Shown here: piece after piece, positions 1 through 64,000 of the stretch
Layout: each line of letters opens with the position of its first letter
Position numbering within the stretch: the first letter of the stretch is position 1
Assembly: GCA_022508305.1 (NCBI GenBank)
Contig: JAFLVM010000001.1
Location: 375,347 to 439,346 of the forward strand
Direction of reading: 5' to 3'
Length of the DNA: 64,000 bases
From: Clostridiales bacterium
GTDB lineage: Bacteria > Bacillota > Clostridia > Christensenellales > CAG-314
Notes under the pieces: model-generated
What the model saw: only the letters and a program-made list of their open reading frames with translations
Database searches by the model: none
Told to the model about the DNA's origin: nothing
Program-made: the position numbers and the translations under genes

Positions 1-936
1 AACGCATAGGGTCGTTCCGTCAAAACCTACTTTTCGCACGTTTAGCTTCAGGTCATCGTAAGATAAGTATTTTTTGCACGCTCCACTGTCTGCAAAGGCG
101 CGCGCGTAATCGTCCGAGCTGTTCAAAACGCAAAATCCGTCATCGGGCAAATGCTCTACAAGCTCTCTCTTGGTAGCAATGACGTTGTCCAGTGATTTGA
201 ATGTGGACAAGTGTTGCGCGCAAACCCCTGTTACTACGCCGTACTTGGGCTTGTAGAGGGCGCATAACTCGGCAATGTCACCCCGTTTACGCGCGCCAAA
301 TTCCAATACGAGGTACTTTACCCCAGTTAAATCCGTTTTGTTGACAAAGCTCGCTACGCCAAGGGGTGTGTTACAGCTACCGGTAGGCGCAATACTATCT
401 TTAAGCAAGGCATACAACATATCTTTGACGGAGGTTTTGCCGTAACTGCCCGTAACCGCAATGACGGTCACTTCGCTATTTGCAAGCTTAGTCGTTGCGC
501 GCCTAATATAATGGCGGGCAATAAGCAGGTCTATCGGCAAACAAATAAAATAGCTCACAATTGCGACAACAGGCAATAACCACACGAAAAAGGACAGGTC
601 TACAAACACACACAGTACAGCCAACACCGCAAATTGCGCCACAAACATTCTAAGTACTCTTTTGGTAAGCTTCAAAGGACATTTTCGCTTGAAAACGCTC
701 CAAAACACTGCAACTGCGGCGTACAACACAAGACAAACGTAGCCGTAATAGTCAAAAAATACGTAAAGAAGCGCCGCTACAACTTGAATTACAAGTAGCG
801 ACAGGTAGTACCAAGACAACAATATCTTGAAATATCCTCGCTGAGGTCGGTAGCTACACGACTGCAACACCCGAAAACACTCTTGAGAGGCAACGGTTAA
901 ACACAGCGCGCAAGCTATTGATACTGCTATTTGCAC
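1..936 (-). CDS. murF: Membrane-anchored MurF-type Mur ligase (3' end cut by window edge)
   Basis: MurF-like ligases use ATP to add D-Ala-D-Ala to the UDP-MurNAc-tripeptide in peptidoglycan synthesis. About 312 codons are visible; the C-terminus lies beyond base 1. The first ~145 residues hold several hydrophobic segments rather than a normal MurF N-domain. The P-loop TGSYGKTSVKD follows at about residues 157-167, then a GARKRGDIAEL stretch and TGVCAQHLSTF, both typical of MurF central domains. I chose the GTG at 934-936 because GGAG precedes it by seven bases; no ATG start fits this frame. The hydrolase gene ends 4 bases upstream, so the two are co-transcribed. The family call is firm; the exact substrate is inferred, since the C-domain is not visible. 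Confidence 0.85.
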   Translation of the reverse strand, partial: MQIAVSIACALCLTVASQECFRVLQSCSYRPQRGYFKILLSWYYLSLLVIQVVAALLYVFFDYYGYVCLVLYAAVAVFWSVFKRKCPLKLTKRVLRMFVAQFAVLAVLCVFVDLSFFVWLLPVVAIVSYFICLPIDLLIARHYIRRATTKLANSEVTVIAVTGSYGKTSVKDMLYALLKDSIAPTGSCNTPLGVASFVNKTDLTGVKYLVLEFGARKRGDIAELCALYKPKYGVVTGVCAQHLSTFKSLDNVIATKRELVEHLPDDGFCVLNSSDDYARAFADSGACKKYLSYDDLKLNVRKVGFDGTTLCV

Positions 937-940
937 CCCA

Positions 941-1639
941 TTACTCCACAAAATTTTTTACTGTATCGGCGAAGGCTTTTGGATTACGGAAAAGCGCAAA
1001 ATGGTCGCCGTCGATTTCCACTAAACTACTGTGTTGAATAAGCCTATGCATACGTTTAGCGTGAGATAGCGGAGTTGCGGTGTCCTCACGCCCGTTAACA
1101 ATGAGTACAGGACAGGCGACGCGCTTGGCGTATAACGACAAATCTTGATTTATCACTTTGACGAAGGTATTGCGCATAGCGGGAGAACAGTTTGCGTAAT
1201 CCTCACTTGCGTACTTGGCTTTGACGGCAATACCACGAAGCTTTGCAAAAAATTTGGACAGCTTGTACTTCGTCACCTTCCACCACCGTGAAAGAGAAAA
1301 CCGCCTAAGTCCTGCCGGAGCAACGAGCAACATTCTGTTGACCAACTCGGGGTGATTCGCCGCAAGCACCAACGCAACGCGACAGCCGAAGCTGTGTCCG
1401 ACAATTGTCACGTTAGAAAGCTGCTGCTCTTGCAAAAACTCAACGAGTTGCTCAGCGTAGTCAACGACAGTCCAACCGCTTTCGGGCGGCGGATTGCTTT
1501 TGCCGAAGCCGTTGAAATCTACAAGGTAATTTGCAAAGTTGAGCAACCGATTTACAACCGGCAAAAATATGCTGCCGTCACACCCCCAACCGTGCAAAAA
1601 TACAACGGGTTGTCCGTTGCCATGCTTTTCAAAATACAT
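941..1639 (-). CDS. Alpha/beta-fold hydrolase
   Basis: A 232-residue protein with the alpha/beta hydrolase layout: HGWGCDGS oxyanion-hole region near residue 16, nucleophile elbow GHSFGCR (Ser about residue 83), an Asp in NGREDTATP, and a late His in IDGDHFALF. There is no signal peptide, so it acts in the cytoplasm. The substrate is unknown. Its stop codon lies 4 bases before the Mur ligase start, so a role linked to cell-wall precursors or lipids is possible but only inferred. The ribosome binding site is weak (AGGCG). Confidence 0.85.
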   Translation of the reverse strand: MYFEKHGNGQPVVFLHGWGCDGSIFLPVVNRLLNFANYLVDFNGFGKSNPPPESGWTVVDYAEQLVEFLQEQQLSNVTIVGHSFGCRVALVLAANHPELVNRMLLVAPAGLRRFSLSRWWKVTKYKLSKFFAKLRGIAVKAKYASEDYANCSPAMRNTFVKVINQDLSLYAKRVACPVLIVNGREDTATPLSHAKRMHRLIQHSSLVEIDGDHFALFRNPKAFADTVKNFVE

Positions 1640-1713
1640 TTTTCGCCTGCTACCTTACTCTTGATATTGTATGAAAAGAGAAGTCGTATTGTGTCACAAA
1701 CTGTCAAATAAAA

Positions 1714-1742
1714 GAAAAAACGCCCATTTTAGGACGTTTTTA
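1714..1742 (-). terminator. Rho-independent terminator after rimI
   Basis: The minus strand reads ACGTCC, a TAAAAT loop, GGGCGT, then a run of T. It lies 42 bases past the rimI stop and separates tsaE-tsaB-rimI from the hydrolase-Mur ligase pair. Confidence 0.75.
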
Positions 1743-1783
1743 TAACATATTTTATATACTATGTGTGTAATAGTATTATATAT

Positions 1784-2233
1784 TTACAGCTTTTTTGTCA
1801 TAGTGAAGGCGTCTCGGGTTGCATAACGGGTGCGGCGGTAGAAATTGACGCGCGTACCGACTATTTCATAGCCACACTTTTTGTACAGCTCTACGGCGGG
1901 GGTGTTTGAGGTGTTCACTTCAAGTTCGCTACGCTCGCAGCCTTGTGTGGCAGAAAACTCCTCTACAACTTTGAGCAGTCCGCTTGCAACACCTTGCCTG
2001 CGGTAATCTGGGAGCACTGCTATATTGCATATTTGCGCTTCTTCGTACATTGTTCGAACGCAAACGTAGCCCACCACTTTGTCATTAACAATTTCTCCGA
2101 ATAAATGCGAATACTCGTTGTTAAATTCGCTAATAAGGTTGTTTACCGACCAAGCGTCTCTGCCAAAACATTCCTTTTCGATATTGTTTAGCTGAAACAC
2201 CGTCTGCATGGAAAAGGTTAACTTTTGTATCAT
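1784..2233 (-). CDS. rimI: RimI-like protein N-alanine acetyltransferase
   Basis: A 149-residue GNAT enzyme expected to acetylate N-terminal residues of proteins; the E. coli RimI substrate is ribosomal protein S18. The acetyl-CoA pyrophosphate-binding motif RRQGVA is at residues 78-83, followed by the usual ...NTSNTPAVELYKKCGY... pattern of RimI. The start overlaps the tsaB stop by four bases (ATGA-type coupling). The order tsaE-tsaB-rimI is a classic bacterial cluster, which supports the call. TsaD, the usual next partner, is not in the window. Confidence 0.92.
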   Translation of the reverse strand: MIQKLTFSMQTVFQLNNIEKECFGRDAWSVNNLISEFNNEYSHLFGEIVNDKVVGYVCVRTMYEEAQICNIAVLPDYRRQGVASGLLKVVEEFSATQGCERSELEVNTSNTPAVELYKKCGYEIVGTRVNFYRRTRYATRDAFTMTKKL

Positions 2234-2817
2234 TTGTTCTTCTCCGATTGGATTAGTTTATTTTCTTCCGCCTGACTACGTCTGATATATAACGGCGTCA
2301 ACTCTTGGTCAAAGCGACCTTCGGCAAAACGCTTTCGAATGATCCCAACTGCGCCGTCAAAGTAGTCCACACCGCTTTCTGCGTGACCTGCCGAATTTAC
2401 CCTTTCGTCCTCGTAGTTGATTAAAGTAGGCGCAACACCGCTCACGTAGTCGGCGTAGTAGTAGCCGTTGCCCGCGTCTATAATTGCCCTACCGCAAGAA
2501 CTACATTTACGGGATACCGAAATAGCCTCAAGACAGTTTACGGCAATATAAGGCAATTTTACTGCCGTACGGTAGCCTTTGACAGTAGATATGCCAATTC
2601 GAATACCCGTAAAACTGCCCGGACCTATTGCGCAGGCGTAGGCGTCCAAGTCGCGAAAAGTCAATTTGGCTTGCTGCAATGCCTCTGCTACTTTATCACA
2701 AAGCATTTCGCTGTGATGCACTCCGACAGCCTTTGCCGTAACGTCGGTTATTTTGTTGTCTTCCACTACCGCAACCACAAGGTCGGGAGTTGTAGTATCT
2801 ATAAACAGTATCTTCAT
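2230..2817 (-). CDS. tsaB: tRNA t6A37 threonylcarbamoyltransferase subunit TsaB
   Basis: A 195-residue ASKHA-fold protein that scaffolds TsaD in threonylcarbamoylation of A37 in ANN-decoding tRNAs. The N-terminal strand has IDTTTPDLVVAV and the hallmark GPGSFTGIRIG is at residues 65-75. The length is on the short side for TsaB, as in many Firmicutes. It starts 3 bases after the tsaE stop and overlaps rimI by 4 bases. Confidence 0.95.
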   Translation of the reverse strand: MKILFIDTTTPDLVVAVVEDNKITDVTAKAVGVHHSEMLCDKVAEALQQAKLTFRDLDAYACAIGPGSFTGIRIGISTVKGYRTAVKLPYIAVNCLEAISVSRKCSSCGRAIIDAGNGYYYADYVSGVAPTLINYEDERVNSAGHAESGVDYFDGAVGIIRKRFAEGRFDQELTPLYIRRSQAEENKLIQSEKNK

Positions 2818-2820
2818 CTT

Positions 2821-3246
2821 CTAAATATTTTGTAAAGTTATTTTCCTTGTATTGTCGTCCAGTTTGTCTATAGTAACGGTGATATAGCGTTTGGGCAGAA
2901 GATCGGCGACGTTTTCGCTCCACTCTATTGCCGCGACGCCGTTTTTATCGCAGAAAAACTCGTCCAATCCAAGTATAGCCACCTCTTGGCTGTCGTCGAT
3001 ACGGTAGAAATCGAAATGATTAAGCGTCAATCTGCCCGTGTACACGTTGTGAAGCGCAAAAGTTGGGCTAGTCACTACTTGGTCTACACACAAGCCTTTC
3101 GCCAGTCCTTTGACAAAATGCGTCTTTCCCGCGCCCATTTCGCCCATGAGCAAAAGCGTCTCGCCACCGTTGAAACCTTTGGCAAGACTTTCGGCAAAAC
3201 TTTGCGTTTCATCTACACTATGGGAAATGAATTCGCGAATTTCCAT
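2821..3246 (-). CDS. tsaE: tRNA t6A biosynthesis ATPase TsaE
   Basis: A 141-residue P-loop ATPase that drives turnover of the TsaBDE complex. Walker A GEMGAGKT is at residues 35-42; SPTFAL and the HFDFYR strand are family hallmarks, and AIEWSE is the usual C-terminal Trp motif. It is the first gene of the tsaE-tsaB-rimI operon. No Shine-Dalgarno sequence precedes the ATG, and the -10 box ends only 8 bases upstream, so the mRNA may be leaderless. Confidence 0.95.
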   Translation of the reverse strand: MEIREFISHSVDETQSFAESLAKGFNGGETLLLMGEMGAGKTHFVKGLAKGLCVDQVVTSPTFALHNVYTGRLTLNHFDFYRIDDSQEVAILGLDEFFCDKNGVAAIEWSENVADLLPKRYITVTIDKLDDNTRKITLQNI

Positions 3247-3254
3247 ACGTTATT

Positions 3255-3283
3255 ATTTTACATCAAAACGATAATATAAGCAA
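3255..3283 (-). promoter_or_regulatory. Promoter of tsaE, leaderless type
   Basis: The minus strand shows TTGCTT (3278-3283), 17 bases, then TAAAAT (3255-3260). The tsaE ATG begins at 3246, 8 bases after the -10 box, which leaves a predicted 5' UTR of about 0-2 bases. No AGGAGG-like site is present. Confidence 0.6.
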
Positions 3284-3333
3284 GTATTATTATAATTCCC
3301 TCTCATTTGGGCAAGGTTTTTATTTTGTATAAC

Positions 3334-3370
3334 AAAAATCCCCTCTCTAATTAGCGAGAAGGGGATTTTT
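3334..3370 (-). terminator. Terminator after ribU
   Basis: A long inverted repeat: AAAAATCCCC with TCTC faces GAGA with GGGGATTTTT around a short AT-rich loop. It lies just past the ribU stop and ends in T on either strand. Confidence 0.8.
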
Positions 3371-3400
3371 GAAGAAGAAAGATAATACGTTACAAACAAG

Positions 3401-4273
3401 CTATTGTTGAGAAGTGTCACCTTGTTCGTCGATAGTTGCCGTCTGGGCTGTTTCGCTGCTATCACTGACTGTTTGAGTGTCGGCGGCAATGTTTTCACCG
3501 TCTTGAGGAGTGTCAGTCACTTCGGTCGCGGTTTTCCTTTTGCTCTTGATTTCCCAATGCAGCGCCTTAGACAGCGGTTTGTAGACGAAGAAAGTGATAA
3601 CGGCGCAAATTACGCAACGCATAACATTGAACGGAATTACGCCCAAAGTCAAGTAATACTTGTAAAAGCTGTCAACGGTGACGCCCTCGTAAAGCGTAGA
3701 AACGGCGCCTACGATAATGGACATTCCCTTGTCATAGTCCATGTTGCCGAATTGCATTGCGTAAAATGGAATGAGCACAAGCCAGTTGGCAAGTACGGCG
3801 ATTCCCGTAGCGCAAAACGTGCCAAGCAGCATACCAAGCGCAGAGCTTTTTCTGTTTTTGAATTTCTTATACAACAGAGAAGCTGGCAACACGAAAGCTA
3901 TACCGACCACGATGTCCGCAAGCTCGCCGACGCAGGACGTTGAGGTAAGCGGCATTTTGAGCGCGCATTTCAGCACTATGATGATGACCGAAGCCCAAGG
4001 TCCAATTGCAAAACCGCCAAGCAACGCGGGCAAATCGGAAATTTGAATGTCCAACCAGGGCGGGAAAAACGGCAAGTTGAAAATCGGTATAATTTTCGGC
4101 AGCAGATACAGCACGTAAGAAATTGCGGTGAGAATTGCCATTACCGCCATGTTGCCGGCTGTAAAGAATTTCACCTTTTTCTTAGCAGGCGCGGCTGTCG
4201 CTACGTCGGTCTGAGCAGTAGCTATTTGTTCTACTTCTTGCTCTTGTTGTGTTGTAGGGGTTTCATTTTTCAT
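3401..4273 (-). CDS. ribU: Riboflavin ECF transporter substrate-binding subunit RibU
   Basis: A 290-residue integral membrane S-component of an energy-coupling-factor importer for riboflavin. About six hydrophobic segments follow a charged N-terminal tail (~40 residues, rich in Gln/Thr/Lys). RibU-like features include the alanine/threonine-rich first helix AVMAILTAISYVLY and the DIQISDLPALLGGFAIGP stretch. The C-terminal ~45 residues are a hydrophilic Thr/Ser/Asp tail of unknown role. I start at the ATG at 4273 because AAGGAGG (4278-4284) precedes it; a longer in-frame reading runs into the riboswitch. The FMN riboswitch upstream fixes the substrate assignment. The shared EcfA/EcfT module is not in this window. 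Confidence 0.93.
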   Translation of the reverse strand: MKNETPTTQQEQEVEQIATAQTDVATAAPAKKKVKFFTAGNMAVMAILTAISYVLYLLPKIIPIFNLPFFPPWLDIQISDLPALLGGFAIGPWASVIIIVLKCALKMPLTSTSCVGELADIVVGIAFVLPASLLYKKFKNRKSSALGMLLGTFCATGIAVLANWLVLIPFYAMQFGNMDYDKGMSIIVGAVSTLYEGVTVDSFYKYYLTLGVIPFNVMRCVICAVITFFVYKPLSKALHWEIKSKRKTATEVTDTPQDGENIAADTQTVSDSSETAQTATIDEQGDTSQQ

Positions 4274-4290
4274 AATTCCTCCTTCTCTTT

Positions 4291-4325
4291 GGAAACGAAA
4301 AGCCCTTGGCGTAAACCAAGGGCGA
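4291..4325 (-). terminator. Expression-platform terminator of the FMN riboswitch
   Basis: The minus strand has GCCCTTGG, loop TTTACG, CCAAGGGC (arms 4302-4309 and 4316-4323), then TTTTCGTTT. It sits between the aptamer and the ribU ribosome binding site, so FMN binding most likely favours termination here. Confidence 0.8.
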
Positions 4326-4351
4326 AAATACCTAAAAATATAGATATTTAA

Positions 4352-4472
4352 TTCTTTTCTCATCCGGACTGTACCGTCGGCTCGGGAATTTCACCCGATC
4401 GGCGCAACTTGCAAGCAAATCGCGTTCATAGGCTGTAACTATCGGTGTGGAATTGCACCACGCCCCAAAGAA
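4352..4472 (-). promoter_or_regulatory. FMN riboswitch (RFN element)
   Basis: The minus strand carries the conserved RFN blocks in order: GGGGCGTGGTGCAATTCCAC, then ACAGCC..., then CGGGTGAAATTCCCGAGCCG, then ACAGTCCGGATGAGA. This is the FMN aptamer of riboflavin genes. It lies directly upstream of ribU and is followed by a terminator hairpin, which indicates transcriptional OFF control when FMN is plentiful. Confidence 0.95.
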
Positions 4473-4492
4473 TTATTTTGTTTTGTAAGTTT

Positions 4493-4521
4493 ATTATACT
4501 ACCGTATCGTGCAATAGGCAA
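4493..4521 (-). promoter_or_regulatory. Promoter of the FMN riboswitch-ribU unit
   Basis: The minus strand has TTGCCT (4516-4521), 17 bases, then TATAAT (4493-4498), placing the start site about 10 bases before the aptamer. It lies in the short gap after the pfkA stop. Confidence 0.7.
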
Positions 4522-4531
4522 CTGTTTTGCA

Positions 4532-5527
4532 TTAATATTTAGACAGTTTGTCGGCAAGCTCGTATGTGACCGTGTCGAAAGTTCTTGTCTTAGCAAGCGC
4601 TTCGACGATGTCCTCATCAAATATTTGGTCGTTGTGTATGCCTATTACGCGGTTTGTTTTGCCAGAAACTAAGCAGTTTACGGCGTGAGCGCCCATACGA
4701 ATACCAAGTAACGTATCTTGCGCTGTTGCGTCACCGCTGCGTTGAAGGTGACCAACGACCATCGTGCGAATATTCAAGTTGGGCATACGCTTGAGCAGGT
4801 CGGCTGCAACCTTGTCCGCTTCTTTGCCCTTGTCCAGCGTGCCGTCAGAGCGAATACCCTCGGACACGATTACGATATTGTCCAGCTTGCCCACCTTTAC
4901 GTTGTGTTCAATGCGGTCGGCAATCTTGTCCCTGTCATACCCGAGTTCCGGAACTACAATCGCTTCTGCGCCAGTTGCAAGAGCTGCGTAAAGCGCAATG
5001 TCACCGCAATCTCTGCCCATGACTTCCACAACGCAACTGCGGCCGTTACAGCTCATAGTGTCGCGCAAGCCTTTTACGGCGTTGACAACGACTGTAACCG
5101 CGCTGTCAAAGCCCAAAGTAAAGTCGGTGTACGCCAAATCGTTGTCGATTGTTCCCGGAATACCTACCGTCTTGATGCCGTACTGCGTTGACAGCACTTT
5201 TGCTCCCGCAAAGCTACCGTCGCCGCCGATAACAACCAAGCCCTCGATGCCGTGCTTTTTCAACGTAGCGACTGCCTTTGCCTGTCCTTCGGGAGTTTTC
5301 ATGTCAAGACAGCGCGCAGTACCCAGTACCGTTCCGCCACGGTGAGCTATGTTCTCAACGTCGCGTGCGGTAAGCTGTACGACTTCGCCGTCGATTAGTC
5401 CTTGATAGCCGTTTTTGATGCCGTAAACCTTTAATCCTGCGTCAATAGCATATCTTACGGTGGCATATACAGCGGCGTTCATGCCTTGCGAATCGCCACC
5501 ACTTGTCAATACACCGATCTTTTTCAT
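4532..5527 (-). CDS. pfkA: ATP-dependent 6-phosphofructokinase
   Basis: A 331-residue cytoplasmic enzyme that phosphorylates fructose 6-phosphate, the committed step of glycolysis. Visible motifs are LTSGGDSQG at the N-terminus, GGDGSFAGA (the Gly after GGD favours ATP over pyrophosphate), TIDNDL with the catalytic Asp, and EVMGRDCG. I chose the ATG at 5527 because GAGGAG lies 7 bases before it; an upstream in-frame start adds 5 residues but lacks a site. It follows the GH20 gene after 18 bases, so the two form an operon. Confidence 0.97.
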   Translation of the reverse strand: MKKIGVLTSGGDSQGMNAAVYATVRYAIDAGLKVYGIKNGYQGLIDGEVVQLTARDVENIAHRGGTVLGTARCLDMKTPEGQAKAVATLKKHGIEGLVVIGGDGSFAGAKVLSTQYGIKTVGIPGTIDNDLAYTDFTLGFDSAVTVVVNAVKGLRDTMSCNGRSCVVEVMGRDCGDIALYAALATGAEAIVVPELGYDRDKIADRIEHNVKVGKLDNIVIVSEGIRSDGTLDKGKEADKVAADLLKRMPNLNIRTMVVGHLQRSGDATAQDTLLGIRMGAHAVNCLVSGKTNRVIGIHNDQIFDEDIVEALAKTRTFDTVTYELADKLSKY

Positions 5528-5545
5528 ATCGTATCTCCTCATTAG

Positions 5546-7096
5546 TTAGTTTTTGCTATTTTTGTTAAATTCTACGTCGGAACTGCGACGGAAAAATTTG
5601 CGCGTAGTTGCAATGCGTAGAGCGGGATATTTCGTAGCCTTGCGGTTGAAGCTTATCCCAGCCTGCCCGTAGTAATCGAGGCGGGGTTTCAGTCGCTTGT
5701 AAAATCCCGTTTTGTTGCTTGACCACGCCAATTCAGCCAGCGCGTCAAGACGGGGCAGAAGGTGGAAAAACAGTTTGTCGGCACTGTCGATATATTCCGT
5801 CCAAACCGCTCCTTCAATACCCAAAACGTTTGCCCTGTTGGCAGGCTTTACTCCCTTGAATGGGTTGAGACGAAGCGTCTTGCCGAGAGGCGTCATGGCG
5901 TACGGGAAGCCGAAATAGGTGTAGAAAAATGGCGAGACAATGACCTTTCTGCCCTGTTTGGTGTGCGTAGCGGCGTTACTACCCTTGTACGACTTCCAAA
6001 CCTGACTGACAATTTCACCGTTGGCGCTACTCGTCAAACCGTCGTTCCAACAAATGACCTTTTTGCCTTTTTCCTCCAAATACTGACGGAAAATCTCAAT
6101 CATGTACGTTTGCAGCTCGTCGTAATCGTTGATTTTAAGCTCCGCCATCTTTTCGCGACACAGTTTGCAGTTGCACCACCTGTCTTTGGGCGCTTCGTCA
6201 CCGCCAAGATGCACGTATTCGCTTGGGAAAAGCTCTGCAACTTCGTCCAAAACGTCCTTGACGAAGGCATAGCTCTGTTCGTTACCCGCGCAAAGAATAT
6301 CTTTAGATATGCCCCACGTCTTTCTCACTTCCAGCACTTGACGGGCGCAACTAAGCTCGGGATAAGCCGCAAGCGCCGCCACAAAGTGTCCCGGAAGGTC
6401 AATTTCGGGAATAACATCCACGTTGCGCTCTGACGCGTAGGCTACAATCTCGCGAATTTGATCTTTCGTGTAGTAACCTGAATGCGGTGTGTCGTCAACG
6501 TAGCGTTTGCCGTCCTTTACCACTTCGGAACCGCCACGAACGCTTGAAACGTCGTTCAGCAACGGATATTTGTCTATTTGCAAGCGGAAACCTTGGTCGT
6601 CGGTGAGGTGCAGATGCAATTTGTTGAGCTTCACCTGCGACATAAGGTCAATTATTTGCTTCAGCGTGTCAACGTCAAAGAAATGACGCGCAACGTCTAC
6701 GAGCAGTCCACGCCAAGCGAACTTCGGGCTGTCCTTGACGTAGCAGTTTGCGCAGGTCGGCTGCTCCTGCTTTTCATTGAGATGAAGTATCTGACGCAGC
6801 GTTTCCACCGCGTAAAAACAGCCGACAGGGCTTGATGATGTGACGGTTGCAACGCCTTGCGCTATCATCAATACGTAGCTTTCGGGTTCGCCTTCTTCCG
6901 CGTGGGAAAAGATGATTTGCGCCTCTTCAATCACTTCGGTAAACTGCAAAAGAAAACCGCAGCTTTCGTTAACCAAATCTCTAAAACGTTCCGCCTGCGA
7001 AGCAAACTCGGCATTGCAGAAAATTTTGGAGTCGTCGGTTATCACGAAGCTGCCGGATATATTTTCAAAATTTTGTGGATTAGGTATTATATTCAT
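5546..7096 (-). CDS. Cytoplasmic GH20 beta-N-acetylhexosaminidase
   Basis: A 516-residue glycoside hydrolase that should cleave terminal beta-linked GlcNAc/GalNAc by substrate-assisted catalysis. An N-terminal alpha/beta domain (~residues 1-125) precedes the TIM barrel. Family motifs are HLHLTDDQGFR (about 161-171) and the catalytic pair in HLGGDEAP (Asp300-Glu301). There is no signal peptide, so it acts on imported oligosaccharides or recycled wall fragments. Four Cys near residues 308-314 (WCNCKLC) could bind metal. I prefer the ATG at 7096, preceded by AAGGCG, over the GTG at 7114. It is the first gene of an operon with pfkA. Confidence 0.9.
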   Translation of the reverse strand: MNIIPNPQNFENISGSFVITDDSKIFCNAEFASQAERFRDLVNESCGFLLQFTEVIEEAQIIFSHAEEGEPESYVLMIAQGVATVTSSSPVGCFYAVETLRQILHLNEKQEQPTCANCYVKDSPKFAWRGLLVDVARHFFDVDTLKQIIDLMSQVKLNKLHLHLTDDQGFRLQIDKYPLLNDVSSVRGGSEVVKDGKRYVDDTPHSGYYTKDQIREIVAYASERNVDVIPEIDLPGHFVAALAAYPELSCARQVLEVRKTWGISKDILCAGNEQSYAFVKDVLDEVAELFPSEYVHLGGDEAPKDRWCNCKLCREKMAELKINDYDELQTYMIEIFRQYLEEKGKKVICWNDGLTSSANGEIVSQVWKSYKGSNAATHTKQGRKVIVSPFFYTYFGFPYAMTPLGKTLRLNPFKGVKPANRANVLGIEGAVWTEYIDSADKLFFHLLPRLDALAELAWSSNKTGFYKRLKPRLDYYGQAGISFNRKATKYPALRIATTRKFFRRSSDVEFNKNSKN

Positions 7097-7282
7097 GTTC
7101 GCCTTTTTAGTCACACGATACTAAAGCGTTATTTCGTATGGATTGATATTTTGCTTGTTTAGAAAGTTGCATTTCGCGTATGGGCAGAAATACACTTATA
7201 ATTATATATAGTTTAACATATAAAAAGAATTATTACAACACTATTACTTATCTTTGTGCGAAAGCAAATACCAAAGAAAAGA

Positions 7283-7311
7283 AAAAAACGGCATTTTACT
7301 GCCGTTTTTTG
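7283..7311 (-). terminator. Terminator after potD
   Basis: AACGGCA and TGCCGTT flank a 6-base loop, with runs of A and T on either side, so it can work in both directions. It lies at the potD stop codon. Confidence 0.85.
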
Positions 7312-8916
7312 TTAGGATTTAATTTTCACTGTGTGACTTTTCCACCGTCTGACGCCGATAACCGCGAACAGGACGCCTACTGATATTACAACCGCAAGCG
7401 CCGTCCAGCCAAGCAATGGCAAGGCGTTTACTCCTGCCGAGCGGGCATAGTTCCAAGCCGTAACGACCTTTTTGTTGTTTTCGCCAAAGTCGCGCATTAC
7501 GCCAAGCGTACCAATGGAACGGTCGTAGGGACTGTCGGGGTTCGGCTCGTTCAAAGCCGTCATAAATGGATAGCGCCAATTGCACTGACCGATCTCGTCC
7601 AAACTTTCGCCATCTTCGTCTACGAACTCGAAGAACTCCCTGACAAACGCGTCGTAATCGTCCTCGTCGTCAAAATCGTAGTCGTAGGCTTCCATAAGAA
7701 TTTGCATAGCCTCGTCGCTATCCTGCAAAGCCTTTGGGCTGACTGCCGACGTGTAGCCGATTTCCAAAAGGTTTTGCGCGGCAATTTCCGGCTTGTTTAG
7801 CCAGTTGATGAAAATTTTGATTGCGTCCATGTGGTCGGGATTGTAGGTTTTCGGAACTACCCAACCGTCAAACCAGACGTTACCTGCGCCGTGAGGTACG
7901 TAGTAAGCAAGTCTGTAGTCGCCTTTCGTGCCGTCCTCATTGACAATTGTCGAATCCCAACTTTCCTCTACTGCGAACAGCGCGTCTCCGCTCCACGCAA
8001 GGTCTACCAGCGCATTGCCTTGCAACATGTCGTCCTTGCCGAAGTCAACTTCGTAGCCGAACAGTTCCTTTTTCTGCTCCACAAGCGTTTCGCGGACAAT
8101 TTTAAGCAGTTGATCGTCTACCGCGTTTATGAGTTGGCTTGCCGACAAATCGGTGTACAGCACGCCGTCTTCGTTGCGAAGCCCGTCAAGCATACCTCTT
8201 TGTTTCAAATAAAAGATAGTTGCGGCGTAGCTGTCGCGTATGCTGTCCTTCATCAAAATGTAGCCCGTAAGGTCCTCGTGCAGAATATTGCCCTCGCCGT
8301 CGTCGTTGAAGAAAATTCCCCAATTTGCTTTGTTCATGATTTCCGTATCATAAATACCCATATCTATGAAGTCGTACTTGTTGTACAGAATGCCAAGCGT
8401 TCCGTACATGTAGGGTACGAAGTAGTCAACCATACTGACCGTTTCGCCAGTTTCGGCAATGGTAAGATTTCCAAACGTTTCGGGGTCGCCTACTTTGTCG
8501 ATGATACCTTGTTCGATGTTGTCACTGTTGTGTTCGTACAATGCCTTTACGCCTTCGCTGAAGCTTTCAACGTACAGTTCCTCGTCAAAGTAGTGAAGGG
8601 GAACAAGCATGTTACTCTCAATCAACCGCTGAATTGCATACTCGCTCGGACACACTACGTCCACCCTGCTGTCGCCTTGCGTTAAACGGGTCAACATCGT
8701 TTCATTCGTGTCGAACGTGACGTAGGTTATTTCGATAGAATTACCTGTCAAATCCTTGTAGTATTGTTTGAACTCGTCAAGCTTTTCGCTGAAGATGTAG
8801 TCCGCCCAGTTGTAAATTACAAGGCGGTCGGGCTCTTCCCTGTCGCACGCAACGACGGACAACACAACGCACAAAAGCAGTAGAATGCAGGTTAGTATAC
8901 AAACTGAACGTTTCAT
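7312..8916 (-). CDS. potD: Spermidine/putrescine-binding lipoprotein PotD with C-terminal membrane helix
   Basis: The binding protein of the polyamine ABC importer. Residues 1-23 are a signal peptide ending in the lipobox VVAC (lipidated Cys24). The mature start LVIYNWADYI is diagnostic of PotD/PotF. At 534 residues it is much longer than the usual ~350. The extra length includes an acidic stretch near residues 405-440 and a C-terminal transmembrane segment (LLGWTALAVVISVGVLFAVI) followed by a basic tail. It would thus be tethered at both ends. It overlaps potC by four bases. Confidence 0.92.
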   Translation of the reverse strand: MKRSVCILTCILLLLCVVLSVVACDREEPDRLVIYNWADYIFSEKLDEFKQYYKDLTGNSIEITYVTFDTNETMLTRLTQGDSRVDVVCPSEYAIQRLIESNMLVPLHYFDEELYVESFSEGVKALYEHNSDNIEQGIIDKVGDPETFGNLTIAETGETVSMVDYFVPYMYGTLGILYNKYDFIDMGIYDTEIMNKANWGIFFNDDGEGNILHEDLTGYILMKDSIRDSYAATIFYLKQRGMLDGLRNEDGVLYTDLSASQLINAVDDQLLKIVRETLVEQKKELFGYEVDFGKDDMLQGNALVDLAWSGDALFAVEESWDSTIVNEDGTKGDYRLAYYVPHGAGNVWFDGWVVPKTYNPDHMDAIKIFINWLNKPEIAAQNLLEIGYTSAVSPKALQDSDEAMQILMEAYDYDFDDEDDYDAFVREFFEFVDEDGESLDEIGQCNWRYPFMTALNEPNPDSPYDRSIGTLGVMRDFGENNKKVVTAWNYARSAGVNALPLLGWTALAVVISVGVLFAVIGVRRWKSHTVKIKS

Positions 8917-9746
8917 CTCTTCGCCTCCTTTGCTGTGTTGACGCCGTTCCGCTTGATGTTGATAAGCAGCAGCAACGTGAACATAACCACGAAAAAGATG
9001 CTAAACACCGCAAACCAGAAGGGTTCAAGGCTTTTTACTCGCGCGTCCTCGTAGATGTAGGTGGACAGCGTTTCGATGCCCGTGTCGCCCTTGTTGAACT
9101 GCGTAATGATGAAGTCGTCCAAGCTCAGCGTAAACGCCATTGCAAATCCGCTGACGATGCCCGGCATAATGTAGGGGAACACCACCCTTATCATAGCGGA
9201 AAAGGGATTTGCGCCAAGGTCAAGAGCTGCCTCGTACATGTTGGGATCCATTCGTTGCAAACGGGGCAAAATGGACAGCACCACGTAGGGAGTACAAAAC
9301 GCCACGTGAGATATGATTAGGCGGGTCATTCCCTGCGGGAAAATTTGACTGATTCCCGTCGTAGCGAAAAACACCATGAGAGACACTGCCATGACGATTT
9401 CGCTGTTAATCATGGGCAGTTGGTTGACGACAAGGGTAATCTTTTTGACGCGTCTGTTGAGGGCATAGATACCGATTGTTGCGAACGCGCCGAAAATTGT
9501 GGAAATTACGCTTGCTGACACAGCTAAAATTGCCGTGTACTTAAGAGCGGACAGCAGTCCTGCGTTCTTTTCGGGGTCAAACAGCGACGCGTAGGAATTG
9601 AGGCTAAAGCCGTCCTTGAAACTGAAATAGCTGTTACCCGAAAAACTGAAAATGATGATTAGGAAAATTGGCAGGTACAGCAGAGCCAGCACCAATCCAA
9701 GGTAGCCGTCTGCGCAAATGCGCTTGATGAGATTTTTCCTTTTCAT
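8913..9746 (-). CDS. potC: Spermidine/putrescine ABC permease PotC
   Basis: A 277-residue inner-membrane permease with about six helices. The EAA loop that contacts the ATPase reads EAALDLGANPFSAMIRVVFPYIMPGI. PotC-like features include the N-terminal YLPIFLIIIFSF segment and FSLDDFIITQF-type text near the end. It overlaps potB and potD by four bases each, which shows translational coupling. Confidence 0.95.
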   Translation of the reverse strand: MKRKNLIKRICADGYLGLVLALLYLPIFLIIIFSFSGNSYFSFKDGFSLNSYASLFDPEKNAGLLSALKYTAILAVSASVISTIFGAFATIGIYALNRRVKKITLVVNQLPMINSEIVMAVSLMVFFATTGISQIFPQGMTRLIISHVAFCTPYVVLSILPRLQRMDPNMYEAALDLGANPFSAMIRVVFPYIMPGIVSGFAMAFTLSLDDFIITQFNKGDTGIETLSTYIYEDARVKSLEPFWFAVFSIFFVVMFTLLLLINIKRNGVNTAKEAKR

Positions 9747-10543
9747 AGTACGCTTGCCACCTCCTCGTCTTTACTTGTGAGGTTGACAATGACGTTGGAA
9801 ATGACCACAAGCACCAACATCACGAGGCTCATTACGCTACCCACGCCAAAGCTGTTGGTGGTCTTGCTGAAGTGCATATTGATAGCGTCGCCAAACAGGA
9901 AAATCTTGCTGCTTGACAAAATTTCCGAAATTGCAAAGGTGGAAATTGCGGGAATAAAGGTCATAGTTATTCCGCTGATAATTCCGCTAAGGGACAATGG
10001 CAACACCGTTTTGAGAAAAACGGTAAGCTTGTCCGCGCCCAAATCCTCCGCCGCCTCAATGTAGCTGTGGTCGATAGAAACGAGCGTTGTGTGCAGTGGC
10101 AAAATCATGTAGGGCAGGTAGTTGTACACCATTCCGAACATAACGGTGCCCATACCAAGCTTAACGTCCATTGCCATGAACAAGGCCTTGGTAGACAGCG
10201 TGCGAATGAGGAAGTTTACCCACATGGGCAATATAAACAGCAGCACTAACACTCTGTTGGACGCGTGATACTTGGCAAGTAAATACGCGCAAGGGTAACC
10301 TATCACAAGGCAAATAAGCGTTGTGACAAGTCCGATAATGAGCGAATTGCCCAATACCGTCAATCCGCCGCCCGTGTCGGAAAAGAATTCCACAAAGTTT
10401 TGGAAAGTGAGCTGTTTGTCGTCGTTGAGGAACGCGTTAATGAGTATGATTACGAGGGGCACTACCACGAACAAAAGCAGAAATATCATGTAGGGGTAGG
10501 CAAACGCTCTGCGGTGAAAGCGGAACCTAAGCTTTTTGTTCAT
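9743..10543 (-). CDS. potB: Spermidine/putrescine ABC permease PotB
   Basis: A 266-residue membrane permease, partner of PotC. The EAA loop reads EAAEDLGADKLTVFLKTVLPLSLSGI. The N-terminus is basic, followed by a long first helix. Its start lies 17 bases inside the potA 3' end, so the two genes overlap out of frame, which fits coupled translation. Confidence 0.95.
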   Translation of the reverse strand: MNKKLRFRFHRRAFAYPYMIFLLLFVVVPLVIILINAFLNDDKQLTFQNFVEFFSDTGGGLTVLGNSLIIGLVTTLICLVIGYPCAYLLAKYHASNRVLVLLFILPMWVNFLIRTLSTKALFMAMDVKLGMGTVMFGMVYNYLPYMILPLHTTLVSIDHSYIEAAEDLGADKLTVFLKTVLPLSLSGIISGITMTFIPAISTFAISEILSSSKIFLFGDAINMHFSKTTNSFGVGSVMSLVMLVLVVISNVIVNLTSKDEEVASVL

Positions 10544-11984
10544 CTTTCACCTCCTCGATGATTATCTTGTCGGGGGCAATCTTGATACCGATACGGTCGC
10601 CGATGGACCACTCGTAGTCGTTGTCCGCAAAGAAATCGTAGTAGGTGTCAGTACGCACGATGTACTGCCAGTAGCTACCTTTGTAGATGGCGGAAATGAT
10701 GGTCGCGCCTATCGTGCCGTCCTCCTCGTCGTCGGTAAGCTCCACGTCGTCAAAGTCCACTTTTACGCGCACCTTGGTGCCTTCTTCAAGGTCAGTGTTG
10801 CACTCGAAACGCCCGTCGCAGAACTCCACGACGTTTTTCTCGTAAATTTCGCCCTCGATTTCGTTGATGAGGCGGGATTTGTGCATAATGTGGAAGTCAA
10901 AGGGCTTGATGTACAGTCCGATTTTGTCGCCGACGTTGACCTCTACGTTGTCATGAATGATTAGCTCGTTACGCTCGTCGCCGTAGGTCAATGCCGTCAC
11001 TTGGTAGTGGTCGCCCTTGAACACGCAGGAAAGCACGTCCGCTTCCACGAGGCATTTCTTGTCAGTTGTGGCAACGATTCGAATGTCCTCGGGGCGAATG
11101 ATGACGTCAATTGGCTCGTCGTACTTAAATCCCTTGTCCACGCACTCGAATTTGTGTCCTGAAATGTCTACGCAGCAGTCCTTGACCATAGTTCCCGACA
11201 AAATGTTGGATTCGCCGATAAAGTCAGCAACGAATGCGTTTGCAGGCTCGTCGTACACCGTCGTGGGGGTGCCGATTTGCTGAATTTCGCCGTCCTTCAT
11301 TACGACTATCGTGTCGGACATGGTGAGCGCTTCCTCTTGGTCGTGCGTTACGTACACGAAGGTGATGCCTAAGCTCTTGTGCATTTGCATAAGCTCCAAC
11401 TGCATGTCCTTGCGCATCTTGAGATCCAACGCTCCCAATGGTTCGTCAAGCAGCAACACCTGAGGCTCGTTGACGAGAGCGCGGGCGATTGCTACACGCT
11501 GCTGCTGTCCGCCTGAAAGAGAGTTGACGGCGCGGTGACCGTAGTCCTCAAGGTCCACCATTTTGAGGGCGTCATTTACCTTTTCGGTGATTTCGCTCTT
11601 GGTGAGATGGCGCATTTTTTGCACCGTGTTGCCCTTTTTGTCTACTGTGGGCGCGCCAACGGGAACCGTTTTGAGTTTAAGCCCAAATGCAATGTTGCCG
11701 AAGACGTTTAGGTGCGGAAATAACGCGTATTTTTGGAATACGGTGTTGATATTGCGTTTGTGTGGAGGTAACGTCGTGATGTCCTCACCGTTGAAGTAAA
11801 TTACTCCGCTTGTAGGCTGCTCAAAGCCTGCAATCATGCGTAGCGTAGTCGTTTTGCCGCAGCCTGACGGTCCAAGCAGCGTTACGAATTCGCCCTTCTT
11901 GATTGTGAGGGAAAGATTTTTTACTACGGGTTTGTCACCGTACGCCTTGTTGACGTTTTTGATTTCAATGATTTTGTCGTCCAT
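10527..11984 (-). CDS. potA: Spermidine/putrescine ABC ATPase PotA, long form
   Basis: The ATPase that powers PotBC. Motifs in order: Walker A LGPSGCGKTT (about 37-46), a Q-loop near NTVFQKYALFPH, signature LSGGQQQRVAIARAL, Walker B VLLLDEPLGALD and the H-loop VYVTHD. It has 485 residues against the usual ~350-370. A ~15-residue basic insert lies between the Q-loop and the signature, and the C-terminal half seems to hold two TOBE-like beta domains. It is the first gene of potABCD, with AGGAGG before the ATG. Confidence 0.95.
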   Translation of the reverse strand: MDDKIIEIKNVNKAYGDKPVVKNLSLTIKKGEFVTLLGPSGCGKTTTLRMIAGFEQPTSGVIYFNGEDITTLPPHKRNINTVFQKYALFPHLNVFGNIAFGLKLKTVPVGAPTVDKKGNTVQKMRHLTKSEITEKVNDALKMVDLEDYGHRAVNSLSGGQQQRVAIARALVNEPQVLLLDEPLGALDLKMRKDMQLELMQMHKSLGITFVYVTHDQEEALTMSDTIVVMKDGEIQQIGTPTTVYDEPANAFVADFIGESNILSGTMVKDCCVDISGHKFECVDKGFKYDEPIDVIIRPEDIRIVATTDKKCLVEADVLSCVFKGDHYQVTALTYGDERNELIIHDNVEVNVGDKIGLYIKPFDFHIMHKSRLINEIEGEIYEKNVVEFCDGRFECNTDLEEGTKVRVKVDFDDVELTDDEEDGTIGATIISAIYKGSYWQYIVRTDTYYDFFADNDYEWSIGDRIGIKIAPDKIIIEEVKDEQKA

Positions 11985-12129
11985 AGTTGCCTCCTAAAAG
12001 TTTGATTTAACGCAAACTCTCTTTGCTTTTGTGTTTTTCGTTACTGGAACATAAAAAAATCACCCTTGGACAAATAAATTGTTTACGGTACTGCCGCATC
12101 TCACGGCGTAGGCGCGAAGTCCTACATAT
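11985..12129 (-). promoter_or_regulatory. Structured 5' leader of potABCD with mini-ORF
   Basis: The predicted ~139-base leader opens with two abutting hairpins: GTAGG/CCTAC (12108-12125) and GCCG/CGGC (12093-12107). A third, GCAAA/TTTGC, lies at 12012-12026. Between them a three-codon ORF (Met-Phe-Gln-stop, 12041-12052) is preceded by AAGGGTG at an 8-base distance. It matches no riboswitch class I can recall. Control of polyamine uptake by RNA or leader peptide is a hypothesis. Confidence 0.45.
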
Positions 12130-12158
12130 ACTATAAAGAATTTGTTTGCCTTGGGCAA
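12130..12158 (-). promoter_or_regulatory. Promoter of potABCD
   Basis: The minus strand has TTGCCC (12153-12158), 17 bases, TATAGT (12130-12135). The -35 box lies in an inverted repeat TTGCC-CAA-GGCAA that could be an operator. The remaining gap up to 12255 is AT-rich and shows nothing else. Confidence 0.65.
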
Positions 12159-12255
12159 CGAGACAAGTATAAATGATATATTAAGTTATGTCAAACGATT
12201 TAATTATTTTTAGCAAACTTTTTTTCATTTTTGTTTATTTTTTGTCTTAAAGCAA

Positions 12256-12288
12256 ATAAAAAAGCCCCTCTATTTAAGAGGAGCCGTG
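12256..12288 (-). terminator. Terminator after galK
   Basis: The minus strand has GCTCCTC, loop TTAAATA, GAGGGGC, then seven T, about 25 bases past the galK stop. Confidence 0.85.
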
Positions 12289-12311
12289 TATTTTGAGCTA
12301 AATTTCTGCTT

Positions 12312-13532
12312 TTACAGAACTTTTGCGCCAACAGTACGCAATTTGAGGGGCAAAACCTTGTCCGAACCGTAAATTTCGGTGGTTTTGGCAATGAAATCCG
12401 CGGCGTTTGCAGTAGGAATTACGCAAAGCACCGTGCCTGCAAATCCACCGCCGTGTACGCGCGCGGCTGAATGAGTCAAGCCTCTCGCGGCGTGAATAAT
12501 GTCCTCTATTGCAGTGTCTTTGTCGTCCACAGCGCAATTTTGCAGTTGATACAGGCTACTGTCACCAGACGCGTTGACAAGCTCAAGCGTTTTGTCTACG
12601 TCACCGCTGCTCAATGCAAGCTTAATTTCGTCTACGCGGCGGTTTTCCTCGTAGAAATGCTTTGCTCTAAGCGCAGGACGCAGCCCGACCTTCTTTTGCA
12701 CCTCGTCGTAATGCTCAAAAAAGGTCTTTTCGTCAATTTCAATAAGCCGTTCCTTACCGAAAAACGCTGCAACGTCCTTCATTTCGGCAGGAATTGCCGC
12801 GTAAAGTGGCGACAGGTTGGAATGACTTACGCCGTTGTCGATAAGTACGAGCTGTAACTTGGAAAAATCGGCGTCTACCGTATTGTAGCTAAGTCCGTCG
12901 GCAAAATCCAACGCAACGAAACCGCCCGCCGCAACGACGCTTTGGTCGAGCAATCCGCATGGCTTGTCAAAGTACTCGCATTCGGCATACTGACCTGCGC
13001 GCGCAAGAGTTTCGACGGGGATTCGTCCTTCGTTGAAAAGTTCGCTGATAATAACGCCTATTGCCGTCTCAAATGCGGCGCTTGAAGATACACCTGCGCC
13101 ACTTGGAACTGTAGAGTCGGTGTAGGCGTCAAACCCGCCCACGTTGTAGCCTTGTGAAAGCAGATACTCCACTACGCCCTTGATAAGCCCTTCGCTGCCG
13201 GTAAGAGGATTGGCGTTGTCATCTAATTTTACGTTGATTTCACTGCGCCCAGTGCCGACGACGTTGATTTCGTTTTTGCCATTTGGACAAAATGCGGCGA
13301 TGATGTCAAGACTGACTGTACAGCCGACGACCCTACCGCCGTTGTGGTCGGTGTGATTGCCGATGAACTCCACCCTGCCGCTTGAAGAACACAGGTAGGC
13401 TGAATCGTAGCCGTACTTCTGCTTAAACTCATTCAAAACAAGGTCGTAGCGCTCTACTTCCTGCATATTTTTCCGTCCGTACAATTGCTGTAAATAGGGC
13501 AAAACTTGTCTGCCACAAGTAAACTTTTGCAT
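12312..13532 (-). CDS. galK: Galactokinase (clostridial GNHTDH type)
   Basis: A 406-residue GHMP-family kinase that makes galactose 1-phosphate from galactose and ATP. The galactokinase signature appears as GRVEFIGNHTDHNGG with Asn in place of the usual Glu of GEHTD, a variant I associate with clostridial galactokinases. GHMP motif 2 is VPSGAGVSSSAAFE and motif 3 is VHGGGFAGTVLC. The start has GGAG 7 bases upstream. No galT or galE lies nearby, and the gene stands alone between terminators, so the sugar specificity is inferred from family only. Confidence 0.9.
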   Translation of the reverse strand: MQKFTCGRQVLPYLQQLYGRKNMQEVERYDLVLNEFKQKYGYDSAYLCSSSGRVEFIGNHTDHNGGRVVGCTVSLDIIAAFCPNGKNEINVVGTGRSEINVKLDDNANPLTGSEGLIKGVVEYLLSQGYNVGGFDAYTDSTVPSGAGVSSSAAFETAIGVIISELFNEGRIPVETLARAGQYAECEYFDKPCGLLDQSVVAAGGFVALDFADGLSYNTVDADFSKLQLVLIDNGVSHSNLSPLYAAIPAEMKDVAAFFGKERLIEIDEKTFFEHYDEVQKKVGLRPALRAKHFYEENRRVDEIKLALSSGDVDKTLELVNASGDSSLYQLQNCAVDDKDTAIEDIIHAARGLTHSAARVHGGGFAGTVLCVIPTANAADFIAKTTEIYGSDKVLPLKLRTVGAKVL

Positions 13533-13560
13533 AGGTCACTCCAAGTAATAAACTGACTAA

Positions 13561-13589
13561 ATATTACCACAATATTTTGTAAAAATCAA
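13561..13589 (-). promoter_or_regulatory. Promoter of galK
   Basis: The minus strand has TTGATT (13584-13589), 17 bases, TAATAT (13561-13566), about 28 bases before the ATG. Confidence 0.6.
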
Positions 13590-13615
13590 GGAATTAGAAA
13601 CAAGCAAAAAGAGAA

Positions 13616-13650
13616 CAAAAGAACCAAGCCGAATTGGCTTGGTTCTTTTG
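13616..13650 (-). terminator. Terminator of the ABC-nuclease operon
   Basis: A perfect 10-base-pair stem, GAACCAAGCC / GGCTTGGTTC, with a 5-base loop and flanking A and T runs. It ends the long operon whose last gene stops at 13690. Confidence 0.9.
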
Positions 13651-13689
13651 TTTAGTTGTTAGTACGCTAACGTTGAGAAGTTTCAACGA

Positions 13690-16077
13690 TTAGTCAGCGG
13701 AACCTGTCAACACTCTACCGAGATGAGCAACGAATTGAGTTACGCCAACTGCGCTTGCGTTGGAACCGCTGATACGTGATGTTTCACTTGCGCTAAGCGT
13801 TTCGAAAGTGCCGTACGTTCCAAGGTAAACAATCTTACCTGCGTTTGTTTTGCCGGCTGAAATAGTCCAAGTGAACGTTCCGAGTTCACTGTCCCACTTC
13901 CAAGTTGCGCTTGAGCTGTCGGCAAGTTTAACTTGAGAAATAGATCCATCTTCGTTGGGTTCGATATACTTGCCACCAATTTGGAGCGTCCAACCGTCGC
14001 TTTCGCTACCTGCAAGAGTTACCGTTCCTGCTTGAGCAGCATCAGTCGTCATCTTGATGAAGTTGCCGTCCATTTGAGGAATTACAAAGTACCACGCATT
14101 TTTATTAGCTTGGAACAAAGCAAGTTTATAATCACCTGCAACGGGTGTAGCCATTTCTTCGAACACCTTTGCCGAAACTACCAAGTTGATTTCAGCTTGG
14201 TCATTAACGCTGTTAAGGCTGATTGACGCTACAAGCTTGCCGGTGTGACTTTGGTTGTCCAACGTAACCGTGAGTTTGCCGCCTGTCAAAGTTGCCCAAG
14301 AAGGAGTGCTGCCGTCAAATGCCCAAGTAATGGTTACGTTTTGGAAGCCCCAACTCGTGCCGTCGGTAGGCAGATTAATTGACTTGTCGATATAGAACTC
14401 TTTGAGAATTTCGCTGTCAAGATTTGCCTTGACCTTTTCAACAATCTTCTCGTCGGAGAGCTTTTCAGCGGAGATGAGGTGATAGCTGTAGGTTGTGTAA
14501 GATCCGATTGTGTACTTCGCCTCAAGATACAGGCTTTCTGCATCGCCGGGAACGATAGAGAGTTTCGCGCCGTCCAAAGAGATTGTGTCACGAATAGCGC
14601 ACAGTCTGTAAGAGATGGTTACGCCACTGTTGCTCGTGGGAAGGTTGAAGTCCTTAGTAACTGCTACAGTACCGTCCAAACCGTTGTTTTTCAGGTAGGT
14701 ATTTACTGCGGAGATAGCCTTAGCCGCGTTAGTACCGTCTGTGTAGGTAGCTGCTTCAGTTCCAAGAGTTACGTCTGCAGTGCTTCTCGGAAGAATCTGA
14801 TAGTTGCTGTTGTACTTGGACAAAACGCCCGTTACGCTTACAACTTGGTCTTTTTGATACGTTTCTCTCAAAGCGCACAGACCTTCCCAAATCTCGTTAC
14901 CTTCTGCTGCTGCGTAGAAGCCTTGCATGTAGTTGGAGGTAGCAACCGTTACGTCTACGTTGCCGTTTGTCAAGGTAAGAACTGTAGCTGCCTTACCTGC
15001 TGCGGGTTTGCTTGAAGCAACGGACTTAATCTTCCAGTTGGTAAGTGATACCAAACTACCTGTGTAGTAGTTAGCTGCGGGAACCTTGCCGATAGCGTCG
15101 TTGTCGAACGCATGGATACGTGAGTCGGGATCGATGGGGGTTACGTCAGTGTCGATAACCAATTCGCCGCCCTTACCTTCAATCAAACCGTTGTAGGGTG
15201 AACAGGGAACACTTGATGCGGTAAAGTGCATGCCGGGAGCAAGCAATTCGCCGTCAGCAGAGGACATCTTGATTTGGTACAGATAGAAACCGTGACAACC
15301 GTCGTCGTCCACTGCGTAGATTGAAGCGTTACCGTAAGTTGCGGCATAGGGTTGAGCTATACCAACTACGTAACCGCTAACGTCAATGTTACCGCTTTGA
15401 GTTTCGTACCAAGCAGCAATGCCTGCCGCGTGATCCTTGTACTCGGTAACGATGAATTGATATTCCATGGGAACGGTATCGCCGTTGTAAGTGATTTCTA
15501 CGCCGATCTTAACCTTTACGTCTTGACCCTTAAGAACGGTGACGTTGACGTGTTGAGTGTGTTCAGCGCTGTTGACGTCGCCCATCGTTGCAACGTTGCT
15601 GTAGGTATCTGCAATACTCCAAGTAAGTTGCGCCGTTCTGTTGTTGTAAGTCAGTTGCGTGGGAACGTCGAAGTCGTCGTAAACGTTACGTCCTTCTTGC
15701 TCGAATTGGTATTCGTCCAAGAAGTAGAAAGCGTTGATTGGCTTTACGATGACGGTGAACGTCTTGGTTGCTCTACCGACGGATGCGGTAAGAGTTACCG
15801 TTTCGCGGGTGTCACCTGCAATGGGAGTTGCAAGCCAAGTTTCCGCCTGTTGCGTAAGACTGAGAGAGTTGGGCTTGTCAGCCGTCCAATTTAGCTCGTA
15901 TTCGTTGTTTTCACCAAGATATCTCGGCAACGTGAATGGACTGCTTACCGTTTTGCCGTTTTGCTGAACGATCAGGCGAGTGTCGAGCACGTCCTGAGCA
16001 TTGTCGCAAGCAACAAGCAGGATACAGGACACAATGCAAAGAACTGTAAGAACAGCAATCAATATTTTTCTTTTCAT
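13690..16077 (-). CDS. Large surface lipoprotein with Ig-like and OB-fold-like regions
   Basis: A 795-residue exported lipoprotein (lipobox LVAC, Cys24). Residues ~30-215 form two beta-rich Ig-like repeats; further such repeats occur around 465-650. The stretch ~225-440 resembles two tandem OB-fold modules of the kind attached to YhcR-type extracellular nucleases: a 'sGYVvGIAqPYAATYGNASIY' pattern and later a VVSVTGVLSKYNSNYQI pattern. The C-terminal ~120 residues form another beta-rich unit (KLALFQANKNAWYFVIP...). No catalytic motif is visible. It is the last gene of the ABC-nuclease operon, with AAGGAG before the ATG. A nucleic-acid or ligand-binding surface role is inferred; the fold calls are by eye. 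Confidence 0.6.
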   Translation of the reverse strand: MKRKILIAVLTVLCIVSCILLVACDNAQDVLDTRLIVQQNGKTVSSPFTLPRYLGENNEYELNWTADKPNSLSLTQQAETWLATPIAGDTRETVTLTASVGRATKTFTVIVKPINAFYFLDEYQFEQEGRNVYDDFDVPTQLTYNNRTAQLTWSIADTYSNVATMGDVNSAEHTQHVNVTVLKGQDVKVKIGVEITYNGDTVPMEYQFIVTEYKDHAAGIAAWYETQSGNIDVSGYVVGIAQPYAATYGNASIYAVDDDGCHGFYLYQIKMSSADGELLAPGMHFTASSVPCSPYNGLIEGKGGELVIDTDVTPIDPDSRIHAFDNDAIGKVPAANYYTGSLVSLTNWKIKSVASSKPAAGKAATVLTLTNGNVDVTVATSNYMQGFYAAAEGNEIWEGLCALRETYQKDQVVSVTGVLSKYNSNYQILPRSTADVTLGTEAATYTDGTNAAKAISAVNTYLKNNGLDGTVAVTKDFNLPTSNSGVTISYRLCAIRDTISLDGAKLSIVPGDAESLYLEAKYTIGSYTTYSYHLISAEKLSDEKIVEKVKANLDSEILKEFYIDKSINLPTDGTSWGFQNVTITWAFDGSTPSWATLTGGKLTVTLDNQSHTGKLVASISLNSVNDQAEINLVVSAKVFEEMATPVAGDYKLALFQANKNAWYFVIPQMDGNFIKMTTDAAQAGTVTLAGSESDGWTLQIGGKYIEPNEDGSISQVKLADSSSATWKWDSELGTFTWTISAGKTNAGKIVYLGTYGTFETLSASETSRISGSNASAVGVTQFVAHLGRVLTGSAD

Positions 16078-16095
16078 TGATGTTTCTCCTTATTT

Positions 16096-17427
16096 TTATT
16101 TAACTTTAAAGATATCATTCAAGTCGATAACCGTGATATTGCGAACGTTGTCCACCAATTTGTGAACACCGCCGAAGCGCAACACGCTGCCTACTTGGAT
16201 TCCTGTGTAGTTGTCGGGGACCTTTACCTTGCAAACGAACTCTCTTACGTCGTTCTCGTCGTAGGAGTTCTTGCCGTTGATTCTGCAGGACTCGCCCTTG
16301 AAGGTGAGATAGCCATCAACGACGTCGCCAACCCACGTCACCGTCATGTCGCGGTAAACGTTCTTGTTGTAGTTGGAACGGTACACTTCCGAACCGACTG
16401 TCGAGTCGAAAATGAGGTAGTAGTTACTGCCCTTCGTTGTGGTCTTCTTCTCGCCGTCATTTACAGGGTCGTAGTCTATGCTGGTGATTTGGTACTCGCC
16501 CGTAGCCTCGTAGAACTGAATGTTTCCTACAATCTTGTAGTAGTCGCCCACCTTCATTTCCGAAGCCTTGTTGCTGGAGTAAGCCGCGTAGACGTTGACA
16601 CTGTATCTTTCGCCTGTGTCGGGGTCGTACTGTGTTGCTTTGAACATAAAGGTGCCCGTAACTGTCAAGCTTTCGAGATAAGCGTCAAATTGAATCAATG
16701 CGCCCGTTCCAAGCTCGGTGTAGAACAAATCGTCCGTGCTGTTTTCGCCTGCTGCCTCGATAGCTTTAAGTCTACTCCACATCTCCTTGAGGGTGATGGG
16801 AACAACGACGTCTCTGTAGAGTGGGTCTGCAAGCTCGGAGTACAAACGAACCTGTTTCTTTTGAGCAAAAGCCTGCGCCTTTGCAAAGTAACTGAAGTAG
16901 GGATACGTCGGGTCTTCAGTACCGTTGTTGGGACTGAAACCGTTTTCCACAAGCTCGAGGTTCAAGCACTTGAGGTCCTTTTCGCCCCTGGTTCTGTACC
17001 AAACGTAAGCAAGATAGCGTGAACCGTTGCTGTCCTTACCGGGAGCTTGACCTACGCCGTTGGTTCCCTCAAGAACAATCAAATCAGCGCCGGAAAGCTG
17101 TTGCTTTACGAACAAAGACGCAGCTTTACCCCACGGCTCTACCATACCGGTACTTTCGGGAGTGTTGATTTGATAGTAACGTACTGTAAAGGACGCTCCG
17201 TTAGCAAGTTGAAAGTTGGTCGTGTCGCCGTCAATGTATCTTTTTACGGTGACAACGCCGATTCCGTCTGTAAACCAGGACTTATTTTCGTATGCCTTGT
17301 CCAGCTTGAGAGTTCTGGTAATTGAGTCAAAGTGTTCGGTGTTGTCGGCGACGCCGCATGCCGTCAAAACACAGCATGCGGAAATAACCAACAAAACCGC
17401 CAAGGTTATACTAATTAGTTTTTTCAT
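16096..17427 (-). CDS. Staphylococcal-nuclease-like surface lipoprotein with OB-type C-terminus
   Basis: A 443-residue lipoprotein (lipobox LTAC, Cys24) with a TNase domain at about 55-200. Aligned to S. aureus nuclease, DGDT gives Asp66/Asp68, RYYQINTPES gives Arg83, Asn88, Thr89 and Glu91, and SRYLAYVW gives the second active-site Arg. The Ca-binding Asp40 equivalent is Asn88. The domain normally cuts DNA or RNA near the cell surface with Ca2+. Residues ~235-440 look like two OB-like beta regions (LTVTGTFMFKA..., YYKIVGNIQFYEATGEYQI). It sits between the solute-binding lipoprotein and the large OB/Ig lipoprotein. The domain call is strong; the in vivo substrate is inferred. Confidence 0.88.
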   Translation of the reverse strand: MKKLISITLAVLLVISACCVLTACGVADNTEHFDSITRTLKLDKAYENKSWFTDGIGVVTVKRYIDGDTTNFQLANGASFTVRYYQINTPESTGMVEPWGKAASLFVKQQLSGADLIVLEGTNGVGQAPGKDSNGSRYLAYVWYRTRGEKDLKCLNLELVENGFSPNNGTEDPTYPYFSYFAKAQAFAQKKQVRLYSELADPLYRDVVVPITLKEMWSRLKAIEAAGENSTDDLFYTELGTGALIQFDAYLESLTVTGTFMFKATQYDPDTGERYSVNVYAAYSSNKASEMKVGDYYKIVGNIQFYEATGEYQITSIDYDPVNDGEKKTTTKGSNYYLIFDSTVGSEVYRSNYNKNVYRDMTVTWVGDVVDGYLTFKGESCRINGKNSYDENDVREFVCKVKVPDNYTGIQVGSVLRFGGVHKLVDNVRNITVIDLNDIFKVK

Positions 17428-17442
17428 TTTGTCCGTTCCTTA

Positions 17443-19023
17443 TTAGTTCATACCGCCGCAGTCGTCGTAGGTCTGCTGAATAGCTGCCTTGACACCGCTC
17501 AGGGTTGCTCCACTACCGCCAAGCACCTTAATCATGAGCGATTCAACGCATTGACGGGCAGTTGACGAGCCGTCAAATGCGGGAGAGGTGAAGAATACGC
17601 CGGACATTTGCATTTGGTGAGCAACGAACGCTGCGTACGCAATAGTCGTTTGTTTAGCTTCCAACTTCTGACCGAAAGTGATTTGGTTACCGTCACGGTC
17701 TACGTCTGCAATTTCGTCGTAAGCAGATTCACGGGAAGGAATGTAACCGTTGTTGCCGCAGAACTTAACTTGCCACTTGGGTTCAAGCATCATCTTCATG
17801 AACAGCCAAGTCATCTTTTCCTTTTCGTCAGCGTTGGTAACGCCGTGTCCGCCACGGAACATAACGAAAGAGGGACCTTGAGCGATTGCTTTGTTGGTGA
17901 TGTTACCTGCGCCGTCATCCGTTCCCGGAATGGGAGCAATGCCAACGCTGAAGTTGACGGAATCTTGATAGGTCGCGCCACCGGAAGAACCGATACAGTA
18001 GATTGCGCCGCCGCCTTCGCCTGCGTCAACGGTAACGTCGCCAACTTTACCTACGCCCTTACTGAACACGTCGGAGGTGTAGCTGCCGCCGGAGGAGTCA
18101 AGAGTAAGACGGGTGAGGAAGTAACCGTCGTTTTTGTAGTGACCGTACAAATCTTGAAGCCATTGCTCAAGACCTGATTGGTTTCTGAACGGGAAGTGTT
18201 CGTCAGCGTTCTTGTCGGTGTATTTCCAACCGTTTTGAGCGCACATCGTGATGAACCAGTTAGCTTCACTGTCGTAGGTGAAAGGAGTAACGTTGGGGAA
18301 GTATTCCTTAATAACAGCGCATTGAGCCCACAAAACGCTCCAAGATGCGGGAGCAACGATATTTTCACCGTTAACGAAGAGGGAAACTCTTTCGTCGTTC
18401 TTGGCTTTCATCATGCTAACGAGGGATTGCAAAGCGTCCTTGTTGTAGAACAAAAGCTCAGTTGACTTGATGAAGGGCAAAGCCAACAAAGCGTCACTGC
18501 TGTAGCCGTATTGCGTTACGTCGGTGAAATTGTCCGCTCTACCGTCTGCCATGTAAATGGCGCTGAAGTCGTTTTGTTCTTCATCGTCATATCCAAGACG
18601 GGTAGGAATAGTAGTATCCAATTTGTTACCGCTCTTGTCGTAGGTTTGAACGTCAAACGTTTCTTCACTTGCAAAGTACTTGTTGAGGTCCACTACCGTT
18701 CTGTTGGTGAGGTAGGTTGCAACGTGGTCGGGATAGCAGTAAGCAAGGTCGGGTTGATTGCCGTTACGAATATCCTTAACGATAAGGTTGGGCAAACCTT
18801 CCCAGCTACCTGCCGAGTAGTCATGCTCAACGTGCCAACCGGGGTATTTAGCTTCGAATTCTGCAATAACTTCAGCAGTAATTCCTCTCAAAGCCGATCC
18901 TTGGTTGGAATAAAATACAATCGTGTGCTCGTAGTCTGTCGGCTCGGTGCAAGCTGTTAAGAGCGTCAGCGCGCACGTCAGCACAAGCACGATAACAATT
19001 ATACTTGTTAGTAGTTTTTTCAT
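17443..19023 (-). CDS. Extracellular solute-binding lipoprotein, family 1 type
   Basis: A 526-residue ABC binding protein (lipobox LTAC, Cys25). The mature start TIVFYSNQGS and the following AEVIAEFEAKYPGWHVEH are typical of family 1 (maltose/glycerol-3-phosphate type) binding proteins. It is larger than the usual ~430 residues and has glycine/serine-rich loops (GGSYTSDVFSKG). It lies after the two permease genes, separated by a 107-base gap with a stem-loop. The ligand cannot be read from sequence; the nuclease next to it suggests nucleic-acid fragments, while the family suggests sugars. Confidence 0.88.
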   Translation of the reverse strand: MKKLLTSIIVIVLVLTCALTLLTACTEPTDYEHTIVFYSNQGSALRGITAEVIAEFEAKYPGWHVEHDYSAGSWEGLPNLIVKDIRNGNQPDLAYCYPDHVATYLTNRTVVDLNKYFASEETFDVQTYDKSGNKLDTTIPTRLGYDDEEQNDFSAIYMADGRADNFTDVTQYGYSSDALLALPFIKSTELLFYNKDALQSLVSMMKAKNDERVSLFVNGENIVAPASWSVLWAQCAVIKEYFPNVTPFTYDSEANWFITMCAQNGWKYTDKNADEHFPFRNQSGLEQWLQDLYGHYKNDGYFLTRLTLDSSGGSYTSDVFSKGVGKVGDVTVDAGEGGGAIYCIGSSGGATYQDSVNFSVGIAPIPGTDDGAGNITNKAIAQGPSFVMFRGGHGVTNADEKEKMTWLFMKMMLEPKWQVKFCGNNGYIPSRESAYDEIADVDRDGNQITFGQKLEAKQTTIAYAAFVAHQMQMSGVFFTSPAFDGSSTARQCVESLMIKVLGGSGATLSGVKAAIQQTYDDCGGMN

Positions 19024-19084
19024 GTTTTGTCTCCTTTATTTATTAACTTCTACACAAAGTGTAAATAAGTTTCGTATGAATGTC

Positions 19085-19116
19085 GTAAGTTTGCCCAACA
19101 ATGGCGTTTAACTTAC
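19085..19116 (-). promoter_or_regulatory. Intercistronic stem-loop between permease and binding-protein genes
   Basis: GTAAGTT (19085-19091) pairs with AACTTAC (19110-19116), and inner GCC pairs with GGC. There is no T-run, so it is not a terminator. Stem-loops here often set higher mRNA levels for binding proteins than for permeases. Confidence 0.45.
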
Positions 19117-19131
19117 CGGTTTCAGACAAAA

Positions 19132-20184
19132 TTAGCCCTTCGTACCGCTCTTGGACACGCCGCGCATGATGTACTTGCGGCAGGTGAGGAACAGTATAAG
19201 TAACGGCAACGAAACCATGCAAACTGCTGCCATACGCAGCGTCGTAAGACTTTCGGTTGCGCCGATTGCTCCGTTGTACAGTATACCTTTGCTGTCGGTA
19301 AAGCCGCCCGTTACCCAGTTGGTAATCATTTGCCAGCTTTCTTCACGGTTGACCAAACGGGGCCAAATGTAGCTGTTCCAAGTACCGATGAACTTGAGTA
19401 GCGTAATGGACGTCAAGGTCGGAGCAGTCAGTGGCACCATTACCTTGATGAGGTAGCCCATGTCAGACAGTCCGTCCACCTTCGCAGCTTGGTACAGCGA
19501 ATGGGGAATTTGCATGAAGTTGTTTCTTAGCAGGTAAATGTAGTACACACTTACGAGGAAGGGCAAGATAAGTACCGTGTAGGAATTGCCCCAGCCCCAT
19601 TTGCTTACGAGCTGATAGTTACCGATGGTGAACATTTCACCGGGAATCATCATGGTTGCAAGCATGATGGCGAATATGATGTTTTTGCCCTTGAAGTTAA
19701 GACGCGCCAAAGCGTAAGCTGTAAGAATTGTTACGACTACGCCCATAGCCGTGGAAAGCAGACCTACCACGAGAGTGTTGATAAGTATCTGCACGAAGGT
19801 GTTGCCACCGTCGTCCGCCGACGCCAAAACAACGGAGTAGTTCTTCCACATGAATGTCTTGGGGAAGAAAGTGGTAGTAATCGAACGGTATTCCCACTCT
19901 GTCTTCAAGGACATGATTACCATCATGTAGAATGGCAAGAATGCCAACAATGCGCACAAAGTGAGGAAAAAGTATACGAAAATGTTTCTTATTATACGAA
20001 TGGTTTTTTCTTTCTTTTGTACGCGCGCCACGTCGAAATCAGCAGCTGCTTGCTCCGATTCGATGGTTTGCGGACCTGCCAATGCAGGATTTACTTCCGC
20101 TTCATTCGGTTGCTCTACCGCAACTTCCTGTTCAATTAACGTTTCGGGAGCTACGATTTCTTGATTTTCAATTTTCTTACTCAT
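19132..20184 (-). CDS. Carbohydrate-type ABC permease (MalG/UgpE family)
   Basis: A 350-residue permease with six predicted helices. The N-terminal ~65 residues are hydrophilic and acidic (Glu/Gln/Ala), unusual for this family. The EAA loop appears as YQAAKVDGLSDMGYLIKVMVPLTAPTL, and the tail NSYIWPRLV is typical of the MalG group. AGGAGG precedes the ATG. It pairs with the MalF-type gene 14 bases upstream. Confidence 0.92.
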   Translation of the reverse strand: MSKKIENQEIVAPETLIEQEVAVEQPNEAEVNPALAGPQTIESEQAAADFDVARVQKKEKTIRIIRNIFVYFFLTLCALLAFLPFYMMVIMSLKTEWEYRSITTTFFPKTFMWKNYSVVLASADDGGNTFVQILINTLVVGLLSTAMGVVVTILTAYALARLNFKGKNIIFAIMLATMMIPGEMFTIGNYQLVSKWGWGNSYTVLILPFLVSVYYIYLLRNNFMQIPHSLYQAAKVDGLSDMGYLIKVMVPLTAPTLTSITLLKFIGTWNSYIWPRLVNREESWQMITNWVTGGFTDSKGILYNGAIGATESLTTLRMAAVCMVSLPLLILFLTCRKYIMRGVSKSGTKG

Positions 20185-20198
20185 TGTCGTACCTCCTC

Positions 20199-21302
20199 TT
20201 ATTTGTAAGTCGTGTGACGCTTGGTAACTTTGTTATTTATAAAGGTTATTATCATAATTATAAAGAACAAAATAAGTGAAGCGGCGTAGGCGTAACCGTA
20301 CTTAGGCGTACCGCCTTCTACGTAACGGTAGATGTAACCTACCATCGTACCCATGTCGTAGGCGACGCCCATGTTTGCGCCGAACAGACCCACGACTGCC
20401 GTGTACTGTTTCATACCGCCCATGATACCTGTAACGAGCAGGTAGCTGATTTGCGGGGAAATCATGGGAGCGGTAATCTTCCACAAAATTGTGCTGCGAG
20501 ACGCGCCGTCAACTTTAGCAGCATCGTAGTACTGCTTGTTGATGCTTTGTAGCGCGCTGAACAGTATCAAAATCTTGAAGGGAAGACCCGTCCACACCTC
20601 GTAAATTATCAAAACTATGTACTTAGCCCATGGGATGTTTATCGCGCCTAATGCCCAGGTGTTGCCCAATCCCATCCAGTCAATCTGAGTACCGAGCAGT
20701 GAGTTGATGATACCCCAGTTGGTGCCGGAACCCGTACGAATAACGGAGAAGAAGGTTGCGAACACCGCGCCCATAGCAAGCGAGTTGGTCAGGTAAGGCA
20801 AGAACAGTATCGTCTGATAAGCCTTTTGCAACGCCTTGATGGAGTTGAGCGCAACTGAAATGAGCAACGCCAACAGCGTGGACAAAGGAACTGACACCAA
20901 CGTGAACACTAACGTGTTTACAAGGCACTGCCAAAAGTTAGCGCCCGCCATACCCGTGTCGCCGCGGAAAACGTGCACGAAGTTGTCGAAGCCCCAACCG
21001 TTGTACACGCCGTTCATGTCAAGGTCGTTTTTGAACGCGTTGATGAACGCCGTAATTATCGGGTAGAAGCTGAACAAAATCATCAGAATGAGCGCAGGAG
21101 CCATGAACATCCAACCGTTTTGCGACTTGATGAAACGTTTGATCTTCTCGCCCGTGCTAAGCTGCGGCCCGTTGTTCAGTACCAAATCCGCCTCGACTTG
21201 CTTGCCGTTTCTGTTGCGGAACTTGGGAGTACGAACCTTGCGAGTCGGCTCTTCAGTTGTCTGTTCAAGTTCAACTGAAACGTCTTGTGGATTTTTCGCC
21301 AT
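20199..21302 (-). CDS. Carbohydrate-type ABC permease (MalF/UgpA family)
   Basis: A 367-residue permease. After ~60 hydrophilic residues, the first helix WMFMAPALILMILFSFYPII starts the classic UgpA-like core. The EAA loop reads YDAAKVDGASRSTILWKITAPMISPQI. The ATG overlaps the ATPase stop codon by one base (TAATG), so translation is coupled. Confidence 0.92.
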   Translation of the reverse strand: MAKNPQDVSVELEQTTEEPTRKVRTPKFRNRNGKQVEADLVLNNGPQLSTGEKIKRFIKSQNGWMFMAPALILMILFSFYPIITAFINAFKNDLDMNGVYNGWGFDNFVHVFRGDTGMAGANFWQCLVNTLVFTLVSVPLSTLLALLISVALNSIKALQKAYQTILFLPYLTNSLAMGAVFATFFSVIRTGSGTNWGIINSLLGTQIDWMGLGNTWALGAINIPWAKYIVLIIYEVWTGLPFKILILFSALQSINKQYYDAAKVDGASRSTILWKITAPMISPQISYLLVTGIMGGMKQYTAVVGLFGANMGVAYDMGTMVGYIYRYVEGGTPKYGYAYAASLILFFIIMIITFINNKVTKRHTTYK

Positions 21303-22390
21303 TATCTTATCCTCTCTTCGGTTTCTGCGTTAAACAGGAATACTTTGTTGGGTTTAAGGGTGAATCTGAGCTTATCTGCATCCTTCGGCAAAGCCACGTC
21401 GCTGTCGATTATGCAGCGAACGGTGGGCTTGGTGGATGACTCGTGCGTAGCAACGATGGACTTGTCTCTGCCCATGACCTCAATGTGGTCAACGTCCAAA
21501 GTGAGGATGTTGGTGCGAACGCGGTTGTTGTCCTCGTAGATGAAGCCTTCGGGACGGATACCCACGTAAACGTCTTGGTCGGGCAAATCCGTTTTCATAA
21601 TCGCTTCAAAGCCTATGTAAACCTTGCCGCCCTTAATCGTACCCTTGAAAATGTTGATGGGCGGAGTTCCCAAGAAGTTGGCAACGAACAGGTTTGCGGG
21701 GTCGTCGTAGATGGTTTGCGGTTCGCCGATTTGTTGCACCACGCCCAGCTTCATTACGACCATGATGTCGCAAATGGACATTGCTTCTTCTTGGTCGTGC
21801 GTTACGAACACCGTCGTAATACCCGTTTCGCGTTGAATACGCTTGATTTCCTCACGCGTTTGCAGTCTCAAACGTGCGTCCAAGTTGGACAGAGGTTCGT
21901 CCAAAAGCAGAACGTTGGGCATCTTGACTAACGCTCTTGCAATTGCAACACGCTGTTGCTGACCGCCGGACAGCTCGTTGGGCTTACGCGCAAGCAAATC
22001 CTCAATCTGCACCAGACGGGCTGCGTCAAGCGCGCGGGCGTTACCCTCTTCCTTCTTGATACGCATGTTGTCAAGCGGGAAACGGATGTTTTGCTCCACC
22101 GTCATGTGCGGATACAGCGCGTAGTTTTGGAAAACAAGTCCAATGCCGCGCTTTTCCGGAGCGAGGGTGGTAACGTCCTGCTCGTCAAACAAAATTTTGC
22201 CTGATGAGGGGGATTCCAGACCGGACAGCATAAACAACGTCGTGGATTTGCCGCAACCGGACGGTCCAAGCAAACCTACGAGCTTGCCGGAAGGAATTTC
22301 AATGGACATGTCGTCCACTGCTCTGACTTCCTTGCCGCCCTTGGTTCTGCTGGGGAAAATCTTGGTTAGGTTCTGAATAGATATTTTCAT
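21302..22390 (-). CDS. UgpC/MsmK-type ABC ATPase
   Basis: A 362-residue ATPase of the MalK family. Walker A is GLLGPSGCGKSTTL, the signature is LSGGQQQRVAIARAL, Walker B VLLLDEPLSNLDA and the H-loop VFVTHD. The C-terminal ~110 residues form the regulatory TOBE domain (VGIRPEGF). It energises the two permeases encoded just downstream. Its presence in the operon means the system need not borrow a shared ATPase. Confidence 0.93.
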   Translation of the reverse strand: MKISIQNLTKIFPSRTKGGKEVRAVDDMSIEIPSGKLVGLLGPSGCGKSTTLFMLSGLESPSSGKILFDEQDVTTLAPEKRGIGLVFQNYALYPHMTVEQNIRFPLDNMRIKKEEGNARALDAARLVQIEDLLARKPNELSGGQQQRVAIARALVKMPNVLLLDEPLSNLDARLRLQTREEIKRIQRETGITTVFVTHDQEEAMSICDIMVVMKLGVVQQIGEPQTIYDDPANLFVANFLGTPPINIFKGTIKGGKVYIGFEAIMKTDLPDQDVYVGIRPEGFIYEDNNRVRTNILTLDVDHIEVMGRDKSIVATHESSTKPTVRCIIDSDVALPKDADKLRFTLKPNKVFLFNAETEERIR

Positions 22391-22395
22391 ATGCT

Positions 22396-23670
22396 TTAGA
22401 CCTCTCGTCTTATAATTTTTATTTTAACGTCCATTTTGTACCCTTCCACTTCCAAATTGTCAGGAAGGTCCACCGGCGCGTATTGTCTGTTCATATCAAT
22501 GAACGGATTGACATATGTTCCTGCTTTGATTCGTTCCGTAGCCGTGTAATTGTTCTCTTTTAGAAGAATAAACACTATTTCCACGTCCGTGTTGGTGTAC
22601 TTGACCTGTACGCTCTCGTTGAAGTCGGGCAAATCCGTCAAATCCAACGACATTGTGACCGAGCTGTAGTAGTCGTGACCGAAAACCTCGCTTTTTTTGA
22701 GTTTTTTCCTGTCTTTGGGCTTGGCTTTGCACACGTCGTAAATAAACCAGCGGAAAAACTTGATTATGTAGTGGCTGCCAAGTAGAAAATCGCCGATTAT
22801 ATAAATTAGAACGAAGTAGGCTACTATTACTACCGACGCCTTGACGTTTGCGGGCTTGGCAATGAGCGCCTTGGTCGCCTGATACTCCTCGTTGTCCTTG
22901 TCCACTACTACGTAATTCTCATTTTGCGTGAATTCCGACTTGAAGGAGTAGTACTTGTTTTCCAGCTGCCTGTCCAAGCTGTTACGCTCCGATTCCGTTT
23001 TCGCCTCGTTGTACTGATGCAACAAGTCGTTGTACTCAGTCACGTAGCTTGACACGGTGACGAAAAATTGGCTCGTACTGAAATCGAGATTGACGTCTAA
23101 CGATTTGAACGTGTCGCCCGAAGCGTCGATTAGCTCTATGCTGCGGATGGACGAACCTACGTCGATTTCGGCAATGCTGAAGTAAATGAACCCGTAGTCC
23201 CTTGCCGTGGCGCATGCGTCCAACGTGCCGTCTCCGTCAACGTCGCTGTCCAGTAATTGCACTTCCTGAGAGGAGTTGACGAGCATTTTCGTGTCGTTGG
23301 TCTTGGTGCGGTAGGTGTCGTAGCTGTCCTGTACCCCGTATATGTACCCGAGATAGGTCTTGTACAAGGCGTAGCTTTCCAAGTGCAACAATTCCTGCTC
23401 GGCTTCCGTCCTTACGGGCATCACCGCCTCAAACAGGAAAATTCCACCGCCCTCTTCAAACCGAACGTCGCACACAGGCGTCTTGTTGAAGTAGTTGCCC
23501 GTCAGTATCATTACCGAATACAGGTCACCCTGCTCAAGCGAATCCACAACGAACTGCGGAGACTCTACCAGCTCCAAAAATGCGTTGGGCAACGTTAGCG
23601 CAAGAAGTATACCGATCAAAAACGTGAAGACGTAATAAATTATTTTGGCAAATAATCCTGCTTTCTTCAT
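22396..23670 (-). CDS. Two-helix membrane protein of the ABC-nuclease operon, function unknown
   Basis: A 424-residue protein I do not recognise. A helix at about 8-30 and another at about 285-315 flank an external domain of ~250 residues rich in acidic and aromatic residues; a ~100-residue basic/beta tail follows inside the cell. Part of the external domain (ca. 215-255) is likely helical (YNEAKTESERNSLDRQLENK). It lies second in the operon, 5 bases before the ATPase gene, so a link to the importer (assembly, receptor or sensor) is inferred from position only. Confidence 0.6.
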   Translation of the reverse strand: MKKAGLFAKIIYYVFTFLIGILLALTLPNAFLELVESPQFVVDSLEQGDLYSVMILTGNYFNKTPVCDVRFEEGGGIFLFEAVMPVRTEAEQELLHLESYALYKTYLGYIYGVQDSYDTYRTKTNDTKMLVNSSQEVQLLDSDVDGDGTLDACATARDYGFIYFSIAEIDVGSSIRSIELIDASGDTFKSLDVNLDFSTSQFFVTVSSYVTEYNDLLHQYNEAKTESERNSLDRQLENKYYSFKSEFTQNENYVVVDKDNEEYQATKALIAKPANVKASVVIVAYFVLIYIIGDFLLGSHYIIKFFRWFIYDVCKAKPKDRKKLKKSEVFGHDYYSSVTMSLDLTDLPDFNESVQVKYTNTDVEIVFILLKENNYTATERIKAGTYVNPFIDMNRQYAPVDLPDNLEVEGYKMDVKIKIIRREV

Positions 23671-23675
23671 GTTTC

Positions 23676-23951
23676 TTATTCGGTTTTTTCCTCCGCGGTA
23701 GGTTGTTCAGTTTCGCTATCAGCTACTTCAGCAGTAACTTCTACGGAGTCACTGGAAGCTTTAATGTTAGCCTTAAAAGCCACCTCTCTCTTGTGGAGAT
23801 TGTCGCGCATTTCTTGATATTGTTTTTTGTTGAAAACGGGAATTAGAAAATAAACTGCTATGATTACTGCAACGATGACTCCGCACAAAATGAAGAACCA
23901 CAGATCCGTTGCGCTGATTGGGTTGAGTTTGAGCGCTAACAAGCTTAGCAT
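23676..23951 (-). CDS. Small single-helix membrane protein, first gene of the ABC-nuclease operon
   Basis: A 91-residue protein with one transmembrane segment (about 15-38), a basic, helix-prone stretch, and an acidic Glu/Thr-rich tail. I start at the ATG at 23951 because GGAGGG lies 5 bases before it; an upstream in-frame start would add 24 residues without a site. It ends 5 bases before the 424-residue gene. Function unknown; the position suggests a small accessory subunit. Confidence 0.6.
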   Translation of the reverse strand: MLSLLALKLNPISATDLWFFILCGVIVAVIIAVYFLIPVFNKKQYQEMRDNLHKREVAFKANIKASSDSVEVTAEVADSETEQPTAEEKTE

Positions 23952-24046
23952 AAATCCCTCCAAAATTAAATTAACGAGCATTACCCCTAAAGGGCAACTG
24001 CAAAAAAGTGCATAAAATCCCAATGATAGTTATATTAACCTAAAAA

Positions 24047-24075
24047 ATTATACCATCTACAAATCGCTAAGTCAA
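24047..24075 (-). promoter_or_regulatory. Strong promoter of the ABC-nuclease operon
   Basis: The minus strand has TTGACT (24070-24075), exactly 17 bases, TATAAT (24047-24052). The ~90-base leader contains a TTGCCC-TTTA-GGGGTAA hairpin (about 23980-24000) before the first ribosome binding site. Confidence 0.75.
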
Positions 24076-24210
24076 TAGTGTTTTGAAATTTAATTGCAAC
24101 CAAATTGTCAAAATTTTTCATTTATTTTATTGATTAAATAATCTAATTCTATGTAATCAATAAATATATAACAAGGTTGCAACAACTTTGATATTGCAAT
24201 GCTACAATTC

Positions 24211-24238
24211 AAAAGAGGCGCTCAATTACGCCTCTTTT
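24211..24238 (-). terminator. Terminator after glmS
   Basis: A 10-base stem, AAAAGAGGCG / CGCCTCTTTT, with an 8-base loop, 12 bases past the glmS stop. The arms end in A and T, so it could act both ways. Confidence 0.85.
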
Positions 24239-24249
24239 GTCACTAAGCC

Positions 24250-26076
24250 TCACTCCACCGTTACCGACTTAGCAAGGTTACGCGGTTTGTCCACGTCTCT
24301 GCCGAGACGCTTTGCCACGTAGTAGGCAAGCAGCTGCAACGGCACCACCGACACGATGCCGTAAAGCAGTGTGTTGACCTTGGGCAAAGTAACGGACAGC
24401 GCGTTAGGGAAGGTTTGCGGCGACACGCTGATGACCTTTGCTCCGCGAGTAGCCACTTCGTTGATGGATGAAGCCATTTTGTCGGACAGCGTTCCGTCCG
24501 TTATCGCCACCACCGTAACGTTTTCTTCCATGAGCGCCAACGTGCCGTGCTTAAGCTCGCCCGCAGGGTACGCCTCCGAGTGAATGTAACTTATTTCCTT
24601 CAATTTCAACGAGCCTTCGCACGCCGTGGGGTAATCAGTCGTTCTGCCTATGTAAAACACCGCCGAGCTGTCCTTGACCGTTTCGGCAATACGTGAAATC
24701 TCGTAGCTGTGAGAAAGCACCTCTTCAATAACGCTCGGAATACCTGTTAAAGCGCGTAAAACGCTTGCGTACTGTTCATTGCTTACCGTTCCCCTTATCC
24801 GTCCGACGTCCAACGTAAGCAACAGCAGCGTCACGAGCTGACAGTTGTACGCCTTGGTGCTGGCAACGGCAAACTCTCCGCCTGCGTAAATATACGCGAC
24901 CTTCTTGCATGCAAAACACAGCGACGAGGCTTTGGTGTTGGTGACTGCGTATGAGTAACCGCCCAAACTGTTGAAATTTTCGGCGGCGCGAATAGTATCT
25001 GCCGTTTCGCCGCTTTGACTGATGAAAAACGCCAGCGTATTGCCGTCCACGGGGTAGTTGTCGTAAATAAATTCGCTTGCAATGACGGGCAAAACGTCAA
25101 CGTCTAAAAATTTCCTTGCAACTGCGGCTATTTGCAAACCGCTGTTGTACGCCGTTCCGCAACCGATGAGATAAATTCGGGAAATATTCCTCACACGCTC
25201 AGGCTCTACTCCAAAACCGCCGTTTTTGAAATACCCTTCTTGCGTTAAGCGGATTTTTTCGGGAATTTCGAAAATTTCCTTGAGCATAAAGTCGCCGTCC
25301 ACTTGTTCCATTTCTTCCGCCGCATCAGTTGTGAAAAAACGGACAGTAATGGGTTTCCCCTCGAAGTCGTAAAAGCGTACGCCCTCTTTACCCACTACTA
25401 CCACGGTGTTGTCGGGGGTTACGGCAACCTTGGTAGCCCAGTGAGAAACGCAACGAATGTCCGAACAAAGGTACACGCCGACGTCCGACACGCCGATTAC
25501 AAGCGGACTTTTGTTTTTTATCGCGTACAAACTGTTGTCGTAGGTGGTCGTTACCGCTATTGCGAATGCGCCAACAAGACTTTTTGCCGTAGCGCAAACT
25601 GCTTGGAGGGTATTTCCGTTGTAGTTGTTTTGCAGCAGATACGCTACCGTTTCGCTATCCGTTTCAGAGGTGAACACTGCGCCGCGAGAGGTGAATTGCT
25701 TTTTGAGTGCGAGATAATTTTCAATTATACCGTTATGTACCACAGCAAAGTTTCCGTCGGGCGAGTAAAAGGGGTGAGCGTTTGCCGTCGTCACCGCTCC
25801 GTGAGTAGCCCAACGGGTGTGACCGATTGCAATTTCGCTTTCCACGTAGCCTGCGCCACTCGTACCACTGAAACTACTATCAGCATTATTTTCCACACTA
25901 TTTTTCAGTAACTTCTCTAAATTGTGTATTCGCCCTTCCGACTTGTAAATACGTATACCGTCCGCCTGTTTCGCCGCAATGCCCGCCGAATCGTACCCGC
26001 GATATTCCAGATACTTCAACGCCTGCAAGGTGTTAGCAACGGCATTTGCGCCAATCATTCCGAAAATTCCGCACAT
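24250..26076 (-). CDS. glmS: Glutamine-fructose-6-phosphate aminotransferase
   Basis: A 608-residue cytoplasmic enzyme that makes glucosamine 6-phosphate, the entry step to wall amino sugars. The N-terminal Ntn glutaminase starts MCGIFGMIG with Cys2 as nucleophile; GHTRWATHG and FAVVHNGIIENY follow. The C-terminal half has two SIS domains (SQSGETADT near 350 and a second near 480), and the end reads AKSVTVE as in the family. GAAGGAG precedes the start. I looked for a glmS ribozyme in the 90-base upstream gap and did not find it. Confidence 0.97.
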   Translation of the reverse strand: MCGIFGMIGANAVANTLQALKYLEYRGYDSAGIAAKQADGIRIYKSEGRIHNLEKLLKNSVENNADSSFSGTSGAGYVESEIAIGHTRWATHGAVTTANAHPFYSPDGNFAVVHNGIIENYLALKKQFTSRGAVFTSETDSETVAYLLQNNYNGNTLQAVCATAKSLVGAFAIAVTTTYDNSLYAIKNKSPLVIGVSDVGVYLCSDIRCVSHWATKVAVTPDNTVVVVGKEGVRFYDFEGKPITVRFFTTDAAEEMEQVDGDFMLKEIFEIPEKIRLTQEGYFKNGGFGVEPERVRNISRIYLIGCGTAYNSGLQIAAVARKFLDVDVLPVIASEFIYDNYPVDGNTLAFFISQSGETADTIRAAENFNSLGGYSYAVTNTKASSLCFACKKVAYIYAGGEFAVASTKAYNCQLVTLLLLTLDVGRIRGTVSNEQYASVLRALTGIPSVIEEVLSHSYEISRIAETVKDSSAVFYIGRTTDYPTACEGSLKLKEISYIHSEAYPAGELKHGTLALMEENVTVVAITDGTLSDKMASSINEVATRGAKVISVSPQTFPNALSVTLPKVNTLLYGIVSVVPLQLLAYYVAKRLGRDVDKPRNLAKSVTVE

Positions 26077-26154
26077 TACACATCTCCTTCGTTACGTGAT
26101 AGTATATGCGATTGTCCGTACTAAGGTGCGCCTCGTGGGTAGGACGACCAAAGA

Positions 26155-26184
26155 AAAAGCAGAGCCGTTGTTTGCTCTGCTTGA
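26155..26184 (-). terminator. Terminator after the HTH-LRR gene
   Basis: AAGCAGAGC / GCTCTGCTT form a 9-base stem with an 8-base loop, followed by TTTCTTT on the minus strand. Confidence 0.85.
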
Positions 26185-26217
26185 TAAATAATATTTAGGA
26201 TATTCAATTGCTATCGT

Positions 26218-28542
26218 TTACCTTAACGACCAACTATACCAATTATAGCTTCTCAGTTTAGTCGCCGCGTCCTCTCCACTGCTGACGGTAATATCTAATT
26301 CATCACCGTAAACGTGATGCTTGCGACATAGATACCAATTAGTACTGCCCAAAGTTACGTTAGTCAATTCTTCGCAACCGTAAAATACGTTTTCACCAAT
26401 ATAAATTGCGCCCGTCAAGTCCAACTCTTTAAGCGCCGTACAACAGTAGAAGGTATTTGCGTCCAACTTATACTCATTAGCCGAGATTTTGACGTCACAA
26501 AGCGCCGTACAGTTTGCAAACGCCGAATATCCTATTTCAGTTACGTTCGAAATTGTCAATTCGGTCAAACCTTGACAGTCGGAAAATGCCCACTCGCCAA
26601 TCGTAGTTAGATTTTCGAATAATCGCACTTGTGTAAGTTCATTGCAGTTCTGAAAGGCATGGTCGCCAATGCTGACGGTAGCAGTTGATATAGGCGCGGT
26701 CAACAAGGACTTACATCCGGAAAATGCATAGTCACCAATCGTCGTTATTCCGTCGTAATAATTGCAATTTTTTAGATTATAACAGCTGCGAAAAGCATAG
26801 TTTCCTATTTCGGTAAGACTCTCGGGAAGATTCACTTTTTCAAGGTTGGCAAAAGAAGCGAAGGCATAGGCGGGTACGTTGGTTATGCCGCCGCCTATAT
26901 CTATCTCAACCACGTTTTGATTGGCGTACGCACTCCACTTGTATCCAGTACGTCTGGATTTAATCTCGCCTTGTCCGCTAAGCGTCAACAATAGAGCGGC
27001 TTCACCGTTTTTGTAAATTCTATCAACGGAATAAGAAACGCCGTCATCCTCACCCTGTTCCACCAACGTATTGCTCGTATCGGAACTAACCTTTATCTCT
27101 CCATTGTAATATCCCCAGTCGTCGTACCAGGTAAGTTTCCAACCCGTTTCAACGTTTCCATGCGCCGTCATATTTTCTAAGCCACCAAGCTTGTAACTAC
27201 CGTCGGGATAAAATATTTGCGCGTATAACTCTGCGCTGTAAGGCGTTTCGCCGTAGAGTAATTCGTCGGGAATCAACTTGAGGCTCTGCTTTTGGTCACC
27301 TTTTATTACGTTCCACTTGACGTCTTTTATTTGATCCATGCTGACCTTGGAATTGTTAAACTCAACGCCGACTACAGCCCCGTTGTAGAATTGCACGCTA
27401 ATATACTTAAATTTCACTTCGCTGATGCGGTACATCATGTTGATTAATTTTGTATTTACAATTGCCTTATCGTCTTTTGTATCGACGTATGTCTGTTCGT
27501 ACAAAATACGCACAAAATCTTTCAGTAACCTTTCCATCTTAGGCGTACAGTATAGATACGAATATTGCGAGGAAATAATCCTACCAAGGGAACCCGTTGC
27601 GTTTGCAGCGTCGTTATCCATCGGTTCGCCGAGTATTTTTTTAACTTGCGCCTCATTGTCACCGATTTGTATGCTACTGACTTTGCTTGTCTGGAATATG
27701 TTGCCAACGGTGAGGGGCAAAACGACGGACAGCGCAACGCCTATTACCAATACGCAGCAGACTACTGCCGCTACTGCTTTGTGTAGTTTGAACCAATTTG
27801 CAGTTTTTTGAACAGACTGCACCTTCTTGCTTGAAGAACTGATACGCGCTTCTTTATTGAAGTAGTATTCTAATATCATAAATACCGCTTGAAACAGAGC
27901 AAATACTCCCGTAATCGTTGCTACGACGACTACGACTTTGCCCGCTTCCAGTCCAATGCTATTGCACACGCCAATTAGTCCCATTGCGCAGAGGAATATT
28001 GCAAGTTGCAGCGCGAAGCTACAAATATTAGCAATTAAATTTATCTTTTTATTGGCAAAGCGTTGCAGCAAAGCAAGCGCAACAATGTATACGCCTGATA
28101 TTGCCCCAAATGATATAAACGCGATTATGACAGGCTGCAATTCACTCACTGCGATGTTACCAATCCATTGATACACGTCGCCATCAAATTTTTTCAGTAG
28201 AGGCGCAGTGTACAACGCCCACAGTAGCAACGCCCACAACCCGTAGAACGTCAACGGCGCAAACCGCAGGACAACGCCCACTAATTTGTTCACCTTTTCC
28301 GAAAGTACGATGCTACGTCGTCGGGGTTGAACCGTTTCAAGGGTTGCGTCATCCTTTACAAGGTAGTCCAACGTGACGTGATACAGCATACTCAGTCGAA
28401 TAAGCTTGTCCGTTTCGGGATACGCTACGTCGCTTTCCCATTTACTTATTGCCTGACGCGACACGCCAAGTATATCTGCAAGCTGCTCTTGAGTGTAGTT
28501 GTTTTCCTTTCTAAGCCTTGACAGCTTGTCACCTACCGACAT
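26218..28542 (-). CDS. XRE-type HTH membrane protein with extracytoplasmic leucine-rich repeats
   Basis: A 774-residue protein with four parts. Residues ~3-60 are an XRE/Cro helix-turn-helix (YTQEQLADILGVSRQAISKWE). About five transmembrane helices span ~75-290, which puts the C-terminus outside. Next comes a region like SmpA/OmlA (IQIGDNEAQVKKILGEP). From about 575 to the end lie BspA-type LRR_5 repeats, such as 'ItTIGDYAFSGCKSLLTAPI'. I chose the ATG at 28542, which has GGAGGG at the right distance; the longer reading adds 30 unlikely residues. It may be a membrane-bound one-component regulator with an outside sensor; target genes are unknown. Confidence 0.85.
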   Translation of the reverse strand: MSVGDKLSRLRKENNYTQEQLADILGVSRQAISKWESDVAYPETDKLIRLSMLYHVTLDYLVKDDATLETVQPRRRSIVLSEKVNKLVGVVLRFAPLTFYGLWALLLWALYTAPLLKKFDGDVYQWIGNIAVSELQPVIIAFISFGAISGVYIVALALLQRFANKKINLIANICSFALQLAIFLCAMGLIGVCNSIGLEAGKVVVVVATITGVFALFQAVFMILEYYFNKEARISSSSKKVQSVQKTANWFKLHKAVAAVVCCVLVIGVALSVVLPLTVGNIFQTSKVSSIQIGDNEAQVKKILGEPMDNDAANATGSLGRIISSQYSYLYCTPKMERLLKDFVRILYEQTYVDTKDDKAIVNTKLINMMYRISEVKFKYISVQFYNGAVVGVEFNNSKVSMDQIKDVKWNVIKGDQKQSLKLIPDELLYGETPYSAELYAQIFYPDGSYKLGGLENMTAHGNVETGWKLTWYDDWGYYNGEIKVSSDTSNTLVEQGEDDGVSYSVDRIYKNGEAALLLTLSGQGEIKSRRTGYKWSAYANQNVVEIDIGGGITNVPAYAFASFANLEKVNLPESLTEIGNYAFRSCYNLKNCNYYDGITTIGDYAFSGCKSLLTAPISTATVSIGDHAFQNCNELTQVRLFENLTTIGEWAFSDCQGLTELTISNVTEIGYSAFANCTALCDVKISANEYKLDANTFYCCTALKELDLTGAIYIGENVFYGCEELTNVTLGSTNWYLCRKHHVYGDELDITVSSGEDAATKLRSYNWYSWSLR

Positions 28543-28599
28543 TGGCTTTCCCTCCGTAAACCTATTTTTTAACGTTCTTTCGAACCAAATTCTGCGACA

Positions 28600-28605
28600 A
28601 TTATA
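28600..28605 (-). promoter_or_regulatory. Candidate -10 box for the HTH-LRR gene
   Basis: The minus strand has TATAAT here; a 17-base spacing gives only the weak TAGTAA as -35. The gene could depend on an activator or be poorly expressed. Confidence 0.35.
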
Positions 28606-28731
28606 GCATTGCGAAACAAACTTTACTACCATTTTGCGGTTTCTTTATGTAAACTTTGGGTTGCATTTCACCTCGTCGGTGGGGCATGTAGGGGTGTTTG
28701 CGGTCTAATTAACCCAATCTTACGTATTTAT

Positions 28732-28760
28732 TTGACTGTGAAATTCGATAGTAGTATAAT
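28732..28760 (+). promoter_or_regulatory. Promoter of typA
   Basis: TTGACT (28732-28737), 17 bases, TATAAT (28755-28760). It has the same sequence pattern as the promoter at 24047-24075. Confidence 0.75.
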
Positions 28761-28817
28761 TTTAAGGTTAGTTTATACAAAAACTGTCAATTAATAAATT
28801 TGACAGACGGAGAAGAT

Positions 28818-30641
28818 ATGCTTAGACAAGACGTAAGAAACATAGCGATAATTGCCCACGTAGACCACGGCAAAACTACGCTTGTAGACCAACTGCTAAA
28901 ACAAAACGGCGTTTTCCGCGCCAACGAGAACGTTGTTGAACGTGTTATGGACAGCAACGACATCGAAAGGGAACGCGGAATAACTATTTTAGCCAAAAAC
29001 ACCGCCGTACACTACAAGGGCGTAAAAATCAACATAGTAGACACTCCCGGTCACGCCGATTTTGGCGGAGAGGTGGAACGCATTTTGTCTATGGTGGACG
29101 GCGTACTGCTGCTCGTGGACGCAATCGAAGGCTGTATGCCCCAAACGCGTTACGTACTGAAAAAGGCGTTAGGTTTGGGCAAAAAGGCGCTCGTCGTCGT
29201 CAACAAGGTGGACAAGGGCGAATTTAACGAACACGACCTAAGAGAACAAATAATGGAACTGTTCATGGAGCTTGGCGCAAACGACGACCAGTTTGATTTC
29301 AAGGTTATTTTCGCCTCGGCAAAGCAGGGTTGGGCAAGCAATGACCTCACCACTGCCTCTACGAATATGGAACCGCTACTGGATGCAATTCTCACTGAAA
29401 TCCCCGCGCCCGAAGGTGTAATGGACGGCGGAACGCAGCTACTCATTTGCAACATCGACTACGACGAGTACGTTGGACGTATTGGTATCGGCAAGGTCAA
29501 CCGCGGCACTATCACCGTCGGTCAACCCGTAATACTGTGTCACCGCGACGGCACGTTTAACACAGCCAAGGTTACACGATTGTACCAATTCGAGGGACTC
29601 AAGCGCGTCGAATGCGAAAGCGGTTCAATGGGCGACATTGTTGCCGTCAACGGAATTGCCGACATGAACATTGGCGAAACGCTCTGCTCTATCGACTGTG
29701 TTGATCCGTTGCCCTTCGTCAACATTGACGAGCCTACTGTCAGCATGCTGTTCAAGGTAAACGACAGTCCGTTCGCGGGCAAAGAGGGCAAGTACGTCAC
29801 AAGCAGACACTTGCGCGCAAGACTTTTCCGCGAGGTGGAAACAAACGTATCTATGCGCGTAGAGGAAACGGATTCCGCCGACTGCTTCAAGGTGTACGGC
29901 AGAGGCGAACTGCACCTCTCGATTTTGATTGAAAATATGCGCCGCGAAGGCTACGAATTTCAGGTATCGCGCCCAAAGGTAATCTTTAAGGAAATCAACG
30001 GCGTAACCTGCGAACCTATCGAGTACCTCGTTGTGGAAGTACCCGACAACTACGTCGGTAGCGTAATGAACAAGCTCGGCGCAAGAAAGGCGGAACTAAT
30101 CAACATGGCTCCCGACAATCAAGGGGGAACCAAGTTGGAATTCAAAATTCCCTCCCGCGCATTGTTCGGTTACCGTAGCGAGTTGCTTACGGACACCAAA
30201 GGCTTTGGGGTGATGAGCAGCGTCCTCGACAGCTACGAACCGTACAAGGGTGAAGTTGCCGAACGCACGCGCGGAAGTCTCGTGTGTTGGGAAGACGGTG
30301 TTACCACAAGTTACGGACTTTTCAATGCTCAGGAGCGTTGCCGCTTGTTTGTTGGCGTGGGATTACCCGTTTACGCAGGAATGATTGTAGGCGAGAACAG
30401 CCGCGAAGACGACATAACGGTAAACGTTTGCAAGACCAAGCATTTAACAAATAACCGCGCAAGCGGCTCGGAAGAGGCGTTAAAGCTCACTACTCCCACC
30501 ACTTTAAGCCTCGAACAGTGCTTAGAATTCATTAGCGACGACGAGCTTGTGGAAGTAACCCCCACCTCAATCCGTCTTCGCAAGCAAATCCTCGACCATT
30601 CGGAAAGAATGAGAATTTGGGCGCGCAACAACAAGAAGTAA
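28818..30641 (+). CDS. typA: Translational GTPase TypA/BipA
   Basis: A 607-residue ribosome-associated GTPase involved in 50S assembly and stress adaptation. G1 AHVDHGKTTL, switch-region RGITI, G3 DTPGHADFGGEV and G4 NKVD are all intact. The order G domain, domain II, and EF-G-like III and V domains with a C-terminal BipA domain fits the normal length. I chose the ATG at 28818 with GGAGAAG upstream over an in-frame TTG at 28800. It is monocistronic and ends in a hairpin terminator. Confidence 0.97.
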   Translation: MLRQDVRNIAIIAHVDHGKTTLVDQLLKQNGVFRANENVVERVMDSNDIERERGITILAKNTAVHYKGVKINIVDTPGHADFGGEVERILSMVDGVLLLVDAIEGCMPQTRYVLKKALGLGKKALVVVNKVDKGEFNEHDLREQIMELFMELGANDDQFDFKVIFASAKQGWASNDLTTASTNMEPLLDAILTEIPAPEGVMDGGTQLLICNIDYDEYVGRIGIGKVNRGTITVGQPVILCHRDGTFNTAKVTRLYQFEGLKRVECESGSMGDIVAVNGIADMNIGETLCSIDCVDPLPFVNIDEPTVSMLFKVNDSPFAGKEGKYVTSRHLRARLFREVETNVSMRVEETDSADCFKVYGRGELHLSILIENMRREGYEFQVSRPKVIFKEINGVTCEPIEYLVVEVPDNYVGSVMNKLGARKAELINMAPDNQGGTKLEFKIPSRALFGYRSELLTDTKGFGVMSSVLDSYEPYKGEVAERTRGSLVCWEDGVTTSYGLFNAQERCRLFVGVGLPVYAGMIVGENSREDDITVNVCKTKHLTNNRASGSEEALKLTTPTTLSLEQCLEFISDDELVEVTPTSIRLRKQILDHSERMRIWARNNKK

Positions 30642-30708
30642 GGCTCGGGCATTTCCCACAAAATCCAAATTAGAAATACCCTTATCGGAATAACGATAAT
30701 CAAGAAAA

Positions 30709-30740
30709 AAGCTCCTCTGCACAGGGGAGCATTTTTGTTT
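30709..30740 (+). terminator. Bidirectional terminator between typA and the luxC-like gene
   Basis: GCTCCTCT / AGGGGAGC with a 4-base loop, A-run on the left and T-run on the right. It can serve both converging genes. Confidence 0.8.
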
Positions 30741-30787
30741 GCGTTTGTTTCAACGTTTCATTATATTAAATTATTTTCATTCACCGT

Positions 30788-32050
30788 CTAAACGTCTATT
30801 TCCACTATTTTAGTATACTCTCTAAGTGGGTACGTTCCGTCGTGCGCCTCGCCAAAGAAAGTTCGTGACAAATCGCCGCCTGTTACACGCACTACCCCCG
30901 CAGAAATCAAACGGTCGGCTAAACTCTGCTTTTCGGAAACGTCGCAGAGCAATCCGCAAGTTTGCAAATATCCCTTTTGTTTTTTGAGTGATTGTACAAT
31001 TTTATCATGCGGTAACGCCTTGACCCACACGTTGCGGAAAGTGTAGGACAGTTCCAATTCCCTGTCCTCTTTCACCACTACCGACACTCCTTCGTCGTTT
31101 AGTATAAGCGGGTATTTGTTTTCCAATTTGTCATTGTACAACTGAACGCTGTTGCGGCCGCGCATTGCCATGTCCGCCTTGCCGAAACGGTTGTTTTCCG
31201 ATTTGAAAATTTCGAAAAATCGTCTTGCAAACTGCTGCAATTCCTCAAGGCTATCGGTGTCGTAAAAAATGCCCTGACAGGACGAACACAACACCTGTTC
31301 AGTTGCGCATATGTGACAGGCAAGCCCCTTTAACTGTTCATCTGTGACGTTTTTCGTAGCGTATGCAAAAGAAAGCTTGTGTCCCCAAGGAATAATTTTC
31401 GTAGTGACGTCACACATTTCGCGCGCCGCCCTTTGCGCCATGTCACCGCCCCACACTACTACTCCATCGGCTAATTTCGCAAGGCGTTTCAGCGTTTCAA
31501 ATTCCGTTGACGGCACGTCAAAAACGTAAATGTATTCCGCCAAGCTCGGTTCTTCCGCTATCAAGTCGGACAGCAACTTTACCGACAAACCGGTATCTCC
31601 CGAAGGCAGCTTGAGTATATTGATATTTCCACTCAAAAGTCCTTCGGCAACGCTGTACGCTGGCAGTCCGTCCACGTTACCTGCCGCAACGTGAAAAAGT
31701 AATCCCAATGGAGCTATTTTGCGAACTGTACCGCTTGTGAGGGGCGGAAGATTGCTAAAGTCGCGTCCAAGTTCTATTTCACACTTGTAGCGTAGCACTT
31801 CCGCCGAAAAAGCTTTCGCCATTGCCTGATAACGTTCGTAGCTTACGCCAAATTCATTCAGCAAAGGTACGGCGATGCTGTCGTAGTAGCCGTTTGCCGC
31901 CTTTTGATACATCTTTTCGCTTGCGGCAATGACCGCGTCCGTTGTAAGCCGTTGCGGTTTGGACAGCGTTTCGACAATATCGCTTTCAAGACGTGTAATC
32001 AACTCGTCTTGCATGCTATCTTGGTAAATGTTTCCTTTATATAAAATCAT
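30788..32050 (-). CDS. LuxC-like acyl-CoA/acyl-protein reductase
   Basis: A 420-residue aldehyde-dehydrogenase-superfamily enzyme of the LuxC family, which reduces activated acyl groups to aldehydes with NADPH. The catalytic Cys lies in EQVLCSSCQGIFY (about residue 260), and KLPSGDTG and VVWGGD match LuxC-type cofactor regions. I chose the ATG at 32050; GAGAGG lies 11 bases upstream. It follows the LuxE-like gene after 67 bases. No luciferase genes are present, so the product is probably a fatty or other aldehyde for an unknown pathway. Confidence 0.85.
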   Translation of the reverse strand: MILYKGNIYQDSMQDELITRLESDIVETLSKPQRLTTDAVIAASEKMYQKAANGYYDSIAVPLLNEFGVSYERYQAMAKAFSAEVLRYKCEIELGRDFSNLPPLTSGTVRKIAPLGLLFHVAAGNVDGLPAYSVAEGLLSGNINILKLPSGDTGLSVKLLSDLIAEEPSLAEYIYVFDVPSTEFETLKRLAKLADGVVVWGGDMAQRAAREMCDVTTKIIPWGHKLSFAYATKNVTDEQLKGLACHICATEQVLCSSCQGIFYDTDSLEELQQFARRFFEIFKSENNRFGKADMAMRGRNSVQLYNDKLENKYPLILNDEGVSVVVKEDRELELSYTFRNVWVKALPHDKIVQSLKKQKGYLQTCGLLCDVSEKQSLADRLISAGVVRVTGGDLSRTFFGEAHDGTYPLREYTKIVEIDV

Positions 32051-32117
32051 AAAAATTACAATCCTCTCAAAATTCGCCCTCATCTACATCAACAGCACAC
32101 ACAGGGGCGAGGGTGTT

Positions 32118-33236
32118 TCACTTCATTAAATCCTTGAGCATTTCTTCAGCGCCCTGCGCGCATGTCACAACGTCTTTTACCCCTACGCGACCGAGGATTT
32201 CAAGGTAGGGCGACGTTTCACCGCAAGCGCAAGGCTCGTCGTGGAGAACTCCTATGTCGTCGGTCAATATACTCAACATGGGCGCGCTGTCAAATACGGG
32301 CGTGAGCAAATTTACAAGCCCGGGAGTGCCGTTAGGTACAGGCTCGAAGGTATCCACGTCGCGAATGATAACTCTACCGTACACAGGCACGTGAAAGTGA
32401 TGCTCGCGGCAGTCGGTGTACAGTATCGGGTGCTCCACCGCTCCGAAAAATTCAATTACGTGCTTGTCGTCAATTCCAAGCACCTCGTAAGCAAGCTTGT
32501 AAAAGTCGGCTTTGCTCACCTGCTCGGCGTAAAACTGTTTCCAACCGCCGCCAAGACATATCAACGAACCTTTGGGAAGCTTTACGGACAGCCCTTCCTC
32601 TTTCATTTGTCTAAGCAAAAAGTAGGTGTACGCAGGGAAACCCATCGTGCGTACGGGCATACGTCCTTTTGAATATTTGACAAGCTTATTTTTGATATTG
32701 TCGAGGTCAAGCTGATATTTGCCGTTCTTCCAATCCAAAGCGTAAACTCTCGAAGCGGCAGGCGCAAAAAAGGTAAATCCCCACGCCGACTTGGATGCGC
32801 CAAGGCTGTTGTCTCTTCTTGGACGGTAGCCGAAAATGACGTAACGGGTTAGCCTTGCAGACCACAGCTTGTGGTACTTGGCAACGTTCACCACCATTTT
32901 CAACTCGTTCCACATACATCTAAAGTTAAAACCAACAAAAGATTTTACTCCGCCCGTGCCGCTTGAAGTAACCTTGATGGGCATACGGCGTGTGGACATG
33001 GACAAAATACGGTGTCTTTTGAGGTACAACGTCGGCAAAAAGGGCAATTTCTCCAAATCCTTCGCCGTCTTGACGTCGTCGGGCGAAAATCCCGCCTTGT
33101 CCAGTATTTCGCGGTACTCGGGGCAGCGCTTGTAATGAAAACGGCAATTTTCTCGCATTGCCTTTACAAACAACTGCTCGGTTTTTTCAATTTTGTACGG
33201 CTTTCGCGCCGCAAACAACCTGTTTACACTTGACAT
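32118..33236 (-). CDS. LuxE-like acyl-protein synthetase/adenylate-forming enzyme
   Basis: A 372-residue ANL-superfamily protein of the LuxE (acyl-protein synthetase) type, expected to activate a carboxylate as an acyl-adenylate and hand it to LuxC. The core motif is VTSSGTGG (about 91-98). The C-terminal part has CACGE, as in phenylacetate-CoA-ligase-like enzymes, and a late Lys (ILGRVGVKD). The ATG at 33236 has no Shine-Dalgarno sequence, and the -10 box ends 6 bases before it. Together with the LuxC-like gene it forms a two-gene operon. Confidence 0.85.
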   Translation of the reverse strand: MSSVNRLFAARKPYKIEKTEQLFVKAMRENCRFHYKRCPEYREILDKAGFSPDDVKTAKDLEKLPFLPTLYLKRHRILSMSTRRMPIKVTSSGTGGVKSFVGFNFRCMWNELKMVVNVAKYHKLWSARLTRYVIFGYRPRRDNSLGASKSAWGFTFFAPAASRVYALDWKNGKYQLDLDNIKNKLVKYSKGRMPVRTMGFPAYTYFLLRQMKEEGLSVKLPKGSLICLGGGWKQFYAEQVSKADFYKLAYEVLGIDDKHVIEFFGAVEHPILYTDCREHHFHVPVYGRVIIRDVDTFEPVPNGTPGLVNLLTPVFDSAPMLSILTDDIGVLHDEPCACGETSPYLEILGRVGVKDVVTCAQGAEEMLKDLMK

Positions 33237-33242
33237 ATTCAA

Positions 33243-33271
33243 ATTGTAACATCTAATTCACGAATTGACAA
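33243..33271 (-). promoter_or_regulatory. Promoter of the luxE-luxC-like operon, leaderless type
   Basis: TTGTCA (33266-33271), 17 bases, TACAAT (33243-33248), then 6 bases to the ATG. The start site would fall at or next to the A of the start codon. Confidence 0.6.
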
Positions 33272-33289
33272 TACTCAACTTTATTTTAC

Positions 33290-33325
33290 AAACAAAAATT
33301 GCCGTTGATTTCAACAGCAATTGGT
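33290..33325 (-). terminator. Terminator after the yfcE-like gene
   Basis: TTGCTGTTGA / TCAACGGCAA (10 pairs, one G-U) with a 2-base inner gap, then TTTTTGTTTG on the minus strand. Confidence 0.8.
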
Positions 33326-33380
33326 TTTTTTATTAGATATTTAATTGATTTAACGTGATAGTTTCCAATATTTAGCAAAA

Positions 33381-33896
33381 CTACTGCCAATTTAGCTGTT
33401 GCAAAACTTCACCATCGGACAGTTTCAAGGTTATGCCCTGCTCATCAATCGTCATGTAACTTTTCGCGCCGTCACGAGGGCGGGCAAGGGAACCGACGTT
33501 AGCAACGAACAAGCCACGGTACACCTGCAAACGTCCAACGTGCGTGTGTCCGTGAACGAGTACGTCGCCCTCCTTCAACATTGGCGGAATACGCATACTG
33601 TTGTAGCGGTCGCCGTGAGTGAAAAACAAAGTTCTACCGAAATGGTACATTATTGCGCTGTCTTCCATTTCGCAGGGCAGAAAACTTTGCGCAGTTACAA
33701 AATCGTTGTTGCCCTTGACAAGATACAACACGCCGTCAAGCTGCTGAACTAACTCCGCTACCTTGTCTGCGCTACTCCAACCGAACAAATCGCCGCACAC
33801 CACCGTTTTATTCGGTTGCTCACGGTGGCTTATTTCTATTGCGGTATTCAAGGCGTTTTCACTGCCGTGGAAATCTGCGAATACTAATATTTTCAT
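33381..33896 (-). CDS. YfcE-like metallophosphoesterase
   Basis: A 171-residue calcineurin-like phosphodiesterase of the YfcE/MJ0936 group. Metal-binding motifs are DFHG (residues 8-11), GDLFG, GNND, THGD and HGHTH. The group hydrolyses phosphodiester model substrates and possibly nucleotides; the natural substrate is unknown. The start overlaps the yhbY stop (TAATG), in the order obg-yhbY-yfcE. Confidence 0.9.
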   Translation of the reverse strand: MKILVFADFHGSENALNTAIEISHREQPNKTVVCGDLFGWSSADKVAELVQQLDGVLYLVKGNNDFVTAQSFLPCEMEDSAIMYHFGRTLFFTHGDRYNSMRIPPMLKEGDVLVHGHTHVGRLQVYRGLFVANVGSLARPRDGAKSYMTIDEQGITLKLSDGEVLQQLNWQ

Positions 33897-34189
33897 TAAA
33901 TTTCGATGTGTTCAATTCCGTCCTTGTCGCTGCGCTTGTACACGACGAAGCGATTTCCTATAGAAATGACGGGGTCGCAACCGAGAATTTCACACACCTC
34001 GGCGCACATGGTCTTTGCTGAAATTTCGCAGCTTTTGAGCGCCGCCACCTTTACAAGCTCATGATGGTACAGCGCTACTTCTATTTCTTTCAATATATTT
34101 TCCGTAAGTTCACCTTTACCCACTATCACCGCGGGCTTGAGTGTATTTGCCATTGCTTTTAATTTACTACGTTGTTTAGTTGTTATCAT
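33896..34189 (-). CDS. yhbY: YhbY-type CRM-domain RNA-binding protein
   Basis: A 97-residue protein consisting of one CRM domain, which binds pre-50S particles. The hallmark GKGELTEN (family GxxG, here IVGKGE) is at about 23-30, and the end reads IGNRFVVYKRS. GGAAAG precedes the start by 7 bases. Its place between obg and yfcE fits a ribosome-assembly cluster. Confidence 0.93.
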   Translation of the reverse strand: MITTKQRSKLKAMANTLKPAVIVGKGELTENILKEIEVALYHHELVKVAALKSCEISAKTMCAEVCEILGCDPVISIGNRFVVYKRSDKDGIEHIEI

Positions 34190-34222
34190 AAATACTTTCC
34201 TTTTTTAATGCGCGAGCCTTAC

Positions 34223-35485
34223 TTAATCTACGAACTCAAATTCAATGTCGCCGACGATAACCGTGCTGCCGTCCGCTGCTCCACGCTTGCGAAGTTCGGA
34301 AATTACGCCTCTGTCACGCAGTACGCGTTGGAAGTAACGGAAGCTGTCGTAGTCGTCCAAATTTACCTTGCGCGTCAACATTTCTACCAAGCCGCCCGTA
34401 ACCTCGTATACGCCCTCTTCCAAAACGTCAATTTCGTAGTCGTCGTTTTCTTCCTTTTGTAGCTTGACAGGCTCAAATTGCAACGGCTCAATGGGTGGCA
34501 ACGTTTCGAGCAGTTTAGCAATTGCAACGATTAGCTCGTCCACACCCTCGTGAATTATCGTCGTCATTGGGAAAACTTGATACTTCTTGCCGTACTTTTT
34601 CGTAAAACGCTTGAGATTTTCCTCCGCGTTCGGCATATCCATTTTGTTGGCGACGACAATCATGGGCAGCTTCTTCAAGCTCTCGTCGTAGCTGTAAATT
34701 TCGTTGTTGATGAGTTCAAAATCGTTGAGCGGGTCGCGTTCCTCACTACCGCTGACGTCAATTACGTGAACGAGCAGACGCGTCCTCTCAATGTGTCTTA
34801 GAAAGCTGTGACCAAGCCCTGCCCCTTCGCTTGCGCCCTCGATAAGCCCCGGAATGTCCGCCATAACGAAGGTCGTATCGTAGTAACTGACTACGCCAAG
34901 GTTGGGGGAGAGTGTTGTAAAGTGGTAATTTGCTATTTTGGGTTTTGCGTCGGAAACTACGGAAAGAAGCGTGCTTTTACCAACGTTGGGGAATCCTACA
35001 AGCCCCACGTCGGCAATGGTTTTCAGTTCCAGCGTAACCTCGTATTCTTCCGTCTTTACTCCGTGCTCGGCAAAAGCTGGCGACTGTCTACGGGAAGTTT
35101 TGAAATGCCAATTGCCTCTGCCGCCCTTGCCGCCTTGCAAAATAACCTCGCGCTGTCCGTCCTCGAACATGTCGGCAACGATTTCGCCGTCGGAATTTTT
35201 AACGACCGTTCCAACGGGCACTTTGACTATTACGTCCTCGCCCTGCTTGCCGAACGAGCGTTGTCTGCCGCCGTTTGCGCCGTCGCCAGCGCGGAAATGC
35301 TTTTGGTAATGAAAGGCGTTCAAGGTGTTTTCCGAAGTGGTCGCAACGAAAATTACGTCGCCACCCTTGCCGCCGTCACCGCCGTCAGGTCCGCCGTTAG
35401 GTACGTACTTTTCCGTGTGCAGGCTTGCGGAACCGTTGCCGCCGTTGCCCGCCTTGATGTGAATCTTTACTTTGTCGATAAACAT
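34223..35485 (-). CDS. obg: GTPase Obg/CgtA
   Basis: A 420-residue essential GTPase of 50S assembly. It has the glycine-rich Obg domain (residues 1-158), the G domain with GFPNVGKSTLLS, switch text FTTLSPNLG, DIPGLIEGAS and NKMD, and a C-terminal OCT domain (about 350-420). No rplU-rpmA pair lies upstream, unlike in many Firmicutes; a GltD-like oxidoreductase gene is there instead. AAGGAA precedes the ATG. Confidence 0.97.
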   Translation of the reverse strand: MFIDKVKIHIKAGNGGNGSASLHTEKYVPNGGPDGGDGGKGGDVIFVATTSENTLNAFHYQKHFRAGDGANGGRQRSFGKQGEDVIVKVPVGTVVKNSDGEIVADMFEDGQREVILQGGKGGRGNWHFKTSRRQSPAFAEHGVKTEEYEVTLELKTIADVGLVGFPNVGKSTLLSVVSDAKPKIANYHFTTLSPNLGVVSYYDTTFVMADIPGLIEGASEGAGLGHSFLRHIERTRLLVHVIDVSGSEERDPLNDFELINNEIYSYDESLKKLPMIVVANKMDMPNAEENLKRFTKKYGKKYQVFPMTTIIHEGVDELIVAIAKLLETLPPIEPLQFEPVKLQKEENDDYEIDVLEEGVYEVTGGLVEMLTRKVNLDDYDSFRYFQRVLRDRGVISELRKRGAADGSTVIVGDIEFEFVD

Positions 35486-35497
35486 TGTCGTATTTCC

Positions 35498-36766
35498 TTA
35501 GCGCTTTTTTGCGTAATCTTTCAATATAATGTGAGCAACTTTGATGCCGTCCGCTACGGCGTTAGCTACCGTACTTGCGGAAATTGCGTCGCCGCCTACG
35601 TACAGGTTAAACCGTGGATTGTGAGTACTGTTTGGTTCGGAATTGTCCATTAGCGACGAGTAAAATGCGCCGTAAATTTTGTCCCTGTCAAACTTACTGC
35701 CCAAAGCCGTCACAACGGTGTCACACTCTACCGTCGTAGTTTCGTCCGTTACGGTGAGCTTGCCTCGACCCTCAGATACCGTTTTTGCAAGGGTCAACAC
35801 AATCTTGCCGTCTTTTTGCTCAAGCTTTACTGGCGTAACGTTGTACGTGAATTCAACGTTTTCTTTGTACGCTTCCTCTATCTCTTTTTTAAAGGCGGGC
35901 ATATCCTCTCGCATTCTGCGGTAGGCAACGGTAACGTTACAACCGTTACGTTTTGCCAGTCGCGCGCAGTCTATTGCCGTGTTTCCGCCGCCAATAACAG
36001 CAACGTTGCCCTTGTTGTCTTTACACTTTAAAAATTCCGTGTACGGCGTTGCAAGCTCTTCGCCCGTGACGCCAAGCTTGTACATCAAACTTGCGCCTGT
36101 CGATACGTACACAGCGTCGTATTCGTCCATAAGCTGCAACGTGTCACTGTACCGCTGTTGTTGAATTTTCTTTTGCCAAGGGTACTTCTTGCGAACGAAA
36201 ATGTCATCGAAATTGACGTCTCTTTTTACAACGGTGAATTTGCCGTCAATACTCCTTAGCACTCTGTTTATTGCCTCGCGCGGCAAACGGAAGTCGGGAA
36301 TGAGCTTCAACGTGGAAAGCAGCTCGTCACGCTCGAATATCGTAACGCTTGCGCCTTGCTCGTACAGTTTTGTTGCAAGGGTAATGCCGCTGACGCCGCC
36401 GCCAACTACTGCAACCTTCAATCCCCTGCTTTTGCTACCCACACGTACCTTACGCTCCACCTTGTAGGGGTGATCTGCAAAAACAGCGCGTTCGATCATG
36501 CCCATTTGAATGGCTTGTCCACGCTTAGAAAGAACACAACCGCCCTGACATTGCATATCGTGAGGACACACGTAACCGCAAATCTCACCAAACGGGTGTC
36601 CGATGACTTCTACCGCTTTGTCTATCTCACCGCTACGGGCATACTGCAAAAAAGCAGGTACGTCATTTCCGATTGGACATGCAATGCGACAAGTTGGTCT
36701 TACGCAATTCAGGCAGCGATTGCTTTCGTTTAGATATTCATTTTTCGTCGTTATGTTACTGCTCAT
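35498..36766 (-). CDS. GltD-like FAD/NAD(P) oxidoreductase with N-terminal Fe-S motifs
   Basis: A 422-residue protein like the small subunit of glutamate synthase and related NADPH dehydrogenase subunits. Two Cys clusters at the N-terminus (CLNC..TCRIACP and CGYVCPHDMQCQGGC) should bind Fe-S centres. GGGVSGIT (about 120) binds FAD and GGGNTAIDCAR (about 225) binds NAD(P). There is no gltB nearby, so the partner is unknown and roles such as NfnB- or PreT-like electron transfer are possible. The start lies 11 bases inside the nth gene. Confidence 0.85.
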   Translation of the reverse strand: MSSNITTKNEYLNESNRCLNCVRPTCRIACPIGNDVPAFLQYARSGEIDKAVEVIGHPFGEICGYVCPHDMQCQGGCVLSKRGQAIQMGMIERAVFADHPYKVERKVRVGSKSRGLKVAVVGGGVSGITLATKLYEQGASVTIFERDELLSTLKLIPDFRLPREAINRVLRSIDGKFTVVKRDVNFDDIFVRKKYPWQKKIQQQRYSDTLQLMDEYDAVYVSTGASLMYKLGVTGEELATPYTEFLKCKDNKGNVAVIGGGNTAIDCARLAKRNGCNVTVAYRRMREDMPAFKKEIEEAYKENVEFTYNVTPVKLEQKDGKIVLTLAKTVSEGRGKLTVTDETTTVECDTVVTALGSKFDRDKIYGAFYSSLMDNSEPNSTHNPRFNLYVGGDAISASTVANAVADGIKVAHIILKDYAKKR

Positions 36767-37391
36767 TGTGAGTTTCCTTGTAGTGTTTGCAAAGGGCTTG
36801 CACGTGACATTCTACACAATTGGGACGTTGCGCCTTGCATACGTATCTGCCGTGTAGCAGAATGTAATGATGACTGTCCGCCCACTGTTCGGGTGGGATT
36901 GCTTGCATAAGCTGTTTTTCCGTGTCAATCACGTTGTTGGCATTCGCAATCCCCAATCGGTTGGACACGCGGAAAACGTGCGTGTCTACGGCAATAGCTT
37001 GTCCACCGAATGCCACGGCATACACGACGTTAGCCGTTTTTCTGCCAACGCCTGCTAACGTGCGTAGTTCGTCAAGAGTGTTGGGTACAACGCCACCAAA
37101 CCGCTCAACGACGTCCGTTGACATCTGCTTGAGGTAGGTTGCTTTGCTGTGGTAGAAACCGCAGGAACGGATGAGTTCCTCTATCGTTTCTAAGGGCAAA
37201 GCGGCAAGTTTGTCGGGAGTGGGCGCGACTTGAAACAACACAGGAGTAACCGTATTTACCCTTTTGTCGGTGCATTGCGCGGACAAAATCACCGCGACAA
37301 GCAGTTCAAAGGGCGAGTTAAAATTTAGCTCGCTCTTAGGGTTGGGGAAATCTTTTGAAAGTATGTCCAAAATTGCTTTTGTATCTGCCAT
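36756..37391 (-). CDS. nth: Endonuclease III
   Basis: A 211-residue base-excision repair glycosylase/AP lyase for oxidised pyrimidines. The HhH motif LAGVGRKTANVV contains the catalytic Lys, and VDTHVFRVSNRLG has the catalytic Asp. A [4Fe-4S] Cys set appears near the end (C-6x-C-2x-C-5x-C: CKAQRPNCVECHVQALC). No ribosome binding site is present, and a TATAAT box ends 7 bases before the ATG, so the mRNA is probably leaderless. Confidence 0.96.
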   Translation of the reverse strand: MADTKAILDILSKDFPNPKSELNFNSPFELLVAVILSAQCTDKRVNTVTPVLFQVAPTPDKLAALPLETIEELIRSCGFYHSKATYLKQMSTDVVERFGGVVPNTLDELRTLAGVGRKTANVVYAVAFGGQAIAVDTHVFRVSNRLGIANANNVIDTEKQLMQAIPPEQWADSHHYILLHGRYVCKAQRPNCVECHVQALCKHYKETHNEQ

Positions 37392-37398
37392 AAATTAT

Positions 37399-37427
37399 AT
37401 TATAGCTTATACGGCGTTTTTTTTCAA
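37399..37427 (-). promoter_or_regulatory. Promoter of nth, leaderless type
   Basis: TTGAAA (37422-37427), 17 bases, TATAAT (37399-37404), then 7 bases to the nth ATG. Confidence 0.65.
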
Positions 37428-37441
37428 GGGTTTGCGCTCAT

Positions 37442-37693
37442 TTACACTCTTGTAACCAATGCGCCCTGCGCTGTCTGCCTCACGCGGAAAAATCCCACGA
37501 AAGTTTCGCCACGTGACAGCACGTCGCGGACGTTTGCGAACACGTTTTTGCCAAATTTTACCGACAGACCGCAACCGACGTTGGCGCTTCTCGGGGTGGA
37601 CACAAGCGCGCAGGTGATACCGTTTGAAAGCAAAAAATTGTATGCGCGTATTGACACGCTTCTTGAACGATAGACAGCGATTATATATTCCAT
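37442..37693 (-). CDS. DUF3343 protein (putative sulfur/selenium carrier-like)
   Basis: An 83-residue protein of the DUF3343 type: an N-terminal 'YIIAVYRSRSVSIRAYNFLL' pattern, then TPRSANVGCGLSVKF with a conserved Cys (about residue 42). Family members occur near selenium or sulfur genes and may carry the element. AGGAGA precedes the ATG. It faces a cysteine desulfurase gene across a 150-base divergent gap, which fits this role. The function is inferred. Confidence 0.75.
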   Translation of the reverse strand: MEYIIAVYRSRSVSIRAYNFLLSNGITCALVSTPRSANVGCGLSVKFGKNVFANVRDVLSRGETFVGFFRVRQTAQGALVTRV

Positions 37694-37844
37694 AACTTTC
37701 TCCTATGTACCCAGTTATATTATCGCCACGGATAAAGCGAGGGGGTTCGATTTGGACGCGCTAAGCTCCAAAGCGAATACCCGAGCAAACTTCCCCATAA
37801 AATATACTATTATCTTGTGTTTAAAAAAGTGTATGGAGAAAAGT

Positions 37845-38990
37845 ATGATTTATCTCGATAATGCCGCAACCACCAACTACAAACCGCAGGAAATAATCGA
37901 CACCGTGACGGAATGCCTGACAAAATATCCCTACAATCCCAACCGTAGCGGAAACAAGCTGTCGCTTGAGCTGCAACAGAGACTGTACGACACGCGGCGC
38001 AAGCTGCATTTACTGCTCAACAACGACAGCGAAATGCACGTTGCGTTCACTTCGGGGTGCACTGCCGCTTTGAACCTTGCCATACTGGGAACAGCGCAGC
38101 GCGGACACGTAATCATCACTGCCACCGAGCACAATTCGGTGCTACGACCCGTCATGCAGCTCAAAAAGAAGGGTTACGTTGAGGTGTCAGTTGCTCATCC
38201 CAACGAAAAGGGGGAAATTACCGCCGACGAAATCGAACGTTTGCTACGCCCCGACACCTACCTCATTTGCGTGTCGCATGCAAGCAACGTTACGGGTACT
38301 TCGCAAAGAATAACGGACATTGGCTCGCTTGCTCGGCGGCGCGGTATTAAACTGCTTGTGGACTGCGCGCAAAGCATTGGTTACTTCCCAATTGACATGA
38401 TGAAACAAAACGTTGACATGGTTGCGATAGCCGCCCACAAGGGTCTACACGCAATGCAAGGGGCGGGAGCGCTCATGTTCAGTCAAAATGCAATTCCACG
38501 CCCAATAACATTCGGCGGCACGGGCAGCGAAAGTCACCTGTACTACCAACCCGAGACAATTCCCGACAGCTTAGAGAGCGGTACTTTGCCCTGTCCTGCA
38601 ATAATGGCGATGGGCGCAGGCGTTGACTGGTGGCTCAAAAACTGGAAGGAAAACCACGACACAGTGACGGAAATGCAGCATACAATACTTGACGGTTTGA
38701 GTCAAATTCAGGGAGTAACGGTGTATTCGCAGTACAACAAAAGCGGCATAACTTCCTTCAACGTCGGCGAAAGGGACAGCGGGGAAATTAGCGACATACT
38801 TAGCGAACGGTACGACATTGCCGTCAGAGGAGGGTTGCAATGCGCTCCGCTTATGCACCGCCACCTCGGTACACTAAGTCAAGGGGTTGTGCGCGCGTCG
38901 GTGTCCTGCGTGACGACCAAACAGGAATGTTACGCCTTGTTGAACGCCGTAGAACTGATAGCAAAAACTACAACTTTAAACAATATTTGA
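37845..38990 (+). CDS. Cysteine desulfurase-like class V aminotransferase (EF2568 type)
   Basis: A 381-residue PLP enzyme that should release sulfur or selenium from cysteine/selenocysteine. The start IYLDNAATT, the PLP-side THDCAQ-like text LLVDCAQSIG and the Schiff-base Lys in IAAHKGLHAMQGAGAL are visible; a Cys lies in the late segment RGGLQCAPLMHR. This variety, with AAHKGLHAMQG rather than the NifS pattern, is often next to DUF3343 and selD genes. selD is absent here. I chose the ATG at 37845, with GGAG upstream, over an in-frame TTG at 37752. Confidence 0.87.
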   Translation: MIYLDNAATTNYKPQEIIDTVTECLTKYPYNPNRSGNKLSLELQQRLYDTRRKLHLLLNNDSEMHVAFTSGCTAALNLAILGTAQRGHVIITATEHNSVLRPVMQLKKKGYVEVSVAHPNEKGEITADEIERLLRPDTYLICVSHASNVTGTSQRITDIGSLARRRGIKLLVDCAQSIGYFPIDMMKQNVDMVAIAAHKGLHAMQGAGALMFSQNAIPRPITFGGTGSESHLYYQPETIPDSLESGTLPCPAIMAMGAGVDWWLKNWKENHDTVTEMQHTILDGLSQIQGVTVYSQYNKSGITSFNVGERDSGEISDILSERYDIAVRGGLQCAPLMHRHLGTLSQGVVRASVSCVTTKQECYALLNAVELIAKTTTLNNI

Positions 38991-39030
38991 GAAAAATAAC
39001 ATACAACAATAATTTAAATTTATAAAACCC

Positions 39031-39060
39031 AAAAATCCCACGGAAAATCCGTGGGATTTT
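39031..39060 (+). terminator. Bidirectional terminator between converging genes
   Basis: AAAATCCCACGGA / TCCGTGGGATTTT, a 12-13 base-pair stem with a tiny loop. It serves the desulfurase gene (plus) and the 516-residue gene (minus). Confidence 0.85.
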
Positions 39061-39069
39061 GAATTTTAT

Positions 39070-40620
39070 TTAGAAAAATAAATAGATAATCGAAAGGGCG
39101 ATTGAAGCGATTGCGGCAAGGATTGACAGTACTCCCCAAAGCACCTTTTTCTTACCTTTCAACGTCAAAATCCAAAGCACAAGTGACGCTGCCGCAGGAT
39201 ACAAAGCGTTAGTTAGGAAGAACGAGCCTTGCAAGATGAAGTTCACCGCTATCATTGCGATAGCCGCAAGCAGGGCAAGTCCGCTGACAATTTTAAGTCC
39301 GATACGTCTCTTGGGAGGTTTAACCGCTTCGCCCTCCTTGAATTTCTTGCCAAGGTATGAATAGTAACTGCCGTTTGCTACTTTTGCCACGTCGTCAACG
39401 GTCACGTCTTGGCTGTAGTATGCATTTACCGTTCCCTTTGCAACGTAATCGCCGCTGACGATTCGAATGGCGTAGAACGGTACGTACATTATTCCTTTGA
39501 CGTCGTAAATGTATCTTGCCTTGTTTATCAATTCTATCTTAATTAGATAGGCGTCTCTGCCCGTCTCTTTTGCGATTGCGTTTTTCGCTTCATCAACCGT
39601 GTGAACGAGAACGGAAGGTACGGGCAGGTCGTCGTTGTTCGCCACCACGTACTTGGCGTCAGCTACCATTTGCAGTCGCTTTAAGGAATTGTTGTTGGCT
39701 TCTATTTCCAATTTGCCGGCGGTATTGCCCAGCAGCCTGTTTGCAGAGCCTGCCAAATCCTGACACGTCATCAGGGAATTTGCGCCGTAGTCAAAGGAGC
39801 CGTTTGCGTAGTACGAGCCGCTTTCCCACGACCAACGGTAGTGAGCGGGCGTTGCTTCCCAATTCACTATTCCGACAGGAACGTAAAACAGCGAAACGTC
39901 GATTTGCGCTTTTTCCGAGTTGAGAGCGTCCGCAACGTTCTGCTCGGTCAGCTTAGAGCGCGCCGCTTTCTTGAACAGCTCCACGCAAAACGCCTGATCC
40001 TGCGCCTGCAAAACCGCCGCGCCGACGTCGCTTCCGAATGATTCTATCTGCGCCGCTGCTTGCACTCCGTTCTCGTAATAGTTCAAATCGGGCAACGTAT
40101 GTTGTAACAGCTCGATTTGCTCCGCGTCAAACTTGGCTTTTCCCGCCGCGTTGATAGCGTCGTTGATTTCCGCGCGCAACTGTTCGCTTAAACCCCTGTT
40201 TTTGCACAGTTCGCTGAGGTTTTCCAACGGTAGCCCGTTAGTTTTGGCGCGCTCGACGATGGCGGCAATTTTCGCTTTGCCCTCATCTTTGGCGTTGTAG
40301 CAAAGCGCTGCGCAACTGTAACAGGTACCGAGCGTCGCACACGCCCACTGACTCTTCACCTTTAACTTGGCAAAATAGTTCTCGGCGTCCTTCAAATAAC
40401 CGAGTATCGAATTTTCGTGTTTTTTCGCTTGCTTGGCTGCTAACGACTTGATAGTCGTACAATACGACAAAAGTCTGTCGCAGTAAATCGTGTCCGCAGT
40501 TACGCCCTCTTCGTCAAAGCCTTCTATTGCCAGAATCTGCTTTTCGTATTCCGACATACCGCTGTAATCCCTTTGATTTTTCGCATGCAAATATAACTGC
40601 GCAAGTGTTTTGTTGTCCAT
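39070..40620 (-). CDS. C-terminally membrane-anchored protein of unknown function
   Basis: A 516-residue protein I do not recognise. Residues 1-~230 look all-helical and hold six or more Cys (for example CATLGTCYSCAALCYN), a pattern like helical-repeat or metal-binding proteins. Residues ~230-440 form a mixed domain with many Tyr/Trp. A basic Lys-Pro-Pro-Lys-Arg linker leads to three hydrophobic segments at the end. There is no signal peptide, so the bulk is probably cytosolic. AAGGAGG supports the ATG at 40620. It stands alone with its own promoter. Confidence 0.6.
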   Translation of the reverse strand: MDNKTLAQLYLHAKNQRDYSGMSEYEKQILAIEGFDEEGVTADTIYCDRLLSYCTTIKSLAAKQAKKHENSILGYLKDAENYFAKLKVKSQWACATLGTCYSCAALCYNAKDEGKAKIAAIVERAKTNGLPLENLSELCKNRGLSEQLRAEINDAINAAGKAKFDAEQIELLQHTLPDLNYYENGVQAAAQIESFGSDVGAAVLQAQDQAFCVELFKKAARSKLTEQNVADALNSEKAQIDVSLFYVPVGIVNWEATPAHYRWSWESGSYYANGSFDYGANSLMTCQDLAGSANRLLGNTAGKLEIEANNNSLKRLQMVADAKYVVANNDDLPVPSVLVHTVDEAKNAIAKETGRDAYLIKIELINKARYIYDVKGIMYVPFYAIRIVSGDYVAKGTVNAYYSQDVTVDDVAKVANGSYYSYLGKKFKEGEAVKPPKRRIGLKIVSGLALLAAIAMIAVNFILQGSFFLTNALYPAAASLVLWILTLKGKKKVLWGVLSILAAIASIALSIIYLFF

Positions 40621-40645
40621 CGTACCCTCCTTGGTGTTTTTTTCA

Positions 40646-40674
40646 AGTATATAGTAAAAAGTAGATAAAGTCAA
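40646..40674 (-). promoter_or_regulatory. Promoter of the 516-residue membrane protein gene
   Basis: TTGACT (40669-40674), 17 bases, TATACT (40646-40651), 25 bases before the ATG. Confidence 0.7.
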
Positions 40675-40743
40675 CAAATATCGAGTGTTATTCAATAAAA
40701 TAGCTAATATCATATTATTTTGGTATGTCACAAATAGACTGAT

Positions 40744-40772
40744 TTGACAAGAAACGATGTATACTATATAAT
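40744..40772 (+). promoter_or_regulatory. Consensus promoter directly abutting the start of the small XRE gene
   Basis: TTGACA (40744-40749), 17 bases, TATAAT (40767-40772), a perfect match to the sigma-70/A consensus. The ATG is the very next base (40773), so the expected start site lies about 6 bases inside the gene. Confidence 0.6.
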
Positions 40773-41081
40773 ATGGAGCTTACTGAAATCATTGACAGAA
40801 TAGGAATCATTCGAACACGCGCCCATCTGTCTGCGCGCGCTTTGAGTATTGCCATCGGTAAAAACCCGAGTTACATTCATTTGTTGGAAAACAAACGAAA
40901 CTTCGAGCCATCTTTGTCTACGCTGTTGGACATTATCGAGGCGTGCAATTCTACCCCCGAAGAGTTTTTCTACGGCAACATCGAAAGGTATTCGAGCGAC
41001 GCCAAGACGCTTAACTTTGTCAAGACGCTTTCCGAAAGTCAGCAGCAGGCGATAATGAATTTATACGACACCACTCGCTGA
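40773..41081 (+). CDS. Small XRE-family transcriptional regulator
   Basis: A 102-residue protein with one helix-turn-helix at about 5-65 (LSARALSIAIGKNPSYIHLLENK) and a short helical tail (LSESQQQAIMNLY) as in many clostridial XRE regulators. No Shine-Dalgarno sequence is present. It is divergent from the 516-residue membrane protein gene, 152 bases apart, and may regulate it or itself. The consensus promoter overlapping the start codon makes the true translation start uncertain. Confidence 0.8.
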   Translation: MELTEIIDRIGIIRTRAHLSARALSIAIGKNPSYIHLLENKRNFEPSLSTLLDIIEACNSTPEEFFYGNIERYSSDAKTLNFVKTLSESQQQAIMNLYDTTR

Positions 41082-41098
41082 CCTCTAAAAACACAAAA

Positions 41099-41135
41099 AA
41101 AACACCCTCTCAACATTTAAACGAGAGGGTGTTTT
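41099..41135 (+). terminator. Terminator after the small XRE gene
   Basis: AACACCCTCTC / GAGAGGGTGTTT with an 11-base loop and flanking A and T runs. It may also stop the converging transcript of the L15-like gene. Confidence 0.85.
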
Positions 41136-41223
41136 AGTTATTAAATTTGCTTATCGGATTGCTTATCGGAATACCGATGAGAAATACGAAAACCTTATAG
41201 TTTCAATATAATCAGCGATTTGA

Positions 41224-42387
41224 CTATCTCTTTTTCGTGCGAATGACCGCGCCGCCTGTCAAAACAATCATCTTGACGGCATCCAAGGAAAAGTCGTCCG
41301 CCTCTACCGTCAACGGTTTGTCTATAACGCCTCTTGCAAGCACCTTGACGTAGGTAATCTTTTTGTTGAAGCCGGGTACACGCTTCTTGATTTGCTCGAG
41401 CGTAACTTTGTCGCCTGCTGCGAAACACTTAGACAGCGTGTCCACGTTGACAATGCCCGTCTTGGTTCTGTCTGCTACGCGTACGCTTTCTTCAATGCGT
41501 TGTTGCGCCTCGTCATCCGTCATTAGCGCGGCAACTTCCTCAGCAGCCACGTACTTGACTTCCTCGTCACCCTTGCCATCGCCTTTGCCGTAAACAATCT
41601 TGATGAGCTTGCGGTTGATGAGATTTTTCGTCGTGTCGTAGGGGAACTCGGCGCTGTGTTTTGCAATGACAACTTCCTCTTGTACAAGTTGTTCCCTGCC
41701 CATAACAACAGCAATTAGCTCCTTAGCGTAGCGAAGACGGCGCTCGTTTTTGATTGGGTAGGAGCAGGGCGCGTCCTCATTTGCCTTGGCGTCGCCTACG
41801 TCCACCACCTTGTACTTGGTGTCCTCGTAGTCGGCAGTGTTCAAGGGGTAGTAAATTACAAGCGTCTTACCGCGAATACGTAGCTTTGCCAAAAGCACTC
41901 TACCCTTGCGGAAGCATTCATACTTCCAAGACATGCGGGCTTTGACACCCTTGTAGGAAAGCAGTTCGCTTTTGAGTTCGTCGTAGTACTGTTTTACCTC
42001 GTCGTCCGCCTGACAAAGCTTGGCAATCATGCTCTTGTTGAGAATAGGCTCTTTGCTTGGGGCTGACCCTGTCGGTTCTTGGTTGACCGCAAGAACCTCT
42101 TTGACCTCTTTGCTCACCACTACGATACGGGCGGGCGCAGTCTTGGGCTCTTCTGCAGGGGTGATAATAATGGAGCCGAGTTCCTTGGGCGGTTCTGCCT
42201 TTTTGCTACTTGCAGATGTTGTAGCAACCGTTGACTTGCTTTGCGCGCGACTTTGTTTCCTGTTACGCAAATACAGCAAAACGCCTACCGCTATCAGTAT
42301 AAGCGGCGTAACAACCAACACGACGTACAAATACCAGTTGCTACTACCGGCATTGGCAAAAAGCAATGAGCCTGTTATACCTGTCAT
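41224..42387 (-). CDS. Membrane protein with conserved RLRYAKEL domain and L15-like C-terminus
   Basis: A 387-residue protein with three parts. One helix lies at about 17-40, followed by a Lys/Ala/Ser-rich linker to ~115. A conserved domain (about 125-235) carries WKYECFRKGRVLLAKLRIRG and RRLRYAKELIAVVM; I have seen this domain in unknown clostridial proteins. The last ~75 residues resemble the C-terminal half of ribosomal protein L15/uL15: VNVDTLSKCF, VKVLARGVIDKPLTVEADDF, LTGGAVI. It is not the ribosomal protein itself. GGAGG precedes the ATG. The role is unknown; membrane tethering of an RNA- or ribosome-linked domain is speculation. Confidence 0.75.
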   Translation of the reverse strand: MTGITGSLLFANAGSSNWYLYVVLVVTPLILIAVGVLLYLRNRKQSRAQSKSTVATTSASSKKAEPPKELGSIIITPAEEPKTAPARIVVVSKEVKEVLAVNQEPTGSAPSKEPILNKSMIAKLCQADDEVKQYYDELKSELLSYKGVKARMSWKYECFRKGRVLLAKLRIRGKTLVIYYPLNTADYEDTKYKVVDVGDAKANEDAPCSYPIKNERRLRYAKELIAVVMGREQLVQEEVVIAKHSAEFPYDTTKNLINRKLIKIVYGKGDGKGDEEVKYVAAEEVAALMTDDEAQQRIEESVRVADRTKTGIVNVDTLSKCFAAGDKVTLEQIKKRVPGFNKKITYVKVLARGVIDKPLTVEADDFSLDAVKMIVLTGGAVIRTKKR

Positions 42388-42455
42388 AAATTCCTCCGTA
42401 AATTTCGTCTGAAAAAAGCGCGCTATTTTCTGACAAATACTGTTAATTATTTAAT

Positions 42456-42484
42456 AGAATAACGATTTTTTGCAATTTTGTCAA
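42456..42484 (-). promoter_or_regulatory. Promoter of the L15-like membrane protein gene
   Basis: TTGACA (42479-42484), 17 bases, TATTCT (42456-42461), with a ~60-base leader and a good ribosome binding site. Confidence 0.7.
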
Positions 42485-42553
42485 TAGGAAAGTTGTTAGT
42501 TTCGATATTTTCCACTCCATATAGCGTTTTTTCCATAATTCACTTGCAAAATG

Positions 42554-42582
42554 TTGCAAGCAAACGAATTGACTTGTATAAT
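42554..42582 (+). promoter_or_regulatory. Promoter of the rRNA methyltransferase gene, leaderless type
   Basis: TTGCAA (42554-42559), 17 bases, TATAAT (42577-42582), then ACTTGT and the ATG at 42589. The predicted start site is at the A of the ATG. Confidence 0.65.
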
Positions 42583-42588
42583 ACTTGT

Positions 42589-43755
42589 ATGCCATACGAA
42601 ATTTATCTAAAAAAGAACGAAGAACGTCGCATAGTCGCAGGACACAGTTGGGTGTACGCAAACGAGGTGGCGAAAATTGTCGGAAAGGACAAAAACGGGG
42701 CTATTGCAACCGTCTACAGTCACGACGGCAAAATGCTCGGAAAGGGATTCATTAACCACGCGTCCAAAATACTTGTCCGAATCTTTATTCGCGACGACAG
42801 GACGGACGTGGAAAATATCATAGCCGAAAGAATACACGCCGCAAACGCAGCTCGAATAAAACTCGGTTACGACAGCTGCTACCGCGCGGTGTTTGCCGAA
42901 GCGGACGATTTGCCCGCGCTTATCGTGGACAAATACGGCGACTACTTGAGCGTTCAAATACTGTCGCTTGGAATGTACCAACGCAAAAAAGCGATAGTTT
43001 CCGCCCTTGTAGAGGAATTTCAGCCAAAGGGAATTTACGAGCGGTCGGACGTTGCCGTGCGCCAAAAGGAAGGCTTACCCGAAGAAAAAGGATTGCTGTA
43101 CGGCGAAGTACCCGACCAAATTGTCGTTACGGAAAACGGTCTGAAAATGGCTGTTGACGTTAAAAACGGTCAAAAAACGGGGTATTTCCTCGACCAAAAG
43201 GAAAACCGCCTTGCAATAAGGCGGTACGCAAGAGGCGAGGTGTTGGATTGCTTTTGTAACAGCGGAGGATTTTCACTCAACGCGGCAACGGTTGCAGATA
43301 GCGTTACTGCGGTAGACGTTTCCGAGCTTGCATTGAACACGGTACTAATTAACGCAGAACTAAACGGTTTTACTAACGTACAAACTGTACGCGCCGACGT
43401 ATTCGAACTGCTACGCGACTACCGCAAGCAAAACAGGCAGTTTGACTGCGTAATACTTGACCCGCCCGCTTTTACCAAGACGGCGAACGAAGCTCAAGAC
43501 GCTTTGAAAGGCTACCTTGATATAAATACGTTAGGATTGAAGCTCGTAAAAAACGGCGGTTATCTTGTAACCTGCTCCTGCTCGCACTACGTCTCTCAAC
43601 AAGCATTTGAAAAGATGCTTGGTGACGCCGTACGTCGCGCAGGCAAACGCGTTCAGTGCGTGGAAGTACGCTCGCAGGCGCCCGACCATCCCACGCTACT
43701 TTCCGCCGACGAAACCCACTACTTAAAGTGCTTTGTCCTGCGAGTAAGTGACTGA
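42589..43755 (+). CDS. RlmI-like class I SAM-dependent rRNA methyltransferase
   Basis: A 388-residue protein with an N-terminal PUA domain (about 1-70, KKNEERRIVAGHSWVYANEV), a linker domain, and a Rossmann methyltransferase. SAM motif I is VLDCFCNSGGFSLNAA (about 220), and the catalytic motif is VILDPPAF. The Lys/Gln text GQKTGYFLDQKENR before it is typical of RlmI (23S rRNA m5C1962). I start at 42589 because the PUA domain begins there and a promoter ends 6 bases before; there is no Shine-Dalgarno site. Confidence 0.92.
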   Translation: MPYEIYLKKNEERRIVAGHSWVYANEVAKIVGKDKNGAIATVYSHDGKMLGKGFINHASKILVRIFIRDDRTDVENIIAERIHAANAARIKLGYDSCYRAVFAEADDLPALIVDKYGDYLSVQILSLGMYQRKKAIVSALVEEFQPKGIYERSDVAVRQKEGLPEEKGLLYGEVPDQIVVTENGLKMAVDVKNGQKTGYFLDQKENRLAIRRYARGEVLDCFCNSGGFSLNAATVADSVTAVDVSELALNTVLINAELNGFTNVQTVRADVFELLRDYRKQNRQFDCVILDPPAFTKTANEAQDALKGYLDINTLGLKLVKNGGYLVTCSCSHYVSQQAFEKMLGDAVRRAGKRVQCVEVRSQAPDHPTLLSADETHYLKCFVLRVSD

Positions 43756-43765
43756 TACAGCGCCA

Positions 43766-44155
43766 CTATAATTTCAGTAATTGTTCAAGCAGCCCTTCGA
43801 GACGGCCGCGTTGTTCGGCGTTTAGAAGCGGCGCTACCCGTTTGGCAAAGGCTATTAGTTGCTCGTTGGAAAGCTGTCCGCGCGCCTTTTGCTCTATTAC
43901 GTTGTTTACAATATCTTTTACAAGTTGACCTTCGCCCTCGCGCTCGTATTTTGCCGCGAGGCGTTTCATTTCCGCTACGCGACGCTCGTAGTCGTTTTGC
44001 GGGGATTGCTGCCCACCACCTTCTGCTTTTTGTTGAGTAGTACGGGCAGAAGTCGTTTGAGTTTCGCGTCTCTCACCCGTAGAAGGTGACTGCTGTTCCG
44101 AATACTCTTGACGCTGATTTACAAATATATTGCGGGGATCTTGTTCGTTTGACAT
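43766..44155 (-). CDS. Small hydrophilic protein, function unknown
   Basis: A 129-residue protein. Residues 1-~55 are Gln/Ser/Thr-rich and likely disordered; residues ~55-129 are charged and helix-prone (YERRVAEMKRLAAKYEREGEG, then GRLEGLLEQLLKL). There is no signal or transmembrane segment. AAGGAG lies 9-10 bases before the ATG at 44155. It is divergent from the 149-residue membrane protein, 91 bases apart, which hints that the two work together. Confidence 0.65.
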   Translation of the reverse strand: MSNEQDPRNIFVNQRQEYSEQQSPSTGERRETQTTSARTTQQKAEGGGQQSPQNDYERRVAEMKRLAAKYEREGEGQLVKDIVNNVIEQKARGQLSNEQLIAFAKRVAPLLNAEQRGRLEGLLEQLLKL

Positions 44156-44196
44156 AAAAAGTTTGCGCTCCTTTCTAAATTGTTGGTTACTATAAA

Positions 44197-44215
44197 TTAT
44201 ATGTCGGCATATAAT
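44197..44215. promoter_or_regulatory. Overlapping divergent -10 boxes
   Basis: A plus-strand TATAAT at 44210-44215 and a minus-strand TATAAT at about 44198-44203 lie within 20 bases, so the two divergent small genes are probably controlled together. The -35 regions are weak. Confidence 0.4.
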
Positions 44216-44246
44216 GTAATGATTACAAAAAAAGGAGGGGTTGACG

Positions 44247-44696
44247 TTGAATTTGTCTACGGTAGCGCTACTGCTGCTTGCTTGGTACGCGTTTAGCGGA
44301 TCGGGCAAAAATACGCAAAACAGCCGTCCCAAAACCTCTCTTTTGGAGAATTTGAGCAGTTTTCTGTCCGACGACACGCAAAACATACTGAATTGCGTAA
44401 ACACACTGTCGTCAAACAGTTGCTCGCAAGAGGACAAAACGAGCGCTATACTTCAAATGATGACCAATCCCGCCGTGATGAACATTGCAGGCAGCTTTTT
44501 CGGCGGAGGCAAAACGGAAACATCGAGCGAACAACCTACGGAAACGACCAACGACGAACACGTAAACAGCGAGGGGTACAAATTTGAAACGCCCAGCGCT
44601 TCCTCGCAAGAATTTTTCCGCCCGATAGACAACATAGCGGATACGGAAGTAAAACACAAGCTGTACTGGTTTTACGACAACTGGTACGTGAAATAA
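44247..44696 (+). CDS. N-terminally anchored small protein, function unknown
   Basis: A 149-residue protein with an N-terminal hydrophobic segment (about 5-17), a Ser/Asn-rich middle with two Cys, and an aromatic C-terminal end (KLYWFYDNWYVK). I chose the TTG at 44247 since AGGAGG (44233-44238) is 8 bases before it; TTGs at 44241 and 44253 are alternatives and there is no ATG. I do not recognise a family. Confidence 0.6.
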   Translation: MNLSTVALLLLAWYAFSGSGKNTQNSRPKTSLLENLSSFLSDDTQNILNCVNTLSSNSCSQEDKTSAILQMMTNPAVMNIAGSFFGGGKTETSSEQPTETTNDEHVNSEGYKFETPSASSQEFFRPIDNIADTEVKHKLYWFYDNWYVK

Positions 44697-44706
44697 CCCA
44701 ACTACA

Positions 44707-44742
44707 CAAAAAGAACCTCGGCGCACGTCCGAGGTTCTTTGT
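44707..44742 (+). terminator. Bidirectional terminator between converging genes
   Basis: AAAGAACCTCGG / CCGAGGTTCTTT, a 12-base-pair stem with a 7-base loop. Confidence 0.85.
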
Positions 44743-44771
44743 AATATGCTCACTATTTCTTAAACGTATAA

Positions 44772-46394
44772 CTAATTAAGCGCCCAGTAGATTTTTGCGG
44801 CATTCCACAGGCTTTCGTAGTCGCTCAATCCGTTGTACGGGGCATCGGGGGTATAACCTTCGCCGTGAATGTTAACTCCGAGTGGCGAGTAGTACTTGGC
44901 GCAGGTGTAGTAAATTGCCCAAGGCATTACGATTTTTTCGCCGTTGACAACCAACGTTTGCGTAAACGGCAATTCCTGATAGGTCTGCGCAATGCCCTTG
45001 CCGTAGGTTTTCGTTCCCATGTGCACTGCCGTGCCGTATTCGCGAAGTATGCCTGTCAACATTTCGCTGCCGCTTGCGCTACCGCCGTCCGTCCACACCA
45101 CTATGTCGCAGGTGCTACCCATGGCGTTGAAATATTGGAAATAACTTGACTCTTGATAGTGATATTCCACTACGTGCGCAGGCTTTGGCATGTCAAGGTA
45201 GGTCATCAACAGTTCGTTTTTGCTGTTGGTGACGCTTTTCTTTTGCGCATCGGTCAATTTGTCCCCCACCGTTGTCACAAGCATACCGCCAATCTCACTT
45301 ACGTAGGAAACGTTGCCGCCGGGGTTACCCTTGAGGTCCAACACAAGACGTTTTTTGCCAAGTAACCTAAACTCGTCCATCACCGATTTGAATTCGGAGC
45401 TGGCTGTCACGCGCAAAACTTTGCCGTCCTTGTCAGTCATAATGTTGCCGTTGCCATCTCGCAGAACATAATCCATAAATTGCGTTATACGAACGTAGCC
45501 TGTGTCGTCGGGGAGCAAGTCAAGGTAGCGCTCTTGCTTGGTAGAGATTTTCGCTCCACCCATAGGCTCGATGGAAATATTGGTGTTGCCGTCGCCAAAG
45601 TAGTATTCGATGAATGCGTACTGGTTGCTTCCGACTGATTCAATAGCGCCCTTTTGCAAGTCGTAACTGAGCAGACTGTAGCCTGACGCTTGACTGCTGT
45701 CCTGACGCAAAACGTGGAACGTTGCGCTGTCCGTCAAATCCAACATTGTCTCAATCGTAGTGGACGCCCACTCGCTGAGATTGATTTCCGAAAAAGTCCT
45801 CTCACCCACCTCAATAGGGTTGCCCTTGTCGTCCTTGACGTTGGTGAGCTTCAGCACGAAATCGCCCGATTGCAATCTGCCGTAGGCGCTGCTGTTTGCC
45901 ACAACTGAAGAAACGTACAGTCCCAAACCGCTTTCGATGTAGAAAGATACGCCAAACACCTTGTCGCGAGCGGAGCTTTCGGCATACAAAAAGTCGTAGT
46001 AGGTCTCGGGCGACATTAGTTGACTGAATCGGTCGCCCGCGTACTGCATGAGCGCCGTGCCAGAGTACTCTATCGCATCCGTCCAGTTGTCTACGTCCTT
46101 GTAGTAGTTGTTTTTGAGGTAGTCGATGACGGTGGCAAGTATTTTTTCCTCTTCAGGGGTGGTGAGATCGTTCACCAAGTAGCAAAGTAGCCATCCGAAC
46201 CCAATGCACGCAACAAGCACGAAACAAGTCAAAACTATAAACAGTGGCTTGTTTTTCTTCGTGTCTACCTGCTTGGGAACGGAATGACTGTACCAACTGT
46301 CAACGTCCGTCTTGCGCGGTTGTTCTTCCTGTTGCGGGTTTTCTTCACCGACCGTTTTGTCAAATTCTTCATCAAAAAAATCTTTTTCAGCCAT
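44772..46394 (-). CDS. S41-family C-terminal processing peptidase with N-terminal membrane anchor
   Basis: A 540-residue protease with a cytosolic, acidic N-terminus (~48 residues), one transmembrane helix (about 50-75) and an external protease. A PDZ-like region is at ~145-255. The catalytic Ser lies in GGSASGSEMLTG (about 440) and the catalytic Lys in GTKTYGKGIAQ, so it should be active. It is longer than the usual ~400 residues because of inserts between the PDZ and core regions. AGGAG precedes the start. Substrates of this group include sporulation and wall proteins; here unknown. Confidence 0.92.
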   Translation of the reverse strand: MAEKDFFDEEFDKTVGEENPQQEEQPRKTDVDSWYSHSVPKQVDTKKNKPLFIVLTCFVLVACIGFGWLLCYLVNDLTTPEEEKILATVIDYLKNNYYKDVDNWTDAIEYSGTALMQYAGDRFSQLMSPETYYDFLYAESSARDKVFGVSFYIESGLGLYVSSVVANSSAYGRLQSGDFVLKLTNVKDDKGNPIEVGERTFSEINLSEWASTTIETMLDLTDSATFHVLRQDSSQASGYSLLSYDLQKGAIESVGSNQYAFIEYYFGDGNTNISIEPMGGAKISTKQERYLDLLPDDTGYVRITQFMDYVLRDGNGNIMTDKDGKVLRVTASSEFKSVMDEFRLLGKKRLVLDLKGNPGGNVSYVSEIGGMLVTTVGDKLTDAQKKSVTNSKNELLMTYLDMPKPAHVVEYHYQESSYFQYFNAMGSTCDIVVWTDGGSASGSEMLTGILREYGTAVHMGTKTYGKGIAQTYQELPFTQTLVVNGEKIVMPWAIYYTCAKYYSPLGVNIHGEGYTPDAPYNGLSDYESLWNAAKIYWALN

Positions 46395-46434
46395 AATATC
46401 TCCTAAAAGTTACCACTCATTTCACTGCAAAACC

Positions 46435-47124
46435 TTACAGTTTCGTGCATTGAGTGACTAACCAGTTCAATTCACTTACAATTTTTCGGGCGGTTTCGGC
46501 ATTTCCTTGATACACCGCCACTCCGCCGTCCAACACCACCGTGTTGCCTGTGGCAAGACGCGCGTCTGAAGTAAGAATTACGCAGGTTGAGCCATCAAAA
46601 TACTGTAAAACCCTGTCTCTTGCTTCCAAACCGTCGCAGTCAGCGATGAAAAAGTCGTCAAACAGCACGGTTTTACGCTGCACCGTCAATCCACGCGCAA
46701 GGGCGACGAGTTTCCTTTCTTCAAGGCTCAACTTTTTCACTTTTGCGTCCAATTTGTCTATTCCCAGTTCGCTTGCCACCTGCATTGCCCGCTCTCTTCG
46801 CCCGTTTTTGGGGTATTTTCGAACGCGCAGGGGGTATTCGATATTATATTGTACGCTACGGTTTTCAAAAAAAGCGGGATTTGTCGGCAAATAGAGTATG
46901 TCCAAGTTGGAGTTTGTGATACTTGCAATATCTTGTCCGTCCACCGTTATTCGTCCGCTTGTAGCCGCGACGTCCTTTGTTAGCAGTTTGCATATGGAGC
47001 CTTTGCCGCTTTGAACGTCGGCTAAAACAGTATTTACGCCGTCAGCAAGCGTAAAACTTGCGCCTTTGAGCAAATCGAAGTCGTCGTAATGATATCTTAA
47101 TGTGACATTGTCGAATATTATCAT
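46435..47124 (-). CDS. Degenerate ABC-type ATPase
   Basis: A 229-residue ABC-domain protein with eroded motifs. Walker A reads ADVQSGKGS (35-43), keeping Lys41 but losing both structural Gly and the Ser after Lys. The signature is LSLEE instead of LSGGQ, and Walker B ends FDD rather than DE. Overall order and length are normal. No permease gene lies next to it. It may bind nucleotide without turnover, or regulate another ABC system. AAAGG lies 14 bases before the ATG, rather far. Confidence 0.8.
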   Translation of the reverse strand: MIIFDNVTLRYHYDDFDLLKGASFTLADGVNTVLADVQSGKGSICKLLTKDVAATSGRITVDGQDIASITNSNLDILYLPTNPAFFENRSVQYNIEYPLRVRKYPKNGRRERAMQVASELGIDKLDAKVKKLSLEERKLVALARGLTVQRKTVLFDDFFIADCDGLEARDRVLQYFDGSTCVILTSDARLATGNTVVLDGGVAVYQGNAETARKIVSELNWLVTQCTKL

Positions 47125-47175
47125 ATATTTTACAAAAACACCTTTCTACACTCATCTACGCGATGAACGTACTTT

Positions 47176-47751
47176 TCAACTTTCCAACTCGTCTAAAGTT
47201 AACTTGTACGCCTCGATAAAGTTGTCAACAAAGTAGTCCACTTCGGGACGGTTGAAGGAGCGAATTTCCTCCAAAATTGTCTTTTCCGCCTTGGAAAACT
47301 CCGAGTTGGACATCTTGACCTCGTCAAGGCACTTGATATACGCGCAAATCTTGTCGGCGTACTTGACGAAGGCGTGCTCAACGCTACTGTTGTCACGTAT
47401 TATTTTGCCGTATTCTTCGGCAAGTTCATCGGGCAAGTGAGAAAGCAACCTGTCGTTGGAGTACTGTTCAAGCTTCTTGTAAGCGTCGCGAATTTCAGGA
47501 TTGAAGTATTTGATAGGCGTAGGAAGGTCGCCCGTCAACACCTCGCTCGTTTCGTGGAAAAGCGCCTTGACCGTAATACTGTTGACGTCAAGGTTGCCGC
47601 CAAAGTACACGTTGGATATCGTTGCCAAAGCGTGCGCCACCACCGCCACCTGTTGACTGTGCTCCATGATGTTTTCCGTCATGTTGGAATGCATAAGTCC
47701 CCAACGGTTGATATATTTCATTCGGTTGAGATAGGCGAAAAATTTGTACAT
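47176..47751 (-). CDS. YfbR-like HD-domain 5'-deoxynucleotidase
   Basis: A 191-residue HD-fold phosphohydrolase like E. coli YfbR, which dephosphorylates dNMPs. The N-terminus has NRWGLM and MEHS (His31), and the core reads ALFHETSEVLTGDLPTPIKY. The metal-binding HD pair is His66-Glu67 here. GAGGAG lies before the ATG. It could supply deoxynucleosides; its neighbours give no clear pathway. Confidence 0.85.
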   Translation of the reverse strand: MYKFFAYLNRMKYINRWGLMHSNMTENIMEHSQQVAVVAHALATISNVYFGGNLDVNSITVKALFHETSEVLTGDLPTPIKYFNPEIRDAYKKLEQYSNDRLLSHLPDELAEEYGKIIRDNSSVEHAFVKYADKICAYIKCLDEVKMSNSEFSKAEKTILEEIRSFNRPEVDYFVDNFIEAYKLTLDELES

Positions 47752-47903
47752 AATATGCTCCTCACACTGTGTATTCTACATTTTACCACAAAATTTTCAA
47801 AAAGAAAACACCTCGCCGATATAGCAAGTAAAAAATATTTTTTTAATTCAATCTTATCGATATATCTGCAAACAAAATTTCAGTAAAAAGGCGCAAAAGT
47901 CAA

Positions 47904-47940
47904 TAAAAAAGGTTCGCCTTGTTGAGGCGAACCTTTTTGT
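47904..47940 (-). terminator. Terminator of the rnf operon
   Basis: AAAAAGGTTCGCCT / AGGCGAACCTTTTT with a 6-base loop, 26 bases past the rnfB stop. Confidence 0.9.
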
Positions 47941-47965
47941 GTAAATTTTGTAAGTCGCAAAAAGA

Positions 47966-48844
47966 CTACTTAGCTTGTTCTGCCGTTTCGCTTGAGCCTT
48001 TCACGCGCTCGGGGTGCACGTACTTTATGCACTGACGCGGACAGCCTTCAAGGCACTTGCCGCAGCGAACACACTTGCTGTAATCAATGATAGGTACGTT
48101 GTTTACAAGCACGATCGCGCCTGTCGGACAGTTACGCTCGCACTTGCCGCAAGCAATGCAGCCCGCCTGACACTTGCTCATTACGTCCTTGCCTCTGCAC
48201 TGTGAGGAGCAGGCAACGTACACCGTTGCGGACACAGGCACGCGGCTGATGAGCTTCTTCGGACATGTTTGAATGCACAGTCCGCAGCTACGGCACAAAT
48301 CGGGGTCTACGTGGGCGTAACCCTCGCGACACTCAATTGCCAAGTAGGGGCAAGCGTCAACACAGCTGCCGCTACCCATGCAACCTACGTCGCACGCTTT
48401 ACGGCCACCTGCAAGCAGATTTTGACTGACGCAGTCGCCGTATCCTTGGTAGGAGTATTTGTCCTGACACTTGCTACCGCCGCAGCAAGCAACCATAGCT
48501 ATCGTAGGCTCGGCGCCACCCTCAACGGCAACACCCAAAATGTTGGAGATTTCAATACGCTTTTCGACGGGAGTTTGTCCGCAAGCGTCAAGCTGAGCCG
48601 TGCCCTCAACGAGAGCCTTGGCAAAGCCCGAGCAACCGGGATGTCCGCAAGCGCCGCAATTTGCGCCCGCAAGACAGCTTTCAATCTCCTTGATGCGAGG
48701 ATCCTCGTGAACCTGACAGAACCGAGAAATGAGCAAAATCAATCCGCCCAAAACAAGGGATACGCCAAATGCAATGCCGATTGCAATGCCCAATTTGTCC
48801 CACTGAATGTCGCGGCCGACTGCCAAAAGTGATGTAATAGTCAT
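47966..48844 (-). CDS. rnfB: Rnf complex iron-sulfur subunit RnfB
   Basis: A 292-residue ferredoxin-accepting subunit. One membrane helix (about 17-42) precedes the 4Fe-4S domain CLAGANCGACGHPGC (about 58-72), then several CxxCxxC ferredoxin motifs, including CGLCIQTCP and CGKCERNCP. The length agrees with clostridial RnfB (~270-330). It is the last gene of rnfCDGEAB. Confidence 0.96.
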   Translation of the reverse strand: MTITSLLAVGRDIQWDKLGIAIGIAFGVSLVLGGLILLISRFCQVHEDPRIKEIESCLAGANCGACGHPGCSGFAKALVEGTAQLDACGQTPVEKRIEISNILGVAVEGGAEPTIAMVACCGGSKCQDKYSYQGYGDCVSQNLLAGGRKACDVGCMGSGSCVDACPYLAIECREGYAHVDPDLCRSCGLCIQTCPKKLISRVPVSATVYVACSSQCRGKDVMSKCQAGCIACGKCERNCPTGAIVLVNNVPIIDYSKCVRCGKCLEGCPRQCIKYVHPERVKGSSETAEQAK

Positions 48845-48856
48845 TAGTCCACCTCC

Positions 48857-49489
48857 CTAAATCAACGTAAAGATGTAGAACGCCATTGCCATGAAGCAAG
48901 CGGTCAGCATCGTCATGGGGAAACCGCGAAGGGGCTTGGGAACGTTGAGTTTGTCTACCTTTTGGCGAAGTCCTGCAAGAAGCACTATTGCAAGGGTGAA
49001 GCCCAAGCCGTAGAACAAGCCGGAAACTACCGCCTCGCCGTAGGACATAGCCATGAAGTACTTACTGCCGTCGAGCCAAGAGGTCAACGTTTGCGCGCCC
49101 TCTGCCGTGATAGCCGTTGCCGTTACAATCTTGGCAACGCCAAGGATTGCGCAGTTGGTGGTAACCAAAGGAAGATAAATTCCCATTGCGGAATACAAAC
49201 CGGGGCTGAACTTTTTGAGCACCATTTCCAAAATCTGCACCAACGCTGCAATAAGCAGAATAAACACTACGATTTGCAGATATCCAAGTCCCAAGGGCAA
49301 CAGCAAATAGGTGTAGATGGGGTAGGTAATTGCGCAGGTGATTACCATTACCGCAGTTACCGCAATACCCATACCGAGAGCGGAGCTTGTCTTTTGAGAA
49401 ACGCCAAGGAAGGGGCAGATTCCCAAAAATTGAGACAGAACGAAGTTTTGCGCGAACAAAGCCGCTATTATAATTGCAAAAATATCCAT
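48857..49489 (-). CDS. rnfA: Rnf complex membrane subunit RnfA
   Basis: A 210-residue membrane subunit with six helices. The start FAIIIAALFAQNFVLSQFLGICPFLG, including a conserved Cys in CPFLGVS, and a second Cys in the NCAILG segment match the RnfA/NqrE Fe-S centre at the membrane. Confidence 0.97.
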   Translation of the reverse strand: MDIFAIIIAALFAQNFVLSQFLGICPFLGVSQKTSSALGMGIAVTAVMVITCAITYPIYTYLLLPLGLGYLQIVVFILLIAALVQILEMVLKKFSPGLYSAMGIYLPLVTTNCAILGVAKIVTATAITAEGAQTLTSWLDGSKYFMAMSYGEAVVSGLFYGLGFTLAIVLLAGLRQKVDKLNVPKPLRGFPMTMLTACFMAMAFYIFTLI

Positions 49490-49490
49490 A

Positions 49491-50186
49491 TTATTTAGCC
49501 TCCTTTGCTGCGTTAGCCACTTCTACCGCGGGAGCGTCCTCTGCCACTTCGTCTTGAACGGTTGTTTTACGAGCCGCTTTGCGCTTTGCCTTGCGTTCTA
49601 CCGCGTTGTAGCATACGTTGAACAATGCAATGAACAGCGCGTAGGTGAGGAATGCGCCTGCCGGGTTTGCGAAGAATCCAATCTTGAAATTCCAGAGTTG
49701 GTAACCGAACAGCATTCCTTTGCCGAGTACTTCGCGAACGACACCCATCAGCGTGATTGCCAAGGTAAAGCCAACACCCATAAACAGTCCGTCAAGAGCA
49801 GACTCGCCAACGGGATTGTGAGAAGCAAAGCCTTCCGCTCTGCCGAGAATGATGCAGTTTACGACTATCAGCGCCAGGAACATTCCCAAGCTTTCGTACA
49901 AATCGGGCAGGAACGCTTCCATAAACATCGTAACAAGCGTTACGAACGTTGCGATGATTACGATAAAGCAGGGAATACGCACTTTGTCGGGAATAATGTT
50001 TCTGAGTAGCGAAATGATTACGTTGCTGCAAACAAGCACGAATATTACCGCCAAACCCATGCCAAGGCTGTCCAACGCCGCAGTTGTGATTGCCAACGTC
50101 GGGCAGGTACCAAGCACTAAACGCAAAGTGGGATTTTGTCTGACCGTTCCGTCAAGAGCAATTTCTTTAAATCTTTTCAATTTCAT
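49491..50186 (-). CDS. rnfE: Rnf complex membrane subunit RnfE
   Basis: A 231-residue RnfE/NqrD subunit, six helices, with the Cys-containing GTCPTLAIT and NCIILGRAEGFA motifs. A ~35-residue basic then Ala/Glu-rich tail extends past the usual end. It starts 14 bases after rnfG and ends 1 base before rnfA. Confidence 0.96.
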   Translation of the reverse strand: MKLKRFKEIALDGTVRQNPTLRLVLGTCPTLAITTAALDSLGMGLAVIFVLVCSNVIISLLRNIIPDKVRIPCFIVIIATFVTLVTMFMEAFLPDLYESLGMFLALIVVNCIILGRAEGFASHNPVGESALDGLFMGVGFTLAITLMGVVREVLGKGMLFGYQLWNFKIGFFANPAGAFLTYALFIALFNVCYNAVERKAKRKAARKTTVQDEVAEDAPAVEVANAAKEAK

Positions 50187-50200
50187 TTTATTGCCCTCCT

Positions 50201-51496
50201 TTAATCATTTTGCGCCAAACGCGCGTCGTAGTCTGTCAACGCCGCCTTTACCGCAGCTGCAATGATGTTACCCGATTCGGTAGCGCCGGAAACGATTCCG
50301 TCGTTGTACTTTTCGTCAAAGTTTTCAAGCGTTGCGCCCTTCAATCCTTCGAGCAATGCGTGAGCGTCATCAGTTGACGGAGCGTGATCGTCGGGAGCGT
50401 AACCGTCGCCGTTTTCGGCAATTTCCACACTGACGACTATACCGTTGTTCTTACCTTCTTCCGTCTTGACAGTAATTGTCAACGTGTAGTTACCGGGCAT
50501 ATATCCTGTCGGACTCAATGCCACAACCTTGTACACCGTTGCGGTTTCGCCCGCCTGACCGTCGGATACGAACGTGTACATTGTAACAGAGCCAACTGTA
50601 ATCTCACGAATGGGTCTTGTGACAATCTTAGCGTAGAAGTCTGCAGCCTCGTCAACGTTGTCGGAAGTCAACACTACTTCCGCTTCGGAATTGACGACTA
50701 CAATCTTGCGGTCTTCGTCTTCGCCGTAGACGTAAACGTAAATCTTGCCCTTAGCGCCTTCGCCGATAAACAGATATTTCAACGTGTCGTTTTCACCGTC
50801 GAGAGCAGTTCCGATGACTCTCTTGACGCTACTAAGCAGTTCTAAGCTGTCGTAGCCACTGTAATCGCTGCCGCTCAACAATGCCAATACTGCTTCTCTT
50901 GCTTCGCCCTCGGGGTTGCTGCCGAGAATTGCCTTACGGTAGTAGGACGTTGCCATGTTGATAGCGTTTTTGATTGCATTTGAAGTGAACGACACCGTTG
51001 CGCCTGTCATAACCGTATCCAAGGTTTTGTCCTCGGTCGCGTCTACGCCAACGTACCAGGTGGTTCCTGCGTAAGAGGGAATACGGTCAATGTAGGACTG
51101 CTTGTCGTTGTCCTTGACTGCCCAACCTTTGATTTTGGCGTCTGCGCCAATGATAACGTACAAAGTTACCGTACCGTTTTGATAGCCGCCTATACCGAGA
51201 GCTTCAATGATGTAAGCGCCGTCTTTGGAAAGCAACACGCGGTTGACCTTGCCGAACGAGGAACTCGAATTGATACTGGGATCAGGGTTGACAGTAAGCT
51301 CTTCCTGCAATTCAAAGTTCTTGTACACCTTTTGCATTGCGCGTTCAAGACGGTCTTGGTCGGAGATGTACAGCAAATCGTTACACAGAGCCAACAATGC
51401 TCCGCACACCAAACATATTATTACGAGGACTGCAATGGCTTTTACAGCCTGAATAACAGCAGGATTTGCTTGCTTTTTAGCTTTTTCTTCTGCCAT
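50201..51496 (-). CDS. rnfG: Rnf complex flavin subunit RnfG with two FMN-binding repeats
   Basis: RnfG carries covalent FMN on the outer face. This copy has 431 residues, about twice the usual ~200. After a membrane helix (about 18-45), a first FMN_bind-like unit carries TGAT at 164-167; a second, with SGAT at 403-406, ends the protein. Both Thr are candidates for ApbE-dependent flavinylation. It may thus hold two FMN. An ApbE gene is not in the window. Operon position rnfC-D-G-E-A-B supports the assignment. Confidence 0.9.
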   Translation of the reverse strand: MAEEKAKKQANPAVIQAVKAIAVLVIICLVCGALLALCNDLLYISDQDRLERAMQKVYKNFELQEELTVNPDPSINSSSSFGKVNRVLLSKDGAYIIEALGIGGYQNGTVTLYVIIGADAKIKGWAVKDNDKQSYIDRIPSYAGTTWYVGVDATEDKTLDTVMTGATVSFTSNAIKNAINMATSYYRKAILGSNPEGEAREAVLALLSGSDYSGYDSLELLSSVKRVIGTALDGENDTLKYLFIGEGAKGKIYVYVYGEDEDRKIVVVNSEAEVVLTSDNVDEAADFYAKIVTRPIREITVGSVTMYTFVSDGQAGETATVYKVVALSPTGYMPGNYTLTITVKTEEGKNNGIVVSVEIAENGDGYAPDDHAPSTDDAHALLEGLKGATLENFDEKYNDGIVSGATESGNIIAAAVKAALTDYDARLAQND

Positions 51497-51497
51497 C

Positions 51498-52562
51498 TTA
51501 TTCGCCCTCCTTTTGCTTAGATTTCTTTTCCTTTACAGGCTTTACGTAACCGAAAGGCTTGCGACGGATATATCTGTCGAACAAAGGCACAAGAAGGTTC
51601 ATCAGCAAAATTGCAAATGACACAGCCTCGCCCTTGACTGCTTTACGCAGTACTGCCGTCAGTACGCCAAGTAACACGAAATATATGTAGTTGCCCAATT
51701 TTGTGTTGGGGGTGGTAACGTAGTCCGTAGCCATGAATATTGCGCCGAGAATAAGTCCGCCGCTGAGTATAGACGGCAGGAAAATTTCAAGCGCGTCAAC
51801 GAAACTCGAACCGCCTATGAGCGCGATAATCACCGCAGTTACGCCCGTTGCTGCTATGTACACAAGCGGCCAACGGAAGTTAAGTACGCCGCGAATTACG
51901 AGGTAAATGCCGCCTGCAATAAGGGCGATTTTGCAAATTTCGCCTATGCAGCCCGCTACTCCCGTACCCAACAGCAAATCTACGTTGGTCAAGGTGTTTG
52001 AACCGCCGTTGAACAAGGTTTGCAAGGGAGTTGAACCTGCGGTTACCGCTCCGTTGGTGATGGGAGATACTACCGTAGTCGCGCTGTCACCTTGATTGAA
52101 GTGCATAACGCCGCCGAATGCCGCGCCGAATGCTATAAACGCGAAAATTCTTCCTGCAATTGCGGGGTTGACGATGTTTTTGCCCGTGCCGCCAAACAGC
52201 ATCTTGACAACAACTACCGCAAATACGCTTGCAAGCAGCGCAGCGTACCACTTGGAAGTGGGATACAAGTTCATGCCGATTAGCAAACCTGTAACGAGTG
52301 ACGTGAAGTCAAATTCGTGCAAAATTGTCTTAAAAGACTTTTTGCAGCAGAGCAAAAATACAAACTCCGAAGCCACCGCCGACAGACAGCTAATAGCGAT
52401 TAGCATCAAGGACAGCCAACCGTTGGTGGGGTTAGCCAAGCCCAACAGCACGCAGCCTGCAATGCACGCGGGCAGTAATGCGATACACACGTCTATCATT
52501 ATGCGACGCGTCGTCCTTGGTGACTTAACGTGCGGAGAACTGGAATATACTAATTGAGCCAT
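51498..52562 (-). CDS. rnfD: Rnf complex membrane subunit RnfD
   Basis: A 354-residue integral membrane subunit (RnfD/NqrB type). The start YSSSPHVKSPRTTRRIMIDV and helix text GGTGKNIVNPAIAGR are diagnostic. The usual flavinylation motif SGAT is not obvious; the nearest is AGSTPLQTL around residue 180, where the Thr could still carry FMN. It starts 1 base after rnfC ends. Confidence 0.96.
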   Translation of the reverse strand: MAQLVYSSSPHVKSPRTTRRIMIDVCIALLPACIAGCVLLGLANPTNGWLSLMLIAISCLSAVASEFVFLLCCKKSFKTILHEFDFTSLVTGLLIGMNLYPTSKWYAALLASVFAVVVVKMLFGGTGKNIVNPAIAGRIFAFIAFGAAFGGVMHFNQGDSATTVVSPITNGAVTAGSTPLQTLFNGGSNTLTNVDLLLGTGVAGCIGEICKIALIAGGIYLVIRGVLNFRWPLVYIAATGVTAVIIALIGGSSFVDALEIFLPSILSGGLILGAIFMATDYVTTPNTKLGNYIYFVLLGVLTAVLRKAVKGEAVSFAILLMNLLVPLFDRYIRRKPFGYVKPVKEKKSKQKEGE

Positions 52563-52563
52563 A

Positions 52564-53898
52564 TTACTTCTTCTCCTTCATTCTCATTTTTGTAAGGCGC
52601 ACGCTTTGAACGATGGGGCGCTTTGCAGGACACACGTACGCGCAGGTGCCGCACTCAAAGCAGTTTGCCGCTCCGTATCTCACGGCGTTTGCCGTGTCGC
52701 CAACCGTTGTGTAAAAGTCGATGTACATTGGCATGAGCCTCATCGGACACACCTCTGCGCAACGTCCGCAGTTGATACAGGGCGTGGGCAGTACCGTGCA
52801 TGCTTCCTTGTCGGTAAGAGCCAACAGTCCGCTGTCCGTCTTGGTTGTAACGACGTCAAGGTCAGCAAGGCTAAATCCCATCATGGGTCCGCCGGACACA
52901 AGCTTGACCGTGTCGTCCTTCAAGCCACCGCAAAATTCTATTATCGCGCTTAACGGAGTACCAACCGACACCTCAAGGTTTTTGGGCGAATTGACGCCCT
53001 GTCCGCTAACGGTCATCCAACGCTTGTAAAGAGACCTGCCGTTAACTACAGCGTCGTAAACCGCGTAAGCCGTGCCAACGTTGTCTACAATGCAGCCGAC
53101 TGCCGATGGTAGTCCGCCAACGGGCACTTCGCGATTTACGCAAGCTTTAATGAGAGTTTTCTCTGCGCCCTGCGGGTACTTCTTCTTGAGCAGTACCACT
53201 ACTATGTCGCCCTCTTTCCTGCCTTCAAGCTCCTTTTTGCTGTCGCCGATGACGCCGTCAAGAGCAACTAAGGCGTCGTATGCTTGCATCTTGTTGGCTT
53301 CAATGCCGATGTAGACGTTACTAACGTTTATTGCCTTTGCTATCAGGCGAACGCCCTCGACGAATTCCGCCGCGCGTTCAATCATCAGACGGTTATCGCA
53401 GTTGAGGTAAGGCTCGCACTCCGCCGCGTTGATGATAAGCGTATCAACGGGGTCTTGCGGTTGAAGCTTTACTGCCGTGGGGAAGCCTGCGCCGCCAAGT
53501 CCTACGATACCCGCTTCGGCAACGCGCTTGACAATTTCCTCTGCGGTAGGATCAGCAAGCTTAGGCAAAGTGAACTTGTCCTGCTTACCGTTGGACTTGA
53601 TATGCAGATAGTCCACGGTTGCGCCTTGCGCGTTTTTGCGCTTGACGAGCTCCACCACCTCGCCGCATACGGGTGAGTGAATGTTTGCCGAAACGAATGA
53701 GGACGCTTGAGCAATCAATTGTCCTTCAACAACTTGGTCGCCTACGTTTACGACAGGTGTTGCCGGTTTACCGATGTGCTGTGACAACGACACGAAGTAG
53801 TCGGGAACGAGGGGCATAAGTTCGACGCCCAGTTCCGCTGTCAACGCTTTGTTGTCAGGCACGTGGAAACCACCTTTAAAAGTTTTCATAAATGCCAA
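52564..53898 (-). CDS. rnfC: Rnf complex NADH-side subunit RnfC
   Basis: A 444-residue peripheral subunit that binds NAD and FMN. GLGGAGFPTAVKL (about 130) and IINAAECEPYL are NADH-dehydrogenase 51 kDa-like motifs. Two [4Fe-4S] sets, CINCGRCAEVCP and CFECGTCAYVCP, lie near the end. First gene of the operon; AAAGGAG lies ~11 bases before the ATG. Confidence 0.97.
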   Translation of the reverse strand: MAFMKTFKGGFHVPDNKALTAELGVELMPLVPDYFVSLSQHIGKPATPVVNVGDQVVEGQLIAQASSFVSANIHSPVCGEVVELVKRKNAQGATVDYLHIKSNGKQDKFTLPKLADPTAEEIVKRVAEAGIVGLGGAGFPTAVKLQPQDPVDTLIINAAECEPYLNCDNRLMIERAAEFVEGVRLIAKAINVSNVYIGIEANKMQAYDALVALDGVIGDSKKELEGRKEGDIVVVLLKKKYPQGAEKTLIKACVNREVPVGGLPSAVGCIVDNVGTAYAVYDAVVNGRSLYKRWMTVSGQGVNSPKNLEVSVGTPLSAIIEFCGGLKDDTVKLVSGGPMMGFSLADLDVVTTKTDSGLLALTDKEACTVLPTPCINCGRCAEVCPMRLMPMYIDFYTTVGDTANAVRYGAANCFECGTCAYVCPAKRPIVQSVRLTKMRMKEKK

Positions 53899-53951
53899 TA
53901 CTCCTTTGAAAAGGTAATTTGCTAAGGTGTAGATTTACACCATACTACGTT

Positions 53952-53980
53952 AGTATAACACAGGATGTTGTGAATGTAAA
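53952..53980 (-). promoter_or_regulatory. Promoter of the rnf operon
   Basis: TTTACA (53975-53980), 17 bases, TATACT (53952-53957). A GGTGTA-AATC-TACACC inverted repeat lies at about 53926-53942, near the expected start site, and may be an operator or 5' hairpin. Confidence 0.6.
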
Positions 53981-54051
53981 TGTATATAATATAATTTAAT
54001 CAATAAAAACGAATAAAAAAGTCAAGAAATTCGCGAATAAACACGTTAAAA

Positions 54052-54077
54052 AAGAAGATTGTCCTACCAATCTTCTT
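54052..54077 (-). terminator. Terminator overlapping the end of the small acidic protein gene
   Basis: AAGAAGATTG / CAATCTTCTT with a 6-base loop, followed by TTTTTTAAC on the minus strand. The stop codon of the small gene lies in the loop. Confidence 0.85.
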
Positions 54078-54240
54078 TGATGCTGATTTTGATGTCGGTG
54101 TAAAATTCCTTGTACTGTTCCTTGAATCGTTCGGCGTCACTGCGCTCGTCGCGTTGAGCCGCTTCTTCAAGATCCATGCCGTCATCGTCCATGAGTTCGG
54201 ATTTACGCATAAGGTCGTACATTGTATTTTTGTTTTTCAT
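54064..54240 (-). CDS. Small acidic protein coupled to the antiporter gene
   Basis: A 58-residue soluble, helix-prone protein rich in Asp/Glu/Arg (for example LEEAAQRDERSDAERFKEQY). Its ATG shares one base with the antiporter stop (TGATG), so it should be translated by coupling. Real-gene signs are this overlap, a typical codon use and a terminator at its end. Function unknown; a regulator or accessory of the antiporter is a guess. Confidence 0.6.
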   Translation of the reverse strand: MKNKNTMYDLMRKSELMDDDGMDLEEAAQRDERSDAERFKEQYKEFYTDIKISIKEDW

Positions 54241-55670
54241 CAATCGTCACCGCCTTCACCTTCGGCATAATCCATTAGTTCCGATTTGGCGTCGGAAATC
54301 GCGTCGTCCTGTACTTCCTCTTGAACTGCAAGTTCATCTTGCAAGTCCTGCTGCATTGCGGAGTCCGACACACGGCCGAGGGTAATCATTCCCACCGTTG
54401 CTTGGTGCTTGCGCCCCAAGTGTTCGGGCAAAATTTCGCCAACCTTAACAAGCGACCACTTGGTAAGTATCGGACCTACAAGCTCGTAAATGAACACGGC
54501 GCACATGGTGATTGTCACTATTTTTTGTCCGATTTCGGGCATTCCCGCTTTGGTAAATTCCGCGCTGCACACCGTCGCCATACCTATGGACACGCCCGCC
54601 TGCGGGAAAAGCATTATGCCAAGATAGTTGCGAACGTTTTTGTCGCTTTTGGCAACTGCCGCGCCCGCCATGGTACCGAGGTACTTGCCCGCGCAACGGA
54701 AAATGACGTATACGACGATACATATCAAAATAAGCGGGTCTTCAAAGAACATTCGAACGTCCAACTCCGCGCCGGAAAGAATGAAGAACAGCATAAGCAA
54801 CGCCGGCGTCCAGTGGTCGGTGTTTTCTATCATCTTGGGCGCGTCGTTTTTGCGCATGTTTACGAAAGTTGCTCCTACCATCATACACACGAGCAAATCG
54901 GACAACGCAAAGGGAATCCAGCCCTTTTCTTGCATGTATTCAAACAGCACGCATACGCCAAGCGAGGCGAATACGCACAGTATTGACGCTATCGTACGGT
55001 TGTCGCGCGACTTGAAGAAACGCGGAACAACGCTAAGCAGCAAACCGAGCAGCCCGCCAACTACAAGGGAGACCACTATTTCCACAATAGGCCACACTGC
55101 TATGTCCATTACCGTAAGGGACTTGCCGCTTGCCAGCGACAGCGCAATTGAGTTGGAAATTGCAAAAACGATAAGACCGATTGCATCGTCCAACGCAACG
55201 ACGGGAAGTAGCGTGTCGGTAACTACGCCCTTAGCCTTGTACTGTCTGACGACCATCAGTGTTGCCGCGGGAGCCGTAGCCGTTGCTATCGCGCCCATTA
55301 TGATAGCTTCTGACGAGGACATCACGTCGGGAGCAATCCAGTGTACCGTAAGCAGCGCCAAATCTACGAACAGAGTTGCCGCAAGCGCCTGAAAGAAGGT
55401 GATTGCAACGGTACTTTTACCGATTTGCTTGATTGACGACAGTTTGAATTCTTCGCCTATTGAAAAGCCGATAAACCCAAGCGCCACCGTACTGATGACT
55501 TTGAGCCCTTCGTATGTATCTAAGTTGATTATGCCAAGCGCGTGCGGTCCAATTATAAGACCGACGATGAGGTAGCCCGTGACGTTGGGAAGTCCGATAA
55601 GTTTCATCAAACGCGTCATCAGTAATCCCAGCAACAGAGCAATAGCAATTGCAAGAAGTGTGTTAATCAT
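54240..55670 (-). CDS. CPA2 family cation:proton antiporter (Kef/Na+/H+ type)
   Basis: A 476-residue membrane transporter with about 12-13 helices. The Asp-containing core PVVALDDAIGLIVFAIS and the paired TATAPAATLMVV segment match the CPA2 ion site. There is no TrkA-N domain; instead a ~75-residue acidic, Gln-rich cytosolic tail follows. It should exchange Na+ or K+ for H+; ion and direction cannot be read. In this window it complements Rnf, which builds a cation gradient. Confidence 0.88.
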   Translation of the reverse strand: MINTLLAIAIALLLGLLMTRLMKLIGLPNVTGYLIVGLIIGPHALGIINLDTYEGLKVISTVALGFIGFSIGEEFKLSSIKQIGKSTVAITFFQALAATLFVDLALLTVHWIAPDVMSSSEAIIMGAIATATAPAATLMVVRQYKAKGVVTDTLLPVVALDDAIGLIVFAISNSIALSLASGKSLTVMDIAVWPIVEIVVSLVVGGLLGLLLSVVPRFFKSRDNRTIASILCVFASLGVCVLFEYMQEKGWIPFALSDLLVCMMVGATFVNMRKNDAPKMIENTDHWTPALLMLFFILSGAELDVRMFFEDPLILICIVVYVIFRCAGKYLGTMAGAAVAKSDKNVRNYLGIMLFPQAGVSIGMATVCSAEFTKAGMPEIGQKIVTITMCAVFIYELVGPILTKWSLVKVGEILPEHLGRKHQATVGMITLGRVSDSAMQQDLQDELAVQEEVQDDAISDAKSELMDYAEGEGGDD

Positions 55671-55706
55671 AATTTTTTTCCAATCTATTTAGCATTTTCT
55701 TTAGCA

Positions 55707-56276
55707 TTATTTAAGCAATCCGCTGTCGTCAAGCGCCTTTTTGACTGCGTTAGTCAATTCTTCCAAGCTGCCGTTGTTGACGATCACGCGGGTTGCGTTA
55801 TTGTATGTTTTTTGAATGGATACAGTGTTTTTTACGTTTTCCGCAGAAACGCCGTCGCGCGATACTACCCGTTCAATGCGTTGCGCTTCGTCGCTTTCCA
55901 CTCGCCAGATTTCCGCAAAGTCGAAGTCGAAAGCATCCAATACGGCAATTTCCACAAACACAACGCCGTCCGTTGATTTGATGCTGTCGGTGAGTAGTTG
56001 CTTGACTTTTTCAAAAAAGATTTGTTCGTACTCTCTTAGCAGAGCCTTGTCCTTGAACACTATTTCGCGAATGACTTTGCGGTTGAGTTGTCCGTCTGTC
56101 ACGCAGTTACCGCCAAGCAACTTTTCCACCCGTGACACGACCTCGGGATTTTGCCCAACCCGTCGCGCCAACAGGTCACAATCCACAGTTTTGTAACCCC
56201 ATGTTCGCAAAATGCGCGCGACTTCGCTTTTGCCGCTGCCAATTCCGCCCGTCAGAGCAATGACTTTACGCTTCAT
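55707..56276 (-). CDS. coaE: Dephospho-CoA kinase
   Basis: A 189-residue P-loop kinase that makes CoA from dephospho-CoA. P-loop LTGGIGSGKSEVA is at 8-20, DCDLLARRV binds substrate, and the lid R-rich region SDEAQRIERVVSRDG follows. The ATG overlaps the polA stop by 11 bases, the frequent polA-coaE order. Confidence 0.96.
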   Translation of the reverse strand: MKRKVIALTGGIGSGKSEVARILRTWGYKTVDCDLLARRVGQNPEVVSRVEKLLGGNCVTDGQLNRKVIREIVFKDKALLREYEQIFFEKVKQLLTDSIKSTDGVVFVEIAVLDAFDFDFAEIWRVESDEAQRIERVVSRDGVSAENVKNTVSIQKTYNNATRVIVNNGSLEELTNAVKKALDDSGLLK

Positions 56277-58794
56277 AAAGTGTCGCTCCTTCTTCCGTTT
56301 CTACCGTAAGCGGGCAGGCAAGGTTAACGGCGTTTTCCATTTGCTCTTTTATTATTTTTTTGACCTTTTCTGCCTCGTCAAGATAGCAGTCTACGATGAG
56401 TTCGTCGTGGATTTGCAGTACGATTTTGCTCTTGAGCTTAGCCGCTTTCATTGCCTCGTCTACTTTGAGCATTGCAATCTTCATGATGTCCGCCGCGCTA
56501 CCCTGCAATGGCATGTTCATTGCCGCGCGTTCGCCGAACATACGCAAATTGTAGTTGTTGGACTTGATTTCAGGAATTTGCCTACGTCTGCCGGTGAGTG
56601 TAGTTACGTAACCGTCCTTTTTTGCCTGTTCTATCGAGCCGTCAAGGTACGTTTTGATTGTGGGGAAGCGTTCAAAGTACAGTTTGATGTATTCTCGCGC
56701 TTTTGCAACGCTCAAATTGGCGTTTTGCGACAGTCCGAAGTCGGAAATGCCGTAAATTATGCCAAAATTGACTGCTTTTGCCATTCTACGCATGTCGGAA
56801 TTAACTAATTCTGCTGGTATTCCCATGAGTTCGGACGCAACGCGAGTGTGAATGTCCTGACCGCTTATGAAGCTGTCCAACAGGTTTTTGTCCTCGGAAA
56901 AAGCGGCAAGTAAGCGTAATTCTATCTGCGAATAATCCGCTCCGACGAACACGCCGTATTTACTGACGAATAGTTTGCGTATTTCCTTACCCAATTCGTT
57001 GCGAATGGGAATGTTTTGCAGGTTCGGGTCGCTACTGCTCAATCTGCCTGTGGAAGTCAGCGTTTGATTGAAGGTGGTATGCACCAATCCGCGCTTTACA
57101 AGCGGTTTGAGTCCGTCCACGTAGGTGCCGAGTAGTTTTGCCAACTTGCGGTGTTCCAGTATTTTTTCTATTATCGGGTGCTTGTCAATCAACCCTTCAA
57201 GAATATCGTTGTTCGTAGAGTAACCCTTTTGCGTTTTTTTGCCGTGAGGAAGATTTAACTTTTCAAACAAAATCTTTGACAGCTGCATAGGGCTGTTGAC
57301 GTTGAAGGTTTCGCCCGCAAGTTCGTAGATTTCCGCAGTGATTGAGTCCAACTGGGCGCGCATGTCTACCGACATTTTGTCGAGCAGCTGTTCGTCCACT
57401 TTGACCCCCTCTGCTTCCATACGGTACAGCAAATCGGACAATGGCAACTCCACGTCAAAGTACAGTTTTTCCACCCCATGTTCAATTATTTGCTCATTCA
57501 GCTTGTTTGCCAAGGCGTAAATTCCCGCGCAAGGCTCCTCGTAACCGTAGGCGCTGCAAAGACTTGCCAAATCCTTGTAGGAGCGATATTCTACCAAGTA
57601 TTGCATCAAACAAACGTCGTATTTAACAGCGTTCAGTTCCACGCCAAGGTCGCTCAAAGCATGTCTCAACGCCTTTACGTCGTAGACGGCTTTGGGCGTG
57701 CCATTGGACAGTAGCGGCTTCAAATTTTCCCACACGGCGCTTTCATTCAATTCGTCAAGAAAACTGTCCGACGGTGTAATCTTGTACTGCACTGTGTCGC
57801 TGTCGGACAGGTAAACTACGCCGTTTGCGGTGTAAAAAGCAAAGTAATTTGCCTTGCCCACCTTGTCAACAACCTCTTTTAACTGTTGCTGCGTAGTCAC
57901 TTCCACCGTCGTAACTTCTACGCTACGTGTTGTCGCCGCCTCGCCAAAGTCCAGTCGCGCAACTATGGAACGGAATTGCAATTTTTCGAGGAACTGTTTA
58001 ACGTCAGCAGAATAAACGGGCAAGCCTGCCGCGTTCAAATCGTATTCAACGTCGACGTTAGTCACAATTGTGGCAAGTTGACGACTGACGTACGCCATTT
58101 CCTTGCCCTCAACGAGTTTGTCGTGCAAAGCGCCCTTTTCCTTGTCTACGTTGTCGTACAGCGCGTCAATGTCGCCGTATTTTTCCAACAAAGCCAACGC
58201 CGTTTTCTCACCTACACCGCGAACGCCCGGAATATTGTCCGAAGTGTCGCCACGTAGCGCTTTGTACTCAATTATTTGACTTGGGGTAAGATTATAGGTG
58301 GATTTCAGCGTTTCGGGGTTCAACACTTCCACTTCCGTTACGCCTTTTTTCGTGAGTAAAACGGTCGTCTTGTCGCTCACAAGCTGAAGCATGTCTCTGT
58401 CGCCCGAGACAATGTAGCTGTCACCGTCAAAGTCGTTACAAATTGTACCGATGATGTCGTCCGCTTCAACGCCGCCCTTTTCCACTACCGCAACCTTCAT
58501 TGCGGCAAGCAAATCGTGCAGAACGGGCATCTGCGCAGCCAAGTCGTCGGGCATACCGTGACGGTTAGCCTTGTATTCGGGGTAAATGTCCTTGCGGAAA
58601 TTGTGTCCGCGCATATCAAACGCCACTACCAATTTGTCGGGAGCGTAGTCGCTGAGCACCTTCAACAAAATGTTAGTGAAGCCGTACACCGCGTTGGTGT
58701 TGCGTCCTTCACTGTCATTCATTGCAGGCAAAGCAAAATACGCGCGGTTCAATATGCTGTTTCCGTCGATAAGCAACAATCTTTGTTTAGCCAT
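56266..58794 (-). CDS. polA: DNA polymerase I
   Basis: An 842-residue polymerase for Okazaki fragment maturation and repair. The N-terminal 5' nuclease has IDGNSILNRAYF and GGVEADDIIGT. The middle exonuclease domain lacks the DxE pair and other catalytic acids, so proofreading is probably lost, as in many Firmicutes. The polymerase motifs ADYSQIELRLLA, the O-helix RRMAKAVNFGIIYG and IHDELIVD are intact. AGGTGA precedes the ATG. Confidence 0.97.
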   Translation of the reverse strand: MAKQRLLLIDGNSILNRAYFALPAMNDSEGRNTNAVYGFTNILLKVLSDYAPDKLVVAFDMRGHNFRKDIYPEYKANRHGMPDDLAAQMPVLHDLLAAMKVAVVEKGGVEADDIIGTICNDFDGDSYIVSGDRDMLQLVSDKTTVLLTKKGVTEVEVLNPETLKSTYNLTPSQIIEYKALRGDTSDNIPGVRGVGEKTALALLEKYGDIDALYDNVDKEKGALHDKLVEGKEMAYVSRQLATIVTNVDVEYDLNAAGLPVYSADVKQFLEKLQFRSIVARLDFGEAATTRSVEVTTVEVTTQQQLKEVVDKVGKANYFAFYTANGVVYLSDSDTVQYKITPSDSFLDELNESAVWENLKPLLSNGTPKAVYDVKALRHALSDLGVELNAVKYDVCLMQYLVEYRSYKDLASLCSAYGYEEPCAGIYALANKLNEQIIEHGVEKLYFDVELPLSDLLYRMEAEGVKVDEQLLDKMSVDMRAQLDSITAEIYELAGETFNVNSPMQLSKILFEKLNLPHGKKTQKGYSTNNDILEGLIDKHPIIEKILEHRKLAKLLGTYVDGLKPLVKRGLVHTTFNQTLTSTGRLSSSDPNLQNIPIRNELGKEIRKLFVSKYGVFVGADYSQIELRLLAAFSEDKNLLDSFISGQDIHTRVASELMGIPAELVNSDMRRMAKAVNFGIIYGISDFGLSQNANLSVAKAREYIKLYFERFPTIKTYLDGSIEQAKKDGYVTTLTGRRRQIPEIKSNNYNLRMFGERAAMNMPLQGSAADIMKIAMLKVDEAMKAAKLKSKIVLQIHDELIVDCYLDEAEKVKKIIKEQMENAVNLACPLTVETEEGATLYEA

Positions 58795-58821
58795 AGTTCA
58801 CCTATAAACTTTATTACCCAT

Positions 58822-58850
58822 ATTTTACACTACTTTTGCCAAATTTACAA
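58822..58850 (-). promoter_or_regulatory. Promoter of polA-coaE
   Basis: TTGTAA (58845-58850), 17 bases, TAAAAT (58822-58827), about 28 bases before the polA ATG. Confidence 0.6.
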
Positions 58851-58867
58851 TAAATTAAATATATATT

Positions 58868-58901
58868 ACAAAAAGGGCAGAGAAAACTCTCTGCCCTTTT
58901 G
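58868..58901 (-). terminator. Terminator after uvrA
   Basis: AAAAGGGCAGAG / CTCTGCCCTTTT, with a ~6-base loop, directly at the uvrA stop codon. Confidence 0.88.
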
Positions 58902-58902
58902 A

Positions 58903-61740
58903 CTATTCTCGTATTGCTTTTTCAAGAATCGGTTTGAGGAACTCGCCAGTGTAGCTGTTGGGTGTATCGGCAATTTGCTCGGGAGTGCCTGTCGCGATAA
59001 CCGTGCCGCCCGCGTCTCCCCCTTCGGGTCCAAGGTCAACGATGTTGTCCGCCACCTTGATTACGTCGAGGTTGTGTTCAATAACGATAACCGTATTACC
59101 ACCCGCAACAAGCCGTTGCAGAATAGTAATCAATTTGGACACATCGTGAGAATGAAGTCCCGTCGTAGGCTCGTCCAAAATGTACAGCGTTTTGCCCGTT
59201 GAGCGTTTGGACAGCTCCGTTGCAAGCTTTACGCGTTGCGCTTCGCCGCCGGAAAGTGTTGTTGCAGGCTGTCCGAGCTTGATGTAGCCCAAGCCCACGT
59301 CGTACAGCGTTTGAATTTTGTTCTTGATTGAGGTGATATTCTCAAAGAAACCGACCGCTTCCTCTACCGTCATGTCCAGCACGTCGGCAATAGACTTGCC
59401 CTTGTACTTGACGGCAAGCGTTTCGCGATTGTAACGCGCCCCGTGACAAACCTCGCAAGGCACGTACACGTCGGGCAGGAAGTTCATTGCAATACGCAGT
59501 ATTCCGTCGCCGTCACAGTGATCGCACCGTCCACCCTTGACGTTGAAGCTAAAACGTCCCGATTGATAGCCACGCTCCTTAGCGTCGGGCGTTGCAGCAA
59601 ACAAATCTCTTATCATTGTAAACACGCCCGTGTAGGTTGCGGGGTTGCTGCGCGGAGTTCTGCCAATGGCGCTCTGGTCGATAGATATAACCTTGTCAAG
59701 GTACTCAATGCCGTCGATTTGCTCGCATGCTACGTCGCTGCGGCGCGCGCGGTTGAGATGCTGCTCCAAATACGGCAACAGTACTTCGTTTACAAGACTG
59801 CTCTTGCCGCTACCCGACACGCCTGTAACTACGTTCAAGCAACCGAGAGGGAAATTGACGTCAATGTGTTTGAGATTGTTTTTGTACGCGCCCTTTACCC
59901 TAAGGTTGTGTCCGTTACCTTTGTTGCGAACATCAGGTACGGGAATGTACATTTCACCCGACAAATACTTGCCTGTAATCGAGTTTTCACACCCCATTAG
60001 CGATTTTACGTCACCCGCGAACACAATTTCACCGCCGTGAACACCCGCGCCGGGACCTACGTCAACGACAAAATCCGCTGCTCTGATGGTGTCCTCGTCG
60101 TGCTCTACGACAATCAAGGTGTTGCCTATATCGCGAAGTCGTGATAACGTTGCAATAAGTTTACTATTGTCGCGTTGATGAAGTCCGATACTCGGCTCGT
60201 CGAGAATGTACAGCACTCCCGTAAGCCCGCTGCCTATTTGCGTTGCAAGACGAATACGTTGCGCCTCGCCGCCCGAAAGCGTGCCTGCGCTACGGTTCAA
60301 CGTCAAGTAACCCAAGCCAACGTCCACAAGGAATTTCAAGCGAGCGTTGACCTCTTTCAGCACCATGTAGGCAATTTTTGCGCGCGTTTCGTCCAGTTCG
60401 AGGTTTTGGAAAAACTCCAACGCCTTGACAATGGACAGTTCGCCCACGTCCCAAATGTTGAGATCGCCTATTTTTACGGACAGTATTTCATTCTTCAAGC
60501 GTTTGCCGTGACAGTGCGAACAGGGCTTGTCCACCATAAACTTTTCGTATTCCTGACGCGTCCAGTCGCTCTTGCACTCGTTGTGTCGGCGGGTCATCAT
60601 GGGAACGATACCTTCCCACGTAGCGTTGAACGACCGTCCGTCCTTCAAGTGACATACGATTTGCTCGTTGCCGTTGCCGTACATTATCAAGTTGTATGCA
60701 GATTTGGACAGTTCCCTCACGGGTACGTCGCAGCTGAAGCCGTACTTTTCGGAAAGCGCATCAAATAGCATTCTCATCCAGCTTGCCGCGCCGAGGTTGA
60801 ATCCTAAAAGTCGCACCGCGCCCTCGTGTAACGACTTGCTGTCATCGGGAATTATCAAATTTTCGTCAAACTCCTGTTTGAAGCCCAAGCCAAGACATTC
60901 GGGGCAAGCGCCAAACGGACTGTTGAAGGAAAACGAACGTGGTTCAAGCTCCTCAATGGTAAAACCGCATTCGGGGCAGGCAAATTTGTCGGAATAGGTG
61001 GTTTCCGTACCGTTTGCCGACACTACCACCAAGCCGTCTGCAAGCTTCAACGCCGTTTCGATACTGTCGCTTAGGCGCGTGTTCATTTCCGGCTTTACCG
61101 TCAAGCGGTCAATGACGACGCTAATGTTGTGTTTGACGTTCTTTTCCAGCTTGATTTCCTCGTCCAGTGTGTAGGTGTTGCCGTCCACCATTACCCGCGC
61201 GTAGCCTTGCCGCTTGAGTTGGTCGAAGAGTTTGGTGTATTCACCTTTACGCCCGCGAACAACAGGGGCAAGTATAAGCAACTTTGTACCGACGCCCAAC
61301 GACATTACACGATCGCAAATTTGATCCACCGTCGTTTTACTAATAGGTAAACCGCAATGCGGACAATACGGAACACCAATACGCGCAAACAACAAACGCA
61401 AGTAGTCGTAAATTTCCGTAACCGTGCCCACCGTTGAACGGGGATTAGAGGAAGTCGTCTTTTGGTCGATGGAAATTGCAGGCGAAAGTCCGTCTATGCT
61501 TTCCACGTCAGGCTTGTCCATTTGCCCCAAGAATTGACGGGCATACGACGACAAGCTTTCGACGTAACGGCGTTGTCCTTCGGCAAATATCGTGTCAAAA
61601 GCAAGCGACGACTTGCCGCTTCCCGACAGCCCCGTAAACACTACGAGTTTGTCGCGCGGAATCGTGAGGCTTACGCTTTTGAGATTATTTTCTTTGGCAT
61701 TTTTTATTACTATATCTTTCATTTTGTTTTCCGTTGGCAT
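58903..61740 (-). CDS. uvrA: Excinuclease ABC subunit UvrA
   Basis: A 945-residue nucleotide-excision repair ATPase. Two ABC units are visible: [14 protein letters not shown] near the start and [13 protein letters not shown] near 645, each with an LSGGEAQR signature. Zinc-binding Cys pairs include [15 protein letters not shown] and CDHCDGDG. The start is at 61740 or at an in-frame ATG at 61722, where the standard UvrA sequence begins; neither has a good ribosome binding site. A CATACT box ends 6 bases before 61740, a possible leaderless start but without a clear -35. Confidence 0.97.
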
Positions 61741-61764
61741 AGTGTTAGTATGCCGAATGAATAT

Positions 61765-62583
61765 CTAATTATTGTGCGGTATGTATATAAACTCGTACCG
61801 CGATTTGCCGTACTTATAACCTATTGACAAATACAAATGATTTGAAACGGGGTTGTTTTGGTCAACGTGTAAACAAGGCAAATTACCGCTTTGAAGCGCT
61901 CGTTCTGTGAGATAGGTTACAACCTTGCGCGAATAACCATTGTTGCGGTGTTGCGGCTTGGTGTAAACGTTGGAAATTCGTTTCAGCCCCTGACCGCTAT
62001 TTTTGCTACTGGCGATTGAAACGATTTCGTCACCCACTCTCAACAGCGCAAAATCGTCAATTTCTTGAGTGATTTGACGTTTTTTCTCACCCCATGTCGC
62101 ATTTTCGCCTAATGCTTCGTTCAAAAAATCGGTGTAAAGACGCGTTATTTCATCGGCGTCATGCAGCGTTGCCTGCTCTACGTTTGCCGTATCGCATGGA
62201 TTTACTTTGTCGCAGTACATGACGTCCATTGACAGGTTGACTTTGTGACTGCCGCCGACAATTCGTTCGTATGCTTGCAGAAAAAGATCGGAAATGTCGT
62301 ATGGCCCGATAGTACGGTTAAACTGCAATTTGTTTTTCGTAACGACCTGCGCAAACTCGTCAACACATCCCTCACTGCCGTACAAAACCAAAGGATAATC
62401 GCCAACGTGGATTGCCAACAACAAGCTTCCGTCAACTTCTACACGTACGGCGTAATTGGTTTCGTCACACTGCTCAATCATATTGGCGTTGACTGCTAAA
62501 AACATTGCGCCGAGTGGGTCGTTGCGAATTATATTCTGGTTTTCATCGAGGAACTCACGTCCCGTGGAATATAGTTTATACAT
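61765..62583 (-). CDS. GNAT-family N-acetyltransferase with N-terminal extension
   Basis: A 272-residue protein whose C-terminal half is a GNAT fold of the FR47-like type: a [17 protein letters not shown] motif (acetyl-CoA loop) and the [18 protein letters not shown] stretch. The N-terminal ~130 residues seem to be a second, degenerate acetyltransferase-like domain. It lies between uvrB and uvrA, 34 bases after uvrB and 24 before uvrA, so it belongs to the same operon. The substrate is unknown. Confidence 0.8.
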
Positions 62584-62617
62584 AATGTTTTCTTACACAA
62601 TAATTTTGTAAACTGCT

Positions 62618-64000
62618 TCACGAGCCTCTTTTTTTGCGTTTCTCTTTTTCAAGCCGTTTTGTCAGTTGCACTACCTGCTCGCGAAGCTGAATCGCTTTTT
62701 CAAAATCAAGTTGGTTGGCAGCGGTTTTCATACGCGCCGTTACGTTCTCGATTTCGCGTTCGAGATCCTTGACGGACATCGTGTCGTCGCCCTTTTGCGT
62801 GATTTCGAGGGTGTTTTCCACCTCGTGCTCGATTGTTTTGGGCGTAATGTTATTTTCAACGTTGTACTCGTGTTGAATGCTTCTTCTGCGGTTTGTCTCG
62901 CTTATCGCGCGCTGCATACTGTCGGTAATGACGTCGGCGTACATGATAACTCGCCCCTCGGCATTACGCGCAGCGCGACCTATCGTCTGTATGAGAGCCG
63001 TATCGCTACGCAAAAAGCCTTCCTTGTCGGCATCCAATATTGCAACAAGCTTGACTTGCGGCATATCTAAGCCCTCACGTAGCAGGTTAATACCTACAAG
63101 CACGTCAAACTCGCCTTTTTTGAGACCTGTCACGATTTCCACGCGCTCAAGAGTGTCAATTTCCGAGTGCATATACTTTACGCGCACGTCCTGCTTTGCC
63201 AAAAAGTCAGTGAGACTCTCCGCCATGCGTTTTGTTAAAGTTGTAACAAGCACGCGACCGCCATCTGTCACGACCTTGTGTATTTCGCCAAGCAAATCGT
63301 CAATTTGCCCCTCTACCTTGCGCACTTCCACCTGTGGGTCAAGTAATCCCGTCGGGCGAATGAGCTGTTCCACAACGTTGTCAGCGCGTTTGAGCTCGTA
63401 TTCGGCAGGTGTTGCGGAAACGCAAACAAGCTGACCTAACCTGCTGTCAAATTCGTCAAATGTAAGCGGGCGGTTGTCGTAGGCGCTCTTCAAGCGGAAA
63501 CCGTAACCTACAAGATTGACCTTGCGCGCTCTGTCGCCGTTGTACATACCGCGAATTTGCGGAATGGTCATGTGACTTTCGTCAATAAAGGTGATGAAGT
63601 CGTCGGGAAAGTAGTCAAGCAGCGTATACGGCGGTTGTCCCGCTTCACGACCGTCAAAGTAGCGTGAATAGTTCTCAATACCGCTACAGTAACCCATTTC
63701 CTGCATCATTTCGATGTCGTATGATACGCGCTGCTTCAACCGTTGCCCCTCTACGAGCTTATTCGTGTCCATGAAGTCGGCAACTTCCGTTTCCATGTCT
63801 GCCTTTATCTGTTGGAGTGCCTTATCCATTGTTATGCCCTCAACAACGTACTGGCTTGCAGGATAAATTGCCACGTGCAACAAATTTGCCACTACGTTAC
63901 CTGTGAGCGCGTCGATTTCCTGCAATTTTTCCACTTCGTCGCCCCAAAACTGTACCCGAATGGCGTGTTCGGAGTAAGACGCGGGGTAAATTTCCAACAC
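62618..64000 (-). CDS. uvrB: Excinuclease ABC subunit UvrB (5' end cut by window edge)
   Basis: The last 460 residues of UvrB, the DNA-loading helicase-like subunit of nucleotide excision repair; the start lies beyond base 64000. Helicase motifs visible are FIDESH (DEAH-like), VSATPAEYE, VTTLTKRMAE and the motif V/VI pair GINLLREGLDMP and IQTIGRAARN. The UVR motif that contacts UvrA or UvrC is at the end (SVKDLEREIENVTARMKTAA...). Confidence 0.96.
   Translation of the reverse strand: MLEIYPASYSEHAIRVQFWGDEVEKLQEIDALTGNVVANLLHVAIYPASQYVVEGITMDKALQQIKADMETEVADFMDTNKLVEGQRLKQRVSYDIEMMQEMGYCSGIENYSRYFDGREAGQPPYTLLDYFPDDFITFIDESHMTIPQIRGMYNGDRARKVNLVGYGFRLKSAYDNRPLTFDEFDSRLGQLVCVSATPAEYELKRADNVVEQLIRPTGLLDPQVEVRKVEGQIDDLLGEIHKVVTDGGRVLVTTLTKRMAESLTDFLAKQDVRVKYMHSEIDTLERVEIVTGLKKGEFDVLVGINLLREGLDMPQVKLVAILDADKEGFLRSDTALIQTIGRAARNAEGRVIMYADVITDSMQRAISETNRRRSIQHEYNVENNITPKTIEHEVENTLEITQKGDDTMSVKDLEREIENVTARMKTAANQLDFEKAIQLREQVVQLTKRLEKEKRKKRGS

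What the first reader, a model, noticed from the sequence alone, without database searches (positions are those of the whole stretch)
13616..24075. ABC importer fused in one operon with a surface nuclease and an OB/Ig lipoprotein: candidate nucleic-acid scavenging system
One promoter (TTGACT-17-TATAAT) and one terminator frame eight genes: two membrane proteins of unknown function, an UgpC-type ATPase, two permeases, a solute-binding lipoprotein, a staphylococcal-nuclease-like lipoprotein and a lipoprotein with OB-like and Ig-like regions. Sugar-type ABC operons do not usually hold a nuclease. From memory, some mycoplasma operons place an SNase-like lipoprotein next to UgpA/E/C-like ABC genes and have been linked to oligonucleotide uptake. 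This locus may be a related system in a walled Clostridia-like organism: digest DNA or RNA at the surface, hold it with OB folds, import fragments.
Basis: partly seen in the sequence, partly recalled or inferred. Interest (0 to 1): 0.8.

Follow-up and report, generated by a model that had tools for sequence, protein, structure and literature searches.

The report
Nuclease-coupled nucleic-acid importer operon
This bacterium carries a conserved operon that probably cuts DNA or RNA at the cell surface and pumps the pieces in, much as mycoplasmas are thought to do, and the same gene set turns up in many other gut bacteria.

Summary
Confirmed: eight minus-strand genes between a near-consensus promoter and a strong hairpin: two membrane proteins, UgpC-type ATPase, two permeases, SBP_bac_8 lipoprotein, SNase lipoprotein, and an aBig/DUF5689 lipoprotein. 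The nuclease belongs there: a scan led by the nuclease alone found the binding-protein gene directly before it in 78 of the 80 best loci (the other two start at a contig end), in gut Clostridia and Bacilli MAGs, Acholeplasmatales MAGs and cultured Anaeroplasma. Catalytic residues are invariant in 79 nucleases except Ca2+ ligand D40 (48 D, 31 N; window N). Permeases group with those of the mycoplasma P68-SNase-ABC operon against a small set of sugar permeases. In one SNase-less sister lineage the transporter precedes NrnA oligoribonuclease and SurE nucleotidase. The genus lacks purH (0 of 25) and over-cut-off pyrB (0 of 25); in the order, carriers less often have purH. Against: binding proteins also match carbohydrate-binder models, and some carriers keep purH. 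Best reading: surface digestion of nucleic acid coupled to ABC import of nucleotides or short oligonucleotides. Substrate, activity and structure are untested (structure prediction was off). A new variant of the mycoplasma system.

The parts
24047..24075 (-). Promoter-like site TTGACT-17-TATAAT, TG before the second hexamer
   Evidence: 11 of 12 consensus bases; total number of sites in the region is at chance level
23676..24023 (-). mem1: small membrane protein, at most 115 aa; likelier start ATG at 23951
   Evidence: ORF; start from the sequence; no Pfam match over cut-off; orthologs in the window's clade
22396..23670 (-). mem2: membrane protein, 424 aa, unknown family
   Evidence: ORF; no Pfam match over cut-off, no NCBIfam match; with mem1 in 37 of 80 scanned loci
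21302..22390 (-). UgpC-type ABC ATPase, 362 aa
   Evidence: ABC_tran 129.5 bits; UgpC model 359.5 of 432 cut-off
20199..21302 (-). Permease 1 (UgpA/MalF-like), 367 aa
   Evidence: BPD_transp_1 50.8 bits; UgpA model 67.4 of 335; trees
19132..20184 (-). Permease 2 (UgpE/MalG-like), 350 aa
   Evidence: BPD_transp_1 49.4 bits; UgpE model 113.3 of 297; trees
17443..19023 (-). Solute-binding lipoprotein, 526 aa
   Evidence: SBP_bac_8 78.9 bits; lipobox cysteine near-invariant; UgpB model 29.6 of 411 and mycoplasma P68 model 19.7 of 200 bits
16096..17427 (-). SNase lipoprotein, 443 aa; N at the D40 calcium-ligand position
   Evidence: SNase 43.6 bits; residue census in 79 nucleases
13690..16077 (-). 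Lipoprotein with aBig-like and DUF5689 regions, 795 aa
   Evidence: DUF5689 30.6 bits, aBig_2 24.6 bits; in 29 family members aBig_2 in 23, OB nucleic-acid-binding model in 11, DUF5689 in 3
13614..13652 (-). Terminator-like hairpin
   Evidence: 17 pairs; -26.6 kcal/mol, z -7.5

Best explanation
A nucleic-acid scavenging operon. The SNase lipoprotein cuts DNA and/or RNA at the cell surface; the aBig/DUF5689 lipoprotein (and an OB-type part of the nuclease itself) holds the polymer; the binding lipoprotein passes nucleotides or short oligonucleotides to the two permeases, driven by the UgpC-type ATPase; the pieces are broken down further inside and supply a genus that seems to have lost its own purine, and probably pyrimidine, synthesis. 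Shown here: gene content and conserved order, conserved nuclease residues, kinship of the permeases, partner genes in relatives, absence of purH and of over-cut-off pyrB from the genus genomes searched. Inferred: nuclease activity, what each lipoprotein binds, the imported species, the roles of mem1 and mem2.
For: Binding-protein gene directly before the nuclease gene in 78 of 80 loci found by the nuclease alone, full UgpC-permease-permease-SBP-SNase order in 67, misses and most partial cases at contig ends. Both genes missing from the same two of 25 genus genomes. D21, R35, T41, E43, R87 identical in 79 of 79 nucleases. aBig_2 in the gene behind the nuclease in 5 of 5 distant Bacilli loci scanned, OB model in 3 of them. 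Same gene set in mycoplasmas: SNase-motif lipoprotein between P68 and the ATPase in 16 of 17 loci holding the ABC genes, published as a putative nucleotide transporter (PMC4045577, PMC3585158). Permeases split with the mycoplasma ones from 9 or 8 sugar permease pairs by a 100/100 branch. An SNase-less sister lineage has NrnA and SurE behind the binding protein. purH 0 of 25 in the genus against 14 of 16 other genera; over-cut-off pyrB 0 of 25 against 12 of 16; nucleoside binder Bmp in 2 of 25; in the order carriers have purH in 8 of 34, non-carriers in 215 of 263.
Against: Of 76 binding proteins 74 match UgpB, 67 a carbohydrate-binder model (best 8e-20), 49 a chitin-sugar binder, against 52 for mycoplasma P68; nearest solved chains are sugar binders. 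The binding-protein HMM scores mycoplasma P68 no higher (22-43 bits, three found) than sugar binders (15-49). The window's nuclease has N at the D40 position, as do 31 of 79. The nuclease HMM hit the in-between nuclease in only 1 of the 16 mycoplasma loci. Carriers with purH exist: 8 of 34, and Anaeroplasma. G007 and G015 lack both operon and purH. The NrnA/SurE evidence comes from one group of close relatives. galK follows in several relatives.
Confidence: 0.7

Rival explanations
1. A sugar, sugar-phosphate or glycerol-3-phosphate importer of the ordinary CUT1 kind; the surface nuclease and OB lipoprotein merely share its transcript and serve clearance of extracellular DNA or defence.
For: All ABC parts look UgpABCE-like; 67 of 76 binding proteins match a carbohydrate-binder model; nearest solved chains are sugar binders; galactokinase follows in the window and several relatives.
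Against: No Ugp or sugar equivalog cut-off is reached; binding protein and nuclease stay adjacent in 78 of 80 loci while upstream genes change; the sister lineage carries NrnA and SurE in the same place; galK lies behind the hairpin in the window.
Confidence: 0.14
2. Import of nucleosides, nucleobases or released phosphate only: the nuclease and other surface phosphatases digest nucleic acid completely outside, and the ABC importer takes the monomer.
For: Usual route for extracellular DNA in published Izemoplasma/Hujiaoplasma models, which have nucleosides enter (PMC10470597, passage); Bmp nucleoside binder found in only 2 of 25 genus genomes, so another nucleoside route is needed.
Against: No nucleotidase is in this operon; NrnA and SurE of the sister lineage act on oligonucleotides and nucleotides and showed no family or sequence sign of export (my reading), which suggests that phosphorylated pieces enter.
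Confidence: 0.16

Closest known systems
Mycoplasma SNase-ABC operon (M. agalactiae MAG_5030-5070, M. bovis MBOVPG45_0307-0311; nucleases Mhp379, MG_186; lipoprotein MslA)
   Same: Binding lipoprotein next to an SNase lipoprotein, UgpC-type ATPase and two permeases; proposed import of nucleic-acid precursors (PMC3585158, PMC4045577, passages). Permeases group together against sugar permeases.
   Different: Here the order is ATPase-permease-permease-SBP-SNase (mycoplasma: SBP-SNase-ATPase-permease-permease); a further aBig/DUF5689 lipoprotein and two membrane proteins; binding protein well below the P68 cut-off; carriers outside the mycoplasmas.
Nucleic-acid degradation loci of Izemoplasma (Xianfuyuplasma) and Hujiaoplasma
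   Same: Reported loci with nuclease(s), ABC transporters and, in Hujiaoplasma, NrnA; growth on nucleic acids shown (PMC8397711, PMC10470597, passages).
   Different: Gene-by-gene comparison was not made here; those loci hold several other enzymes.
UgpBAEC and other CUT1 sugar importers
   Same: Family of ATPase, permeases and binding-protein fold.
   Different: Below every equivalog cut-off seen; no sugar enzyme inside the operon; nuclease and OB lipoprotein instead.
B. subtilis YhcR-type surface nucleases (recalled, not compared)
   Same: SNase combined with OB folds at the surface.
   Different: YhcR, as recalled, also carries a nucleotidase part and has no importer in its operon.

Membership tests
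Mycoplasma-type SNase-ABC uptake operon | SNase lipoprotein beside UgpC-type ATPase, two permeases and a solute-binding lipoprotein | tested here: met
Mycoplasma-type SNase-ABC uptake operon | Gene order SBP-SNase-ATPase-permease-permease | tested here: not met
   Here ATPase-permease-permease-SBP-SNase; mycoplasma order
Mycoplasma-type SNase-ABC uptake operon | Binding protein reaches the P68 family cut-off | tested here: not met
   Window 19.7 of 200 bits; 52 of 76 relatives match at E 0.01 or better
Mycoplasma-type SNase-ABC uptake operon | Permeases share an origin apart from sugar permeases | tested here: inconclusive
   100/100 branch against 9 or 8 sugar permease pairs, but few, long-branched outgroups and an outgroup-set root
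Mycoplasma-type SNase-ABC uptake operon | Lipoproteins bind or cut nucleic acid | not testable with these tools
   needs bench work
Active SNase (PF00565) | D21, R35, T41, E43, R87 (S. aureus numbering, recalled) | tested here: met
   79 of 79
Active SNase (PF00565) | D40 calcium ligand | tested here: not met
   N in the window; 48 D and 31 N in 79; effect on activity unknown
Ugp glycerol-3-phosphate or other named CUT1 sugar importer | UgpB/A/E/C models at their curated cut-offs | tested here: not met
   29.6 of 411, 67.4 of 335, 113.3 of 297, 359.5 of 432 bits

The most novel reading that the evidence does not exclude
A branch of the CUT1 ABC importers, found in gut Clostridia, Acholeplasmatales and relatives, other Bacilli and mycoplasmas and annotated as sugar transporters, imports short oligonucleotides or nucleotides instead of sugars. 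A surface SNase with an aBig/OB lipoprotein (this operon), or NrnA with SurE inside the cell (a sister lineage), are two ends of one digest-import-digest pathway.
Probability: 0.38. Interest if true: 0.85.

Novelty: new variant of a known kind. Interest (0 to 1): 0.62.

Why it matters
In the papers seen here, a nuclease-fed ABC importer of nucleic-acid precursors is proposed for mycoplasmas and remains a hypothesis. The same gene set in gut bacteria, including a cultured Anaeroplasma, lets it be tested outside pathogens. If true it explains how gut bacteria without purine synthesis feed on nucleic acids around them, and it would mean that a set of transporters now labelled sugar or UgpC importers is misnamed.

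Tried and rejected
A genome-contig scan with the binding protein alone found no relative; the nuclease alignment did. A phylum-wide sample gave 98 of 398 genomes with any hit, best besides the window's own 106 bits against 467, so this operon type is rare at that scale. The weak pyrB hits (19-47 bits, N-terminal part, 24 of 25 genus genomes) are below cut-off and were not identified. A sugar role suggested by galK was set aside because of the hairpin in between. Orthology of the binding protein with mycoplasma P68 was considered and dropped: the HMM scores P68 like sugar binders. In one search four purH hits with E 2.7e-5 to 6.9e-4 (G439, G617, G680, G697) were counted as absent. Paper searches (open library only) listed no description of this operon outside wall-less bacteria; I judged by listings and by passages of seven papers.
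Full report
What is there. Eight minus-strand genes with gaps of -1 to 18 nt and one of 108 nt before the binding protein lie between a near-consensus promoter and a very stable hairpin. Outside lie glmS upstream, and galactokinase and a second ABC operon downstream. Pfam and NCBIfam make the parts an ABC importer of the CUT1 kind (UgpC-like ATPase, UgpA- and UgpE-like permeases, SBP_bac_8 lipoprotein), an SNase lipoprotein, and a lipoprotein with DUF5689 and an aBig-like region; no Ugp model reaches its cut-off. The first two proteins match no family over a cut-off.

Does the nuclease belong? Of 41 genomes (25 of the genus, 16 of other families) the nuclease is found in 25 and the binding protein in 26; within the genus both are missing from the same two, G007 and G015. 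The nuclease hit in G028 stands alone (L080), as do the distant binding-protein hits in G030 and G034 as far as seen. In 23 relatives' loci (22 of the genus, 1 of another family) the binding-protein gene is directly before the nuclease in 23, with full UgpC-permease-permease-SBP-SNase order in 21; the other two are cut by contig ends. Of these 80, 78 have the binding-protein gene directly upstream and 67 the full order; the two misses start at a contig end, nine partial cases are cut by a contig end, and two (L157, L160) have a doubled or split binding protein. The loci come from MAGs labelled Clostridia, Bacilli, Acholeplasmatales and others (one labelled Spirochaetales, L155), and from cultured Anaeroplasma bactoclasticum ATCC 27112 (L126). 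The genes upstream change: mem1 and mem2 in 37 of 80, an RDD-family protein in 19 of 80.

The surface proteins. D21, R35, T41, E43 and R87 (numbering recalled) are identical in 79 nucleases; the D40 position is D in 48 and N in 31, N in the window. SNase is hit in 79 of 79; OB models in 10, 7 and 2 and DUF5689 in 5 of the same proteins at E 0.05 (that table gives no positions; in the window's nuclease the only hint is a weak exonuclease VII match at 272-328, E 0.022). The last lipoprotein's family has aBig_2 in 23, an OB nucleic-acid-binding model in 11 and DUF5689 in 3 of 29. Lipobox-like motifs: 71 of 76 binding proteins, 73 of 79 nucleases, 29 of 29 last lipoproteins. A DUF5689 protein of Riemerella is listed among proteins essential for natural transformation, and a speculative model has DNA bind to it (PMC8459023, passages): a hint only.

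The mycoplasma parallel. M. agalactiae MAG_5030 (P80)-MAG_5040 (SNase, active in vitro)-ATPase-two permeases is reported as one transcript and proposed to import nucleic-acid precursors (PMC3585158, abstract and passages). M. bovis 0307-0311 is called a putative nucleotide transporter operon, with MslA said to bind ss and dsDNA (PMC4045577, passages); two reviews repeat the link (PMC12115388, PMC9740415, passages). Pfam scans of five of these: SNase over cut-off in three, below it in one, none in one; my nuclease HMM found only one of the 16 at E 1e-3, so the nucleases are far apart. Trees of joined permease alignments: mycoplasma and window-type permeases are split from 9 or 8 plasmid-borne sugar permease pairs by a 100/100 branch; the SNase operons outside mycoplasmas form one 100/100 clade with two SNase-less members (L082 and a second copy in L138). 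Outgroups are few and long-branched.

Other partners. From the P68 search of 395 genomes of the Anaeroplasma class (202 with a match, 26 over cut-off) I chose 20 below-cut-off places, mostly high-ranked, some lower: 18 non-mycoplasma and 2 mycoplasma-like. Of the 18, ten have UgpC-permease-permease-SBP-SNase (one, L291, is the contig of L138 again); four have UgpC-permease-permease-SBP and then NrnA and SurE; three have a binding protein alone and then a PHP protein nearest to nucleoside-bisphosphate phosphatase and RNase RNM models (below their cut-offs); one (L289) is something else. Family scans were run on NrnA of L280 and L275, SurE of L280 and L285, and PHP of L274 and L279; the rest were recognised by their sequence. 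The four NrnA/SurE loci are close relatives and the three PHP loci are in three of the same genomes, so this is one lineage, sister to the SNase clade with 94/94 support. In the ten-locus set the gene behind the nuclease was scanned in five: aBig_2 in 5, an OB model in 3 (one below cut-off), a lamin-tail domain in 1. L138 also has an NrnA gene near its SNase operon. One transporter branch tied to different nucleic-acid enzymes is the best sequence argument for its substrate.

Physiology. purH: 0 of 25 in the genus, 14 of 16 in the other genomes. Aspartate transcarbamylase over cut-off: 0 of 25 against 12 of 16, with weak partial hits in 24 of 25. Bmp: 2 of 25 against 7 of 16. In 297 genomes of the order I took 250 bits with the nuclease profile as carriage (lowest carrier 257, next 129; the whole operon was not checked in 17 of the 18 carriers outside the window's family): carriers have purH in 8 of 34, non-carriers in 215 of 263; outside the window's family 8 of 18 against 212 of 257 (Fisher p 6e-4); inside it 0 of 16 against 3 of 6 (p 0.013). 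These tests ignore shared ancestry and gaps in MAGs. Anaeroplasma (L126) has purH over cut-off, L155's genome a partial match, L157's none. So carriage goes with purine loss but does not require it.

Against. The binding proteins match carbohydrate models often (UgpB 74, TIGR03850 67, NgcE 49, GanS 17 of 76) and P68 in 52; the nearest solved chains are sugar binders, E 3e-7. No substrate was tested and no structure could be made.

Verdict. Surface cutting by the SNase, holding by the OB/aBig parts, capture by the binding protein, ABC import of nucleotides or short oligonucleotides, final hydrolysis inside. Gene content, order, conservation and kinship are shown; activities and substrate are inferred. 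Novelty: a variant of the mycoplasma system with another gene order, a further conserved lipoprotein and other carriers. The bolder reading, an oligonucleotide-importing branch of CUT1 transporters, is not excluded.

Noticed in passing
window 4348-4476 (-): FMN riboswitch (RF00050, 111 bits); the gene behind it (3401-4363, minus) was not examined.
   Followed up: no
window 26218-28632 (-): 804-aa protein joining an N-terminal helix-turn-helix (HTH_3) to BspA-type leucine-rich repeats (LRR_5), an unusual pairing.
   Followed up: no
L275, L280, L283, L285: UgpC-permease-permease-SBP followed by NrnA and SurE: a nucleotide-linked ABC operon without SNase in one group of close relatives.
   Followed up: partly
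L274, L279, L286: Binding protein of the same family without permeases nearby, followed by a PHP phosphatase/RNase-like gene; in three of the same genomes as the NrnA/SurE operons.
   Followed up: partly
L073 15988-17614 and 19 of 80 scanned loci: In a second clade mem1 and mem2 are replaced by an RDD-family membrane protein and, in part of the loci, a membrane protein whose first part resembles pieces of the OB lipoproteins.
   Followed up: partly
L134 10001-12407; L157 1919-11362: Loci with two SNase genes; L157 also has two binding-protein genes in tandem.
   Followed up: no
G000 C1:451615-452127: Weak N-terminal match to aspartate transcarbamylase (36.6 bits), with like matches in 23 other genus genomes; gene not identified.
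   Followed up: no
L138 8610-16945: Anaeroplasmataceae locus with an SNase operon, then a second permease-permease-SBP copy without its own SNase, and an NrnA gene further on.
   Followed up: partly
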